NCBI GenBank assembly: GCA_021773815.1
Contig: JAJFJS010000102.1
Span: 1-42,888, forward strand
Reading direction: 5' to 3'
From: Gammaproteobacteria bacterium
GTDB taxonomy: Bacteria; Pseudomonadota; Gammaproteobacteria; Steroidobacterales; GCA-2729495
Length of the DNA: 42,888 bases
In this document: positions 1 to 42,888 of the stretch, piece by piece
How the letters are laid out: the number at the start of each line of letters is the position of its first letter
How positions within the stretch are numbered: position 1 is the first letter of the stretch
Notes under the pieces: model-generated
What the model was told of the DNA's origin: nothing
Seen by the model: only the letters and a program-made list of their open reading frames with translations
Database searches by the model: none
Translations under genes and position numbers: made by a program

Positions 1-2
1 CG

Positions 3-353
3 GTGGTGAGGGTGGGCTTCCGCGTGGTTCTGTGGGTGTGGGCGGGGTTGGCCGCCGCTTTGCGGGGGGGGGGGGGGGGGGGGGCGAGGGGGGGCGTGAG
101 CGCGCGCTTCCACGGAGCGGGTATCTGTCATGCGGATCTGAACGCACACAACATTCAGATCGACTCCCGCGGCCGTTTATACCTGCTCGACTTCGATCGT
201 GGCCGGATCATGGCCGGACCCGGCGATTGGACGCGGCGCAATCTCGAGCGTCTGCGGCGGTCGCTGGACAAACTGCTCGGTCAGGGCGTGATCCGCTTCG
301 ACGATGCGGACTGGACGGCGCTGCTCGAGGGCTATCGCCAGACGCCGGCCTAG
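3..353 (+). CDS. kdkA: 3-deoxy-D-manno-octulosonic acid kinase, C-terminal fragment
   Basis: KdkA phosphorylates the Kdo residue of lipid A-Kdo using ATP at the inner membrane during LPS core assembly. Only the C-terminal part, about 84 residues from position 102, is credible. It contains the catalytic-loop motif HADLNAHN and the metal-binding LLDFDRGR of the KdkA/WaaP kinase-like fold. Full KdkA is about 230-250 residues, so the N-terminal lobe lies outside the window or is lost. The first 33 translated residues run through a poly-G tract and are unreliable; the true start is not in the window. The gene ends 4 bp from the convergent lipid A acyltransferase, so two LPS genes sit side by side. 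I am sure of the family but cannot say whether the gene is intact. Confidence 0.8.
   Translation: MVRVGFRVVLWVWAGLAAALRGGGGGGARGGVSARFHGAGICHADLNAHNIQIDSRGRLYLLDFDRGRIMAGPGDWTRRNLERLRRSLDKLLGQGVIRFDDADWTALLEGYRQTPA
64..84. other. 21-base G homopolymer, probably low-quality contig end
   Basis: Twenty-one consecutive G residues, followed after three bases by seven more (88-94). The preceding bases are also unusually G-rich and do not encode recognisable KdkA sequence. This looks like a sequencing or assembly artefact at a contig edge, such as a signal-dropout poly-G, rather than biology. Clear kinase homology starts only around position 102. Confidence 0.6.
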
Positions 354-357
354 TCGG

Positions 358-1332
358 TCAGCTATCCCGGTACGGATCCGGGTATGGAGCGGGTCGATTC
401 TTGAAGCGGCGATGCACCCAGTAATATTGCTCCGGGGCCTGGCGGATCCATTGCGCCAGCAGGGCGTTGACGCGCGCCGCATCGGCGGCCGGATCGTCGC
501 TCGGAAAACCCTCCAGCGCCGGCAGAAATTCACATGCGTAACCGCTGCCGTCGGCCAGCCGGCGCGGGTAGAACGGCACGACGCGTGCCTTGCCCATCCG
601 TGCGATATGGCTCAGCGCCGCATTGGTCATGGCCGGTTCGCCGAAAAACGGCACGAGTTCGGCATAGGCGCGGTCGTAGCTCTGGTCGGACGCATACCAG
701 ACCGGCCAGCCGCTCCTGAGCAGGCGAATCATCTGGCGTAAGCCGGACTTGGGGATCAATGCCGAGCCGGCCTGGCGGCGGGCTCGGCGCAGCAACTGGT
801 CGATCAGTGGGTTCTTGAGGGGCCGGTACATCGCCGCGGTATCCGGAATATGGTTCCGGGCCACCCGGCCGGTCAGTTCGACCGCCGGGAAGTGGCCGCT
901 CAGCACGATGACGCCGTGGCCCTGTTCGAGCGGCCGCGTCAGGTTGTCGATTCCCTTGAACGTGACGAGCCCGGCGACGCGCGCATCGCCGGCCCACAGC
1001 GCCAGCCCGATCTCGAATATCGAGCAGCCGAGCGAACCGAGATGGTCGCGCAGCAGCTGCTGCAGCGCCGGCTCGTCGAGTTCGGGGAAGCACAGGCGCA
1101 GGTTGATCTCGGCGATGCGCCGGCGTCTCGGCGCGACGGCAAACGCCAGCCGGCCGAGTCGACGACCGATGGCCATCTGCACCCGATACGGCAGCACGAC
1201 CATGAGCCGCAGTGCGCCCAGGCCGACCCACAGGCCCCAGAAACGCGGCTGCCAGAACCGGTACAGCGGGATGTAATCCGATTCGCCGGTGTCCGGCGTA
1301 TGATCTTTTGAGGCGCGCGCTGTTGAATTCAT
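358..1332 (-). CDS. LpxL/HtrB-family lipid A acyltransferase
   Basis: A 324-residue protein of the lysophospholipid/lipid A acyltransferase family, which transfers a secondary acyl chain from acyl-ACP onto Kdo2-lipid IVA at the inner membrane. The catalytic HX4E motif is visible as H147-FPAV-E152 within SGHFPAVEL. It is followed by the family motif MYRPLKNP and the C-terminal WVHRRFK. A hydrophobic segment near residues 35-50 would anchor the protein. E. coli LpxL is 306 residues, so this is full length. The ATG at 1332 lies 50 bp from the divergent htpX start, and the two genes share that intergenic region. The convergent neighbour kdkA acts on the same molecule. LpxL, LpxM and LpxP paralogues cannot be told apart by eye, so I give no symbol. 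Confidence 0.85.
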   Translation of the reverse strand: MNSTARASKDHTPDTGESDYIPLYRFWQPRFWGLWVGLGALRLMVVLPYRVQMAIGRRLGRLAFAVAPRRRRIAEINLRLCFPELDEPALQQLLRDHLGSLGCSIFEIGLALWAGDARVAGLVTFKGIDNLTRPLEQGHGVIVLSGHFPAVELTGRVARNHIPDTAAMYRPLKNPLIDQLLRRARRQAGSALIPKSGLRQMIRLLRSGWPVWYASDQSYDRAYAELVPFFGEPAMTNAALSHIARMGKARVVPFYPRRLADGSGYACEFLPALEGFPSDDPAADAARVNALLAQWIRQAPEQYYWVHRRFKNRPAPYPDPYRDS

Positions 1333-1351
1333 CGTCCTGAGCCCCGATTTA
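1322..1351 (+). promoter_or_regulatory. Sigma-32-like heat-shock promoter of htpX
   Basis: GTTGAA (1322-1327), a 14-bp spacer and CCCCGATTTA (1342-1351) fit the sigma-32 pattern CTTGAA-N13-15-CCCCATnT, with an extra G in the -10. The -10 overlaps a perfect inverted repeat CCCGAT-TT-ATCGGG (1343-1356), which could be a separate operator. The predicted transcript would start about 25 nt before the htpX ATG. In E. coli htpX belongs to the heat-shock response. The -35 overlaps the start codon region of the divergent acyltransferase gene. Confidence 0.5.
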
Positions 1352-1382
1352 TCGGGTTTGGCCTGTCATCCGGAGAGTCGAG

Positions 1383-2267
1383 ATGAAAAGGATATTACTG
1401 TTTCTGGCGACTAACGTCGCAGTACTCGCGGTACTGGCCATCGTCACGAGGGTTTTCGGCCTTGACGGATACCTTGAGGCGGAGGGCGGCATCGACCTGA
1501 AGAGCCTGCTGATCTATTCGGCGATCATCGGCTTCACCGGGTCGCTGATCTCGCTGGCCGCGTCGAAAATGATCGCCAAATCCACGACCGGCGCCCGGGT
1601 CATCGTCCAGCCGGCCAACAGCACGGAGTCCTGGCTGGTGGCGGCCGTGCAGAAGCACGCCACGCGTGCGGGCATCGGGATGCCGGAAGTCGCGATTTTC
1701 GATTCGCCGGAACCGAATGCGTTCGCGACCGGCGCCCGGCGCAACAGCGCGCTCGTTGCGGTCAGCACGGGGCTGCTGCAGAACATGCGCCAGAATGAAG
1801 TCGATGCGGTCCTGGCGCATGAAGTGGCGCATATCGCCAACGGCGACATGGTCACGATGACGCTGATTCAGGGTGTCATTAACACCTTCGTTATTTTCCT
1901 GTCGCGACTGGTCGGCTTCTTCGTCGACCGGGTCATCCTGAAGAACGACCGCGGGGCCGGTATCGGCTTTTTCGTGACATCGTTGGTCGCGCAGATCGTC
2001 CTCGGCTTTCTCGCGAGCAGCATCGTCATGTGGTTCTCGCGGCGGCGTGAATTTCGCGCCGATGCCGGTGGGGCCGAGATGGCCGGTACGCCGAACATGG
2101 TTGCGGCGCTGGAGCGGCTGCAAGCCGCGCATCAGCCGGCACAACTGCCGGCGCAGCTCAAGGCGTTCGGTATTGCGGGCGGGGCGCCGTCGGGTTGGCG
2201 GCGCCTGTTCATGTCCCATCCGCCGCTCGCAGAGCGAATTGCCGCATTGCGCGCGCGTTCACACTGA
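1383..2267 (+). CDS. htpX: Membrane-bound zinc metalloprotease HtpX
   Basis: HtpX is an inner-membrane M48 metallopeptidase that cuts misfolded membrane proteins alongside FtsH. The 294-residue product matches the family length (E. coli 293). Two N-terminal transmembrane segments (about 4-24 and 40-60) precede the cytoplasmic catalytic domain. The zinc site is H146-E-V-A-H150 with the third ligand E223 in the motif RREFRAD. Two further hydrophobic stretches (about 163-180 and 195-215) lie between them. The C-terminal [10 protein letters not shown] is typical. The ATG is supported by GGAGAG at 1372-1377, five bases upstream. A sigma-32-like promoter lies just upstream. The gene is divergent from the lipid A acyltransferase and is followed by a hairpin repeat element. 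Confidence 0.95.
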
Positions 2268-2355
2268 TTCCGATGCCGGGAGGACGCCGTAACGGTTGTC
2301 GATGACGCGGAGCCACGGTGTTCGAGCGACCGGCATCTGCAATGGCGACAGTGGC

Positions 2356-2467
2356 GGCCGATGGCGTGACCGGGTTCGGAGGAACACGCCGTGAATACGT
2401 CCATGTAGGCTTGGGGCCGCCATCCCTGGCGGCCACAGTTCCCCCGAACCCGGTCACGCCATCGGCC
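2356..2467. repeat. Structured hairpin repeat element, copy 1
   Basis: The outer arms 2356-2385 and 2438-2467 are complementary over 30 bp with a single mismatch (2380 against 2443). They enclose a 52-nt core (2386-2437) that begins ACGCCGTGAATACGTCC and ends in GGCCACA. Inside the core, GGCCGCCA-TCCC-TGGCGGCC (2415-2434) forms a perfect 8-bp hairpin with a 4-nt loop. A second copy at 38981-39090 has a core of identical length, with different but again self-complementary arms and inner stem. The element lies between htpX and the M14 lipoprotein gene, which converge on it, so it could act as a two-way terminator. No T-run follows either side. Confidence 0.85.
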
Positions 2468-2511
2468 TTGGTGCATATCGTGGTACGCAGTCTGCGCGGC
2501 GGTGGGCGTGA

Positions 2512-3933
2512 CTATTCTTCGGACGCCTCTTCGAGCTCGCTCGGCGGTGCGGCGGGCGCATCCGGCGGTTGCTTTGCGCTGGGCGCCGGCTCAGCAGTCA
2601 GCGGGACGAGTTCTGCATTCCAGTCGAGCGACAGTCCGGTGGGATCCGTCGGCGGTCCGGCCGTCTCGATGCCGATCCGGAACGCGGCAAAGCCCGGCAT
2701 CACGACCTGGTTGAGCGCCATGCCGAGGATCCGGCCCTTCTCTGGTGAATACATCAGGTTCTGTTCATTGGTGATCGGGTCGGTGACCGTGCCGAGCACG
2801 TCACCCGGCGCGACTTCCTGACCCAGCCGCACGACCGAAAACAGGATGCCGCCATGATCGGCACGGACCCAGGTTGATTCGTAAATTACCGGCGCCGGCG
2901 GGGCGAGCAACTGCACCCGGTGCAGCATATCCAGCGTATTGAGGAGCCGGAACACGCCATTGACGCCCTGGGTGACCTTCTTGGTTTGCAGGCGCAACGG
3001 TTCGCCGGCCTCGAGCGTGATGCTCGGAATGCCGGCATCGGTGGCCGCGCGCCGCAGCGTGCCCGGCGCGGCAACACTGTGCAGCACCGCGATGCTGCCG
3101 AAGCCGAGCGTCAGTTCTTTGATCCGCGAATAACGCAGGTCGGCTCTGAGTTGCGGCAGGTTCGTGCGGTAAAACGACCCGGTGTGCAGGTCGACGAGTG
3201 CGTCACAGCGGCGAATGATTTCCTCGAACAGCGAATAGGCAATGCGTGCGGCCGAGCTGCCCAACGGATTGCCGGGAAAATAACGGTTCAGGTCACGCCG
3301 ATCCGGCAGATAGCGGGAGCCGCGCCGGAAGCCCTGCAGGTTGACGATCGGCACGCCGATCACCGCACCGCTGAGTTTTTCCGGGTCCAGGTCATGGAGT
3401 ACGCGGCGCACCATTTCGATGCCGTTCAGCTCGTCGCCGTGTATCGCGGCCGTCAGGCACAGCGTCGGGCCTTGCTGGCGCCCGTTGACGACGAGCACCG
3501 GCGTTTCGGTCGACACGCCCTCGAAGATCTCGCTTGCGGACCACATGAGTCTTTGTGACGTGCCCGGCGGCACGGCCTGCCCGAGCAGCACGAGATCGCC
3601 GCCATTATCCGGGCTGTCATCTGCGCGGTCATCGTCTCCGTCAGCGGGCGGCGCCGCTGCGGGCATCGGCAGGGCCGGGGTCGGGGTATCGAAGGCCGGT
3701 GCTGCGGGCACTGGTGCCGGCGCGGCGGGTAATTCGTTGGTCTCGACCGGGGCCGGAGTCGGTGACTCGGTCTGTACCGCGGGTTCGGACTCGGGCGGCG
3801 GGGTCGGGACTTGCCGGGCGCGCAACGCCCGGGATGCCGGTGAGGGGTCGCATCCCGCCAACAGCAGGGTGAGCAGGCACGCGGCCGTGATTCGGGCATG
3901 CTGCGGAAGGTAACGTGGCGCGCTCGTGGGCAT
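2512..3933 (-). CDS. M14-type succinylglutamate desuccinylase/aspartoacylase-family lipoprotein
   Basis: A predicted 473-residue zinc amidohydrolase of the AstE/AspA (M14) family; its substrate is unknown. The start at 3933 is preferred over in-frame upstream starts because it gives a lipoprotein signal peptide with lipobox LLAGC (C28). A long Pro/Ala/Glu-rich linker (about 35-115) separates the anchor from the catalytic domain. Zinc ligands are H165 and E168 in HGDE plus H250 in DLHTG; E308 in LEAGEP fits the catalytic base. The C-terminal half contains a biotinyl-like beta region (about 345-425), as in related M14 proteins, and an acidic tail. No Asp follows lipid Cys-1, only DPS, where an Asp at +2 would argue for inner-membrane retention. 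That is inference. Upstream lies an unusual structured leader (3995-4082). Confidence 0.75.
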   Translation of the reverse strand: MPTSAPRYLPQHARITAACLLTLLLAGCDPSPASRALRARQVPTPPPESEPAVQTESPTPAPVETNELPAAPAPVPAAPAFDTPTPALPMPAAAPPADGDDDRADDSPDNGGDLVLLGQAVPPGTSQRLMWSASEIFEGVSTETPVLVVNGRQQGPTLCLTAAIHGDELNGIEMVRRVLHDLDPEKLSGAVIGVPIVNLQGFRRGSRYLPDRRDLNRYFPGNPLGSSAARIAYSLFEEIIRRCDALVDLHTGSFYRTNLPQLRADLRYSRIKELTLGFGSIAVLHSVAAPGTLRRAATDAGIPSITLEAGEPLRLQTKKVTQGVNGVFRLLNTLDMLHRVQLLAPPAPVIYESTWVRADHGGILFSVVRLGQEVAPGDVLGTVTDPITNEQNLMYSPEKGRILGMALNQVVMPGFAAFRIGIETAGPPTDPTGLSLDWNAELVPLTAEPAPSAKQPPDAPAAPPSELEEASEE

Positions 3934-4055
3934 CTCGACTTGATTCCGGGCCGCAAAGCCGGTTAATTTTAATCCCAGAAAGTTGCCGGAACTCCCCGAA
4001 AAACCTGACGTTTCAGGGGGGCAGCGACAGTAGCAGGTTTTACCTGTCAAAAGAA

Positions 4056-4082
4056 AGACCTGCGTCATACGGGCGCAGGTCT
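4056..4082 (-). terminator. Terminator-like hairpin in the leader of the M14 lipoprotein gene
   Basis: A perfect 9-bp inverted repeat, AGACCTGCG (4056-4064) and CGCAGGTCT (4074-4082), with a 9-nt loop. Read on the minus strand it is followed by TTTCTTTT, the form of an intrinsic terminator. Since it sits 123 bp upstream of the M14 start and no minus-strand gene lies above it, it could end a small RNA or attenuate the M14 transcript. A second short hairpin followed by T5 (CCTGA-AACG-TCAGG-TTTTT, minus strand, about 3998-4016) lies closer to the gene. Confidence 0.45.
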
Positions 4083-4152
4083 GCACACTATCGCAAACGG
4101 TATTGTAATTATGTGAAGCGGGTTCAACGCCCGCGCATGGCCGCGTCTATAT

Positions 4153-4171
4153 GCTGCTCAGACGGAGCAGC
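4153..4171 (+). promoter_or_regulatory. Leader hairpin upstream of mltD
   Basis: GCTGCTC (4153-4159), loop AGACG, GAGCAGC (4165-4171): a perfect 7-bp stem 57 bp before the mltD start. A second hairpin, GCGGG/CCCGC (4118-4122 and 4130-4134), lies just upstream. Together they suggest a folded 5' leader. No known riboswitch is recognised. Confidence 0.3.
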
Positions 4172-4227
4172 CGCCGCCATGCGGTCGGGCTGCACCGGCC
4201 ATTGACGGAAAGGATGCTGAGGACCCG

Positions 4228-6351
4228 ATGTCATTTATACGCCTGGTTTGTGGGTCGGTCATGCTCTTGTTGGCCTTGTCTGCCGCTGCTGCTCTGCCGC
4301 GACCCGCGGGCCTGGAGCCGGAGATCCGATTCTGGACCCGGGTGTTTGCCGAGGTGCCGTCACAACAGGCGCTGATCCACGATAACCGGCGCCTCGACAT
4401 CATCTATGCCCGGATCGATGTGCCCGACAGCGGCGACCCTGCGGGCAAGCGCCGCGTGTCCGAGCAGGCGCGCAAGAAATACGAGGCGATTCTGCGGACG
4501 CTGGCCGGCGGCAAGCGTGACGGCCTGACCGCCGAGCAGGCACGCGTGCTCGCGCTGTGGCCGGCCGATGTCGGCAACGATGAATTGCGTCGTGCCGCCG
4601 GACGCGTTCGTTTTCAGCAGGGGCTGGCCGACGGCTTCCGTGCCGGGCTGATTCGCTCGGGTCGGTGGGAGGCGCACATCCTCGATAGCCTGCGTGCGGC
4701 CGGCGTGCCCGAGGCGCTCGCGGCGTTGCCCCATGTCGAATCTTCTTATAACCCCGCTGCGCGTTCTCATGTCGGTGCTGCCGGGCTGTGGCAGTTTACG
4801 CGCTCGACCGGGCGCCGCTTTATGCAAATCGATCATGTCGTTGATGAGCGGCGCGATCCCTATCGGTCGAGCGAAGCTGCTGCGGCGTTACTGCAATACA
4901 ATTATTCGATTCTGAAATCCTGGCCGCTGGCGATCACCGCATACAACCACGGCGTTGCGGGCATGCGGCGTGCCGTCCGCACGACCGGCAGCGACGATAT
5001 CGAAACGATCGTGCGGCAATACAAGGGGCGCGCTTTCGGCTTTGCGTCCCGTAATTTCTATGTTGCCTTCCTGGCGGCGCACGACGTCGCCGAGCAGGCG
5101 ACCGAGCATTTCGGGCCGCTGGAAAAAGACTCGCCCGAACGTGTCGCGGTCGTGACGCTGCCCGATTATGTGAGCGCATCGTCGCTGGCGGCGGCGTTCG
5201 ATCTTCCGCAACGCACGCTGCGGAGTTATAACCCGGCGTTGCTCGACTCGATCTGGTCTGGCCTGAAATACGTGCCGAAGGGGTTCGCGTTGCGGCTCCC
5301 GGCCGACCGGCTCGCAGCGCCGGCGGCGGGACTGCTGGCCGCGATTCCGGCCGACCGACGCTTTCGCCGGCAGACACCGGACCTCGAACACAAGGTTCGG
5401 CGCGGCGACAGCCTGTCGGTGATTGCCGCCCGTTACGACACGACCGTGTCGGAGTTGATGGCGATCAATCAACTCAAGAGCCGTCACCGGATTCGCGCTG
5501 GTCAGATGCTGCATCTGCCGTACCAGGGCGGACCGGGGGAGCGCGGGCCGGGACGGAGCGATCCGGTGCCGCCGGGAACGCAGACGTACACAGTGCGTAA
5601 CGGCGACACGCTGAGCCAGATCGCGCAGCGATCCGGTATCGCAGAACGCCGTTTGCGAGCGATGAATGACCTGACGGACGGCAACAGAATCTATGTCGGT
5701 CAGCGGTTACGCCTGGCGGAAGGGGCGGTCGCTGTGCCGCCACCTGCCGCGACCGCTGAACCGGCGGCCGCGGTTGCCGCCGTGGCGGCTGTAGATGTGG
5801 ATGCGGACACCGAAGCGGCCGCCACGACGATGCAGGGCGCTGACTCGGCCCTGCTGGCCGATCCGAGCGACTACCTCGTCGACAACGACCGGACGATCGA
5901 AATTCAGGCAGCGGAAACTCTCGGTCACTACGCGGATTGGCTGAATCTTCGCACGCAGCGGCTGCGTGATCTGAACGACTTTGCATTCCGGCAGCCGGTC
6001 GTCATCGGACGGCGCCTGCGGCTCGACCTCACTCGCGTCACGGCCGAGCAATTTACCGCGCGCCGGCTCGCGTATCACCGGGAGTTGCAGGAGGTGTTCT
6101 TCGCGCGTTATCGCATCGCCGCGACCGAGGTGCACGAATTCCGGCCCGGCGAATCGTTGTTCCTGCTGAGCCTGAATCGATACAAAGTGCCTGTCTGGCT
6201 GCTGCGACAGTACAACCCCGATCTTGATCTCGATCAGGTCCGGCCGGGCACGCCGATTGTCTTTCCGAAGATCGAACGTGCCGACGGCGACCACGCGCCC
6301 GCTGCGTCGGTTGCCGACGCCGGTGCGGCGGCCGGGGCGGTCGTCAATTGA
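4228..6351 (+). CDS. mltD: MltD-like membrane-bound lytic transglycosylase with multiple LysM repeats
   Basis: Cleaves the MurNAc-GlcNAc bond of peptidoglycan in the periplasm, leaving 1,6-anhydro-MurNAc. The 707-residue product starts with a signal peptide (MLLLALSAAAALP). It has no lipobox Cys, unlike E. coli MltD. The transglycosylase domain (about 150-290) has catalytic E171 in HVESSYNP, then GLWQF and AYNHG. Two clear LysM repeats follow (about 388-430 and 452-497) and two weaker LysM-like segments (about 549-600 and 634-683), with an Ala/Val-rich linker between. E. coli MltD has 452 residues, so the binding tail is unusually long. GAGGA (4219-4223) sets the start. The next gene encodes an L,D-transpeptidase-fold protein, and ampD, which recycles the 1,6-anhydro products, is also in the window. 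Confidence 0.9.
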   Translation: MSFIRLVCGSVMLLLALSAAAALPRPAGLEPEIRFWTRVFAEVPSQQALIHDNRRLDIIYARIDVPDSGDPAGKRRVSEQARKKYEAILRTLAGGKRDGLTAEQARVLALWPADVGNDELRRAAGRVRFQQGLADGFRAGLIRSGRWEAHILDSLRAAGVPEALAALPHVESSYNPAARSHVGAAGLWQFTRSTGRRFMQIDHVVDERRDPYRSSEAAAALLQYNYSILKSWPLAITAYNHGVAGMRRAVRTTGSDDIETIVRQYKGRAFGFASRNFYVAFLAAHDVAEQATEHFGPLEKDSPERVAVVTLPDYVSASSLAAAFDLPQRTLRSYNPALLDSIWSGLKYVPKGFALRLPADRLAAPAAGLLAAIPADRRFRRQTPDLEHKVRRGDSLSVIAARYDTTVSELMAINQLKSRHRIRAGQMLHLPYQGGPGERGPGRSDPVPPGTQTYTVRNGDTLSQIAQRSGIAERRLRAMNDLTDGNRIYVGQRLRLAEGAVAVPPPAATAEPAAAVAAVAAVDVDADTEAAATTMQGADSALLADPSDYLVDNDRTIEIQAAETLGHYADWLNLRTQRLRDLNDFAFRQPVVIGRRLRLDLTRVTAEQFTARRLAYHRELQEVFFARYRIAATEVHEFRPGESLFLLSLNRYKVPVWLLRQYNPDLDLDQVRPGTPIVFPKIERADGDHAPAASVADAGAAAGAVVN

Positions 6352-6429
6352 CGTCGGTATTCGCTACCGGGTCGCTTGCGCCGGTGCGCCCGATGAATTT
6401 ACTCTCGCCGGGTTGATTGTTGCCGAGCG

Positions 6430-6975
6430 ATGGTCGCCGTCTTGAGAAACATCAGGTTGTTCCGCCGTGTCCCGGTCTTGCATGTCCTTGCGTGGGGCAT
6501 CCTTGTTTGCGGCGCTCTCCTCGCCTGGCCGTGCGGCGCCGCGGAGGTCGAGATCGCCGACCGGGTCGTCGTTCACAAGTCCGCCCGGCAGATGTTGTTG
6601 TTGAAAGAAGATCGTGTGCTGCGCCGGATGGCTATCTCACTCGGCCTGCTGCCGGAGGGCGACAAAAAGGCGGAGGGTGATTTCCGCACGCCTGAAGGGG
6701 TCTACCGGCTTGAGAAACGCAATGCCGCCAGCGACTTTTTCCTGTCGATCCAGGTGTCGTATCCGAACCCGGGTGACATCAGTGAATCCATGGCGCTCGG
6801 CGTCGAGCCGGGCGGGCAGATCATGATTCACGGGCAGCCCAACAACCCGAAACACAGTCCGACTTATTATCGGCAGACCGACTGGACGGATGGCTGTATC
6901 GCGGTCTCCAATGCCGACATGGTCGACATCTGGCTCATGACATCGGCCGGCACACCCGTGGAAATCGTGCCCTGA
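6430..6975 (+). CDS. L,D-transpeptidase (YkuD) family protein
   Basis: A 181-residue exported protein with one YkuD catalytic domain. The family makes 3-3 peptidoglycan crosslinks or attaches proteins to peptidoglycan; some short members without a binding domain are murein amidases or endopeptidases such as DpaA. A signal peptide or anchor spans about 15-38. The active-site motif is H134 (IMIHGQPN) and C156 in DGCIAVSN, close to the usual SxGC(I/V)R. The Arg after the Cys motif is replaced here by Ala, as in the short YafK-type members. There is no LysM or other wall-binding domain. It follows mltD by 78 bp on the same strand, so co-expression is plausible. The ATG at 6430 has only a weak ribosome site (GAGCG). 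Confidence 0.8.
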   Translation: MVAVLRNIRLFRRVPVLHVLAWGILVCGALLAWPCGAAEVEIADRVVVHKSARQMLLLKEDRVLRRMAISLGLLPEGDKKAEGDFRTPEGVYRLEKRNAASDFFLSIQVSYPNPGDISESMALGVEPGGQIMIHGQPNNPKHSPTYYRQTDWTDGCIAVSNADMVDIWLMTSAGTPVEIVP

Positions 6976-7032
6976 GCGGGCGCGCCGGATTGCCATGTTG
7001 ACTTCGCGGTTTCCGGTCGGCGCCCTGTAGAC

Positions 7033-8403
7033 ATGTCCGAGCAGCCGACACTGGTCGAGGTGATGCCGGAAGGCAGTCTCGAGGTGCTGTCCCAGCACGA
7101 GGTTGATCGGCTGCAAAGCGTCGTGACCGGTCCTCAGCACGAGGTGCTCAGGCGTTGCGCCCTGGCGGTGCTGAATGTCGGCAGCGAGACCGATGACGCC
7201 CGCGAGGTGCTGAGCAAGCACGCGAATTTCGATATCTGCGTTATCCAGCAAGAGCGGGGCATCAAGCTTGCGTTGACCGATCCGCCGGCCGATGCGTTCG
7301 TCGACGGTCGGATGATCCGGGGCATACGCGAGTTGCTGTTCGCTGTCGTACGCGACGTCGCGTTCGTCAGCAGTGAAGTCGAACTGGCCGAGAGGCTCGA
7401 TTTTTCAACGGGCGACGGCATTACCAACGCCGTCTTTCATATTCTGCGCAATGCCGGATTGTTCCGGCTGCCGGCCGACCCGGATCTTGTCGTCTGCTGG
7501 GGCGGCCATGCGATCAATCGTGAGGAATACGAATATTCGAAGGAAGTCGGGTATCAGCTTGGCCTGCGGCTGCTAAATGTCTGTACGGGCTGCGGATCCG
7601 GCGCCATGAAAGGGCCGATGAAAGGGGCGACGATCGCCCACGCGAAGCAGCGGGTCGCCAACGGGCGTTACATCGGCCTGACGGAGCCGGGAATCATCGC
7701 TGCCGAGTCGCCGAACCCGATCGTGAACCAACTGGTCATCATGCCGGACATGGAAAAGCGGCTCGAGGCATTCGTTCGTATCGCGCACGGTATCGTCATT
7801 TTTCCGGGCGGCGTCGGCACGGCGGAGGAAATGCTGTTTCTGCTCGGTATCCTGTTGCACCCGGACAACCGCGCGGTGCCGGTGCCGGTGATCATGACCG
7901 GACCGGAATCGTCTGCGGCCTGGTTCGCCGGGATCGATGAATTCGTCGGCGCGACGCTGGGCCCCGAAGCGCAACAATGCTATCGAATCGAAATCGGCGA
8001 TCCGGCACGTGTCGCACAAATCCTCGCGACCGAGATTGCGGAGGTAAAAGCAGTCCGGCATCGGCACCGGGATGCGTATTATTTCAACTGGCGTCTGCGG
8101 ATTGACCGTGATTTCCAGCAGCCGTTTGTCGCCACGCACGAAAGTATGGCCGCCCTGAACCTGGGCGCCGATCAGAGCCCGCATGCGCTGGCGTCCGCGC
8201 TGCGCCGGGCTTTCTCCGGTCTTGTGGCCGGCAACGTCAAGGAATATGGTCTGCGTGCGATCGATGCGCACGGCCCGTTCGAAATCAGGGGTGATCCGGC
8301 GATTATGTCGCATCTCGATACGCTGCTCGCGGCGTTCGTCAGTCAGCAGCGTATGCGCCTGCCCGGCAAGAACTACACGCCCTGTTATCGGCTCATCGTC
8401 TGA
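7033..8403 (+). CDS. ppnN: Pyrimidine/purine nucleotide 5'-monophosphate nucleosidase
   Basis: PpnN (YgdH) splits the N-glycosidic bond of nucleoside monophosphates to give a base and ribose 5-phosphate; in E. coli it is stimulated by (p)ppGpp. The 456-residue product matches the E. coli length (454). The central LOG-fold domain carries the Rossmann-type CWGGHAINREEY segment and the phosphate/ribose-binding PGGVGTAEE motif at 258-266, with E265 and E266 the expected catalytic region. The N-terminal (about 1-140) and C-terminal (about 350-456) extensions correspond to the regulatory domains of the long PpnN subgroup, which sets it apart from short LOG cytokinin-type enzymes. The start at 7033 fits the family N-terminus. 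No operon partner is obvious; 57 bp separate it from the transpeptidase gene. Confidence 0.92.
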   Translation: MSEQPTLVEVMPEGSLEVLSQHEVDRLQSVVTGPQHEVLRRCALAVLNVGSETDDAREVLSKHANFDICVIQQERGIKLALTDPPADAFVDGRMIRGIRELLFAVVRDVAFVSSEVELAERLDFSTGDGITNAVFHILRNAGLFRLPADPDLVVCWGGHAINREEYEYSKEVGYQLGLRLLNVCTGCGSGAMKGPMKGATIAHAKQRVANGRYIGLTEPGIIAAESPNPIVNQLVIMPDMEKRLEAFVRIAHGIVIFPGGVGTAEEMLFLLGILLHPDNRAVPVPVIMTGPESSAAWFAGIDEFVGATLGPEAQQCYRIEIGDPARVAQILATEIAEVKAVRHRHRDAYYFNWRLRIDRDFQQPFVATHESMAALNLGADQSPHALASALRRAFSGLVAGNVKEYGLRAIDAHGPFEIRGDPAIMSHLDTLLAAFVSQQRMRLPGKNYTPCYRLIV

Positions 8404-8533
8404 GTCCGGTGAGATGCGTCACAAAAATACCCAATAATCAATAGGTTAAATGAATCCGCTTGTGATGTAGTTCATAGTCGTTCTGCGCGTTGTTGCCTAA
8501 GCTGTGATCGTCATTTCACTGCAGGCAAACTCG

Positions 8534-8818
8534 ATGAGCGAACAAAAATATAAATCATTAGCAGAAAAATACGCGAACGGTTTTCCGACTCGGGATGATC
8601 GGCATGGTCACGATACAGCCCTTGCCGATCGGCGTGAGAAAGGACTGGTTGCTGCCGACGGCAAGGACGTCAGTGGTTGGGAAGCCTATCGTCGCTGGCT
8701 GACGAGGGTTCAGGCGCCGGAGAAACGGCGTGCGCCGCTCGATGCCGGGTTGTACACCTGGAAGGGCTACCGAAACTGGTCAGAGAAGGTTCGACGCGAT
8801 TGGCAGGCCGACGACTGA
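8534..8818 (+). CDS. Small protein of unknown function with paired W-x-x-Y-R-x-W segments
   Basis: I do not recognise this 94-residue protein. It is hydrophilic, rich in Arg, Lys and Asp, with no signal peptide, membrane span or Cys. The C-terminal half contains two similar segments, GWEAYRRWLTRV and TWKGYRNWSEKV, a likely internal duplication of a short helical unit. The chosen ATG (8534) starts MSEQKYKSLAEK and lies about 8 bp after AGG. The first 40 bp are AT-rich compared with surrounding genes, as is the preceding 130-bp gap. It stands alone between ppnN and two other small unknown genes. The aromatic repeats suggest a protein- or nucleic-acid-binding role, but this is speculation. Confidence 0.6.
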   Translation: MSEQKYKSLAEKYANGFPTRDDRHGHDTALADRREKGLVAADGKDVSGWEAYRRWLTRVQAPEKRRAPLDAGLYTWKGYRNWSEKVRRDWQADD

Positions 8819-9028
8819 CGACAGCGAACGGTTGGTCCTCGTGGAGGGGCCGGCGCCGGAACCATGCAGCGCGAACGGCCGGAGTCGGTCGATGAATGCG
8901 GCACCCGGGTTCAGGCGAAGTTGACGGCGGCGTGGGCTCGGTTCGTGGATCGATTCACGGCAGCGAGGCGTCCGCACGGGAAAAGCGTATCATCCGGATA
9001 TGGGTGAGAATTAAATAAGACAAAGACT

Positions 9029-9214
9029 ATGGCAAAAAACAGACATAGCGAGACTGATTTCACGAATGAGCACACCATCCGCCGGCGCGCATGGATCGCA
9101 AAAGCGCTGGACAGCGCTCGCGGCCGAGGCGAGGGTGGGGAAGAAGACTTGCTGACCGCAGAAGAGCCTTCGGCTCCGCATCTGTACGTCGTCAAGTCGG
9201 ATGATGTGTGCTGA
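9029..9214 (+). CDS. Small hypothetical protein, coupled to the next gene
   Basis: A 61-residue hydrophilic protein, not recognised. The N-terminus is basic (MAKNRHSE, then RRRAW), the middle is Gly/Glu-rich and it ends LYVVKSDDVC. The ribosome site is weak (AAGAC about 10 bp upstream). Support for it being real comes from its stop codon TGA overlapping the next start as TGATG (9212-9216), a normal translational-coupling arrangement. The 210 bp upstream hold nothing I can identify. Confidence 0.5.
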   Translation: MAKNRHSETDFTNEHTIRRRAWIAKALDSARGRGEGGEEDLLTAEEPSAPHLYVVKSDDVC

Positions 9215-9459
9215 TGGAGTGGCTGCCGAAGCTGTTCGATGACATCGATAGTACCTGCCTCGCCCTGCACCAGTCCTGGGTCGGCTACTATCGTTGGGTG
9301 TTTCTCAGGCTCACGCTCACGATCGCCGGCGTCACGCTGCTGACCGCCAGTCCGGTACTCCGGGTGCTGGCAATCGCCAGCGTCGTGAGCTACGGGGCCG
9401 TCGATACACTCGACCGGATCATCATGAAAATCCGTCGCGTCACTGCCGTGCGCACCTGA
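9214..9459 (+). CDS. Small membrane protein of unknown function
   Basis: An 81-residue protein starting at ATG 9214, overlapping the stop of the upstream small gene by one base; a GTG two codons earlier is possible. One or two hydrophobic stretches (about 25-45 and 47-65) predict an inner-membrane protein, preceded by an acidic amphipathic N-terminus and followed by a basic tail (KIRRVTAVRT). By the positive-inside rule the C-terminus would be cytoplasmic. I do not recognise the family. It probably works with the upstream 61-residue protein. Confidence 0.55.
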   Translation: MEWLPKLFDDIDSTCLALHQSWVGYYRWVFLRLTLTIAGVTLLTASPVLRVLAIASVVSYGAVDTLDRIIMKIRRVTAVRT

Positions 9460-9568
9460 CCGGCAGCCGCTGCCCGCGTTTCCCGATTACGGCCCGTCCG
9501 CCGGCGGGGCCTCACTATTGATTGCGCGCCGAACCTGGCCGGTCGCTTGCCGGCAATGGCCCGGTGGG

Positions 9569-9597
9569 GTTGAATTATGACCGACCGGTCCCCATAT
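9569..9597 (+). promoter_or_regulatory. Sigma-32 heat-shock promoter of htpG
   Basis: GTTGAA (9569-9574), 15-bp spacer, CCCCATAT (9590-9597): a near-consensus sigma-32 promoter (CTTGAA, CCCCATnT). Transcription would begin near 9604, giving a leader of about 65 nt before the htpG ATG. E. coli htpG is sigma-32 dependent, which supports the call. Confidence 0.72.
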
Positions 9598-9668
9598 TCA
9601 GCCCGCGACCCGGCCCCGGAACGATCGGGACGGGAACTCAAACCGGCAAATCTTGGTGACCTAAAGAC

Positions 9669-11597
9669 ATGACGACGGCAACGGCGCAAGCCAGCGAGAC
9701 CCTCGGATTTCAGGCGGAAGTAAAACAGCTTCTGCACCTGATGATTCATTCCCTGTACAGCCACCGGGAAATCTTCCTGCGTGAATTGATTTCCAACGCA
9801 TCCGACGCCGCGGACAAGCTGCGTTTCGAGGCGATCGCCGACGAGGCGCTGCTCGAAGAGGATCCGGATTTCGCGGTGTCGATTGAACTCGATGCCGACG
9901 CCGGAACCATCAGTATCACCGACAACGGCATCGGCATGACGCGCGATGACGTGATCCAGCAGCTCGGTACGATCGCCCGCTCGGGCACGGGCGAATACCT
10001 GAAGGCGATGTCGGATGAATCGAAGCAGGATGCGAACCTGATCGGCCAGTTCGGCGTCGGTTTCTATTCGGCTTTTATCGTCGCGGAAAAAGTCGAGGTA
10101 TTCACCCGCCGTGCCGGGACGCCGTCGGCCGACGGCGTGCACTGGGTATCGGACGGCGCCGGAGAATTCACGGTCGACACGATCGACCGGCCCGAGCGGG
10201 GCACGACGGTTCTGTTGCATCTGCGCGAAGATGCGAAGGAATACGCCGATGACTACCGGGTTCGCAGTCTGGTCAGGAAATATTCCGATCACATCGCTTT
10301 CCCGGTCCGCATGAGGGCGTTGCCCGAACCCGGCGCCGATGAAGCCGAAGCCGGCGACGAGTCGCCGGCCGATCCCGGCTTCGAGACCGTGAATTCGGCG
10401 CAGGCCCTGTGGACGCGCCCGCGCAGCGAAGTGTCCGACGATGAGTATCGGGAGTTCTACAAGTACATCGCGCATGATTTTCAGGACCCGTTGCTCTGGA
10501 GTCACAATCGCGTCGAAGGGAAACGCGAATACACGAGCCTGCTCTTTGTGCCCGCCAAATCGCCGTTCGACCTGTGGAACCGGGAATCGCCCCGCGGGCT
10601 TAAGCTCTACGTGCAGCGCGTATTCATCATGGATGATGCCGAGCAATTCCTGCCGCTGTATCTGCGCTTCGTGCGCGGTGTCATCGACTCCAACGACCTG
10701 TCATTGAACGTGTCGCGCGAGCTCCTGCAGCAGGATGCGACGGTCGACGCCATCAAGGGCGCGCTGACCAAGCGCGTGCTGGACATGCTCGGCAAGCTCG
10801 CCGCGGACGATGCCGACAAGTATCGGCAGTTCTGGAATGAGTTCGGCCGGGTCATCAAGGAGGGTCCCGCCGAGGATCATGCGAATCAGGAGCGCATCGC
10901 CGGTTTGCTGCGTTTTGCGACGACGCACACGGGTCAGGAGACACAGGATCAATCGCTGGCCGAGTACGTGTCGCGGATGCAGGAAGGTCAGGACCGAATC
11001 TATTATGTGACCGCCGACAGCCACAAGACGGCCGGCGCGAGCCCGCATCTGGAGGTCTTCCGCAAGAAGGGGATCGAGGTCCTGCTGTTGTCCGACCCGA
11101 TTGACGAATGGGTCGTCGGTCACCTGCGCGAGTTTGACGGCAAAGAGCTGCGCGACATTCGGCGCGGCGAACTCGATCTCGACGGCGCCGAAGGCGACGA
11201 GGCAAAGAAAGAGAAAGAGCAGGACGAGACGGCGCACAAGGCGTTTCTGGATCGGCTGCGTGAGCAGCTCAAGGATGAGGTCGAGGAGGTTCGGCTGACC
11301 GACCGGCTGACCGAATCCCCGGCTTGCCTGGCGATCGGCGAATACGACATGGGCGCCCAGATGCGCCGGATTCTCGAGGCATCGGGCCAGGATGTCCCGG
11401 ACAGTAAGCCGATATTCGAGATCAATATCGATCATCCGCTGATCAAGCGGCTGGACGACGAGACGGACGAGCGCCGGTTTGCGGACCTGGCCATCGTGCT
11501 GCTCGATCAGGCGCGCCTATCCGAGGGCCAGCAGCTGGCCGATCCGGGTGCCTACGCGACGCGGCTCAATCGGCTGTTGCTAGAACTCAGTGCCTGA
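9669..11597 (+). CDS. htpG: Molecular chaperone HtpG (bacterial Hsp90)
   Basis: A cytoplasmic ATP-dependent chaperone working as a homodimer, downstream of DnaK. The 642-residue product compares with 624 in E. coli. The N-terminal GHKL ATPase shows E39 and N43 in [14 protein letters not shown], then [14 protein letters not shown] and the lid-adjacent [11 protein letters not shown]. The middle domain contains the catalytic-Arg region ([12 protein letters not shown]), and the C-terminal dimerisation domain ends [11 protein letters not shown] charged insertion (about 218-240, Glu/Asp/Ala-rich) explains part of the extra length. The start is set by GGTGA (9655-9659), nine bases upstream. The upstream sigma-32 promoter fits heat induction. 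It converges with the CDF transporter gene across 24 bp, with no clear terminator. Confidence 0.97.
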
Positions 11598-11621
11598 CAC
11601 CGTTCGGCGGTAGCGTCCGGA

Positions 11622-12563
11622 TCACGACGGGGATGATGTCGGCGTCGGATCGACATGGGGTTGGTCACAGCCGTGATCGAACGTGCCTCGCTCGACCTGG
11701 ACTGTTGCATGCGAGATTCGAAACCGATGCATCAGCCCGTCGGATATCCGCTGCAGGAAAGCGTCGTCCGCGCTGTCGTCCGGCATGACGAGGTGTGCCG
11801 TCAGTGCAGTTTCGGTCGTGCTCATCCCCCAGATGTGCAGATCGTGGACCGAGGCCACGCCCGGCAGTTCGCCGAGATAGGCCCGGACCTGCCGCGGGTC
11901 GATGTCGCGCGGCACTGAATCGAAAGCAAGATCCAGAGAATCGCGAAATACGCCCCAAGTACTGATCATGATCACGATGACGATGGCCAGCGTGATCATC
12001 GGATCGGCCCAATACCAGCCGAACATTACAATGCCGATGCCGCCGAGCACGACGCCGACCGACACGCCCGCGTCGGCCGCCATATGCAGGAACGCGGCCT
12101 TGGCGTTGAGGTCATGCTTGCTGCCGGCCGCAAACAGCCACGCTGTTACGCCGTTGATGATGACGCCGATCGCGGCGACGATGATGACGGTGCGTCCGTC
12201 GACGGCGACATCGGCCGCAAACCGTCCCAGCGCCTCCCACGCGATGCCGCCCATGGCCACGAGCAGCAGGATGGAACTCAGCAAAGCGGCCAGGTTGGTC
12301 GCGCGGCGCAACCCGTAGGTTCGTCGCACCGTGGGTTTTCGCTGCGCCAGCACGTTAGCGCCCCAGGCCAGTAGGAGCGTCAGCACGTCGCTGAGATTGT
12401 GCCCGGCGTCCGCGAGCAGCGCGAGCGAGTCGGCGATCAGTCCGAATGCGGCTTCGACGACGACGAAGGCGACATTCAGCACGACGCCGATCGCGAAGAT
12501 GCGGTTCATGTCCGGCGGGACATGGTGGGCGTGATCGTGGTGATGTCCGTGCGAGTGCGCCAA
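11622..12563 (-). CDS. Cation diffusion facilitator, ZitB/CzcD-type metal exporter
   Basis: A 313-residue inner-membrane metal/proton antiporter of the CDF family, most likely exporting zinc or related divalent metals. Six transmembrane segments are visible. The transport site is formed by H55-xxx-D59 in TM2 (HNLSD) and H160-xxx-D164 in TM5 (HMAAD), the four-residue pattern of Zn/Cd-type members. The N-terminus is His-rich (HSHGHHHDHAHH), and a cytoplasmic C-terminal ferredoxin-like domain starts near 210 (VHDLHIWGMS). Another His/Cys group near the end (FDHGCDQPH) may bind metal. The ATG at 12563 is fixed by the His-rich start. The gene is divergent from msrB. The exact metal cannot be read from sequence. 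Confidence 0.9.
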   Translation of the reverse strand: MAHSHGHHHDHAHHVPPDMNRIFAIGVVLNVAFVVVEAAFGLIADSLALLADAGHNLSDVLTLLLAWGANVLAQRKPTVRRTYGLRRATNLAALLSSILLLVAMGGIAWEALGRFAADVAVDGRTVIIVAAIGVIINGVTAWLFAAGSKHDLNAKAAFLHMAADAGVSVGVVLGGIGIVMFGWYWADPMITLAIVIVIMISTWGVFRDSLDLAFDSVPRDIDPRQVRAYLGELPGVASVHDLHIWGMSTTETALTAHLVMPDDSADDAFLQRISDGLMHRFRISHATVQVERGTFDHGCDQPHVDPTPTSSPS

Positions 12564-12695
12564 GGCGGATTCCGTTTACCGTGTCGTCGAAAGGATCATG
12601 ATACCCGACGAACGGGACCGGAGACGGGATCCCGGCCGGCACGATAGAATGTGGTGACCCAGACAGGCAGCAGGCGATCGACCGGAGGTCGGGAC

Positions 12696-13094
12696 ATGGC
12701 ACGCAAGAAGGATTGTTCGACGGACGCGTTACGCGAGCGGCTGACGCCGGAAGTTTTCCACGTGACGCAGGAAAAGGGCACGGAACCGCCGTTTACCGGT
12801 CGGTACCATGATTGCAAGACGTCAGGAATGTATGTCTGCACTTGCTGTGGCGCGGAGCTGTTCTCGTCCGATACGAAATTTGATTCCGGTTCCGGATGGC
12901 CGAGCTTTTTCGCGGCCGTCGATCCGCAGCGGATCCGTATCGAGCGTGACGTGAGCCACGGCATGGTGCGCGAGGAGGTGCTGTGTGCCGGCTGCGGTGC
13001 GCATCTCGGGCACTTGTTTCCGGACGGCCCGCAACCGACCGGTCAGCGCTACTGCATCAACTCCGCATCGCTCGATCTCGACGCAATCGATTGA
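12696..13094 (+). CDS. msrB: Peptide-methionine (R)-S-oxide reductase MsrB
   Basis: Repairs oxidised proteins by reducing the R epimer of methionine sulfoxide. The 132-residue product is the usual size for a stand-alone MsrB. Catalytic C120 lies in RYCINSASL. The structural zinc is held by two CxxC pairs (C48/C51 in CTCC and C97/C100 in CAGC). Family motifs [16 protein letters not shown] and [10 protein letters not shown] are all present. I chose the ATG at 12696 because GGAGG (12684-12688) sits seven bases upstream; longer in-frame versions lack this. It converges with the PEBP gene (66 bp gap). No msrA is in the window. Confidence 0.95.
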
Positions 13095-13160
13095 ACGAGT
13101 AATCGGTCGGTCGCCGCCGCGGCGCTGTGCCGGACGGGTGCCGCACAAACGGCTCGACCG

Positions 13161-13790
13161 TCAGCGGGCGAGGTCCGGGTTCAGCGTGTAGGTACCGATC
13201 AAAGTGGCCGCGCCGACGACATGCCCCTCGATCGCGGCCAGCGCCTCGGCGGCCGTGAAGCGGCCCGCTACCGGCGTTTTGTCGAGGTCGACGGCGTACA
13301 GCGTGAAATGGTAGTGATGCAGTCGTTCGTCGTTCCACGGCGGGCACGGTCCCTCGTAGCCGTAGTAGTCACCGGCCATGTCCGGATCGCCGGCCATGAA
13401 ATTCGTATAGTCGTTGATGCCCTGTCGTGACCCCGGCGGCCCCGCCGGATCATCCTTGCCGTGCGGCACGATGCCGTCCGCGCAGGCGCCCTCGTCGAGC
13501 GATCCGTCACGGGTGGGGATGTCCACCATGATCCAGTGCACGAAGTCGACGCGCGGCAGGTCCGTGGCGATCGTCGTGCCTTCCTTGTTGAAGTTATCCA
13601 GCGACGACGGCACGTCGGGGTCGATGCAGGTGAGGACCAGTGACCTGGCGGCTGCGGGAATGCCGCTCCAGCTCAGCTGCGGGTTCCGGTTTGGCCCGAG
13701 CCGCAGATGCTCGTCGGGATCGGCGATGCCGAATGCGCAGCGCTCGGGGATGCGGCCCTGGTGTGCAAACGTTGTGGATGTGATGCGCAT
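13161..13790 (-). CDS. YbhB/YbcL family PEBP (Raf kinase inhibitor-like) protein
   Basis: A 209-residue phosphatidylethanolamine-binding-protein fold. Bacterial members have unknown physiological roles; ligand binding or peptidase inhibition has been suggested. Characteristic elements include NPQLSWSG, the ligand-pocket CIDPDVP, VHWIMVDIP, the later GYEGPCPP and HHYHFTLYAVD. No signal peptide is seen, so it is probably cytoplasmic. Its start (13790) is supported by GGAG six bases upstream. It lies alone between msrB (convergent) and the aminotransferase gene upstream. Confidence 0.88.
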   Translation of the reverse strand: MRITSTTFAHQGRIPERCAFGIADPDEHLRLGPNRNPQLSWSGIPAAARSLVLTCIDPDVPSSLDNFNKEGTTIATDLPRVDFVHWIMVDIPTRDGSLDEGACADGIVPHGKDDPAGPPGSRQGINDYTNFMAGDPDMAGDYYGYEGPCPPWNDERLHHYHFTLYAVDLDKTPVAGRFTAAEALAAIEGHVVGAATLIGTYTLNPDLAR

Positions 13791-13957
13791 GGTTGTCTCC
13801 GCTTATGCCCGGGCCGGTCCCAGCCTGCGTAGCAGGCGTTTTCTTCGGCTGGTTATTGTGATTGCATCCAGTATCGCTGTTGCGTCGCGAAGATTTCCAG
13901 CTGGTGGATGTCGGCCTCTTTCTCGCTTGGGCCAACGCCACCGATACCAGTCAAACT

Positions 13958-15172
13958 TCAGCACGCTGACATTGATTTTAGCGCGGCATCGATGCGTGCG
14001 ATGGCCCAGTCCAGCGTCGGCCGGTCGATGATCAACGGCGGCGCGAGTCTGACGACGGTTTCGTGCGTTTCCTTGGTCAGGATGCCGTGCGCCATCAGTC
14101 GCTCGCAGACGTCACGCGCCGCCGCTCGCCGCGGATCGATCTCGATGCCGAGTAGCAGGCCGCGCCCGCGAATATCGGTGATCAGTGGCGATGCGATGGC
14201 GCGCAGGCCGTCGGTCAGGTGCCGCCCCATCGCCGCGCTGTTGTCACACAGCTTTTCGTCGCTCAGGATATTCAGCGCCTCGACGGCGATGGCGGCGGCC
14301 AGTGGATTACCGCCGAACGTGCTGCCGTGATCGCCCGGCGCGAACCGCCCGAGCACATCGCGGCGCGCGAGAAATGCCGACACCGGATAGAGCCCGCCGC
14401 CGAGCGCCTTGCCGAGCATCAGCCCGTCGGGTCGCACGCCGTCATGTTCGCTGGCCAGAAACGTGCCGGTGCGACCGAGCCCGGTCTGGATCTCGTCGCA
14501 GATCAACAGCACGTTGCGGCGCCGACAAATTTCCGCACACGCCGCCAGGTAGCCGTCGGGGGGCACGACAATACCGCCCTCGCCCTGGATCGGTTCGACG
14601 ATGAAGGCGGCGGTATGCTCATTGATGGCCTGATCGAGCGCCGCCGGGTCGGCGTAATCGATCAGACAAAAGCCGGTCGGCAGCGGGCCGAAGTTTTTTC
14701 GATACTGTGTTTCGGACGACATTGCGACGGCCGCGATCGTCCGGCCGTGAAAATTGCCGCGGCAAACGATGATTTCGGCGCGATCAGCGGCAACGCCCTT
14801 GACCTCGTAGGCCCATTTGCGCGCGGCCTTGATACCGGTCTCTACCGCCTCCGCGCCGGTGTTCATCGGCAGCGCCATGTCCTGCCCGGTCATTCCGCAG
14901 AGTTTTTCGAGGAACGGTGCGAGCCGGTCGGAATAAAACGCCCGCGATACGACACTGAGCCGGCCGGCCTGCCGCGTCATCTCGGCGACCAGGCGCGGGT
15001 TTGCGTGACCGTGGCTGACCGCCGAATACGCGCTCATCATGTCGAGGTATCGGCGTCCGCTGGTGTCCCAGACATGGCAGCCGGCGCCACGTGTCAGCAC
15101 GACCGGCAGCGGATGATAATTGTAGGCGCCGAAGCGGCGCTCGGTTTCCCGGATGGTGTCGATGTCAGTCAT
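13958..15172 (-). CDS. rocD: Ornithine--oxo-acid aminotransferase
   Basis: A class III PLP-dependent aminotransferase, 404 residues, most like RocD, which converts ornithine and 2-oxoglutarate to glutamate 5-semialdehyde and glutamate. Features include the RocD-like segment PMNTGAEAVETGIKAARKW, FHGRTIAA, the cofactor Asp motif ICDEIQTGLGRTG and the PLP lysine K255 in MLGKALGGG. The start at 15172 (MTDIDTIRE) matches the family; an upstream in-frame start would add 38 unrelated residues. An 11-bp inverted repeat (15176-15230) lies directly before the start. The product, glutamate semialdehyde/P5C, is the substrate of ProC, whose gene lies 3 kb away. Acetylornithine aminotransferase is the main alternative. 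Confidence 0.85.
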   Translation of the reverse strand: MTDIDTIRETERRFGAYNYHPLPVVLTRGAGCHVWDTSGRRYLDMMSAYSAVSHGHANPRLVAEMTRQAGRLSVVSRAFYSDRLAPFLEKLCGMTGQDMALPMNTGAEAVETGIKAARKWAYEVKGVAADRAEIIVCRGNFHGRTIAAVAMSSETQYRKNFGPLPTGFCLIDYADPAALDQAINEHTAAFIVEPIQGEGGIVVPPDGYLAACAEICRRRNVLLICDEIQTGLGRTGTFLASEHDGVRPDGLMLGKALGGGLYPVSAFLARRDVLGRFAPGDHGSTFGGNPLAAAIAVEALNILSDEKLCDNSAAMGRHLTDGLRAIASPLITDIRGRGLLLGIEIDPRRAAARDVCERLMAHGILTKETHETVVRLAPPLIIDRPTLDWAIARIDAALKSMSAC

Positions 15173-15175
15173 GAT

Positions 15176-15230
15176 CGCGATTCGCCTGCCGCGCCAAACA
15201 TAGCACGAGCCCGGGTGCCGGCGAATCGCG
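15176..15230. promoter_or_regulatory. Inverted repeat directly upstream of the ornithine aminotransferase start
   Basis: CGCGATTCGCC (15176-15186) and GGCGAATCGCG (15220-15230) are perfectly complementary over 11 bp with a 33-nt spacer. The repeat begins three bases from the rocD ATG, so in RNA one arm would cover the ribosome-binding region. It could alternatively be a divided operator. No known regulator site is recognised. Confidence 0.4.
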
Positions 15231-15345
15231 GCATTCGATGCGTGGTGTGCCCGGCCCCCGCGGATGTCCGGCCCGGCCCAAGTCACTACAATAGGGTTTT
15301 CCGGCCGATGCCGGGACTTGATATGCAGCGGGAGCGGGTTTTCCA

Positions 15346-15999
15346 GTGAACAGCAGTGCGCCGCGCAGAGATGCGCTGACGATAGACGGCCCGGCCGGGC
15401 AGATCGAGGCCCTGCTGGAAGCGCCGCGCTGCCCGGATGGTGCGCGCGTTGCCGTCCTGTGCCATCCGCATCCGCAGCACCAGGGAACTATGACGAACAA
15501 GGTCGTCCACACGTTGTCACGATCGATGAACGATCTGGGCATGCCGGCGATCCGGTTCAATTTCCGCGGGGTCGGCGCGAGCGAAGGAACATTCGCCGAT
15601 GGCGTCGGCGAAACGGAGGATGCGCTTGCGGTCTGCGGCTGGGCGGCGCAGCGCTATCCCGGTGCGGCCCTGAATCTGCTTGGCTTCTCGTTTGGCGGCA
15701 TGGTGGCCGCCAATGCCGCGCTGACAGCGCGCCCGGCGCAACTCGTCACCGTCGCGCCGGCGGTTGGCCGGATGGCCGGGTTATTGTCCGGCCGGCAGCC
15801 GGACTGCCCGTGGCTGATCGTGCAGGGGGACAACGATGATGTTGCGCCCTGCGCGGAGACTGTTGAGTGGGTCAACGGCCTGGCCCCGGGTCCGGAGCTG
15901 GTTATCGTGCCGGATACCGGGCATTTCTTTCATGGCAGGTTGACGAAGTTGCGGGAAATCGTCGTCGGTTGTCTCGATGCTGCGCGGGAGGAAGCGTGA
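15346..15999 (+). CDS. Alpha/beta hydrolase, serine-hydrolase family
   Basis: A 217-residue cytoplasmic alpha/beta hydrolase with GTG start. The nucleophile is S115 in GFSFGG, the acid probably D162 or D164 in QGDNDD, and the base H193 in DTGHFF. The N-terminal HPHPQHQGTMTNKV and RFNFRGVGASEG are typical of the small subgroup once named CocE/YitV-like or COG2945. These proteins have no assigned substrate. The gene overlaps the following TerB-like gene by four bases (GTGA), so the two are translationally coupled. A possible -10 TACAAT lies at 15288-15293. Confidence 0.82.
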   Translation: MNSSAPRRDALTIDGPAGQIEALLEAPRCPDGARVAVLCHPHPQHQGTMTNKVVHTLSRSMNDLGMPAIRFNFRGVGASEGTFADGVGETEDALAVCGWAAQRYPGAALNLLGFSFGGMVAANAALTARPAQLVTVAPAVGRMAGLLSGRQPDCPWLIVQGDNDDVAPCAETVEWVNGLAPGPELVIVPDTGHFFHGRLTKLREIVVGCLDAAREEA

Positions 16000-16463
16000 T
16001 CGACCGTCTTTTGAGTTTCTTTGGGCTTCCGGACGAGGAGGCGACGCCGTCCGAGACCGCTGCACAGCGCATTCGGCATGCGACAGCGGTGCTGCTGGCG
16101 GAGATCGCGCGCGCCGATCATGAACGACAGCCGGTCGAGCGCACCGCGATGCTCGAACTGCTCGCGACGCAGTTCGGGGTCAGCGCCGCCGATGCCGAAA
16201 GCCTGTTGAGGCGCGCCGAGGCTGCCGCCGAGAATTCCGTCTCGCTGCACGAGTTTACGCGGCTGCTGCATGAGGAGCTCGACTATGCCGAGAAAGAACG
16301 CATCATCGAGATGCTCTGGCGTATCGCGCTGGCCGACCAGGTGCTGGATAAATACGAGGATTACATGGTCGGCAAGATCGCCGAATTACTCTATATCGCA
16401 CGTGGCGATGTGATTCGCTTGAGGAACCGTGTCTACGACTCGCTCGGTGATCAGGCCGATTAG
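15996..16463 (+). CDS. TerB-like tellurite-resistance family protein
   Basis: A 155-residue all-helical protein of the TerB/DjlA-like fold. The GTG start at 15996 overlaps the hydrolase stop and has GGGAGG five bases upstream, a strong site. Recognisable elements are AVLLAEIARADHE, the acidic LHEFTRLLHEELDYAEKERIIEMLWRIALAD and DKYEDYMVGKIAELL, with the Asp/Glu-rich turns that bind metal in TerB. No other ter genes are near, so tellurite resistance itself is not implied; stand-alone members are common in gammaproteobacteria with unknown function. Confidence 0.8.
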   Translation: MIDRLLSFFGLPDEEATPSETAAQRIRHATAVLLAEIARADHERQPVERTAMLELLATQFGVSAADAESLLRRAEAAAENSVSLHEFTRLLHEELDYAEKERIIEMLWRIALADQVLDKYEDYMVGKIAELLYIARGDVIRLRNRVYDSLGDQAD

Positions 16464-16478
16464 CCGTCGAGGCGCCGA

Positions 16479-16991
16479 TCAGTTCGAGAAAAACTGCCGC
16501 GAAAAGCGAACTGTCAGTTTCTTCGTCGTGTCTTCCGGCGTGACGCTCAGATTGAACACGAGTGTCTCCGAGTTGGCGACCGATACATCGCCGATGTAAT
16601 AAATCGCTTCGCCTTCCTGGATGCGTCGCAGGGTCAGGTTTTTGGCCTGACCGGTCAGGTTGGTGGCCGATATTTCCACCTTGCCGTCGACGGGTTGCCC
16701 GATGCTGCCCTCGACCTTCCTGATGATGGAGATATTCACCATCGCCCGGTTCTTGCTGCGCGCGATGTTATGGGTGCGCGCCACCTCGGGCTGCAGTTGG
16801 TCGGTTGTTATGGCGTTGAAGTGGACGACGTAGTCACCGAAATCCTCCGACGTGGCATTGGCCGAGTCGGCCGTCGTCCTGCCGACGGACGCGTCCGTCG
16901 CCGTGTCCTGATTGCAGCCCGACAGGACCATCGCCGTTGCCAGAGCAACGGCCAGCGCAACCGCCGGGGAAACCGAGTGTCGTCGAAACAT
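16479..16991 (-). CDS. DUF4426 lipoprotein
   Basis: A 170-residue predicted lipoprotein with signal peptide ending in lipobox VLSGC (C26) and a DUF4426-type domain (about 45-170). The family is a beta-sandwich of unknown function found in gammaproteobacteria near yggT and proC, as here. Motifs include the region starting GDYVVHFNAI and IARSKNRAMVNISI. The start at 16991 is chosen because GGGAGGGG lies just upstream and because it gives a good signal peptide. It converges with the TerB-like gene across 15 bp and lies downstream of the DUF167 gene. Confidence 0.82.
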   Translation of the reverse strand: MFRRHSVSPAVALAVALATAMVLSGCNQDTATDASVGRTTADSANATSEDFGDYVVHFNAITTDQLQPEVARTHNIARSKNRAMVNISIIRKVEGSIGQPVDGKVEISATNLTGQAKNLTLRRIQEGEAIYYIGDVSVANSETLVFNLSVTPEDTTKKLTVRFSRQFFSN

Positions 16992-17072
16992 GCCGTCCCC
17001 TCCCTTCGTCACCGGAACTCTGGTCACTATAGACCACCGACAGATGGAAGTCTTTTGGCGTCGGCGGGTCGT

Positions 17073-17411
17073 TCAGGGTGTGTCGTCGATGCCGTGGACG
17101 GCCGCCGGCATCCGTGTCGCTCCGCGGATCCGGAAGTATTTTTCCCGGCTCGTTCGGCCGCGCAACAGTTCGACCCGGGACGGCGCGACGCCGAATGCGG
17201 CGGCGAGCAGCTTGCCGGCCTGCCGGTTGGCCTCGCCGTCGACCGGAGGGGCGGTCAGGCACAGGCTCAGTTTGCCGTTTTGGACCGGGCCGATGGCCAG
17301 TCGGCTGCTGCGTGCCTTGACGCGGGTATCGATGACGATGGAGCCGTCCGCATCGCGTCGGCCGCAATTCAGGCGACCGCCGGAGCGGGGTTTGCTACAG
17401 GAGCTGCCCAA
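17073..17411 (-). CDS. yggU: DUF167 (YggU) family protein
   Basis: A small protein of the YggU/DUF167 family, function unknown. Family motifs are LCLTAPPVDGEANRQAGKLL and VELLRGRTSREKYFRI. The best start is the TTG at 17411, which overlaps the end of yggT by 17 bp and has a GGGGTG site upstream; no ATG is present before the conserved domain, so the N-terminus is uncertain. The order yggT-yggU is conserved in many gammaproteobacteria. Confidence 0.8.
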   Translation of the reverse strand: MGSSCSKPRSGGRLNCGRRDADGSIVIDTRVKARSSRLAIGPVQNGKLSLCLTAPPVDGEANRQAGKLLAAAFGVAPSRVELLRGRTSREKYFRIRGATRMPAAVHGIDDTP

Positions 17412-17976
17412 TCGACAGGCACCCCATGCCGGCGACGACGCGCCCGATCGGCAGCAGCATCGTCAATGCCTGGATGATGATCAACGCAAACAGTGCAGAC
17501 AGGTCGAGTCCGGCGATCGGCGGGATCAATTGTCGAAACGGCCGCAATGCCGGTTTCGCAATCGAGTCCAGCAGATTGACGGCCGGGTTGTAGCCGCCCG
17601 GACTGATCCAGCTCAGCAGGACATGGATGAGAATAATGAACAGGTAGATTCGCAGCGTCAGGTAGACGATGCGCAACAGGGTCAGGCCGAGGATCTGGAG
17701 AAGGTGCGGTTCGCCGATGCACGTAAAATTGACCAGAAAGACCGTGATCGCGAGTTCGAGCAGAATGATAATCACGACGGACGCCGTGTCCACTCCGCCG
17801 ATTGACGGGATCAGCCGTCGCGCCGGAATGACCAGCGGGTTGGTCACCCGGACGAAGAACTGCGTGACCGGGTTGCGGAAATCCGCCTTAACCCATTGCA
17901 GGATGAAGCGCAGCACGAACGTGATGACGTACAGTTCGACGAGTGTCTTGACGATAAATGTCAGGGCGTCCTGCAT
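17395..17976 (-). CDS. yggT: YggT family membrane protein
   Basis: A 193-residue inner-membrane protein made of two copies of the YGGT domain. Each half has two hydrophobic segments (about 7-27 and 63-85; 98-123 and 155-180) and a similar core: LRFILQWV...NPLVIPARRLIP in the first and HVLLSWIS...ALRPFRQLIPP in the second. The family has been linked to osmotic tolerance and cell-division-related membrane organisation, but no biochemical role is established. It sits between proC (57 bp upstream) and yggU in a conserved minus-strand run. Confidence 0.92.
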   Translation of the reverse strand: MQDALTFIVKTLVELYVITFVLRFILQWVKADFRNPVTQFFVRVTNPLVIPARRLIPSIGGVDTASVVIIILLELAITVFLVNFTCIGEPHLLQILGLTLLRIVYLTLRIYLFIILIHVLLSWISPGGYNPAVNLLDSIAKPALRPFRQLIPPIAGLDLSALFALIIIQALTMLLPIGRVVAGMGCLSIGQLL

Positions 17977-18033
17977 GTTTCTTTCTGCCGTTGTTCCGGT
18001 TGGCCGCTGCCCCGCGCCGGAAGCGATGCTTTT

Positions 18034-18861
18034 TCAGCTTGTCTTGCCGAGTTCGATGGACCGGTCACGGGCGGCCAGTAAGGCCCGCGCGACAATAGCA
18101 CGAAATTCCGGATTTTCGAGGACGCCGATCGCAGCGGCGGTCGTGCCGCCTTTCGACGTCACGCTCGCGCGCAGCGCATCGAGTTCGAGGTCCGATTCAG
18201 CCACGACGCGCCCGGCGCCGTAACCGGTTTGACGCGCGAGTTGGCGCGCCAGGTCTGCGGGCAATCCCATGTCGCGCGCGCAGGCCTCGATGATTTCCAT
18301 GAACAGGTAGAAGTACGCCGGTCCGCTGCCCGATACCGCCGTTACGGCATCCATCAATGCTTCATCGTCGATCCATGCCGTATCACCTGCCGCACCGGCG
18401 ACGTACTGCGCCTGGTTCCGCTGTGCGTCGCTGGTCGCCGGCGTCGCCACCAGCACCGACATGCCGGCGCCGACCAGGGCCGGCTGATTCGGCATGATGC
18501 GCACGATCGCGTGCCCGTTGCCGAGGAGCCGTTGCAATGTGTCGATCGTGATGCCCGCCGCGATCGACACAAAGACCGGGGATTGGCCGGCGGCCGGGGT
18601 GGCCAATGCCGCGATGACGGAGCCCATGATCTGCGGTTTGACCGCCAGGACGACGACGTCGGCGTTTGCGACGGCCGTGTCGTTGTCGCCGGTGATGCGA
18701 ATCTGTGCGCCGGCCGTGAGTATCCGCTCGCGTTGTTGCGGATCGGGGTCGGCGACACACAGGCGCTCGGCGGCGTGGCCCGCGCGGATCAGCCCGCAGA
18801 TGATCGCGTGAGCCATGTGGCCGCCGCCGACAAATCCAATCGTCAAATTCCGGTTAGCCAT
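18034..18861 (-). CDS. proC: Pyrroline-5-carboxylate reductase
   Basis: Last step of proline synthesis: reduces pyrroline-5-carboxylate with NADPH in the cytoplasm. The 275-residue protein matches the family length. The N-terminal Rossmann fold shows GFVGGGHMA, followed by LAVKPQIM and VRIMPNQPALVGAG; the C-terminal catalytic region has AVSGSGPAYFYLFME and SVTSKGGTTAAAI. I chose the ATG at 18861, which overlaps the yggS stop by 8 bp; the longer in-frame start adds 10 poorly matching residues. Its substrate can come from the ornithine aminotransferase encoded at 13958-15172. Confidence 0.96.
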   Translation of the reverse strand: MANRNLTIGFVGGGHMAHAIICGLIRAGHAAERLCVADPDPQQRERILTAGAQIRITGDNDTAVANADVVVLAVKPQIMGSVIAALATPAAGQSPVFVSIAAGITIDTLQRLLGNGHAIVRIMPNQPALVGAGMSVLVATPATSDAQRNQAQYVAGAAGDTAWIDDEALMDAVTAVSGSGPAYFYLFMEIIEACARDMGLPADLARQLARQTGYGAGRVVAESDLELDALRASVTSKGGTTAAAIGVLENPEFRAIVARALLAARDRSIELGKTS

Positions 18862-19540
18862 GATTTCGGGGTCCAAACAGGTCCGTACCAATCCTGATGC
18901 AGGTGCTGCCGGCCATTATCGCCGCTTCGAGGTCGGCTGACATGCCCATCGACAGCGTATCGACGTCGTAACCGCCATCGCGCAATCGCTCGAGCAGGCG
19001 CTGTGTGCGGGAAAATTCGCGGGCAGGGGCGCCAGGGTCGGGATTCGGGAGCGGCATCATCATCAGGCCGCGCAACCGGAGGTTCGGTTGCGCGGCGACA
19101 TCACGGGCCAGCGCCGGCAGTTCGGCCTCGTCGACCCCGTGGCGCGCGGCCGAGCCGTGCGGCTGCAACTGGATGCAGACCTGCAGCGGACCCTTGTGTT
19201 CGGGGCACTGCGCCGACAGGCGTTCGGCGATCCGGCGGCTGGCGAGCGTGTGGACCCAGTCGAAGTTCGCCGCGATCGCCCGGGTCTTGTTGGCCTGCAC
19301 CGGCCCGATAAAGTGCCAGACCGCGTCGGGGCCGACGGCGGGAATCTTGTCCAGCGCCTCTTGCAGGTAGTTCGCGCCGAAATGGCGCAGACCTGCGTGC
19401 CGGGCGGCCATGATCGCCTCGATCGGCTGCCGTTTGGTGACGGCGATAATCGTCACCGACGCGGGGTCGCGGCCTGCGGACTCGGCAGCAGATTTCACAC
19501 GCCGCTGTAAACGCTCTATTTGTTCCGTGATTCGCGTCAC
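18854..19540 (-). CDS. yggS: YggS-type pyridoxal phosphate homeostasis protein
   Basis: A PLP-binding protein (PLPBP) with a single TIM barrel that helps balance PLP and amino acid pools; it is not known to be an enzyme. The 228-residue product fits the family. K36 in AVTKRQP binds PLP. Other motifs are FGANYLQEA, WHFIGPVQANK, LRGLMMMP and the phosphate-binding TLSMGMSADLEAAI. The usual ENRVQE is FGANYLQE here, as in some relatives. The start codon is GTG at 19540. Divergent from pilT with 104 bp between, as in Pseudomonas. Confidence 0.94.
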   Translation of the reverse strand: MTRITEQIERLQRRVKSAAESAGRDPASVTIIAVTKRQPIEAIMAARHAGLRHFGANYLQEALDKIPAVGPDAVWHFIGPVQANKTRAIAANFDWVHTLASRRIAERLSAQCPEHKGPLQVCIQLQPHGSAARHGVDEAELPALARDVAAQPNLRLRGLMMMPLPNPDPGAPAREFSRTQRLLERLRDGGYDVDTLSMGMSADLEAAIMAGSTCIRIGTDLFGPRNHG

Positions 19541-19644
19541 GATCCCTTTTTGGGGTCTCTATATACTTAACTTCCGCTCACTGACCGCTTATGGTAAATC
19601 CGGGTCGGCGTCGAGCCACAAGTATTTGATTTTGGGGTTGAATA

Positions 19645-20685
19645 ATGGCTGTCGATATCGCTCAGTTGCTGACATTTTCCGTTAAAAACAACGCGTCGGA
19701 TCTGCATCTGTCGTCCGGCGTGCCGCCGATGATTCGGGTCGACGGCGACGTCAAGCGCATCAACATGCCCCCGCTGACGCACAAAGACGTGCACAGCATG
19801 ATATACGACATCATGAACGACAAGCAGCGGAAGGACTTCGAGGAGTTCTTCGAGACCGACTTTTCGTTCGAAATTCCAAAGCTGGCGCGCTTTCGCGTCA
19901 ACGCCTTCCACCAGGCACGCGGCGCCGGGGCGGTCTTCCGTACGATTCCGTCCGAGATCCTGACGCTCGAGGACCTGATGGCTCCGGCCATCTTCAAGGA
20001 CATTGCGATGTATCCCCGCGGGATCGTCCTCGTGACCGGCCCGACCGGCTCGGGCAAATCGACGACGCTGGCCGCGATGGTCGATTACGTCAACGACAAC
20101 AAGCCCGACCATATTCTGACGATCGAGGACCCGATCGAGTTCGTGCACGAGAGCAAGCGCTCGCTGATCAACCAGCGCGAGGTGCATCGGGATACGCTGG
20201 GGTTTGCCCAGGCACTGCGTTCGGCGCTGCGCGAGGATCCCGACGTCGTACTCGTCGGCGAGATGCGTGATCTTGAGACAATCCGGCTCGCGCTGACGGC
20301 GGCCGAGACCGGCCACCTCGTTTTCGGCACATTGCACACCAGTTCGGCGGCCAAGACGATCGACCGTGTTGTCGACGTGTTCCCGGCGGCCGAAAAGGAA
20401 ATGGTTCGCTCGATGCTGTCCGAGTCGCTGCGGGCGGTCATTTCCCAGACGCTGCTCAAGCGTATTGGTGGCGGCCGCGTCGCGGCCCACGAGATCATGA
20501 TCGGCACGGCGGCGATCAGGAACCTGATCCGCGAGGGCAAGATTGCGCAGATGTACTCGGCGATCCAGACCGGGCACTCGGAAGGCATGCAAACGCTCGA
20601 CCAGAATCTTACCGAGTTGATGGCCAAGGGCCTTATCAACAAGGAAGAGGCACGGTTTCGGGCCGTCAACAAGGAGAATTTCTAG
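19645..20685 (+). CDS. pilT: Type IV pilus retraction ATPase PilT
   Basis: A hexameric cytoplasmic ATPase that depolymerises the type IV pilus and drives twitching. The 346-residue product matches P. aeruginosa PilT (344). Walker A is GPTGSGKST (132-140, K138); then come the Asp-box EDPIEF, the Walker B region ALREDPDVVLVGEMRD, the His-box GHLVFGTLHTSSAA and the C-terminal AIRNLIREGK motif needed for retraction. The N-terminal PAS-like domain contains ASDLHLS and FRVNAFHQ. GGGG lies nine bases before the ATG. First of three tandem PilT/PilU family genes on this strand. Confidence 0.97.
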   Translation: MAVDIAQLLTFSVKNNASDLHLSSGVPPMIRVDGDVKRINMPPLTHKDVHSMIYDIMNDKQRKDFEEFFETDFSFEIPKLARFRVNAFHQARGAGAVFRTIPSEILTLEDLMAPAIFKDIAMYPRGIVLVTGPTGSGKSTTLAAMVDYVNDNKPDHILTIEDPIEFVHESKRSLINQREVHRDTLGFAQALRSALREDPDVVLVGEMRDLETIRLALTAAETGHLVFGTLHTSSAAKTIDRVVDVFPAAEKEMVRSMLSESLRAVISQTLLKRIGGGRVAAHEIMIGTAAIRNLIREGKIAQMYSAIQTGHSEGMQTLDQNLTELMAKGLINKEEARFRAVNKENF

Positions 20686-20728
20686 AACGGGCGCAGGCAG
20701 ATGCTGCAGTTCGTAAAGGATTAAACGT

Positions 20729-21889
20729 ATGGAACGCGATCAGGCAACACGGCTCATGCAAGGGCTGCTCAAGAAGATGGTGGCCAAGAACGGCTCCGAC
20801 CTGTTTATCACGGCCGGGTTTCCGCCGGCGATCAAGGTCGACGGTGAGATTCATCGGGCGACCGAGGAGCCGCTGTCGCCGGACCAGAGTGCGGTCATCG
20901 TCCGCGCCATCATGAACGACAAGCAGGCGCGCGAGTTCGATGCGACGAAAGAGTGCAATTTCGCCATCAGTCCGCAGGGCATCGGCCGCTTCCGCGTCAG
21001 CGCCTACATTCAGCAGGGGGCCGTTGCGGCCGTGCTGCGACAGATCATCACGAAAATTCCGACCGTCGACGAACTCGAACTGCCGGACACGCTCAAGGAG
21101 ATCGCGATGACGAAGCGCGGTCTCGTGATCCTCGTCGGTGCGACCGGCTCGGGTAAGTCCACGACGCTGGCCGCGATGATCGGTCATCGCAACGACAACT
21201 CGCGCGGCCATATCGTCACGATCGAGGATCCGGTCGAGTATGTGCATCCGCACAAGCGTTGTGTGGTCACGCAGCGCGAGGTCGGCGTCGACACCGAATC
21301 GTGGTTCGCGGCGCTGAAGAACACACTGCGCCAGGCGCCCGATGTCATCATGATCGGCGAGATCCGGGATCGCGAGACGATGGAGTACGGGATTCAGTTT
21401 GCCGAAACCGGCCACCTGTGTCTCGCGACGTTGCACGCGAACAGCGCCAACCAGGCGCTCGACCGGGTGATCAACTTCTTCCCCGAGGAGAAGCGTGATC
21501 AGTTGCTGATGGACATGTCATTGAACGTTCAGGCATTGATTTCCCAGCGACTGTTGCCGCGCGAGGGCGGCACGGGCCGTATCGCCGCGATGGAGATCAT
21601 GCTGAAGTCGCCGCTGATCTCCGACCTGATCTTCAAGGGCGATGTTGCCAAGATCAAGGAAGTCATGGCGAAGAGCAACCGACTCGGCATGAAGACTTTC
21701 GACCAGGATCTGTACGATCTTTACGAAGCTCACAAGATCAGCTACGAGGACGCGATGCGCAATGCGGATTCGAAGAACGAGCTGCGCCTGCGCATCAAGC
21801 TCGAGGGTAAACGGGACAAGGATGATGCGGAGGAGCGGGCCAAGGGGCTGTCCCTGGCCGATGAAGAAGAGGGAACGCACTTTGGTTAA
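20729..21889 (+). CDS. pilU: Type IV pilus retraction ATPase PilU
   Basis: A PilT paralogue that supports forced retraction together with PilT. The 386-residue product matches P. aeruginosa PilU (382) and has the long charged C-terminal tail (KLEGKRDKDDAEERAKGLS) typical of it. Walker A is GATGSGKST with K143; Walker B region TLRQAPDVIMIGEIRD; His-box GHLCLATLHANSANQA. The PilU-like N-terminal GSDLFITAGFPPAIKVDG and ECNFAIS are present. AAGGA lies about nine bases upstream of the ATG. It follows pilT by 43 bp. Confidence 0.95.
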   Translation: MERDQATRLMQGLLKKMVAKNGSDLFITAGFPPAIKVDGEIHRATEEPLSPDQSAVIVRAIMNDKQAREFDATKECNFAISPQGIGRFRVSAYIQQGAVAAVLRQIITKIPTVDELELPDTLKEIAMTKRGLVILVGATGSGKSTTLAAMIGHRNDNSRGHIVTIEDPVEYVHPHKRCVVTQREVGVDTESWFAALKNTLRQAPDVIMIGEIRDRETMEYGIQFAETGHLCLATLHANSANQALDRVINFFPEEKRDQLLMDMSLNVQALISQRLLPREGGTGRIAAMEIMLKSPLISDLIFKGDVAKIKEVMAKSNRLGMKTFDQDLYDLYEAHKISYEDAMRNADSKNELRLRIKLEGKRDKDDAEERAKGLSLADEEEGTHFG

Positions 21890-21936
21890 GGTCATGGCCA
21901 CAGATGCAGCAACGAACCGAATGAGCGCGCGCTGAA

Positions 21937-22992
21937 ATGAATGTACAGCCCCTATTTAACCTGATGGTAGAGAAAAAGGCGTCCGACCTTTTCCTGACCT
22001 GCCACGCCCCCGTCAAGATCAAGATCGACGGTAAGATTATGCCGGTCAACAAGCTCGACCTGACGCCGAAGATGGTGCGTCAGGCTGCCATGGAGGTCAT
22101 GACGGAGGCGCAGATGGAAGAGTTCACGCGGGAACTCGAAATCGACTTTGCGATCTCCAAGCCCGGCCTGGGCCGGTTCCGCGTCAACGTGTTCCACCAG
22201 CGCAGCAATATTGCGATGGTCATGCGTTATATCTCGACGGACATGCCCAATCTGGAAGACCTCGGCATGCCCTCGATCCTGCAGGAACTCGTGATGTTTC
22301 GCCGTGGCCTGATCCTGATGGTCGGGGCCACCGGTTGCGGTAAATCGACGACGCTGGCGGGGATGATCAATTACCGTAACGAGAAGACGTCGTCACACGT
22401 GATTACGATCGAGGATCCGATCGAATTTTTGCACGAGAACAAGAAGTCCATCATCAATCAGCGTGAGATCGGGACGGACACCAAGTCCTACAATCGTGCG
22501 CTCAAGAGCGCGATGCGCGAGGCGCCGGATGTCATCCTGATCGGCGAGATTCGTGACCGGGAAACCATGCAGGCGGCAATCGATCTGGCCGGCACCGGCC
22601 ATCTGGTTATCGCGACGCTGCATGCGAACAATGCGCCGGAGGCGCTGGACCGGATTATCAATATCTTTCCGGAGGACCAGCATCCGCAGGTCTATATGGA
22701 TCTGTCCCAGTACCTGCGAGCGATTATTTCGCAGCGGCTGGTGCGCGGCGTCGGCGGCGACCGGAATGCGGCTGTCGAGATCATGCTGAACACGCCGCGC
22801 ATTGCCGAACTGGTGCAGGCGGGAGATATCAGCAAGGTCAAGGAATCTTTCTACGAGAGCACCGAGCAGGGCATGCAGACTTTCGACCAGTCGCTGCTCA
22901 AGTTGTATCAGGACGGCAAGGTTTCGATGGACGAGGCGCTGGCCAACGCCGATTCGCGCGCCAACCTGGAATCGCAGATTCACTTCGGCTGA
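21937..22992 (+). CDS. Second PilU-type retraction ATPase paralogue
   Basis: A 351-residue PilT/PilU family ATPase. Walker A is GATGCGKST (K136), with Cys in place of the usual Ser; Walker B region AMREAPDVILIGEIRD; His-box GHLVIATLHANNAPEA. The sequence around EFTRELEIDFAIS and MVMRYISTDMPNLEDL is nearer to PilU than PilT, and the long PilU tail is absent (it ends ESQIHFG). All catalytic motifs are present, so it should be an active ATPase. The start has only a weak ribosome site. It follows pilU by 47 bp in the same run, so three retraction-type motors are probably co-expressed. Its specific role is unknown. Confidence 0.88.
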   Translation: MNVQPLFNLMVEKKASDLFLTCHAPVKIKIDGKIMPVNKLDLTPKMVRQAAMEVMTEAQMEEFTRELEIDFAISKPGLGRFRVNVFHQRSNIAMVMRYISTDMPNLEDLGMPSILQELVMFRRGLILMVGATGCGKSTTLAGMINYRNEKTSSHVITIEDPIEFLHENKKSIINQREIGTDTKSYNRALKSAMREAPDVILIGEIRDRETMQAAIDLAGTGHLVIATLHANNAPEALDRIINIFPEDQHPQVYMDLSQYLRAIISQRLVRGVGGDRNAAVEIMLNTPRIAELVQAGDISKVKESFYESTEQGMQTFDQSLLKLYQDGKVSMDEALANADSRANLESQIHFG

Positions 22993-23025
22993 TCGGCGCC
23001 GCGCGCCGACCGGGTCCGTACCCCG

Positions 23026-23907
23026 TCAGGCCGGATAAACCGCGGCGCCGGCAAAGACCGGCCCGTCGACGCACACTCTCTTCATCGCCGGTCCGTCGGC
23101 GGTGTGCACTTCCACCGTACATCCGGCGCAGCCGCCGACACCGCAGGCCATGAATTCCTCAAGACACAGCTGTGCGGGCAGGTCGAGCCGCCGTGCCAGT
23201 GCGGCGACGGCCGCCAGCATCGGCTCGGGACCGCAGGCATACAGCGTGATCCGAGCGCGCCGCGCCGCCGGCAGCGTCTCGAGCCATGCGCGCGCCAGGT
23301 CCGTCACGTAGCCCGCATAACAGCCCGCGTGCCCGGATGCCGTCGCGAGACGGGAGGCGATGCCGAGTCGATCGAGTAATGCCAGGGATCGGCTCGCTGC
23401 TGCCGGAACGCCCGGCAACGCGACGGCGCTGTCGACCAGTTCGAACGGGAACGGCAGTTCCGAACCGAAGAAGGCGACGGGATCAGCATCATCGGGGCCG
23501 TCGGCATGCAGCTGCTCGGCCAGAAAGATCAGCGGCGGTATACCGACGCCGCCGCCGATCATCACGGCGTCAGGCCGTTGTGTGTCCGGCGTGAAACCGT
23601 TGCCGATCGGGCCGAGGATGTTGATCGAATCGCCGGGCTCGGCTGCGGACAGTCGGATCAACCCGCGGCCCATGACTTTGTACAGGACCTCGATCCAGCC
23701 ACCGTCGGCGCTTGTGCGCATAATCGATAGCGGCCGGCGCATCGGGATATCAGCGGCGCAGCGGACATGCACGAACGTGCCCGGTCGGGCGCGCGCTGCG
23801 CAGTGCGGCGCGGCCAGGCGCAGCACGAACTGGCCGTCCGCGAATTTCCGGTGACTGAGGACTTCCGCGTCTTCGATGCAGATCGTGTTGCGATGGGCCG
23901 GATGCAT
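23026..23907 (-). CDS. PyrK-type dihydroorotate dehydrogenase electron-transfer flavoprotein
   Basis: A 293-residue ferredoxin-reductase-like protein with the PyrK layout. The FAD-binding motif is RRPLSI, the NAD-binding loop is IGGGVGIPPL, and a C-terminal [2Fe-2S] centre is predicted from C255, C260, C263 and C279 (ACGVGGCAGC then RVCVDGP). In class 1B enzymes PyrK passes electrons from dihydroorotate via PyrD to NAD. Here it follows pyrB by 7 bp, but no pyrD is in the window. P. aeruginosa instead has an inactive dihydroorotase (pyrC') after pyrB, by memory. The partner could be a class 1B PyrD elsewhere or a different oxidoreductase, so I give no symbol. Confidence 0.85.
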   Translation of the reverse strand: MHPAHRNTICIEDAEVLSHRKFADGQFVLRLAAPHCAARARPGTFVHVRCAADIPMRRPLSIMRTSADGGWIEVLYKVMGRGLIRLSAAEPGDSINILGPIGNGFTPDTQRPDAVMIGGGVGIPPLIFLAEQLHADGPDDADPVAFFGSELPFPFELVDSAVALPGVPAAASRSLALLDRLGIASRLATASGHAGCYAGYVTDLARAWLETLPAARRARITLYACGPEPMLAAVAALARRLDLPAQLCLEEFMACGVGGCAGCTVEVHTADGPAMKRVCVDGPVFAGAAVYPA

Positions 23908-23914
23908 GGGACGG

Positions 23915-24880
23915 CTAACGGCGGGCGATTGTTGCCAGGATCGCCATGCGCACGGCGAGCCCGTTCGTGACCTGTTGCGTAATGACGCTCTGCGGGCCGT
24001 CGGCGACGCTGCCCTCGATCTCGACGTCGCGGTTCATGGGCCCCGGATGCATGACGATGGCGTCGGGCCGCGCGCGCTCGAGGCGTTTTGCCGTCAGTCC
24101 GTACGCCTTCAGATATTCATGATTTGTCATCAGGCCTGATTTTTCCTTGATACGTTCCTTTTGTATGCGCAGCGTGACGATGACATCGGCCGTCTCGATC
24201 GCCGCATCGACGTCGTCGGTGATCCGGGTCCCCGGGTAGAGCGCCGGATCGGGTTCCAGTCCGGGCGGCGCGACGAGGCGAATATCGTTGTCACCGAGGA
24301 TGGCCAGACCCTCGGTCAGCGAGCGGGCGACCCGGGAGTGCGCGATGTCGCCGATGATCGTGATCGTCAGGTTATCGAGCCGGCCCTTGTGCTGGCGAAT
24401 CGTCAGGATATCGAGCAAGCCCTGGGTCGGATGCGATACGTCGGACTCGCCGGCATTGAGGATATTGATGTGCGGTTCGACCCGCGTGGCGATCAGCGCC
24501 GGGATCCCTGCCGATGCGTCGCGAATGACGAAGATGCCGACTCCCATGGCCTGCAGCGTGTAGATCGTGTCCAGCACGCTCTCACCTTTCTTCCTCGACG
24601 ACATGTTCACGTCCAGGTTCAGCACATCCGCGCTCATCCTTTTGGCGGCCAGCTCGAATGATGCACGGGTGCGGGTGCTGGCCTCGAAAAACAGGTTGGC
24701 GACGGTCTGTCCGGCCAGGCAGTCGTCGCGTGCCGGCACCTGGTCGAGCGGCCGGACATAGGATTGCGCCCGTTCGAGCATGTCGAGAATGATGCGGCGA
24801 TCGAGGCCCCGCAGATGCAACAGGTGCCGCAATTGGCCCGACGGCGTGAGTTGGTCGGCGGTGATGGCTTCTTGATGCAT
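23915..24880 (-). CDS. pyrB: Aspartate carbamoyltransferase catalytic chain
   Basis: Condenses carbamoyl phosphate with aspartate, the first committed step of pyrimidine synthesis. The 321-residue product has the carbamoyl-phosphate site FFEASTRTR, the KKGES loop, SHPTQGLLD and the C-terminal MHPGPMNRDVEI. It is of the unfused catalytic-chain type seen in Pseudomonas; no pyrI regulatory subunit is adjacent and pyrR is missing between it and ruvX. The ATG at 24880 lies 13 bp after the ruvX stop, within a tight minus-strand gene run. The N-terminal extension (about 20 residues before LLHLRGLDR) may matter for assembly with a pseudo-dihydroorotase, but none is seen here. Confidence 0.96.
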   Translation of the reverse strand: MHQEAITADQLTPSGQLRHLLHLRGLDRRIILDMLERAQSYVRPLDQVPARDDCLAGQTVANLFFEASTRTRASFELAAKRMSADVLNLDVNMSSRKKGESVLDTIYTLQAMGVGIFVIRDASAGIPALIATRVEPHINILNAGESDVSHPTQGLLDILTIRQHKGRLDNLTITIIGDIAHSRVARSLTEGLAILGDNDIRLVAPPGLEPDPALYPGTRITDDVDAAIETADVIVTLRIQKERIKEKSGLMTNHEYLKAYGLTAKRLERARPDAIVMHPGPMNRDVEIEGSVADGPQSVITQQVTNGLAVRMAILATIARR

Positions 24881-24893
24881 TGTTCTTCTGTCG

Positions 24894-25328
24894 TCAGTCG
24901 TCGCGCAGCCACGTTTCGGCGATCAGCCTGGCCGCCAGGCTGTCCACGTCTTCGCGGCGAATTTTCCGGCGTCGCCGGCCCGTTCGGCGCTGATCCTCGA
25001 GCATCATCCGGGCCTCGGCCGATGTCAGGCGCTCGTCGATCTCGTCCACGGGCAAACCGTGCCGCTGGCCGATGCCCGACCCGAATGACCTTGCCAGCGC
25101 TGTCAGTCGGGACTCCGTGCCGTCGATATTATAGGGTACGCCGATCACGATCGTAGCGGGTTTCCATTCCTCGATCAGGGCGACGATGTCGCGGTCGACA
25201 GCGGCCGCATCGCGAGCCGGCAACGTCTTGAGAGCAACGGCGGATCCGGTGGCGCGATTCGCGAACGCGACGCCGATACGCCGTTCGCCGAAATCGAAGG
25301 TGAGGGCTGAACCGTGGTTCGTCGTCAC
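24894..25328 (-). CDS. ruvX: YqgF/RuvX Holliday junction resolvase-like protein
   Basis: A 144-residue RNase H-like nuclease fold; E. coli YqgF is needed for 16S rRNA 5' end processing. Acidic catalytic positions lie in the segments LTFDFGERRIGVA, IDERLTSAEA and DSLAARLI. GTG start at 25328. It sits in the conserved yqgE-ruvX-pyrB order, 74 bp downstream of yqgE. Confidence 0.92.
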   Translation of the reverse strand: MTTNHGSALTFDFGERRIGVAFANRATGSAVALKTLPARDAAAVDRDIVALIEEWKPATIVIGVPYNIDGTESRLTALARSFGSGIGQRHGLPVDEIDERLTSAEARMMLEDQRRTGRRRRKIRREDVDSLAARLIAETWLRDD

Positions 25329-25402
25329 GCGATCAGGTCGGTCCGGGCAAGCAATTCTGGCCCGGGCGCCGCCGGGCGGGTGGCGAACCGGCCGGCCTCG
25401 AG

Positions 25403-25966
25403 TCAGGCATGACCGGCATCGGGGCTCATCGTCGACAGGTCAATGCCCAGGAGTCGGGCCGATTCCTGCCAGCGGTCTTCGAACGGCGTGTCGAACAGGA
25501 TGCCGGCGTTGGCCGGTGCGCTGAGCCATGAGTTGGCCGTGATCTCCTGTTCGAGCTGGCCGGCGCCCCAGCCGGCATAGCCGAGTGCGACGGCGGATCG
25601 GGCCGGGCCGCGCCCTTCGGCCATCGCAACCAGGATGTCCTGAGAGGTTGTGACCTGGATCGCATGGTCGATCGTCATCGAGCTTTCCCATGTACCTTCG
25701 GGCTCATGGATCACGAAGCCCCGTTCCATCTGCACGGGTCCGCCGAATAGCACGGGCCGGCCGGACACATCGGTATCGCAGTTTGTCAGGTTGAGCTGGG
25801 CGAATACGTCGCCGAGGTCGATATCCAGCGGCCGGTTGATCACGAGTCCGAGCGCGCCCTGATCGTTGTGTTCGCAAATGTAGGTGACCGTCCGCGCAAA
25901 ATTCGGGTCGCGCATCGCGGGCATCGCGATGAGTAGTTGGCCGGTCAGGTAGCCAGATTCTTCCAT
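25403..25966 (-). CDS. yqgE: YqgE/AlgH family protein
   Basis: A 187-residue protein of the UPF0301 (AlgH/YqgE) family, whose biochemical role is unknown; in Pseudomonas it was tied to alginate regulation. Family motifs: GQLLIAMPAM, NDQGALGLVINRP, FGGPVQMERGFVIH and LGYAGWGAGQLEQEI. The ATG at 25966 lies 9 bp after the tonB stop, so it is probably co-transcribed with tonB and ruvX, as in Pseudomonas. Confidence 0.95.
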   Translation of the reverse strand: MEESGYLTGQLLIAMPAMRDPNFARTVTYICEHNDQGALGLVINRPLDIDLGDVFAQLNLTNCDTDVSGRPVLFGGPVQMERGFVIHEPEGTWESSMTIDHAIQVTTSQDILVAMAEGRGPARSAVALGYAGWGAGQLEQEITANSWLSAPANAGILFDTPFEDRWQESARLLGIDLSTMSPDAGHA

Positions 25967-25975
25967 TTGGGCCCC

Positions 25976-26923
25976 TTAGCGGGTCTTGTCGCCGGACACG
26001 CGCGTCGAGACCATGCCGTCAGTGAATCGCCATTCATAGGCGAACCGCAGTACATCATATTCCGCGCGCAGGAACTCGGGAAACGGTTCGAACGGCGCCG
26101 AGATATTGACGATGTTCATGGCGGCCTGGTCGAGAGCCGGGATGCCGGACGAATTGCGGATGATCACCTCGTCGAGGCTGCCGTCCGAGCTGATCGCGAC
26201 CTCGAGGGTCGGGTAGCGCGTGAGCCCCGGACTGCCGGTGGATTGCGGAAAATTCAGCGTGCCGACGCGTTCGATGCGGGTCTTCCATCCGCTCAGATAA
26301 GCGGCAATTCGCGCTTCGCGCGTATTCGCACTGATGATCAGTTCGCGCTGTTCCGTGTCGCTGATCAGGGTTTCCGGCTCCGGTTTGTTGATGATCTCGA
26401 TCGCCTGCGCCTCGCCGACGAGCGATCGCGCCTGTTGCTGCTCGCTGAAATCCTGATCGTCCCGTTGCAACGGGGCCGCGAGTCGGCTCGAAATCGATTG
26501 CGCGACGATGGTCGGACGCTCGTGCAGCGGGGCCGGCATGGGCTGGCGTCGCCGCTGGTCGCCGGACTGTTCGATGCCGAGCGCATCCGCCGGCTGCACC
26601 TGGTTCAGGGCGGTCTGCAACTGCATCGGGGTCTCGGTGTTACCGGCGCCGATCATGTTCGCCTGGGCGAGCATCTGGGCATCACTGAGCGCGGTTGGTT
26701 CCCGGACCTGGTTGGTCACGAGCACGACATCGAACGATGTGGTCGAAGTGGCCGGCGGCGTGAAATCGTTCGTGAACGTGACGCCGAGCAGGATGACGCC
26801 ATGAAGCAAGCCGGCAATAAACAGCGTCGAAGACAGTCGGTCCCGGGAGGCTGCTGCCGACCACGGCATAAAGAGTCGCGGATCAACGGCCCGTGATATG
26901 CCCTGGTGACTCGTCGTGCTCAT
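25976..26923 (-). CDS. tonB: TonB-family energy transducer
   Basis: A 315-residue inner-membrane-anchored protein that would carry proton-motive energy from ExbBD to outer-membrane receptors. One N-terminal transmembrane segment (about 32-50, with His41 inside it as in the TonB SHLS motif region), a periplasmic linker rich in Gln rather than the Pro-rich type, and a C-terminal TonB domain (about 205-305; YPTLEVAISSDGSLDEVIIRNSSG). It lies between apbE/gshB and yqgE, where P. aeruginosa has tonB3, needed for twitching. No exbB or exbD is near. The ATG at 26923 is preceded not by a normal ribosome site but by a 4 x 15 bp tandem repeat. Confidence 0.9.
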   Translation of the reverse strand: MSTTSHQGISRAVDPRLFMPWSAAASRDRLSSTLFIAGLLHGVILLGVTFTNDFTPPATSTTSFDVVLVTNQVREPTALSDAQMLAQANMIGAGNTETPMQLQTALNQVQPADALGIEQSGDQRRRQPMPAPLHERPTIVAQSISSRLAAPLQRDDQDFSEQQQARSLVGEAQAIEIINKPEPETLISDTEQRELIISANTREARIAAYLSGWKTRIERVGTLNFPQSTGSPGLTRYPTLEVAISSDGSLDEVIIRNSSGIPALDQAAMNIVNISAPFEPFPEFLRAEYDVLRFAYEWRFTDGMVSTRVSGDKTR

Positions 26924-26927
26924 TTAC

Positions 26928-26987
26928 CGGGACCAGAAAAATCGGGACCAGAAAAATCGGGACCAGAGAAATCGGGACCAGAGAAAT
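26928..26987. repeat. Four-unit 15-bp tandem repeat in the tonB leader
   Basis: Four exact-length units of CGGGACCAGARAAAT (plus strand; R is A in the first two and G in the last two). On the coding strand of tonB the units read ATTTYTCTGGTCCCG and end four bases before the ATG, occupying the place of the ribosome-binding site. The pairwise A/G difference suggests duplication of a two-unit block or spreading of one change. Copy number could vary between strains. Confidence 0.9.
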
Positions 26988-27022
26988 CCATTTCCGGATC
27001 TGCCGCTGTTCTGCATGGCGCC

Positions 27023-27028
27023 ATTATA
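27023..27028 (-). promoter_or_regulatory. Probable -10 element of tonB
   Basis: A perfect TATAAT on the minus strand, about 100 bp before the tonB ATG. No good -35 is visible at 16-18 bp spacing, so it may need an activator. Transcription would start near 27016, and the 15-bp tandem repeat would fill most of the roughly 93-nt leader. Confidence 0.4.
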
Positions 27029-27100
27029 CGCGCCGGCACCGTTGAGGGGATGCCGCAGGTCGCAAAATACCGGTGTGCCGCCTGGCCGGCATCCAGCGCC

Positions 27101-28129
27101 TTATTCTGCTGCCGAGGCTATGCGCTGTGCCATGGCCGGCGTCGTGAGCAGCGTGCCGTCGGTCGTGACGAGCAGCGCGGTCGTAATTCCCATGCGTCCG
27201 GCGATTTCTTCGAAGCGGTCGGGTCCGGCAACCATCAGCGCCGTCGCCGCCGCGTCGGCCAGCTCGGCATTGGCATGAATGACCGTGACGCCGGCGGCGG
27301 CCGGGGTCGGGCGACCCGTGCGCGGATTCAGCACATGATGAAGCCGCTGGCCCTCGTGCATGAAATACCGTTCGTAGTTGCCTGACGTCACGATGGCCTC
27401 GCGCGGTGCGAGCGTGACCGTCGCGATGATCTGGCCGTCGTTGCGCGGATCGCGGATGCCGACGCGCCACGGGCGAGTGTCGCGCGTGCCGATGACCTTG
27501 AGATCGCCGCCCGCGTCGACCATCGCGTTTTCGATGCCGTAGGCGGTGAGCAGTGCACAGGCCTGTTGGAGTACCGTGCCTTTGGCGACACCACCGAGAT
27601 CGATGCGCACGGGGCCCGGCGCGGCCACGATATTGCCCTGCACCGTGACGGCCTGTCGTGTGGTCCGGCCCGCGAGCCATGCGTCGATGGCTGCCTCGGT
27701 CGGCGGTGCGCCGGCGGCGGCCGGATCGAAGTCGGCGAATCCCCAGAGCTGGACGAGGTCGCCGATGACCGGATCGAATAATCCGCCGCTCATCGCCCGG
27801 TACGTCAGACTGTGATCGATCAGTCGGCCGAGTCCCGGCGTCGTGCGCGCGGGCCGGCCGGCGGCGAGTGCGGCGTTGACCCGTCCCAGTTCGCCGTCAC
27901 CGAATGCGTACCAGTTGCGGCCGATATCGGTAATCAGCGCCTCGACGGCATCGAGCGCCCGCCCGGCGCGAGATGCGTCGTGAGCCATGATCTCGATGTG
28001 GACGAGCGTACCCATGGCGATCACGGTCCGCTCGTGGCTTTCCGGCGGCTGCGGCGTGCCGCAGGCTGCAAGCACGGCCAGCACACAGAGAATGAGGCTC
28101 CTCCAGTGTCCGGACCTGTATTCCATCAT
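27101..28129 (-). CDS. apbE: ApbE-family FAD:protein FMN transferase lipoprotein
   Basis: Attaches FMN covalently to Thr residues of flavoproteins such as RnfG/RnfD or NqrB/C on the periplasmic side. The 342-residue product carries a lipoprotein signal (LAAC, C23). Family elements: MGTLVHIEI, the FAD-pocket DLGGVAKG, VDAGGD, SGNYERYF and HHVLNPRTGRPT, with the magnesium-binding region near NAELADAAATALMV. The start at 28129 (or the next codon) is chosen for its signal peptide; in-frame upstream starts would run into gshB. It follows gshB by 34 bp. No rnf or nqr genes are in the window. Its insertion between gshB and tonB differs from the Pseudomonas order. Confidence 0.9.
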   Translation of the reverse strand: MMEYRSGHWRSLILCVLAVLAACGTPQPPESHERTVIAMGTLVHIEIMAHDASRAGRALDAVEALITDIGRNWYAFGDGELGRVNAALAAGRPARTTPGLGRLIDHSLTYRAMSGGLFDPVIGDLVQLWGFADFDPAAAGAPPTEAAIDAWLAGRTTRQAVTVQGNIVAAPGPVRIDLGGVAKGTVLQQACALLTAYGIENAMVDAGGDLKVIGTRDTRPWRVGIRDPRNDGQIIATVTLAPREAIVTSGNYERYFMHEGQRLHHVLNPRTGRPTPAAAGVTVIHANAELADAAATALMVAGPDRFEEIAGRMGITTALLVTTDGTLLTTPAMAQRIASAAE

Positions 28130-28163
28130 GCTGATAACGATGCCCCTTGGTGAGATTTTCTGA

Positions 28164-29123
28164 TTATTGAACCGACCGCAGCCGAGCCTCGATGACATCC
28201 ATCAGTTGTCCGGCGATATCCGTACCCGCGAGTTTTGCCAGTTCGCGGATGCCGGTCGGGCTCGTGACGTTGATTTCCGTCAGGAAGTCGCCGATGACAT
28301 CGAGTCCGGCGAACAGCACGCCGCGATCGCGCAGGATCGGTCCGACGCGGTCGCATATCCATCGGTCGCGGTCCGTCAGTTCGCGTGCCTCGGCCAGCGC
28401 GCCGGCCACGAGGTTGCCGCGGTTGTCGCCGGCCTGCGGGATTCGCGCCAGCACGTGCGAGGCCGGCTTGCCGGCGATCATCAGTATACGCTTGTCGCCG
28501 GCGACGATTTCCGGCACATATTTTTGCGCCATCGAGAATCTTCGGTCGTAATCCGTCAGGGTTTCGAAGATCACGTTGGCGTTGTTGTCGTCGTGGTTGA
28601 CGACGAAGATCGACCGGCCGCCCATGCCGTCCAGCGGCTTGATGACGATTTTCCGCTGTTCCTGCAGGAATCCGCGCAATTGCCGCATCGAGCGGGTAAT
28701 CAGTGTCGGCGGGCAGCAGTCCGGGAACCAGGCCGTGAACACCTTTTCGCTGATGTCACGCAGGCTGTTGGGCTGGTTCACGATCAGCGTGCCGGTCAGC
28801 TCGGCGCGCTCGAGAATATAAGTTGTAAAAATGTATTCAGTATCGAACGGGGGGTCCTTGCGCATCAGGATCACGTCGAGATCGGCCAGCCGCAGATCGC
28901 TGACCGCGCCGAGCCGGTACCAGTCGTCGCTATCGTCCGTGACGCTAAGTTCGCGGCCGTAACCCCAAGGGTCGCCGTCCTCGAGCCGCAGGTCCGCCTG
29001 CTCGAAATACTGAATGCGGAAACCGCGCGCCTGGGCCTCGAGCAGCATGGCCAGGGTGCTGTCCTTCTTCGGGTTGATTTGACTTATTGGGTCCATGACG
29101 ACCCCGAGCCGGGTACTGCTCAT
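28164..29123 (-). CDS. gshB: Glutathione synthetase
   Basis: Joins glycine to gamma-glutamylcysteine using ATP. The 319-residue ATP-grasp protein matches E. coli GshB (316). Family motifs: MDPISQINPKKDST at the start, ILMRKDPPFDTEYI, NQPNSLRDISEKVF, VIKPLDGMGGRSIF and the C-terminal FLTEINVTSPTG. GGAGG six bases before the ATG is a strong ribosome site. Divergent from pilG across about 240 bp; first gene of the minus-strand run down to the PyrK-like gene. Confidence 0.97.
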   Translation of the reverse strand: MSSTRLGVVMDPISQINPKKDSTLAMLLEAQARGFRIQYFEQADLRLEDGDPWGYGRELSVTDDSDDWYRLGAVSDLRLADLDVILMRKDPPFDTEYIFTTYILERAELTGTLIVNQPNSLRDISEKVFTAWFPDCCPPTLITRSMRQLRGFLQEQRKIVIKPLDGMGGRSIFVVNHDDNNANVIFETLTDYDRRFSMAQKYVPEIVAGDKRILMIAGKPASHVLARIPQAGDNRGNLVAGALAEARELTDRDRWICDRVGPILRDRGVLFAGLDVIGDFLTEINVTSPTGIRELAKLAGTDIAGQLMDVIEARLRSVQ

Positions 29124-29360
29124 TCACTTCCTCCACGGTACGTGTGTCTCAATTCTGTCGTAGACCTGCTGAAATATCACCTGCGGGCGGGTATTATCCA
29201 GTACGCACGAGCGTGGGTTATCGGGGGGTTCCATCGATGGGTTGGCGGTGGTTCCGGCACGTGCGGGGTCAGCGGGGGCTACTGCCGGGCGTCAATCCAC
29301 GGCGCGAATCGACATCGGCACTGTCTTGGTGTATGGGTTACATTATGTTAAAGGCTTGTG

Positions 29361-29780
29361 ATGACGGAAGCGACTGAGGTGCCGGCCGTGTTGGATGCTG
29401 CGCCGAATCTCCGCGGGCTCAAGATACTGGTCATTGACGACAGTAAAACGATCCGGCGCACGGCCGAAACCCTGCTGTCGAAAGAGGGTTGCACCGTGTA
29501 TACGGCCATCGACGGGTTCGATGCGCTGTCCAAGATTGCCGATCATCAGCCGGACGTTATTTTCGTCGATATCATGATGCCGCGACTCGACGGATATCAG
29601 ACCTGCTCGCTGATCAAGCACAACAAGACCTTTCGCAGCACGCCGGTCATCATGCTGTCCAGCAAGGACGGGTTGTTTGATCGGGCCCGCGGGCGAATCG
29701 TCGGCTCCGAGCATTACCTGACCAAGCCTTTTACGAAAGATGAATTGCTGGGCGCCATTGCGGCCCAGGTGTCTCGATAA
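29361..29780 (+). CDS. pilG: Twitching motility response regulator PilG
   Basis: A 139-residue single-domain CheY-like receiver of the Pil-Chp system, which promotes pilus extension and polarity in P. aeruginosa. An N-terminal extension of about 20 residues precedes the receiver, as in PilG. The acid pocket lies in VIDDSKT, phospho-acceptor D70 is in VDIMMPRLDG, then MLSSKDG and the conserved Lys in YLTKPFTK. I prefer the ATG at 29361 over the GTG one codon earlier because AAGG (29351-29354) is spaced six bases from it. First gene of the operon. Confidence 0.95.
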   Translation: MTEATEVPAVLDAAPNLRGLKILVIDDSKTIRRTAETLLSKEGCTVYTAIDGFDALSKIADHQPDVIFVDIMMPRLDGYQTCSLIKHNKTFRSTPVIMLSSKDGLFDRARGRIVGSEHYLTKPFTKDELLGAIAAQVSR

Positions 29781-29797
29781 CACACGGGAGTGGAATG

Positions 29798-30160
29798 ATG
29801 GCGCTCGTGTTAATTGTTGACGACTCGCCGACGGAGCAGCATGTCTTTTCGACGGCGCTGGAAAAGCACGGTTTCGAAACGGTCGTGGCGAGCGACGGCG
29901 AAGAGGCGATTTCGATCGCCGAATCGCGTTTGCCCGACCTGATTCTGATGGATATCGTCATGCCCGGCATGAACGGTTTTCAGGCGACTCGCCAGCTGGC
30001 GAAGAACCCGATGACCGCCGCGATACCGGTGGTCATGATTACGACGAAGGATCAGGAGACGGACAAGGTCTGGGGTCTGCGTCAGGGCGCCGTTGAATAT
30101 CTGATGAAGCCGGTCGACGATTCCGCGCTCGTCGCCGCCGTGAAGGCGAATCTGAACTGA
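29798..30160 (+). CDS. pilH: Twitching motility response regulator PilH
   Basis: A 120-residue single receiver domain thought to act as phosphate sink and promote pilus retraction. MALVLIVDDSPTEQ opens the domain, phospho-acceptor D52 is in LMDIVMPGMNGF, and MITTKDQETDKVWGLRQGA is a strong PilH signature; Lys in YLMKPVD. Of two adjacent ATGs, the second (29798) matches the PilH start and lies seven bases after GGGAG. The TGA overlaps the pilI ATG (TGATG). Confidence 0.95.
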   Translation: MALVLIVDDSPTEQHVFSTALEKHGFETVVASDGEEAISIAESRLPDLILMDIVMPGMNGFQATRQLAKNPMTAAIPVVMITTKDQETDKVWGLRQGAVEYLMKPVDDSALVAAVKANLN

Positions 30161-30729
30161 TGGCAGGCGCCGCGAGCACCGATCTGCGCGCGTTGCGGGA
30201 CCGGCCGTTCGAACTGTTGTGTGAACTCGAACGACGCAGCAAGGTCGCGCTGGCCGGCGCTTCGGGTCGCGATGTCGACGTCGAAGAGTGGGTCGGTATC
30301 GGCTTCCGCCTCGATGAGGAACAGTTCATCGTCGCGCGCGAGAATATTCGCGAGGTATTGATGGTGCCGGCGTTGATTACCCGCGTGCCGGGCGCCAGGG
30401 AATGGGTTCGCGGGCTCGCCAATGTCCGCGGGCACCTGCTGCCGATTATCGATCTGAAGGCGTTCCTCGGTGCGGGGCGGTTCGTCGGGCAGCGTGATGC
30501 GCGGGTCCTCGTGATCCAGGGCGCGGAACTGTCGGTGGGACTGATCGTCGATGAGGTGTTCGGCTTTCGTCGCTTCCTCGACAGCGAGCGGTCCGGGCAG
30601 GCGCCGCAGACTCTCGTCCATTGTGATCGTTTTCTGGACGGCGCCTATGAACGCGGCGTCGAGAACTGGCCGATTTTCAGCATCGAGCGCCTCGAGCGCA
30701 GCGAAGATTTTCAGCGCGCCGCGGCATGA
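30160..30729 (+). CDS. pilI: CheW-like adaptor PilI
   Basis: A 189-residue CheW-fold adaptor linking receptor PilJ to kinase ChpA. The CheW domain (about 43-185) contains GFRLDEEQFIVARENIREVL, the VPGAREWVRGLANVRGHLLPIIDL core and LIVDEVFGFRRF. The N-terminal 40 residues are a helical extension also seen in PilI. Its ATG overlaps the pilH stop by one base. Confidence 0.93.
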   Translation: MAGAASTDLRALRDRPFELLCELERRSKVALAGASGRDVDVEEWVGIGFRLDEEQFIVARENIREVLMVPALITRVPGAREWVRGLANVRGHLLPIIDLKAFLGAGRFVGQRDARVLVIQGAELSVGLIVDEVFGFRRFLDSERSGQAPQTLVHCDRFLDGAYERGVENWPIFSIERLERSEDFQRAAA

Positions 30730-30798
30730 CCGAATCCCGGTGGCCGAAATCCGGTGAGCACGTCGATACGTGACGCGCATAAAGAAAGGGTACGACAG

Positions 30799-32862
30799 AT
30801 GACGAATAAAGCCAGTGGAGCAAACCTGATGCCGTGGATGGCGGCCATCGGCGCACTCCTTCTTATCGGTGTCCTGACATTGTTGTATACCGCCGAGCGC
30901 GGCGGCGGCACATCGGTACCTGCCGCCGGCTCGGCGGCGACCGTACAGACGGCGCGTACCGGGCTGCTGGCGGCCCGAGCGGCGCTGGCTTCCGCGGACC
31001 CGGTGATGCCCGACAGCGTCGTCAAGGCGCGTCGGGCGCTGGCCGGCGTGAACACGCAGGGATTGTCGGCCGATCAGGTCAAGGCCGTGCGCAACCTGTC
31101 GTCCGGTCTCGAAACGATCGAAAACAACTGGCCGGCTCGCGAAGCCCTGAATTTTTCCACCTCCGAACTCGATTTCCTGTTGCCGCAGCTCGAAGATGCG
31201 TCCAATGAACTGGAGCAGGCTATCGTTATCCAGGGCAAGCCGGTCGTCGTTGCGCAGCTCGAGCGTTTGCGCCTGCTGTCCAGCGGCTTGCGGGACAATG
31301 TGCGGAGCCTCGTCAATGGCTTGGCCGCGCCGGCCGACGTCGCGCAGGAGATGCTGGACCGGGAGATGGCGCTCGCACAGATCGTGCGCGGATTCGAAAA
31401 CGGCGATCCGAGTCTCGGCCTGCGTGCCGTATCGGATGGCCAGTCGACTGCTGCGCTGGCGGCGCTGGCCAACAGTGCCACGCGTGTCAGTGACAACGTT
31501 CGTAACGTGCTCGCCGTCACCGACGGGCTCGCCGCGCTGACCGCCGTCGGCGGCCAGCTCAATGCGCTGGATGCCGCGCTGGGCAGCGGTGCGGCAGTCA
31601 CGGCCGGTCGTGCTGCGCCGGCGGGCTGGCAGGCCAATGCGGTGCCGGCGTTGACGGCGCTGGCGCTGCTGGTATATCTCGTGATGGCGGGACTCTGGTA
31701 TCGGCAGCGGGATCTGCGCAAGGCCGCGGATCGGCAGACCGAACAGACAGATATGAACCAGGCGGCGATCATGCGCCTGCTCGATGAGCTCGGCAGTCTC
31801 GCCGACGGCGACCTGACCGTCTCGGCCACGGTGACCGAGGATATTACCGGCGCGATCGCGGACTCGATCAATTTCGCCATCGAGGCGTTGCGTGAGCTGG
31901 TTGTTACGCTGAACGAAGGCGCGATTCGCGTCGACGGCGCGGCGCGGCAGGCTGACATGACGGCACAGCAGCTCGATGACGCAACGACGGAGCAATCCAG
32001 CCAGATCGAGGATGCTTCGCAGGCCATCCTGTCGATGGCCTCGTCGATCGAAGAAATTTCCGGGAATGCCGAACGTTCGTCTGACGTCGCCAGGCATTCC
32101 GTTGATGTCGCCCACAAGGGTGGCGATGCGGTGCGTCGGACCATCGAAGGCATGAATACGATTCGCGAGACGATTCAGGACACGGCCAAGCGCATCAAGC
32201 GACTCGGCGAGAGCTCGCAGGAAATCGGCAATATCGTCGAACTCATCAATGATATTGCCGATCAAACCAATATTCTGGCGTTGAACGCGTCGATTCAGGC
32301 GTCGATGGCCGGCGAGGCAGGCCGAGGATTCGCCGTCGTTGCCGACGAGGTGCAGCGACTCGCGGAGCGTTCCGCGAACGCGACCAAGCAGATCGAAGTG
32401 CTCGTGCGCACGATCCAGGCCGATACGAACGAGGCCGTCGTGTCCATGGAGAGAAGTACGACGGACGTCATCGGCGGCGCCCTGCTGGCCGAGAATGCCG
32501 GCGCGGCGCTCGAAGAGATCGAGCAGGTGTCCAACCAGATCGCGTCACTGGTGCAGAATATTTCCGGCTCCGCGCGGGGCCAGTCTGCGGCCGCGGCTGC
32601 GGTAACGAGAAACGTCGATATGCTGCAGGAGATTAATTCACGCACCGAGAGCAGCGCCAAGGCCACGACGGTATCCATTCGTGAACTCGCCGAACTGGCG
32701 GCACAGCTGCGCGAATCGGTCGCCGGGTTCCGCTTGCCCGCAGATGCAATGGATCACGGCCATGACATGACCGGCGAGCTTGATGCCGTTGATGTGTTAA
32801 TCGAGGATCCGCTCGACAGGCAGCCCGAAAACGCCGTAATTGCCGATCGCCAGACCGCCTGA
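30799..32862 (+). CDS. pilJ: Methyl-accepting chemoreceptor PilJ
   Basis: The transmembrane receptor of the Pil-Chp system. The 687-residue product compares with 682 in P. aeruginosa. One transmembrane segment at about 9-30, a periplasmic helical region of PilJ type (about 31-275), a second span near 278-300 ([20 protein letters not shown]), HAMP-like linker, then the cytoplasmic signalling coiled coil with hairpin tip at 503-524 ([19 protein letters not shown]). I chose the ATG at 30799 because GAAAGGG lies eight bases upstream; a GTG 45 bp earlier is less likely. No pilK methyltransferase gene follows, unlike Pseudomonas. Confidence 0.94.
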
Positions 32863-32896
32863 TCGGGCTGGATGCGTTTTTTCGGCACTCCGAAAT

Positions 32897-35278
32897 ATGC
32901 AAGAACTAGTTTCCGAATCCCTGCACCTCGTCGGCGAAGAACTCGCGGTCACATTTAACGACGTTCGCTCGGCGCTCGAACTCTATGCTGACGGCGGCGC
33001 CGGTCCGCAGACGCTCGAGCGCTGCCTGAAGCTGCTGCATTCGGCAAACGGCGTGCTACGGATGACCGAGACCTACGGCGCGAGTTTGCTGACCGAGGAA
33101 ATGGAGGAAACCCTTCGTTACCTGGAGCGGGCGCGCCGACAGGACGGTGGATCTGACGAAGCTCTGGAAGCCCTGAGCCGTGCCGCCGTTCAATTGCCGG
33201 CTTACGTGGAACTGATTATTAACGGCGGCCGCGATATTCCGCTGGTGTTGCTGCCGTTGCTGAACGATCTGCGCGCGGCGCGTGGCAAACCGTTGTTGTC
33301 GGAAAGCACGCTGCTATTGCTCAATATCGCGCCCAGCGACGATCGAATTTCCGATGTTGGTGCCCACGTGCCCAGCGGTGAAGACATCGTCGTGCTGTGC
33401 CGGGAACTTCGGCCGCGATTCCAGCTCGCACTGCTCGGCTGGATCAAGGGCGCCGACGTTCCGGAAAATCTGAAAAAGATCGGCCAGGTGGCCGGGCGAC
33501 TCGAGCGGGCCGCGGCTGAGCCGGCCGTCTATCAATTGTGGTGGGTGATCTCGGGGGTCATCGAGGCCCTGCTCGACGGCGGTCTGGAGTCCAGCGTGTC
33601 GCTGAAGCGGCTGATGGGGCAGGCCGATCGTGAGATGAAGCGGTTGCCGGTCGTCGGGGTCCGGCAATACACGGGGCAGCCGCCGACCGATCTGATCAAT
33701 AATTTCCTGTACTACATTGCGCGCGCGACGACGCCCGGCGAGCGGGTAAAGGCGGTGCGCGCCGCCTTCGATCTGTCCGACCTCGTGCCCGGCAATGCCC
33801 AGGTCGACGATGCACGCGCCAGCCTCGGTGCGCCCAGCACGAAGTTGATGCAGACGGTTGCGCAGGCGATCCGGGATGATCTGGCGCGCGTCAAAGACGT
33901 GCTCGATATCTACGTGCGCACCGGCATGGAACATGTCGAGGAACTCGTTCCGCAGATCGAGCTGCTCAAAAAGATCGGCGATACGCTCGGGGTGCTCGGT
34001 CTCGGCGAACTCCGGGAGACCATCCAGGCCAAGCGCGGCGACCTGCAGGCGATCATCGACGCCGGGGAGAACGTCGAGGAAGCGGCGCTGATCGAGATGG
34101 CCTCGGCGCTGCTCAGCGTCGAGGATCGTATCGAAGCGGATTTGTTCAACCTCGTCCGGCCCGAGGGCAGTGAAGAGCGCGCCGGTCCCGGCGGTGAGGA
34201 CAAGGATTACGGCGAGGTCACGCAGGCCGTGATGCGTGAATGCGTCGTCAACCTGGCTCGCATCAAGGATGCCGTGGCGCAGATCCTCGAGCATCCCCGC
34301 GACGGCGCGCAGCTCGACGCGGTGCCGGCGCACCTGAGCGGCATCATCGCCGGGCTGATGATTCTCGAAAAGGATGCCGCCGTTTCCGTCGTCGAGGAAA
34401 TCGGCGCAATGATCGATCGACTCGTGCAAACGGATCGTCAGCCCGTCGATACCCGCCGTTTCGATCTGCTTGCCGATGCCATCGTCAGTCTCGAGTATTA
34501 CATGGAGACGATGCAGGCCGGTCGAAAAGAACCGCTGTATATGCTCGATAACGCGCGCGACTGCCTCGAGGCGTTGCGCGAGGTCGAGCGGCGCGCGGAG
34601 CCGGATGTCACGGCCGTCGAATCGTCGGGCATGACCGCGACGATGCAGATTCCTGAATATGAGCCGACCGTCGTCGCCTCGCGCACGCAGATCCTGCCGG
34701 GGCTATCGGTTCTGTCGCCGGCCTCGGAGCACGGCGTGGATCCCGAGTTGCTGGAACTGTTTATCGAGGAAGCGCGGGAAGAGATCGACTCGATCAACAA
34801 GCATTTCCCCGCCTGGGCCCAGGACGAGGCCAATCACGAGGCGCTGATCACGGTTCGCCGGTCGTTTCATACGCTCAAGGGCAGCGGCCGTATGGTGGGC
34901 GCGGAACGGATCGGTGAATACGGCTGGTGCATCGAGGATCTGCTTAATCGCCTGATCAACCGGACGATCGAGACGCAGGCCGACTGTGTCGATTTCCTGC
35001 GTCGGGCGATCGAAGCATTGCCCGAGTTGCTTGAGCAGCTCGAAGTTGGTGAGGCGCCGAAGGCGGATATTGAAGGACTCATGGCGGAGGCGGCCGCATT
35101 CCTGCAGCCGCAGGGCGCGCCGGCCGTCGGTACGGATGAATCGGCCGAAGTTGCGTCGTCGGCTGAGGCGGCCGCGAGCGCGACGGAGGTTGTCGCGGCG
35201 GACGAGGCGCCGGCAACGTCGGAATCGGAATCGGAATCGGATGCGGACTCGGAGGCCGAGACCGATTACATGTTGTAA
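32897..35278 (+). CDS. chpA: ChpA N-terminal half: Hpt-domain protein
   Basis: A 793-residue protein equal to the N-terminal part of ChpA, the CheA-type kinase of the pilus chemosensory system. The first domain is Hpt-like (H48 in LLHSANGVLRMTETYGASLL); a long helical region with degenerate Hpt-like units follows (about 130-590). A canonical Hpt domain lies at about 615-715 (DPELLELFIEEAREEI; H658 in SFHTLKGSGRMVGA). The tail is acidic and low complexity (Ala/Glu, then Ser-Glu repeats), ending DYML before a TAA stop. The next coding frame, nine bases later, is in the same reading frame and continues ChpA. The start at 32897 is the best ATG, with a weak ribosome site. Together with the next gene it would make a split histidine kinase. 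Confidence 0.85.
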   Translation: MQELVSESLHLVGEELAVTFNDVRSALELYADGGAGPQTLERCLKLLHSANGVLRMTETYGASLLTEEMEETLRYLERARRQDGGSDEALEALSRAAVQLPAYVELIINGGRDIPLVLLPLLNDLRAARGKPLLSESTLLLLNIAPSDDRISDVGAHVPSGEDIVVLCRELRPRFQLALLGWIKGADVPENLKKIGQVAGRLERAAAEPAVYQLWWVISGVIEALLDGGLESSVSLKRLMGQADREMKRLPVVGVRQYTGQPPTDLINNFLYYIARATTPGERVKAVRAAFDLSDLVPGNAQVDDARASLGAPSTKLMQTVAQAIRDDLARVKDVLDIYVRTGMEHVEELVPQIELLKKIGDTLGVLGLGELRETIQAKRGDLQAIIDAGENVEEAALIEMASALLSVEDRIEADLFNLVRPEGSEERAGPGGEDKDYGEVTQAVMRECVVNLARIKDAVAQILEHPRDGAQLDAVPAHLSGIIAGLMILEKDAAVSVVEEIGAMIDRLVQTDRQPVDTRRFDLLADAIVSLEYYMETMQAGRKEPLYMLDNARDCLEALREVERRAEPDVTAVESSGMTATMQIPEYEPTVVASRTQILPGLSVLSPASEHGVDPELLELFIEEAREEIDSINKHFPAWAQDEANHEALITVRRSFHTLKGSGRMVGAERIGEYGWCIEDLLNRLINRTIETQADCVDFLRRAIEALPELLEQLEVGEAPKADIEGLMAEAAAFLQPQGAPAVGTDESAEVASSAEAAASATEVVAADEAPATSESESESDADSEAETDYML

Positions 35279-35287
35279 ACGGAGGCC

Positions 35288-38200
35288 GTGGCCGCGGCCG
35301 GGATGGATCCGGTGTTACTCGAAATCCTGACCAAGGAAACGCGAGCCCATCTGGAGGTCATCGAGGCGTTTATCGCCGAATGCGCGGACGGCGTGGCGCC
35401 GTACGTCGTAACCGAAGAACTGTACCGGGCCTGCCACACGCTCCACGGCAGCGTCACGATGGCCAATGCCGAGGCCGCGGCTGAGGTCACGCAACCCCTG
35501 AACAGCGCGATTCGTCGCGCCTACGATCACGGGCTGCCGATCGATGAAAACGCCGTCGCCGCCTGTGCAGATGCCGCGTCGGCGATGGTCGGGATCCTCG
35601 CCTACCTGTCCGCTGAAGCCGATGCGCCGCCCGATACCGATGCATTGCAGGTCGCACTGTGGGCGCTCGACGAGCGAGTCGAGGCGCAAGTGGCCGAGGC
35701 GGAGACGCGGGCCGACGAGACGCTGCCGCCGGTCAGCGAGGAAGACATCGTTGAGGAAGATGCACGGGCCGCCGCCGCGACGGCGCCCGCATTCGACCCG
35801 GAAATCGCGGAGATCTTTGCCGAAGAGGCGGCGGAGATACTCGAAGGTGCCGATGCGGCTCTGAAGAAACGGGCGGACGGCGAACTTCCGGCGTCGGCGC
35901 TTGAGGAGTTGCAGCGATTCCTGCATACGCTCAAGGGCGGCGCGCGTATGGCCGGGCTCATGGCCATCGGTGATTTCAGTCATGATCTCGAGACGCTGCT
36001 GGTGCGCATGGCCGGTGGCACGCTGGCGCAGGATGCCGGGCGGCTGAGCGTGCTGCAGACATCCGTCGATGAACTGCATCGCGTGTGCGAGCAGATCGAG
36101 CTGGGGACACTCGTCGAGCCGACCGCGGATTGCCGGCGGCAGTTAATGGCGTCGCTCGGCCTCGACGTCGACGAGGCGGTGATCGAAGCCGTGGCGGACA
36201 CGGTCGACGATACGGCCTCGGTGTCGGAAGCTGAAGCCGAAGCCGAGGCGGAACTCGAAGCCGAACCCGAAGCTGAGCACGAAGCCGAACTCGAAGCCGA
36301 ATTCGAACCGGAAGCCGAGCACGAAGCCGAGCACGAAGCCGGGATCGAAGCGGCAGCGGACGCCGAAACGGAAACCGGGGTCGAAGCCGCGGAAATCGAT
36401 CAGGCGGAACCGGTCGTCCCGCCGATCGTTCGCGCGCCGCGTCCGGTGGCCGAGCAGCTCGGCCAGTTGGCGCGCGAGCTCGAAGAACCGGCCCGACCCG
36501 GCGCCGGTGACCTGTCGTCGCTGGTGCCCGGCGTGCTGCGCGAACCGATCGTGCGCGAGCGCCGCGAGTTTGCGCGGGTCGATCCGGTAATGCTGGAGAA
36601 CCTGCTCAACAATGCCGGCGAAGTCAGTATCTTCCATTCCCGGCTGAGCCAGCAGCTCGGCCAGATCCAGTTCAACCTCGAGGAGCTCGGTCAGACCGTG
36701 GTCCGGCTGCGCGAGCAGCTGCGCAACATGGAGATGGCAACCGAGGCCCAGATTATTTACCAGCATCAGTCGGATGCGGGCAGCGACGCCGCCTTTGATC
36801 CGCTGAGCCTGGAGCGGTACTCGAAGATCCAGCAGTTGTCGCGCGCGCTGGCCGAGACGACCAGCGACGTCGCCAGCATCAAAGACCTGTTGCAGAACCA
36901 GACGGCCGATACCGAGGCGTTGCTCGTGCAACAGGCGCGCACGGCCGCCGAACTGCAGGACGGCCTGATGCGCACGCGCATGGTGCCGTTCGAGCAGCAC
37001 ACCGGACGACTGTCGCGGCTGGTCCGGCAGATGGGCGGCGAGCACGACAAGCGCGCTGAACTCGTCGTGCAGGGCAGCGGCGATATCGATCGCCAGGTGC
37101 TGGAGAAAATGGTCCCTGCGCTCGAACATATGATCCGCAACGCGGTGATCCACGGCATCGAATCGCCGGATGAACGCGCGGCGGCCGGCAAGCCGGACGT
37201 CGGGCGGGTCTCGATCAACCTGCGGCGGGAAGGCTCGCAGATCGTCATGGAGCTTGCCGACGACGGTCGCGGCATGGATATCGCGTCGATTCGTCGAAAA
37301 GCGACGGACCTTGGATTGATTGCCGAAGGTACCGAGCCGACCGACGAGGAAGTGCTGCAATTCGTGTTGCGTTCCGGCTTTTCGACGGCCGATCGGGTGA
37401 CGCATGCCGCCGGGCGCGGCGTCGGCATGGACGTCGTTGCGAGTGAAATCACCAAGCTCGGCGGCACGCTGCATATCGAGACGGAGGCTGGGGCCGGCAC
37501 GACATTTACCGTGTTCCTGCCGTATACGCTGGCGGTGACGCAGGCGCTGATCGTGCGTGCGGAAACGGAGCTATATGCCATCCCGCTGCCGACTGTCGAA
37601 GGGATTATCCGTATCTCGCGAGCGGAGTTCGACGCGAAGCGGGCCGAAGACAACCCGGTTATCGAATACGGCGGACGGAATTACCAGCTGCGCCATCTCG
37701 GGCCGTATCTCGATCTCGGGCCGGCATCGATTGCCGCTGAACAGGACCGGGTCTCGATCATCCTCGTGCAGGCCGGGGAGAATTCGACGGCGCTCGTCAC
37801 CGACGAGATGCTCGACAGCCGTGAAGTCGTCGTCAAGCCGGTCGGCGGTCAGCTGGCGTCGATACGTGGCATATCGGGGGCGACGATTCTCGGCGACGGA
37901 CAGATTGTCGTCATTCTCGATGTCGGCGCACTGGTGCGCATGGCGCCGAGGCCGGCGACCGACCGGCAGCGCCCGCTCAAGACGGAACCGGAGCAGCCGC
38001 TCGCGCTGGTCGTCGACGACTCGATAACCATGCGTCGCGTCACCCAGCGCCTGCTGGAGAGAAACAATATGCGCGTCGTGACGGCCAAGGATGGTGTCGA
38101 GGCCGTCGGGATGCTGCAGGATCACCGGCCGGACATCATCCTGCTGGACATCGAGATGCCGCGTATGGACGGTTACGAGTTTGCCTCGCACGTGCGCAAT

Positions 38201-38380
38201 AACCCGGATACGGCGCAGATTCCGATTATCATGATCACGTCGCGCGTCAGCGAGAACCACAAGGCGCGCGCGATCGAACTCGGTGTCAACGACTATCTCG
38301 GCAAACCCTACCAGGAGAGCGTGCTGCTCGAGGCGGTCCGGCAGCTTCTCGACCCCCGGCACGCGCGGCGCCTGTCGTAA
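35288..38380 (+). CDS. chpA: ChpA C-terminal half: Hpt-CheA kinase-CheW-receiver protein
   Basis: A 1030-residue hybrid kinase. Two Hpt domains (H50 in CHTLHGS; H213 in FLHTLKGGARMAG), then a Glu/Ala-rich repeat linker (about 314-351), a CheA dimerisation region (about 430-560), ATPase domain with N-box N618 in HMIRNAVIHGIES, LADDGRGMD and GRGVGMDVV, a CheW domain (about 755-890) and a receiver with D954 in LLDIEMPRMDGY. The GTG at 35288 is only two bases after GGAGG; ATG 35303 (MDPVLLEIL) is an alternative. It is in the same frame as the upstream gene, separated by TAA and three sense codons, so the ancestral gene was one piece. All motifs needed for kinase activity are present. Confidence 0.88.
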   Translation: MAAAGMDPVLLEILTKETRAHLEVIEAFIAECADGVAPYVVTEELYRACHTLHGSVTMANAEAAAEVTQPLNSAIRRAYDHGLPIDENAVAACADAASAMVGILAYLSAEADAPPDTDALQVALWALDERVEAQVAEAETRADETLPPVSEEDIVEEDARAAAATAPAFDPEIAEIFAEEAAEILEGADAALKKRADGELPASALEELQRFLHTLKGGARMAGLMAIGDFSHDLETLLVRMAGGTLAQDAGRLSVLQTSVDELHRVCEQIELGTLVEPTADCRRQLMASLGLDVDEAVIEAVADTVDDTASVSEAEAEAEAELEAEPEAEHEAELEAEFEPEAEHEAEHEAGIEAAADAETETGVEAAEIDQAEPVVPPIVRAPRPVAEQLGQLARELEEPARPGAGDLSSLVPGVLREPIVRERREFARVDPVMLENLLNNAGEVSIFHSRLSQQLGQIQFNLEELGQTVVRLREQLRNMEMATEAQIIYQHQSDAGSDAAFDPLSLERYSKIQQLSRALAETTSDVASIKDLLQNQTADTEALLVQQARTAAELQDGLMRTRMVPFEQHTGRLSRLVRQMGGEHDKRAELVVQGSGDIDRQVLEKMVPALEHMIRNAVIHGIESPDERAAAGKPDVGRVSINLRREGSQIVMELADDGRGMDIASIRRKATDLGLIAEGTEPTDEEVLQFVLRSGFSTADRVTHAAGRGVGMDVVASEITKLGGTLHIETEAGAGTTFTVFLPYTLAVTQALIVRAETELYAIPLPTVEGIIRISRAEFDAKRAEDNPVIEYGGRNYQLRHLGPYLDLGPASIAAEQDRVSIILVQAGENSTALVTDEMLDSREVVVKPVGGQLASIRGISGATILGDGQIVVILDVGALVRMAPRPATDRQRPLKTEPEQPLALVVDDSITMRRVTQRLLERNNMRVVTAKDGVEAVGMLQDHRPDIILLDIEMPRMDGYEFASHVRNNPDTAQIPIIMITSRVSENHKARAIELGVNDYLGKPYQESVLLEAVRQLLDPRHARRLS
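36227..36340 (+). repeat. Glu-Ala coding repeat in the ChpA linker
   Basis: Imperfect tandem GAAGCCGAA-type hexamers and nonamers encode a Glu/Ala-rich linker (residues about 314-351) between the second Hpt domain and the kinase core. Such tracts expand and contract easily and give a flexible or helical acidic spacer. Confidence 0.8.
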
Positions 38381-38391
38381 TCGGATCCACG

Positions 38392-38862
38392 ATGGAAATT
38401 GCCACAGAAGAAATCTATACGTTGCTCGTACCGTTGCATCAGGCACGCCTGATCGTGCCGCGTGTCTGCGTCGCCGAGATTATTCGCTACTCGCCGCCGC
38501 AGGGTCGCGCCGGCGATATGCCCGACTGGTTTCGTGGCTTTGTGGCCTGGAACGATCGCCGGGTGCCGATCGTGCAGGTCGAGACGTTGTGCGGCCTGCC
38601 CGCGTCGGATCCGGGCGGGCGCACGCGCATTGCGGTCTTCAACGGGCTGTCCGGGCACGAGGAGTCCATCGTTTTCGGCGTGCTGACCGAGGGGTTTCCG
38701 CAATTATTGCGCGTGAATCGCAGCGTCATGGAGTTACATGATGAGCATGAATGGCCCGATGACGGGCCGGTAATCTGCCAGATCCGGATGATCAATGAGT
38801 ATCCGCTGATTCCCGATCTCGAACGGATCGAGTCGCTCGTCCGTGAGCAGATCGCCGCCTGA
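38392..38862 (+). CDS. chpC: CheW-like protein ChpC
   Basis: A 156-residue CheW-fold protein, the last gene of the pil-chp operon, 11 bp after the kinase. Core motifs: EIYTLLVPLHQARLIVPRVCVAEIIRY, WFRGFVAWNDRRVPIVQVETLCG, then IVFGVLTEGFPQLLRV. ChpC in Pseudomonas is an alternative adaptor to PilI. No chpB (CheB methylesterase) is found before it. It is followed by a 291-bp intergenic region holding a hairpin repeat element. Confidence 0.88.
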   Translation: MEIATEEIYTLLVPLHQARLIVPRVCVAEIIRYSPPQGRAGDMPDWFRGFVAWNDRRVPIVQVETLCGLPASDPGGRTRIAVFNGLSGHEESIVFGVLTEGFPQLLRVNRSVMELHDEHEWPDDGPVICQIRMINEYPLIPDLERIESLVREQIAA

Positions 38863-38899
38863 CCTCTACTTCCGAATGCGGTTATAAATAGGGCTGTTG

Positions 38900-39128
38900 C
38901 CACTGCTGTCCCATCAAGTCACCGGTGTTTCACCTGGAACATAGCTGGAATCGATCATGCGTAAGGATTGAGAGCGGGCCGACATGACGGAGCGGCACCT
39001 TTCCGAGACACGCCGTGAACACGTCCGTGTGGGCTTGGGGCCCGCGTCCCTGCGGGCCACAGTCTCGGAAAGGTGCCGCTCCGTCATGTCAGCCTGACAG
39101 GATAAGCAAGTTTGTGGGACAGCAGTGG
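38900..39128. repeat. 14-bp inverted repeat surrounding hairpin element copy 2
   Basis: CCACTGCTGTCCCA (38900-38913) and TGGGACAGCAGTGG (39115-39128) are perfectly complementary and enclose the smaller hairpin element. The left gap to the element is 67 nt, the right 24 nt. It may mark the ends of a larger mobile or structured unit, or be a second terminator-like stem. Confidence 0.7.
38981..39090. repeat. Structured hairpin repeat element, copy 2
   Basis: Arms 38981-39009 and 39062-39090 are perfectly complementary over 29 bp. They enclose a 52-nt core (39010-39061) that differs from copy 1 at three single-stranded positions (T/C, A/G, A/G) and in the inner stem, where GGCCCGCG-TCCC-TGCGGGCC replaces GGCCGCCA-TCCC-TGGCGGCC. 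The stem is kept by paired changes. The arm sequences of the two copies are unrelated. It lies between chpC and rsmE, which converge, matching the setting of copy 1. Confidence 0.85.
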
Positions 39129-39153
39129 GGTGTTGTTCTTTTTTAAGGAGCGG

Positions 39154-39897
39154 CTAATCCTGGGTGTCGTTCAGATCGCCGACCAGAAACTGAATAATGC
39201 TCAATGCGGCAATCGGCGCGGTCTCCGTCCGCAGCACGCGCGGGCCGAGTCGCACGCGGCTGAACCCGGCGGCCTGCGCGGCATCGCGTTCGTTCGCGGT
39301 CAATCCGCCCTCGGGGCCGATCAGCAATACCACCGGTTCCCCGGGCCGCAGCAGCTTATCGAGTCTTTGCGTGCCGGCCGGGTCCAGCAGGATCTTCGTC
39401 GCCATCGCCGGCAGCGCCGCGAAAGCTGCATCCGTTGACGCCGGCGGATCGATCATCGGCAGGCGCGTGCGGCCGCATTGCTCGCAGGCGCTGATCGCGA
39501 CACTGTGCCAGTGAGTGATCTTGCGCTCAGCCTTGCGCGCATCGATCCGGGCGACGCTGCGCTCACACTCCACGGGCACGATCCGCTGCACACCGAGTTC
39601 CGTCGATTTCTGGATTAGCCAGTCCATGCGCTGATTACGGCAGATGCCCTGCAGCAGCGTAACCGGCAGCGACGCATCGGTCGCCGGATCCAGCTGCTCG
39701 TCGATCGCGACCAGGATGCCGTCGCGACCGGCCTGCTGAATCTGCGCCCGGTAGTCGAATCCGTCACCGTTGAACAGGCTGATCGCGTCGCCGGCGCCGA
39801 GTCGCAGGGATTTGCCGACGTGCGCGGCGGCCGTGCCCGTCAGCGTGATGCAGGTGCCCGTGGCCAGCGCTCCGGCATGGTAGATTCTGGGTTTCAT
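39154..39897 (-). CDS. rsmE: 16S rRNA (uracil(1498)-N3)-methyltransferase
   Basis: Methylates U1498 of 16S rRNA using S-adenosylmethionine. The 247-residue SPOUT-class protein matches the family length. N-terminal PUA-like region, then LLQGICRNQRMDWLIQKSTELGV, VPVECERSVARI, the knot motifs LIGPEGGLTANER and LGPRVLRTETAPIAAL. The ATG at 39897 is the family start (MKPRIYHAG); a TATAAT lies only six bases upstream and there is no ribosome site, so the mRNA may be leaderless. Divergent from ampD. Confidence 0.95.
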   Translation of the reverse strand: MKPRIYHAGALATGTCITLTGTAAAHVGKSLRLGAGDAISLFNGDGFDYRAQIQQAGRDGILVAIDEQLDPATDASLPVTLLQGICRNQRMDWLIQKSTELGVQRIVPVECERSVARIDARKAERKITHWHSVAISACEQCGRTRLPMIDPPASTDAAFAALPAMATKILLDPAGTQRLDKLLRPGEPVVLLIGPEGGLTANERDAAQAAGFSRVRLGPRVLRTETAPIAALSIIQFLVGDLNDTQD

Positions 39898-39903
39898 CGC
39901 GGC

Positions 39904-39909
39904 ATTATA
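39904..39909 (-). promoter_or_regulatory. -10 element of rsmE, suggesting a leaderless mRNA
   Basis: A perfect TATAAT on the minus strand ends seven bases before the A of the rsmE start codon. Normal spacing puts the first transcribed base at or next to that A. The -35 is weak (TTCGAC at 15-bp spacing). No Shine-Dalgarno sequence lies between. Confidence 0.45.
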
Positions 39910-39969
39910 GAATCTGGCGCTGGCGTCGAATATGCGGATAGAAACGGCGCCGCGCGGGGCACACTCGGC

Positions 39970-40539
39970 ATGATCCATATTGACGTAGAATCGGGGCTGG
40001 TTCGGGAGGCACGGCAGGCACCCTCGCCGAATTGCGACGAGCGGCCGGTGGATTGCCGCCCGGAATTGATCGTCGTGCACGGTATTTCGCTGCCGCCCGG
40101 AGAGTTTGGCGGGGACGGGATCGACCGGTTGTTCATGAATTCCATCGATGCCCGGGATCATCCCTTCTATTGCGAAATTGCCGATCTCCGGGTGTCGAGT
40201 CACCTGTTGATTCGTCGTGACGGAGAGCTCGTGCAGTATGTATCGTTAAACCGGCGTGCCTGGCATGCCGGAGACTCATGTTACGGGACACGAAATGCGT
40301 GCAATGATTTTTCGGTCGGCATAGAACTTGAGGGGACGGATGACGTGCCTTATACGACCCGCCAATATGAGGTGTTGGGCGCAGCCGTGAATGCGCTGCG
40401 CGCCGCGTATTGCTCGCTGCGGCAGGCGCCCGTTGTCGGGCACTGCGACGTATCGCCCGGGCGCAAGACCGATCCGGGCCCGTCGTTCGACTGGTCGCGC
40501 CTGTCCGCGCAACTCGCGGCGCGTGGGTCGGCCGAGTGA
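39970..40539 (+). CDS. ampD: 1,6-anhydro-N-acetylmuramyl-L-alanine amidase AmpD
   Basis: Cytoplasmic zinc amidase that removes the peptide from 1,6-anhydro-MurNAc-peptides during wall recycling, which also controls AmpR-type beta-lactamase induction. The 189-residue product fits AmpD (183-187). Zinc ligands H37 (VVHGISLP), H158 and D168 in GHCDVSPGRKTDPGP, with K166 also conserved. The ATG at 39970 starts the family N-terminus; an upstream in-frame stretch has no similarity. Its stop overlaps the ampE GTG (GTGA). Confidence 0.95.
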   Translation: MIHIDVESGLVREARQAPSPNCDERPVDCRPELIVVHGISLPPGEFGGDGIDRLFMNSIDARDHPFYCEIADLRVSSHLLIRRDGELVQYVSLNRRAWHAGDSCYGTRNACNDFSVGIELEGTDDVPYTTRQYEVLGAAVNALRAAYCSLRQAPVVGHCDVSPGRKTDPGPSFDWSRLSAQLAARGSAE

Positions 40540-41441
40540 ACTTCGTCGCACTGCTGCTGGGCCTGGGCATTGAGCGCCTGCTGACGAACCTTTTTCATCT
40601 GCGCGAGTTCCGCTGGCTCGACCCGTGGATCGACCGCGTGCACGGTCGCCTCGCGAATGCTTCCATGGCCGGGGCCGTCGCCGGCATCTGTGTTTATGCG
40701 TTCGTCGCGGTATTGCCCGTGGCGCTCGTGGCGGCAATGCTGTCGGGAACCCTGTTGCAGATCCCTTATTTTGTGCTGGCCATCGTCGTGCTGTTGCTGT
40801 CGCTGGGGCCGCGGGATCTCATTACGGAGACCAATGATTATTGCGCGGCCGTTCAGGACGGCCGTGAAGAAGACGAGTTGCGCATTATCCGTGCGCTCCG
40901 GGAAGGCGCAGCGCCGCCGGACAGCGAGGCGCGGATCGACGCGGTGCGCCGGGCCGTCTTTATCCAGGCGAATAACCGGATCTTCGCGGTCGTTTTCTGG
41001 TTCATCCTGTTCGGACCGACCGGCGCCTGGCTGTTTCGTGTCATTGACCTGCTGCGCCGCCGGCTTGCGTATGAGTATTTGCGCGACGACAGCGTTGCCG
41101 AGCCGACATCGTTCATCCGGGCCGTGCGCACCGTGCACGGTGTGCTTGCGTGGCCGTCGGCGCACCTGCTGATTCTCGGCTACGCGCTGGCCGGCAGTTT
41201 CGAGGGCGGGCTCGCGGCGTGGCGGGCCTATGCGAGTCGCCGCGCGCGGGACTTTTTCGTGGCGACGAACGACCTGCTCGACCTGGTCGGCAACGGTTCG
41301 TCATCGCAGCAGCCGCTACCCGACGGGACGCCGCCGGCGGTCGTGCGCGTGCGCGAGGCGATGCAACTCGTGATTCGCACACTCTGGCTGATCTGGGCAC
41401 CGGTCATCGCGCTGTTGACGCTGTCCGACTGGCTCAGCTGA
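40536..41441 (+). CDS. ampE: AmpE-like regulatory membrane protein
   Basis: A 301-residue inner-membrane protein of the AmpE/CobD-like family, usually encoded with ampD; it is thought to be a sensor-like partner but its activity is unknown. Family start MNFVALLLGLGIERL and LREFRWLDPWID; hydrophobic segments near 40-62, 65-85, 143-163 and 278-298. The GTG at 40536 overlaps the ampD stop by four bases, showing coupling. Confidence 0.88.
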   Translation: MNFVALLLGLGIERLLTNLFHLREFRWLDPWIDRVHGRLANASMAGAVAGICVYAFVAVLPVALVAAMLSGTLLQIPYFVLAIVVLLLSLGPRDLITETNDYCAAVQDGREEDELRIIRALREGAAPPDSEARIDAVRRAVFIQANNRIFAVVFWFILFGPTGAWLFRVIDLLRRRLAYEYLRDDSVAEPTSFIRAVRTVHGVLAWPSAHLLILGYALAGSFEGGLAAWRAYASRRARDFFVATNDLLDLVGNGSSSQQPLPDGTPPAVVRVREAMQLVIRTLWLIWAPVIALLTLSDWLS

Positions 41442-41449
41442 ACCGGCCC

Positions 41450-42433
41450 ATGGCGTCAGGTACCGGCGGCGCGGTGGCGGGCCCGAATTCAGTGCGCTCC
41501 GGCTTGCGTCTTTTCCGAAGGCCGATCCCCGCTCGCCGGCGATGCTGGGTGCTGATCGCCGTGAGCGCTCTGCTTGCGGGTTGCGGTCCGGACCGGTCGC
41601 ATGATGTCGATGACGGGATCGATTCCGGGCCGGCGCAACGCATCCTGACGCTGGCGCCGCATCTGACCGAGCTGGCCTATACCGCCGGCGCCGGTGACCG
41701 GTTGGCGGGCGCCGTCGAATTCAGCGATTTTCCGGTCGCGGCGCAGACTCTGCCGCGGATCGGTGATGCCTTTCGGCTGGACCACGAGGCGATCGCCGGG
41801 CTCGACCCCGACCTGATCCTCGCGTGGCAATCGGGTACGCCCGTCGAGGTCATCGAGCGCCTCGAACGACAGGGCTACCGTGTGGTGACGCTGTCGGCCG
41901 GGCGGCTGGCCGATATTGCCGCGAGCCTGCGGTCCATCGGCCGACTCGCGGCGACCGAAGCCGTCGCCGAAGCCGCCGCCGCGGATTTCGAGCGTGCGCT
42001 CGACGGGTTGCGGGCCGAGGCCACCGGGCGGGTACCCGTGCGGGTGTTCTTCCAGGTTACCGCTCAGCCGCTGTTTACGATCTCGGACCGGCATGTCATC
42101 GGCGAGGCCATCGCATTGTGCGGCGGGGAAAATATATTCGGCGCACTGGCCGGCCCGAGTCCGTCCGTGTCGCCCGAGGGGGTGATAGACGCCGCGCCCG
42201 ACGCGATCATCGCCGTGCAACACGCACCCGATCCGGCATCGGCGGAGCAGGAACTGGACTTCTGGCGACAATGGACCAGCGTGCCGGCGGTGCGTAACGG
42301 CCACCTGTTCCTGATTGATGCAAACCTCGTGACCCGGCCGAGCGTCCGGTTCCTTGATGGCATGCGTGAGTTGTGTGCGCAGATCGCCGCGGCGGGCGAG
42401 AAACCGCCGGTTCCGCCACGAGATCAAAGATAG
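41450..42433 (+). CDS. BtuF-like cobalamin/metal-chelate substrate-binding lipoprotein
   Basis: A 327-residue helical-backbone metal-receptor protein of the BtuF type, the periplasmic binding component for vitamin B12 import. A basic N-terminus precedes a lipoprotein signal with LLAGC (C45). The binding domain has RILTLAPHLTELAYTAGAGDRLAGAVEFSDFP, the IGDAFRLDHEAIAGLDPDLILAW segment and ALCGGENIFG. It starts 8 bp after ampE, yet functionally belongs with the convergent cobalamin adenosyltransferase 128 bp away. No BtuC or BtuD is in the window. Binding of haem or another chelate cannot be ruled out. Confidence 0.82.
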   Translation: MASGTGGAVAGPNSVRSGLRLFRRPIPARRRCWVLIAVSALLAGCGPDRSHDVDDGIDSGPAQRILTLAPHLTELAYTAGAGDRLAGAVEFSDFPVAAQTLPRIGDAFRLDHEAIAGLDPDLILAWQSGTPVEVIERLERQGYRVVTLSAGRLADIAASLRSIGRLAATEAVAEAAAADFERALDGLRAEATGRVPVRVFFQVTAQPLFTISDRHVIGEAIALCGGENIFGALAGPSPSVSPEGVIDAAPDAIIAVQHAPDPASAEQELDFWRQWTSVPAVRNGHLFLIDANLVTRPSVRFLDGMRELCAQIAAAGEKPPVPPRDQR

Positions 42434-42540
42434 GCCGGCGGCGGGAACGCCGCTTCGGTCTATAAAACTGACCGATCCTCGCTTTTCTTTGCCATCCGTT
42501 CAGTTGCTGACCGGGCCGGCGGCGGCGGGCTGGTGAGGCT

Positions 42541-42556
42541 TCCGGGCTAACCCGGA
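42541..42556 (-). terminator. Hairpin downstream of the cobalamin adenosyltransferase gene
   Basis: TCCGGG (42541-42546), CTAA, CCCGGA (42551-42556): a perfect 6-bp stem with a 4-nt loop, five bases beyond the stop codon of the minus-strand gene. No T-run follows, so it would be at best a weak or Rho-assisted terminator. Confidence 0.3.
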
Positions 42557-42561
42557 CCGGG

Positions 42562-42888
42562 TCAGTCGTGATGCTGCCACAGCGGTTCGGCACGGCCCGC
42601 CTGCCGATTCAATACCCGGGCGATGACGAACAGCAGGTCCGATAATCGGTTCAGGTACGCCAGCGAATGCGTGTTGACGGCTTCGGTCTGTGCCAGCCGC
42701 CAGGCCCGCCGTTCCGCGCGCCGACACACCGTGCGCGCGACGTGGCAGGCCGCCGCCTCGGGCGTGCCGCCCGGCAGGACGAAATCCTTGAGCGGCGGCA
42801 GGTCGGCGTTGAACTGGTCGAGCGTCGCCTCCAGGTCTTCGACCCGACCCTGCGTTATCACCGCTGCATCGGGTCGGCACAGTTCGCC
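42562..42888 (-). CDS. Cob(I)alamin adenosyltransferase, PduO type (partial)
   Basis: Transfers the adenosyl group of ATP to cob(I)alamin. Only the C-terminal 108 codons are in the window; the frame stays open to the right edge (GELCRPDAA before VITQGRVE). Family motifs: the LEATLDQFNADLPPLKDFVLPGG segment, the ATP-binding ARTVCRRAER and LNRLSDLLFVIAR. It converges with the BtuF-like gene, so cobalamin uptake and activation genes are neighbours. Confidence 0.9.
   Translation of the reverse strand, partial: GELCRPDAAVITQGRVEDLEATLDQFNADLPPLKDFVLPGGTPEAAACHVARTVCRRAERRAWRLAQTEAVNTHSLAYLNRLSDLLFVIARVLNRQAGRAEPLWQHHD

Follow-up and report, generated by a model that had tools for sequence, protein, structure and literature searches.

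ChpA of P. aeruginosa displays at least nine Xpt domains together with a receiver domain, as described in the portion of PMC12632253 used here. Synechocystis 6803 encodes the cheA homolog of its tax3/pilG cluster as two genes, pilL-N (hik36, slr0073) and pilL-C (hik43, slr0322), and Hik36-Hik43 interacted with Rre6, according to the relevant part of PMC7656254. Similarly, bipartite CheA proteins with the Hpt carried on a separate gene, as well as CheA3/CheA4 of Rhodobacter sphaeroides, are described in an extract of PMC10542144. Split ChpA/PilL kinases are already known. CheA short forms are made from an internal start, and split histidine kinases are, by its title, the subject of a modelling paper (PMC3591291). 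Among literature titles, none was found on a stop-interrupted or fissioned chpA of the present type, nor under split pilL.

Organization of the interrupted chpA locus

The window, i.e. the entire 42,888-nt stretch of DNA analysed, corresponds to contig C5 of G000, a 98.95% complete genome of 3.87 Mb in 149 contigs, and contains a Pil-Chp cluster composed of two response regulators, a CheW protein, a chemoreceptor, chpA and a further CheW protein (Table 1). Positions 19645-20685 and 20729-21889 of the window encode two type II/IV secretion ATPases in tandem, which by domain and arrangement are pilT/pilU-like; their presence on the chpA contig makes it likely that the pilus machinery is present. 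ChpA displays the domain order Hpt, HATPase, CheW and REC and is flanked by two response regulators, a CheW protein and a chemoreceptor (pilG/H/I/J), both of which are characteristic of Tfp-class CheA (ChpA), while the single polypeptide of that class is interrupted here by a TAA. The chpA frame is open from end to end except for this one codon, number 794, and resolves into two ORFs. The first opens at ATG 32897, from whose first residue relatives align, or at the alternative in-frame TTG 32840, and ends at 35278, while the second runs from GTG 35288 to 38380. The first-pass annotation had claimed that a single in-frame TAA splits chpA, that both halves share one frame and that the TAA and Thr-Glu-Ala alone precede the GTG, which is borne out by the codons of the junction (GAT TAC ATG TTG TAA ACG GAG GCC GTG GCC GCG GCC GGG ATG GAT CCG) and by the rest of the frame being open on both sides. 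Both halves are homologous to single proteins of relatives, and such a layout, in which one stop interrupts a full-length frame and both flanks match the same protein of relatives, is no chance ORF pattern.

The placement of the break in a linker between Hpt domains, also proposed in that annotation, agrees with the domain positions in Table 1. In the 72 scorable relatives this linker ranges from 22 to 101 residues and consists of 23.5% Ala, 16.2% Glu and 13.2% Pro; it is hypervariable, so that the stop codon has no alignable counterpart in relatives. Past the stop, the linker composition and the frame persist up to the conserved DPVLL start. A structure predicted from 37 sequences for residues 1-151 of the second half has a mean pLDDT of 93.3 and contains five helices, of which the first spans residues 8-33 counted from GTG 35288, with ATG 35303 corresponding to residue 6, two residues earlier. 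On this model, a product initiated at GTG 35288 or ATG 35303 would retain the whole Hpt domain. The domain positions and the predicted fold of the downstream Hpt support the suggestion that the linker is tolerant of a break. A repeated element around the stop was rejected, as the 25-base junction is single-copy in the genome when as many as 3 mismatches are allowed. An inserted AT-rich patch was likewise dropped, as four-codon stretches equally GC-poor occur in the linkers of 24 of the 72 relatives; 16-mers as AT-rich as that of the junction are scarce in relatives' linkers (3 of 7674).

Table 1 Features of the chpA locus in the window and of split or N-only ChpA-type genes in other families. 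Residue numbers refer to the respective half of chpA.
Feature	Position	Strand	Remarks
pilG-like response regulator	29358..29780	+	TAA at end; name inferred from domain and order
pilH-like response regulator	29795..30160	+	Pfam domains; name inferred from domain and order
pilI-like CheW protein	30160..30729	+	Pfam domains; name inferred from domain and order
pilJ-like chemoreceptor, MCP signalling domain	30754..32862	+	name inferred from domain and order
chpA, both halves	32897 (ATG)..38380 (TAA)	+	stop codon 38378-38380
chpA first half: N-terminal region and first canonical Hpt	32897..35278	+	793 aa, TAA-terminated
Hpt of chpA first half, HTLKGS motif	34745..35020	+	Pfam PF01627, residues 617-708
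Glu/Ala/Ser linker, hypervariable	35102..35302	+	67 codons including the stop
in-frame TAA of chpA	35276..35278	+	
GGAGG, SD-like, poorly spaced	35281..35285	+	by-product of ACG GAG GCC (Glu-Ala codons)
chpA second half: two Hpt, HATPase, CheW, REC	35288..38380	+	candidate starts GTG 35288, ATG 35303
Hpt just past the break, HTLHGS motif	35315..35584	+	residues 10-99 of second half, scanned as separate piece
Hpt, HTLKGG motif	35801..36079	+	residues 172-264 of second half
HATPase_c (kinase) domain	37118..37528	+	residues 611-747 of second half
CheW domain of chpA	37541..37939	+	residues 752-884 of second half
receiver (REC) domain of chpA	38006..38341	+	residues 907-1018 of second half
second CheW-like protein, chpC-like by position	38392..38862	+	downstream of chpA; name inferred
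f47 two-gene loci	L169, L290-L294, L296, L297, L299, L302, L306, L308		G676 and others
f116 N-only genes	L311:2-2029, L312:3-2207, L321:949-3210		

Candidate restart signals downstream of the stop

The GGAGG that follows the stop is positioned 2 nt from GTG 35288 and 17 nt from ATG 35303, and with these spacings neither start lies at the usual Shine-Dalgarno distance. GGAGG occurs seven times in chpA, and this copy alone has an in-frame start within 11 nt. It had been suggested that the GGAGG and the GTG right after the stop could allow re-initiation. Both are present and a restart is conceivable, but the spacing is unsuitable and ATG 35303 is the better placed start, because Met occupies the start of the downstream Hpt in 55 of 80 relatives (Ile in 10, Val in 2, Leu and Pro in 1 each, 11 unscorable) and the first helix begins two residues on. 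Of the 55 relatives with the domain-start Met, only 6 have an SD-like motif upstream of it, and L080, the closest relative, displays Ile at that position. A conserved internal start was rejected on these two grounds. Thus, with the Met common and the motif mostly missing in relatives, the SD looks incidental, and the GGAGG appears not to be a conserved feature. The starts of pilI and pilJ, judged by eye, are likewise without a strong SD, so that a restart in chpA is possible, yet not specially provided for.

The chpA gene in related genomes

The N half of chpA was found in 34 of the 40 genomes searched, its own genome included. Among the other 33, a single open frame of 1753-2578 aa is present in 30, and in the remaining three (G025, G034, G038) the frame runs off the contig end. 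The only other genome of the same genus with chpA, G001, contains an intact gene of 1815 aa at 64% identity, and G002 (80% complete) and G003 (78% complete), of the same genus, gave no chpA match. Both halves lie in one ORF in 79 of 80 named loci of a second collection, which overlaps partly with the first genome set and may omit the window's own record. In L153 (5866-11261) an apparent frameshift lies between second-half residues 294 and 443, in a later linker, with overlapping ORFs in two frames. The order-wide search gave a match in 315 of 396 genomes; among the matches listed, frames below 1200 aa were those of G000, G190 and G324 alone, and the short frames of G190 and G324 are open at a contig edge.

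Every readable relative of the family and order (for the order, among the matches listed) has one gene across the linker, which does not support the possibility, raised in the first-pass annotation, of an established fission common to relatives. Separate ORFs for an Hpt-bearing N part and a kinase part are present, as in an established split ChpA/PilL, but related genomes do not share the two-gene layout. Within the family and order sampled, the stop is confined to one lineage, with open and homologous flanks. A sense codon in all close relatives had been named as grounds for discarding the split. In substance this is what is seen, since no stop occurs in their linker, which is too variable for an alignment of single codons.

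Across the class, 115 of 369 genomes were found to contain the N half, and 25 stretches were followed up, mostly short N-half frames although that of G583 is fairly long. Of these stretches 18 run to the contig end. The other seven include a whole gene in G583 (1677 aa), an apparent frameshift in G603, two genes in G676 and an N-like ORF in G693, besides G495, G710 and G658. In G658 (L166, contig C163) an N-region-plus-Hpt frame of 961 aa is terminated by a TAG, at 3372, in the equivalent linker; the contig ends 180 nt past the TAG, and a second ChpA frame of 2168 aa is located elsewhere in the genome. This frame counts against the privacy of the stop in the wider class. No other case of a stop at the equivalent linker followed by a kinase half was seen in the class survey. 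In G603 (L165:784-7346) chpA displays an apparent frameshift elsewhere in the gene, with overlapping ORFs in two frames. G693 (L168:5863-9805, minus strand) contains a 595-aa ChpA N-region-like ORF, then a 694-aa ORF weakly like the C-terminal part, and a second long ChpA frame (2418 aa) elsewhere in the genome. Contigs end inside chpA in G025, G034, G038, G471, G542, G692, G498, G601, G586, G557 and others, and since many drafts break inside this gene, a survey of split ChpA by ORF length alone would mislead.

In two other gammaproteobacterial families, ChpA-type genes occur that are apparently divided in two (f47) or N-only (f116). In f47 the C gene of G676 was matched in 42 of 42 genomes, the best match lying in a frame of 938-1455 aa in 39 of them and of 683 aa in G793; these counts omit G767 and G781, with weak best matches of 33-36% identity, and contig ends were checked in 20 loci only. 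At 12 of the 20 loci an N gene (514-568 aa, stop to stop) immediately precedes the C gene, and 10 of these 12 have a pilJ match before the N gene. At the other 8 the N gene was not found in the stretch, L295 and L305 being cut by the contig end. Many f47 genomes carry a second, more distant CheA-type match. The f47 split sits before the first canonical Hpt, earlier than the linker of the window. In f116 an N-region-plus-Hpt ORF ends just past the Hpt in 3 of 5 genomes (G495, G710, G800), with no adjoining kinase half in ~7 kb downstream (G495, G710) or in ~0.95 kb up to the contig end (G800). The ORFs of G495 and G710 begin at the contig edge, and both genomes also have a long ChpA frame. The f116 and f47 genes may be fissions, truncated paralogs or ancestral unfused states.

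Gene integrity in G000 was assessed against its relative G008, for which 0.72 Mb of the former (the window among it) and 1.2 Mb of the latter were used. Of the 204 best-per-locus pairs obtained, 14 were flagged and 139 intact, and 51 were excluded as partial. Run in the opposite direction as a control, the comparison yielded 200 pairs, with 10 flagged, 146 intact and 44 partial. On inspection, chpA displays the sole clear internal in-frame stop among the 153 G000 genes compared, none being seen in the other 152. The remaining flags in G000 were judged to be stops near alignment ends, antisense shadows, mixed-frame matches and one possible frame change. A single stop in 153 genes is nothing unusual and speaks against G000 being error-prone in general. 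A possible second interrupted gene lies at C149:20104-21894 (L228:104-1894, minus strand), where a 435-aa G008 ORF matches two neighbouring G000 ORFs in different frames, with no Pfam match for either.

Explanations of the split and comparison with known systems

Of the four options that the first-pass annotation set out without choosing, the best explanation, at a probability of roughly 0.55, is a nonsense codon of recent origin, private to this lineage, in a chpA that is otherwise intact. Translation would end at the TAA, releasing a 793-residue protein made of the N-terminal region and one Hpt, and some ribosomes would probably initiate again no more than 25 nt further on, at GTG 35288 or ATG 35303. 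The kinase half would thus probably still be made at some level, and by its composition (two Hpt, ATPase, CheW, REC) it would contain the components of a CheA-like kinase. As the stop falls in a fast-evolving linker, the lesion may be mild, and the linker composition and frame retained after the stop fit little elapsed time. From this we infer that the stop is recent, that translation restarts behind it and that the effect is mild, although an older split is conceivable, given that the closest relative with an intact gene shares only 64% identity.

A consensus or assembly error, with a sense codon and an undivided chpA in the actual genome, would account for a stop that is found in this genome alone within the family and order (among the matches listed for the order). 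Assemblies often break inside chpA, as illustrated by the 18 of 25 short or cut N-half frames at a contig end; in G192 a stretch of N lies close to the linker end, and by their titles the 80 named relatives are all metagenome bins. However, the frame is kept on both sides, so that a substitution or an in-frame change would be needed, and among assembly errors these are rarer than indels. Moreover, the stop is far from the contig ends (35 kb upstream, 7.6 kb downstream), and chpA alone has a clear internal stop among the genes compared. The lack of a general excess of such stops is still compatible with one wrong base, and an error is an unlikely source of the stop that nevertheless deserves consideration. 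Decoding of the TAA would offer a further route to a full-length ChpA in some molecules, by programmed or occasional read-through, and the frame kept through the stop would suit it. The same codon also terminates pilG and the second half of chpA, for which reason a general reading of TAA as sense is disfavoured. TAA followed by A is an efficient translation terminator, and a programmed read-through site would be expected to recur as a stop here in the readable relatives of the family and order, none of which has one; read-through is thus very improbable.

A young functional fission, in which the stop and a restart yield two stable polypeptides cooperating in trans as in other split CheA/PilL kinases, finds several points in its favour. 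The break lies between folded domains and leaves the downstream Hpt whole, and with Met the usual first residue of that Hpt (55 of 80 relatives) a start codon was at hand. Lone N-region-plus-Hpt genes end just after the same Hpt in f116, the N-half frame of G658 ends in the equivalent linker, the f47 N gene adjoins its kinase gene in 12 of 20 loci, and pilL is split in Synechocystis, going by the part of PMC7656254 considered. These N-only and two-gene ChpA-type genes elsewhere in the class, and the G658 stop, make a functional split at such a place plausible. In contrast, no readable relative in the family or order is split here (for the order, among the matches listed), the GGAGG is badly spaced for both candidate starts and the region still reads as a linker, with no evolved intergenic sequence. 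Furthermore, the f47 split occupies an earlier linker, the f116 genes have no adjoining kinase half in the stretch seen, and the G658 contig ends before any downstream half could show; as G658 is distant and its fragment ends with the contig, it leaves the odds of the readings unchanged. We therefore consider such a fission a tentative and, on balance, unlikely alternative. Rather doubtful, too, is its extended form, in which the TAA is fixed in the species and marks a fission at its start, a two-chain ChpA arising via restart at the pre-existing domain-start Met, with the N-terminal region and one Hpt acting in trans on the two-Hpt kinase chain. ChpA linkers would then be repeated fission sites, given the N-only chpA of f116 and G658 and the two-gene chpA of f47.

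If the TAA is a recent nonsense allele, the case is ordinary, its main lesson being that a single codon can make a large multi-Hpt kinase look split. Should both halves be produced, the locus would represent an early stage of kinase fission whose start codon was supplied by an existing domain-start Met, and it would bear on why ChpA has so many Hpt and on whether the N-terminal ones can act in trans. Most likely the locus displays a recent and private break, probably a tolerated one, rather than a new kind of protein.

The chpA of the window resembles ChpA/PilL of P. aeruginosa in encoding a multi-Hpt CheA-like kinase with CheW and a C-terminal REC beside pilG/H/I/J. It differs from that single polypeptide in being cut by a TAA and in displaying fewer recognised Hpt than the at least nine Xpt given in the cited part of PMC12632253. 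With CheA3/CheA4, as the available extract of PMC10542144 presents them, it shares the location of Hpt and kinase core on different proteins of one operon. The kinase protein of that pair, however, is without its own Hpt, whereas the second half of chpA keeps two and might work alone. The two-gene chpA of f47 is similar in that an N gene is followed in tandem by a kinase gene, usually after pilJ, but its split lies before the first canonical Hpt and is shared across the family, in contrast to the one genome here. Finally, the locus is similar to PilL-N/PilL-C of Synechocystis in that a ChpA-type kinase is divided into an Hpt part and a kinase part. In the portion of PMC7656254 drawn upon, the two pilL genes are far apart and form a studied pair, while the halves of the present chpA lie within 24 nt of each other, in one frame and in one genome.
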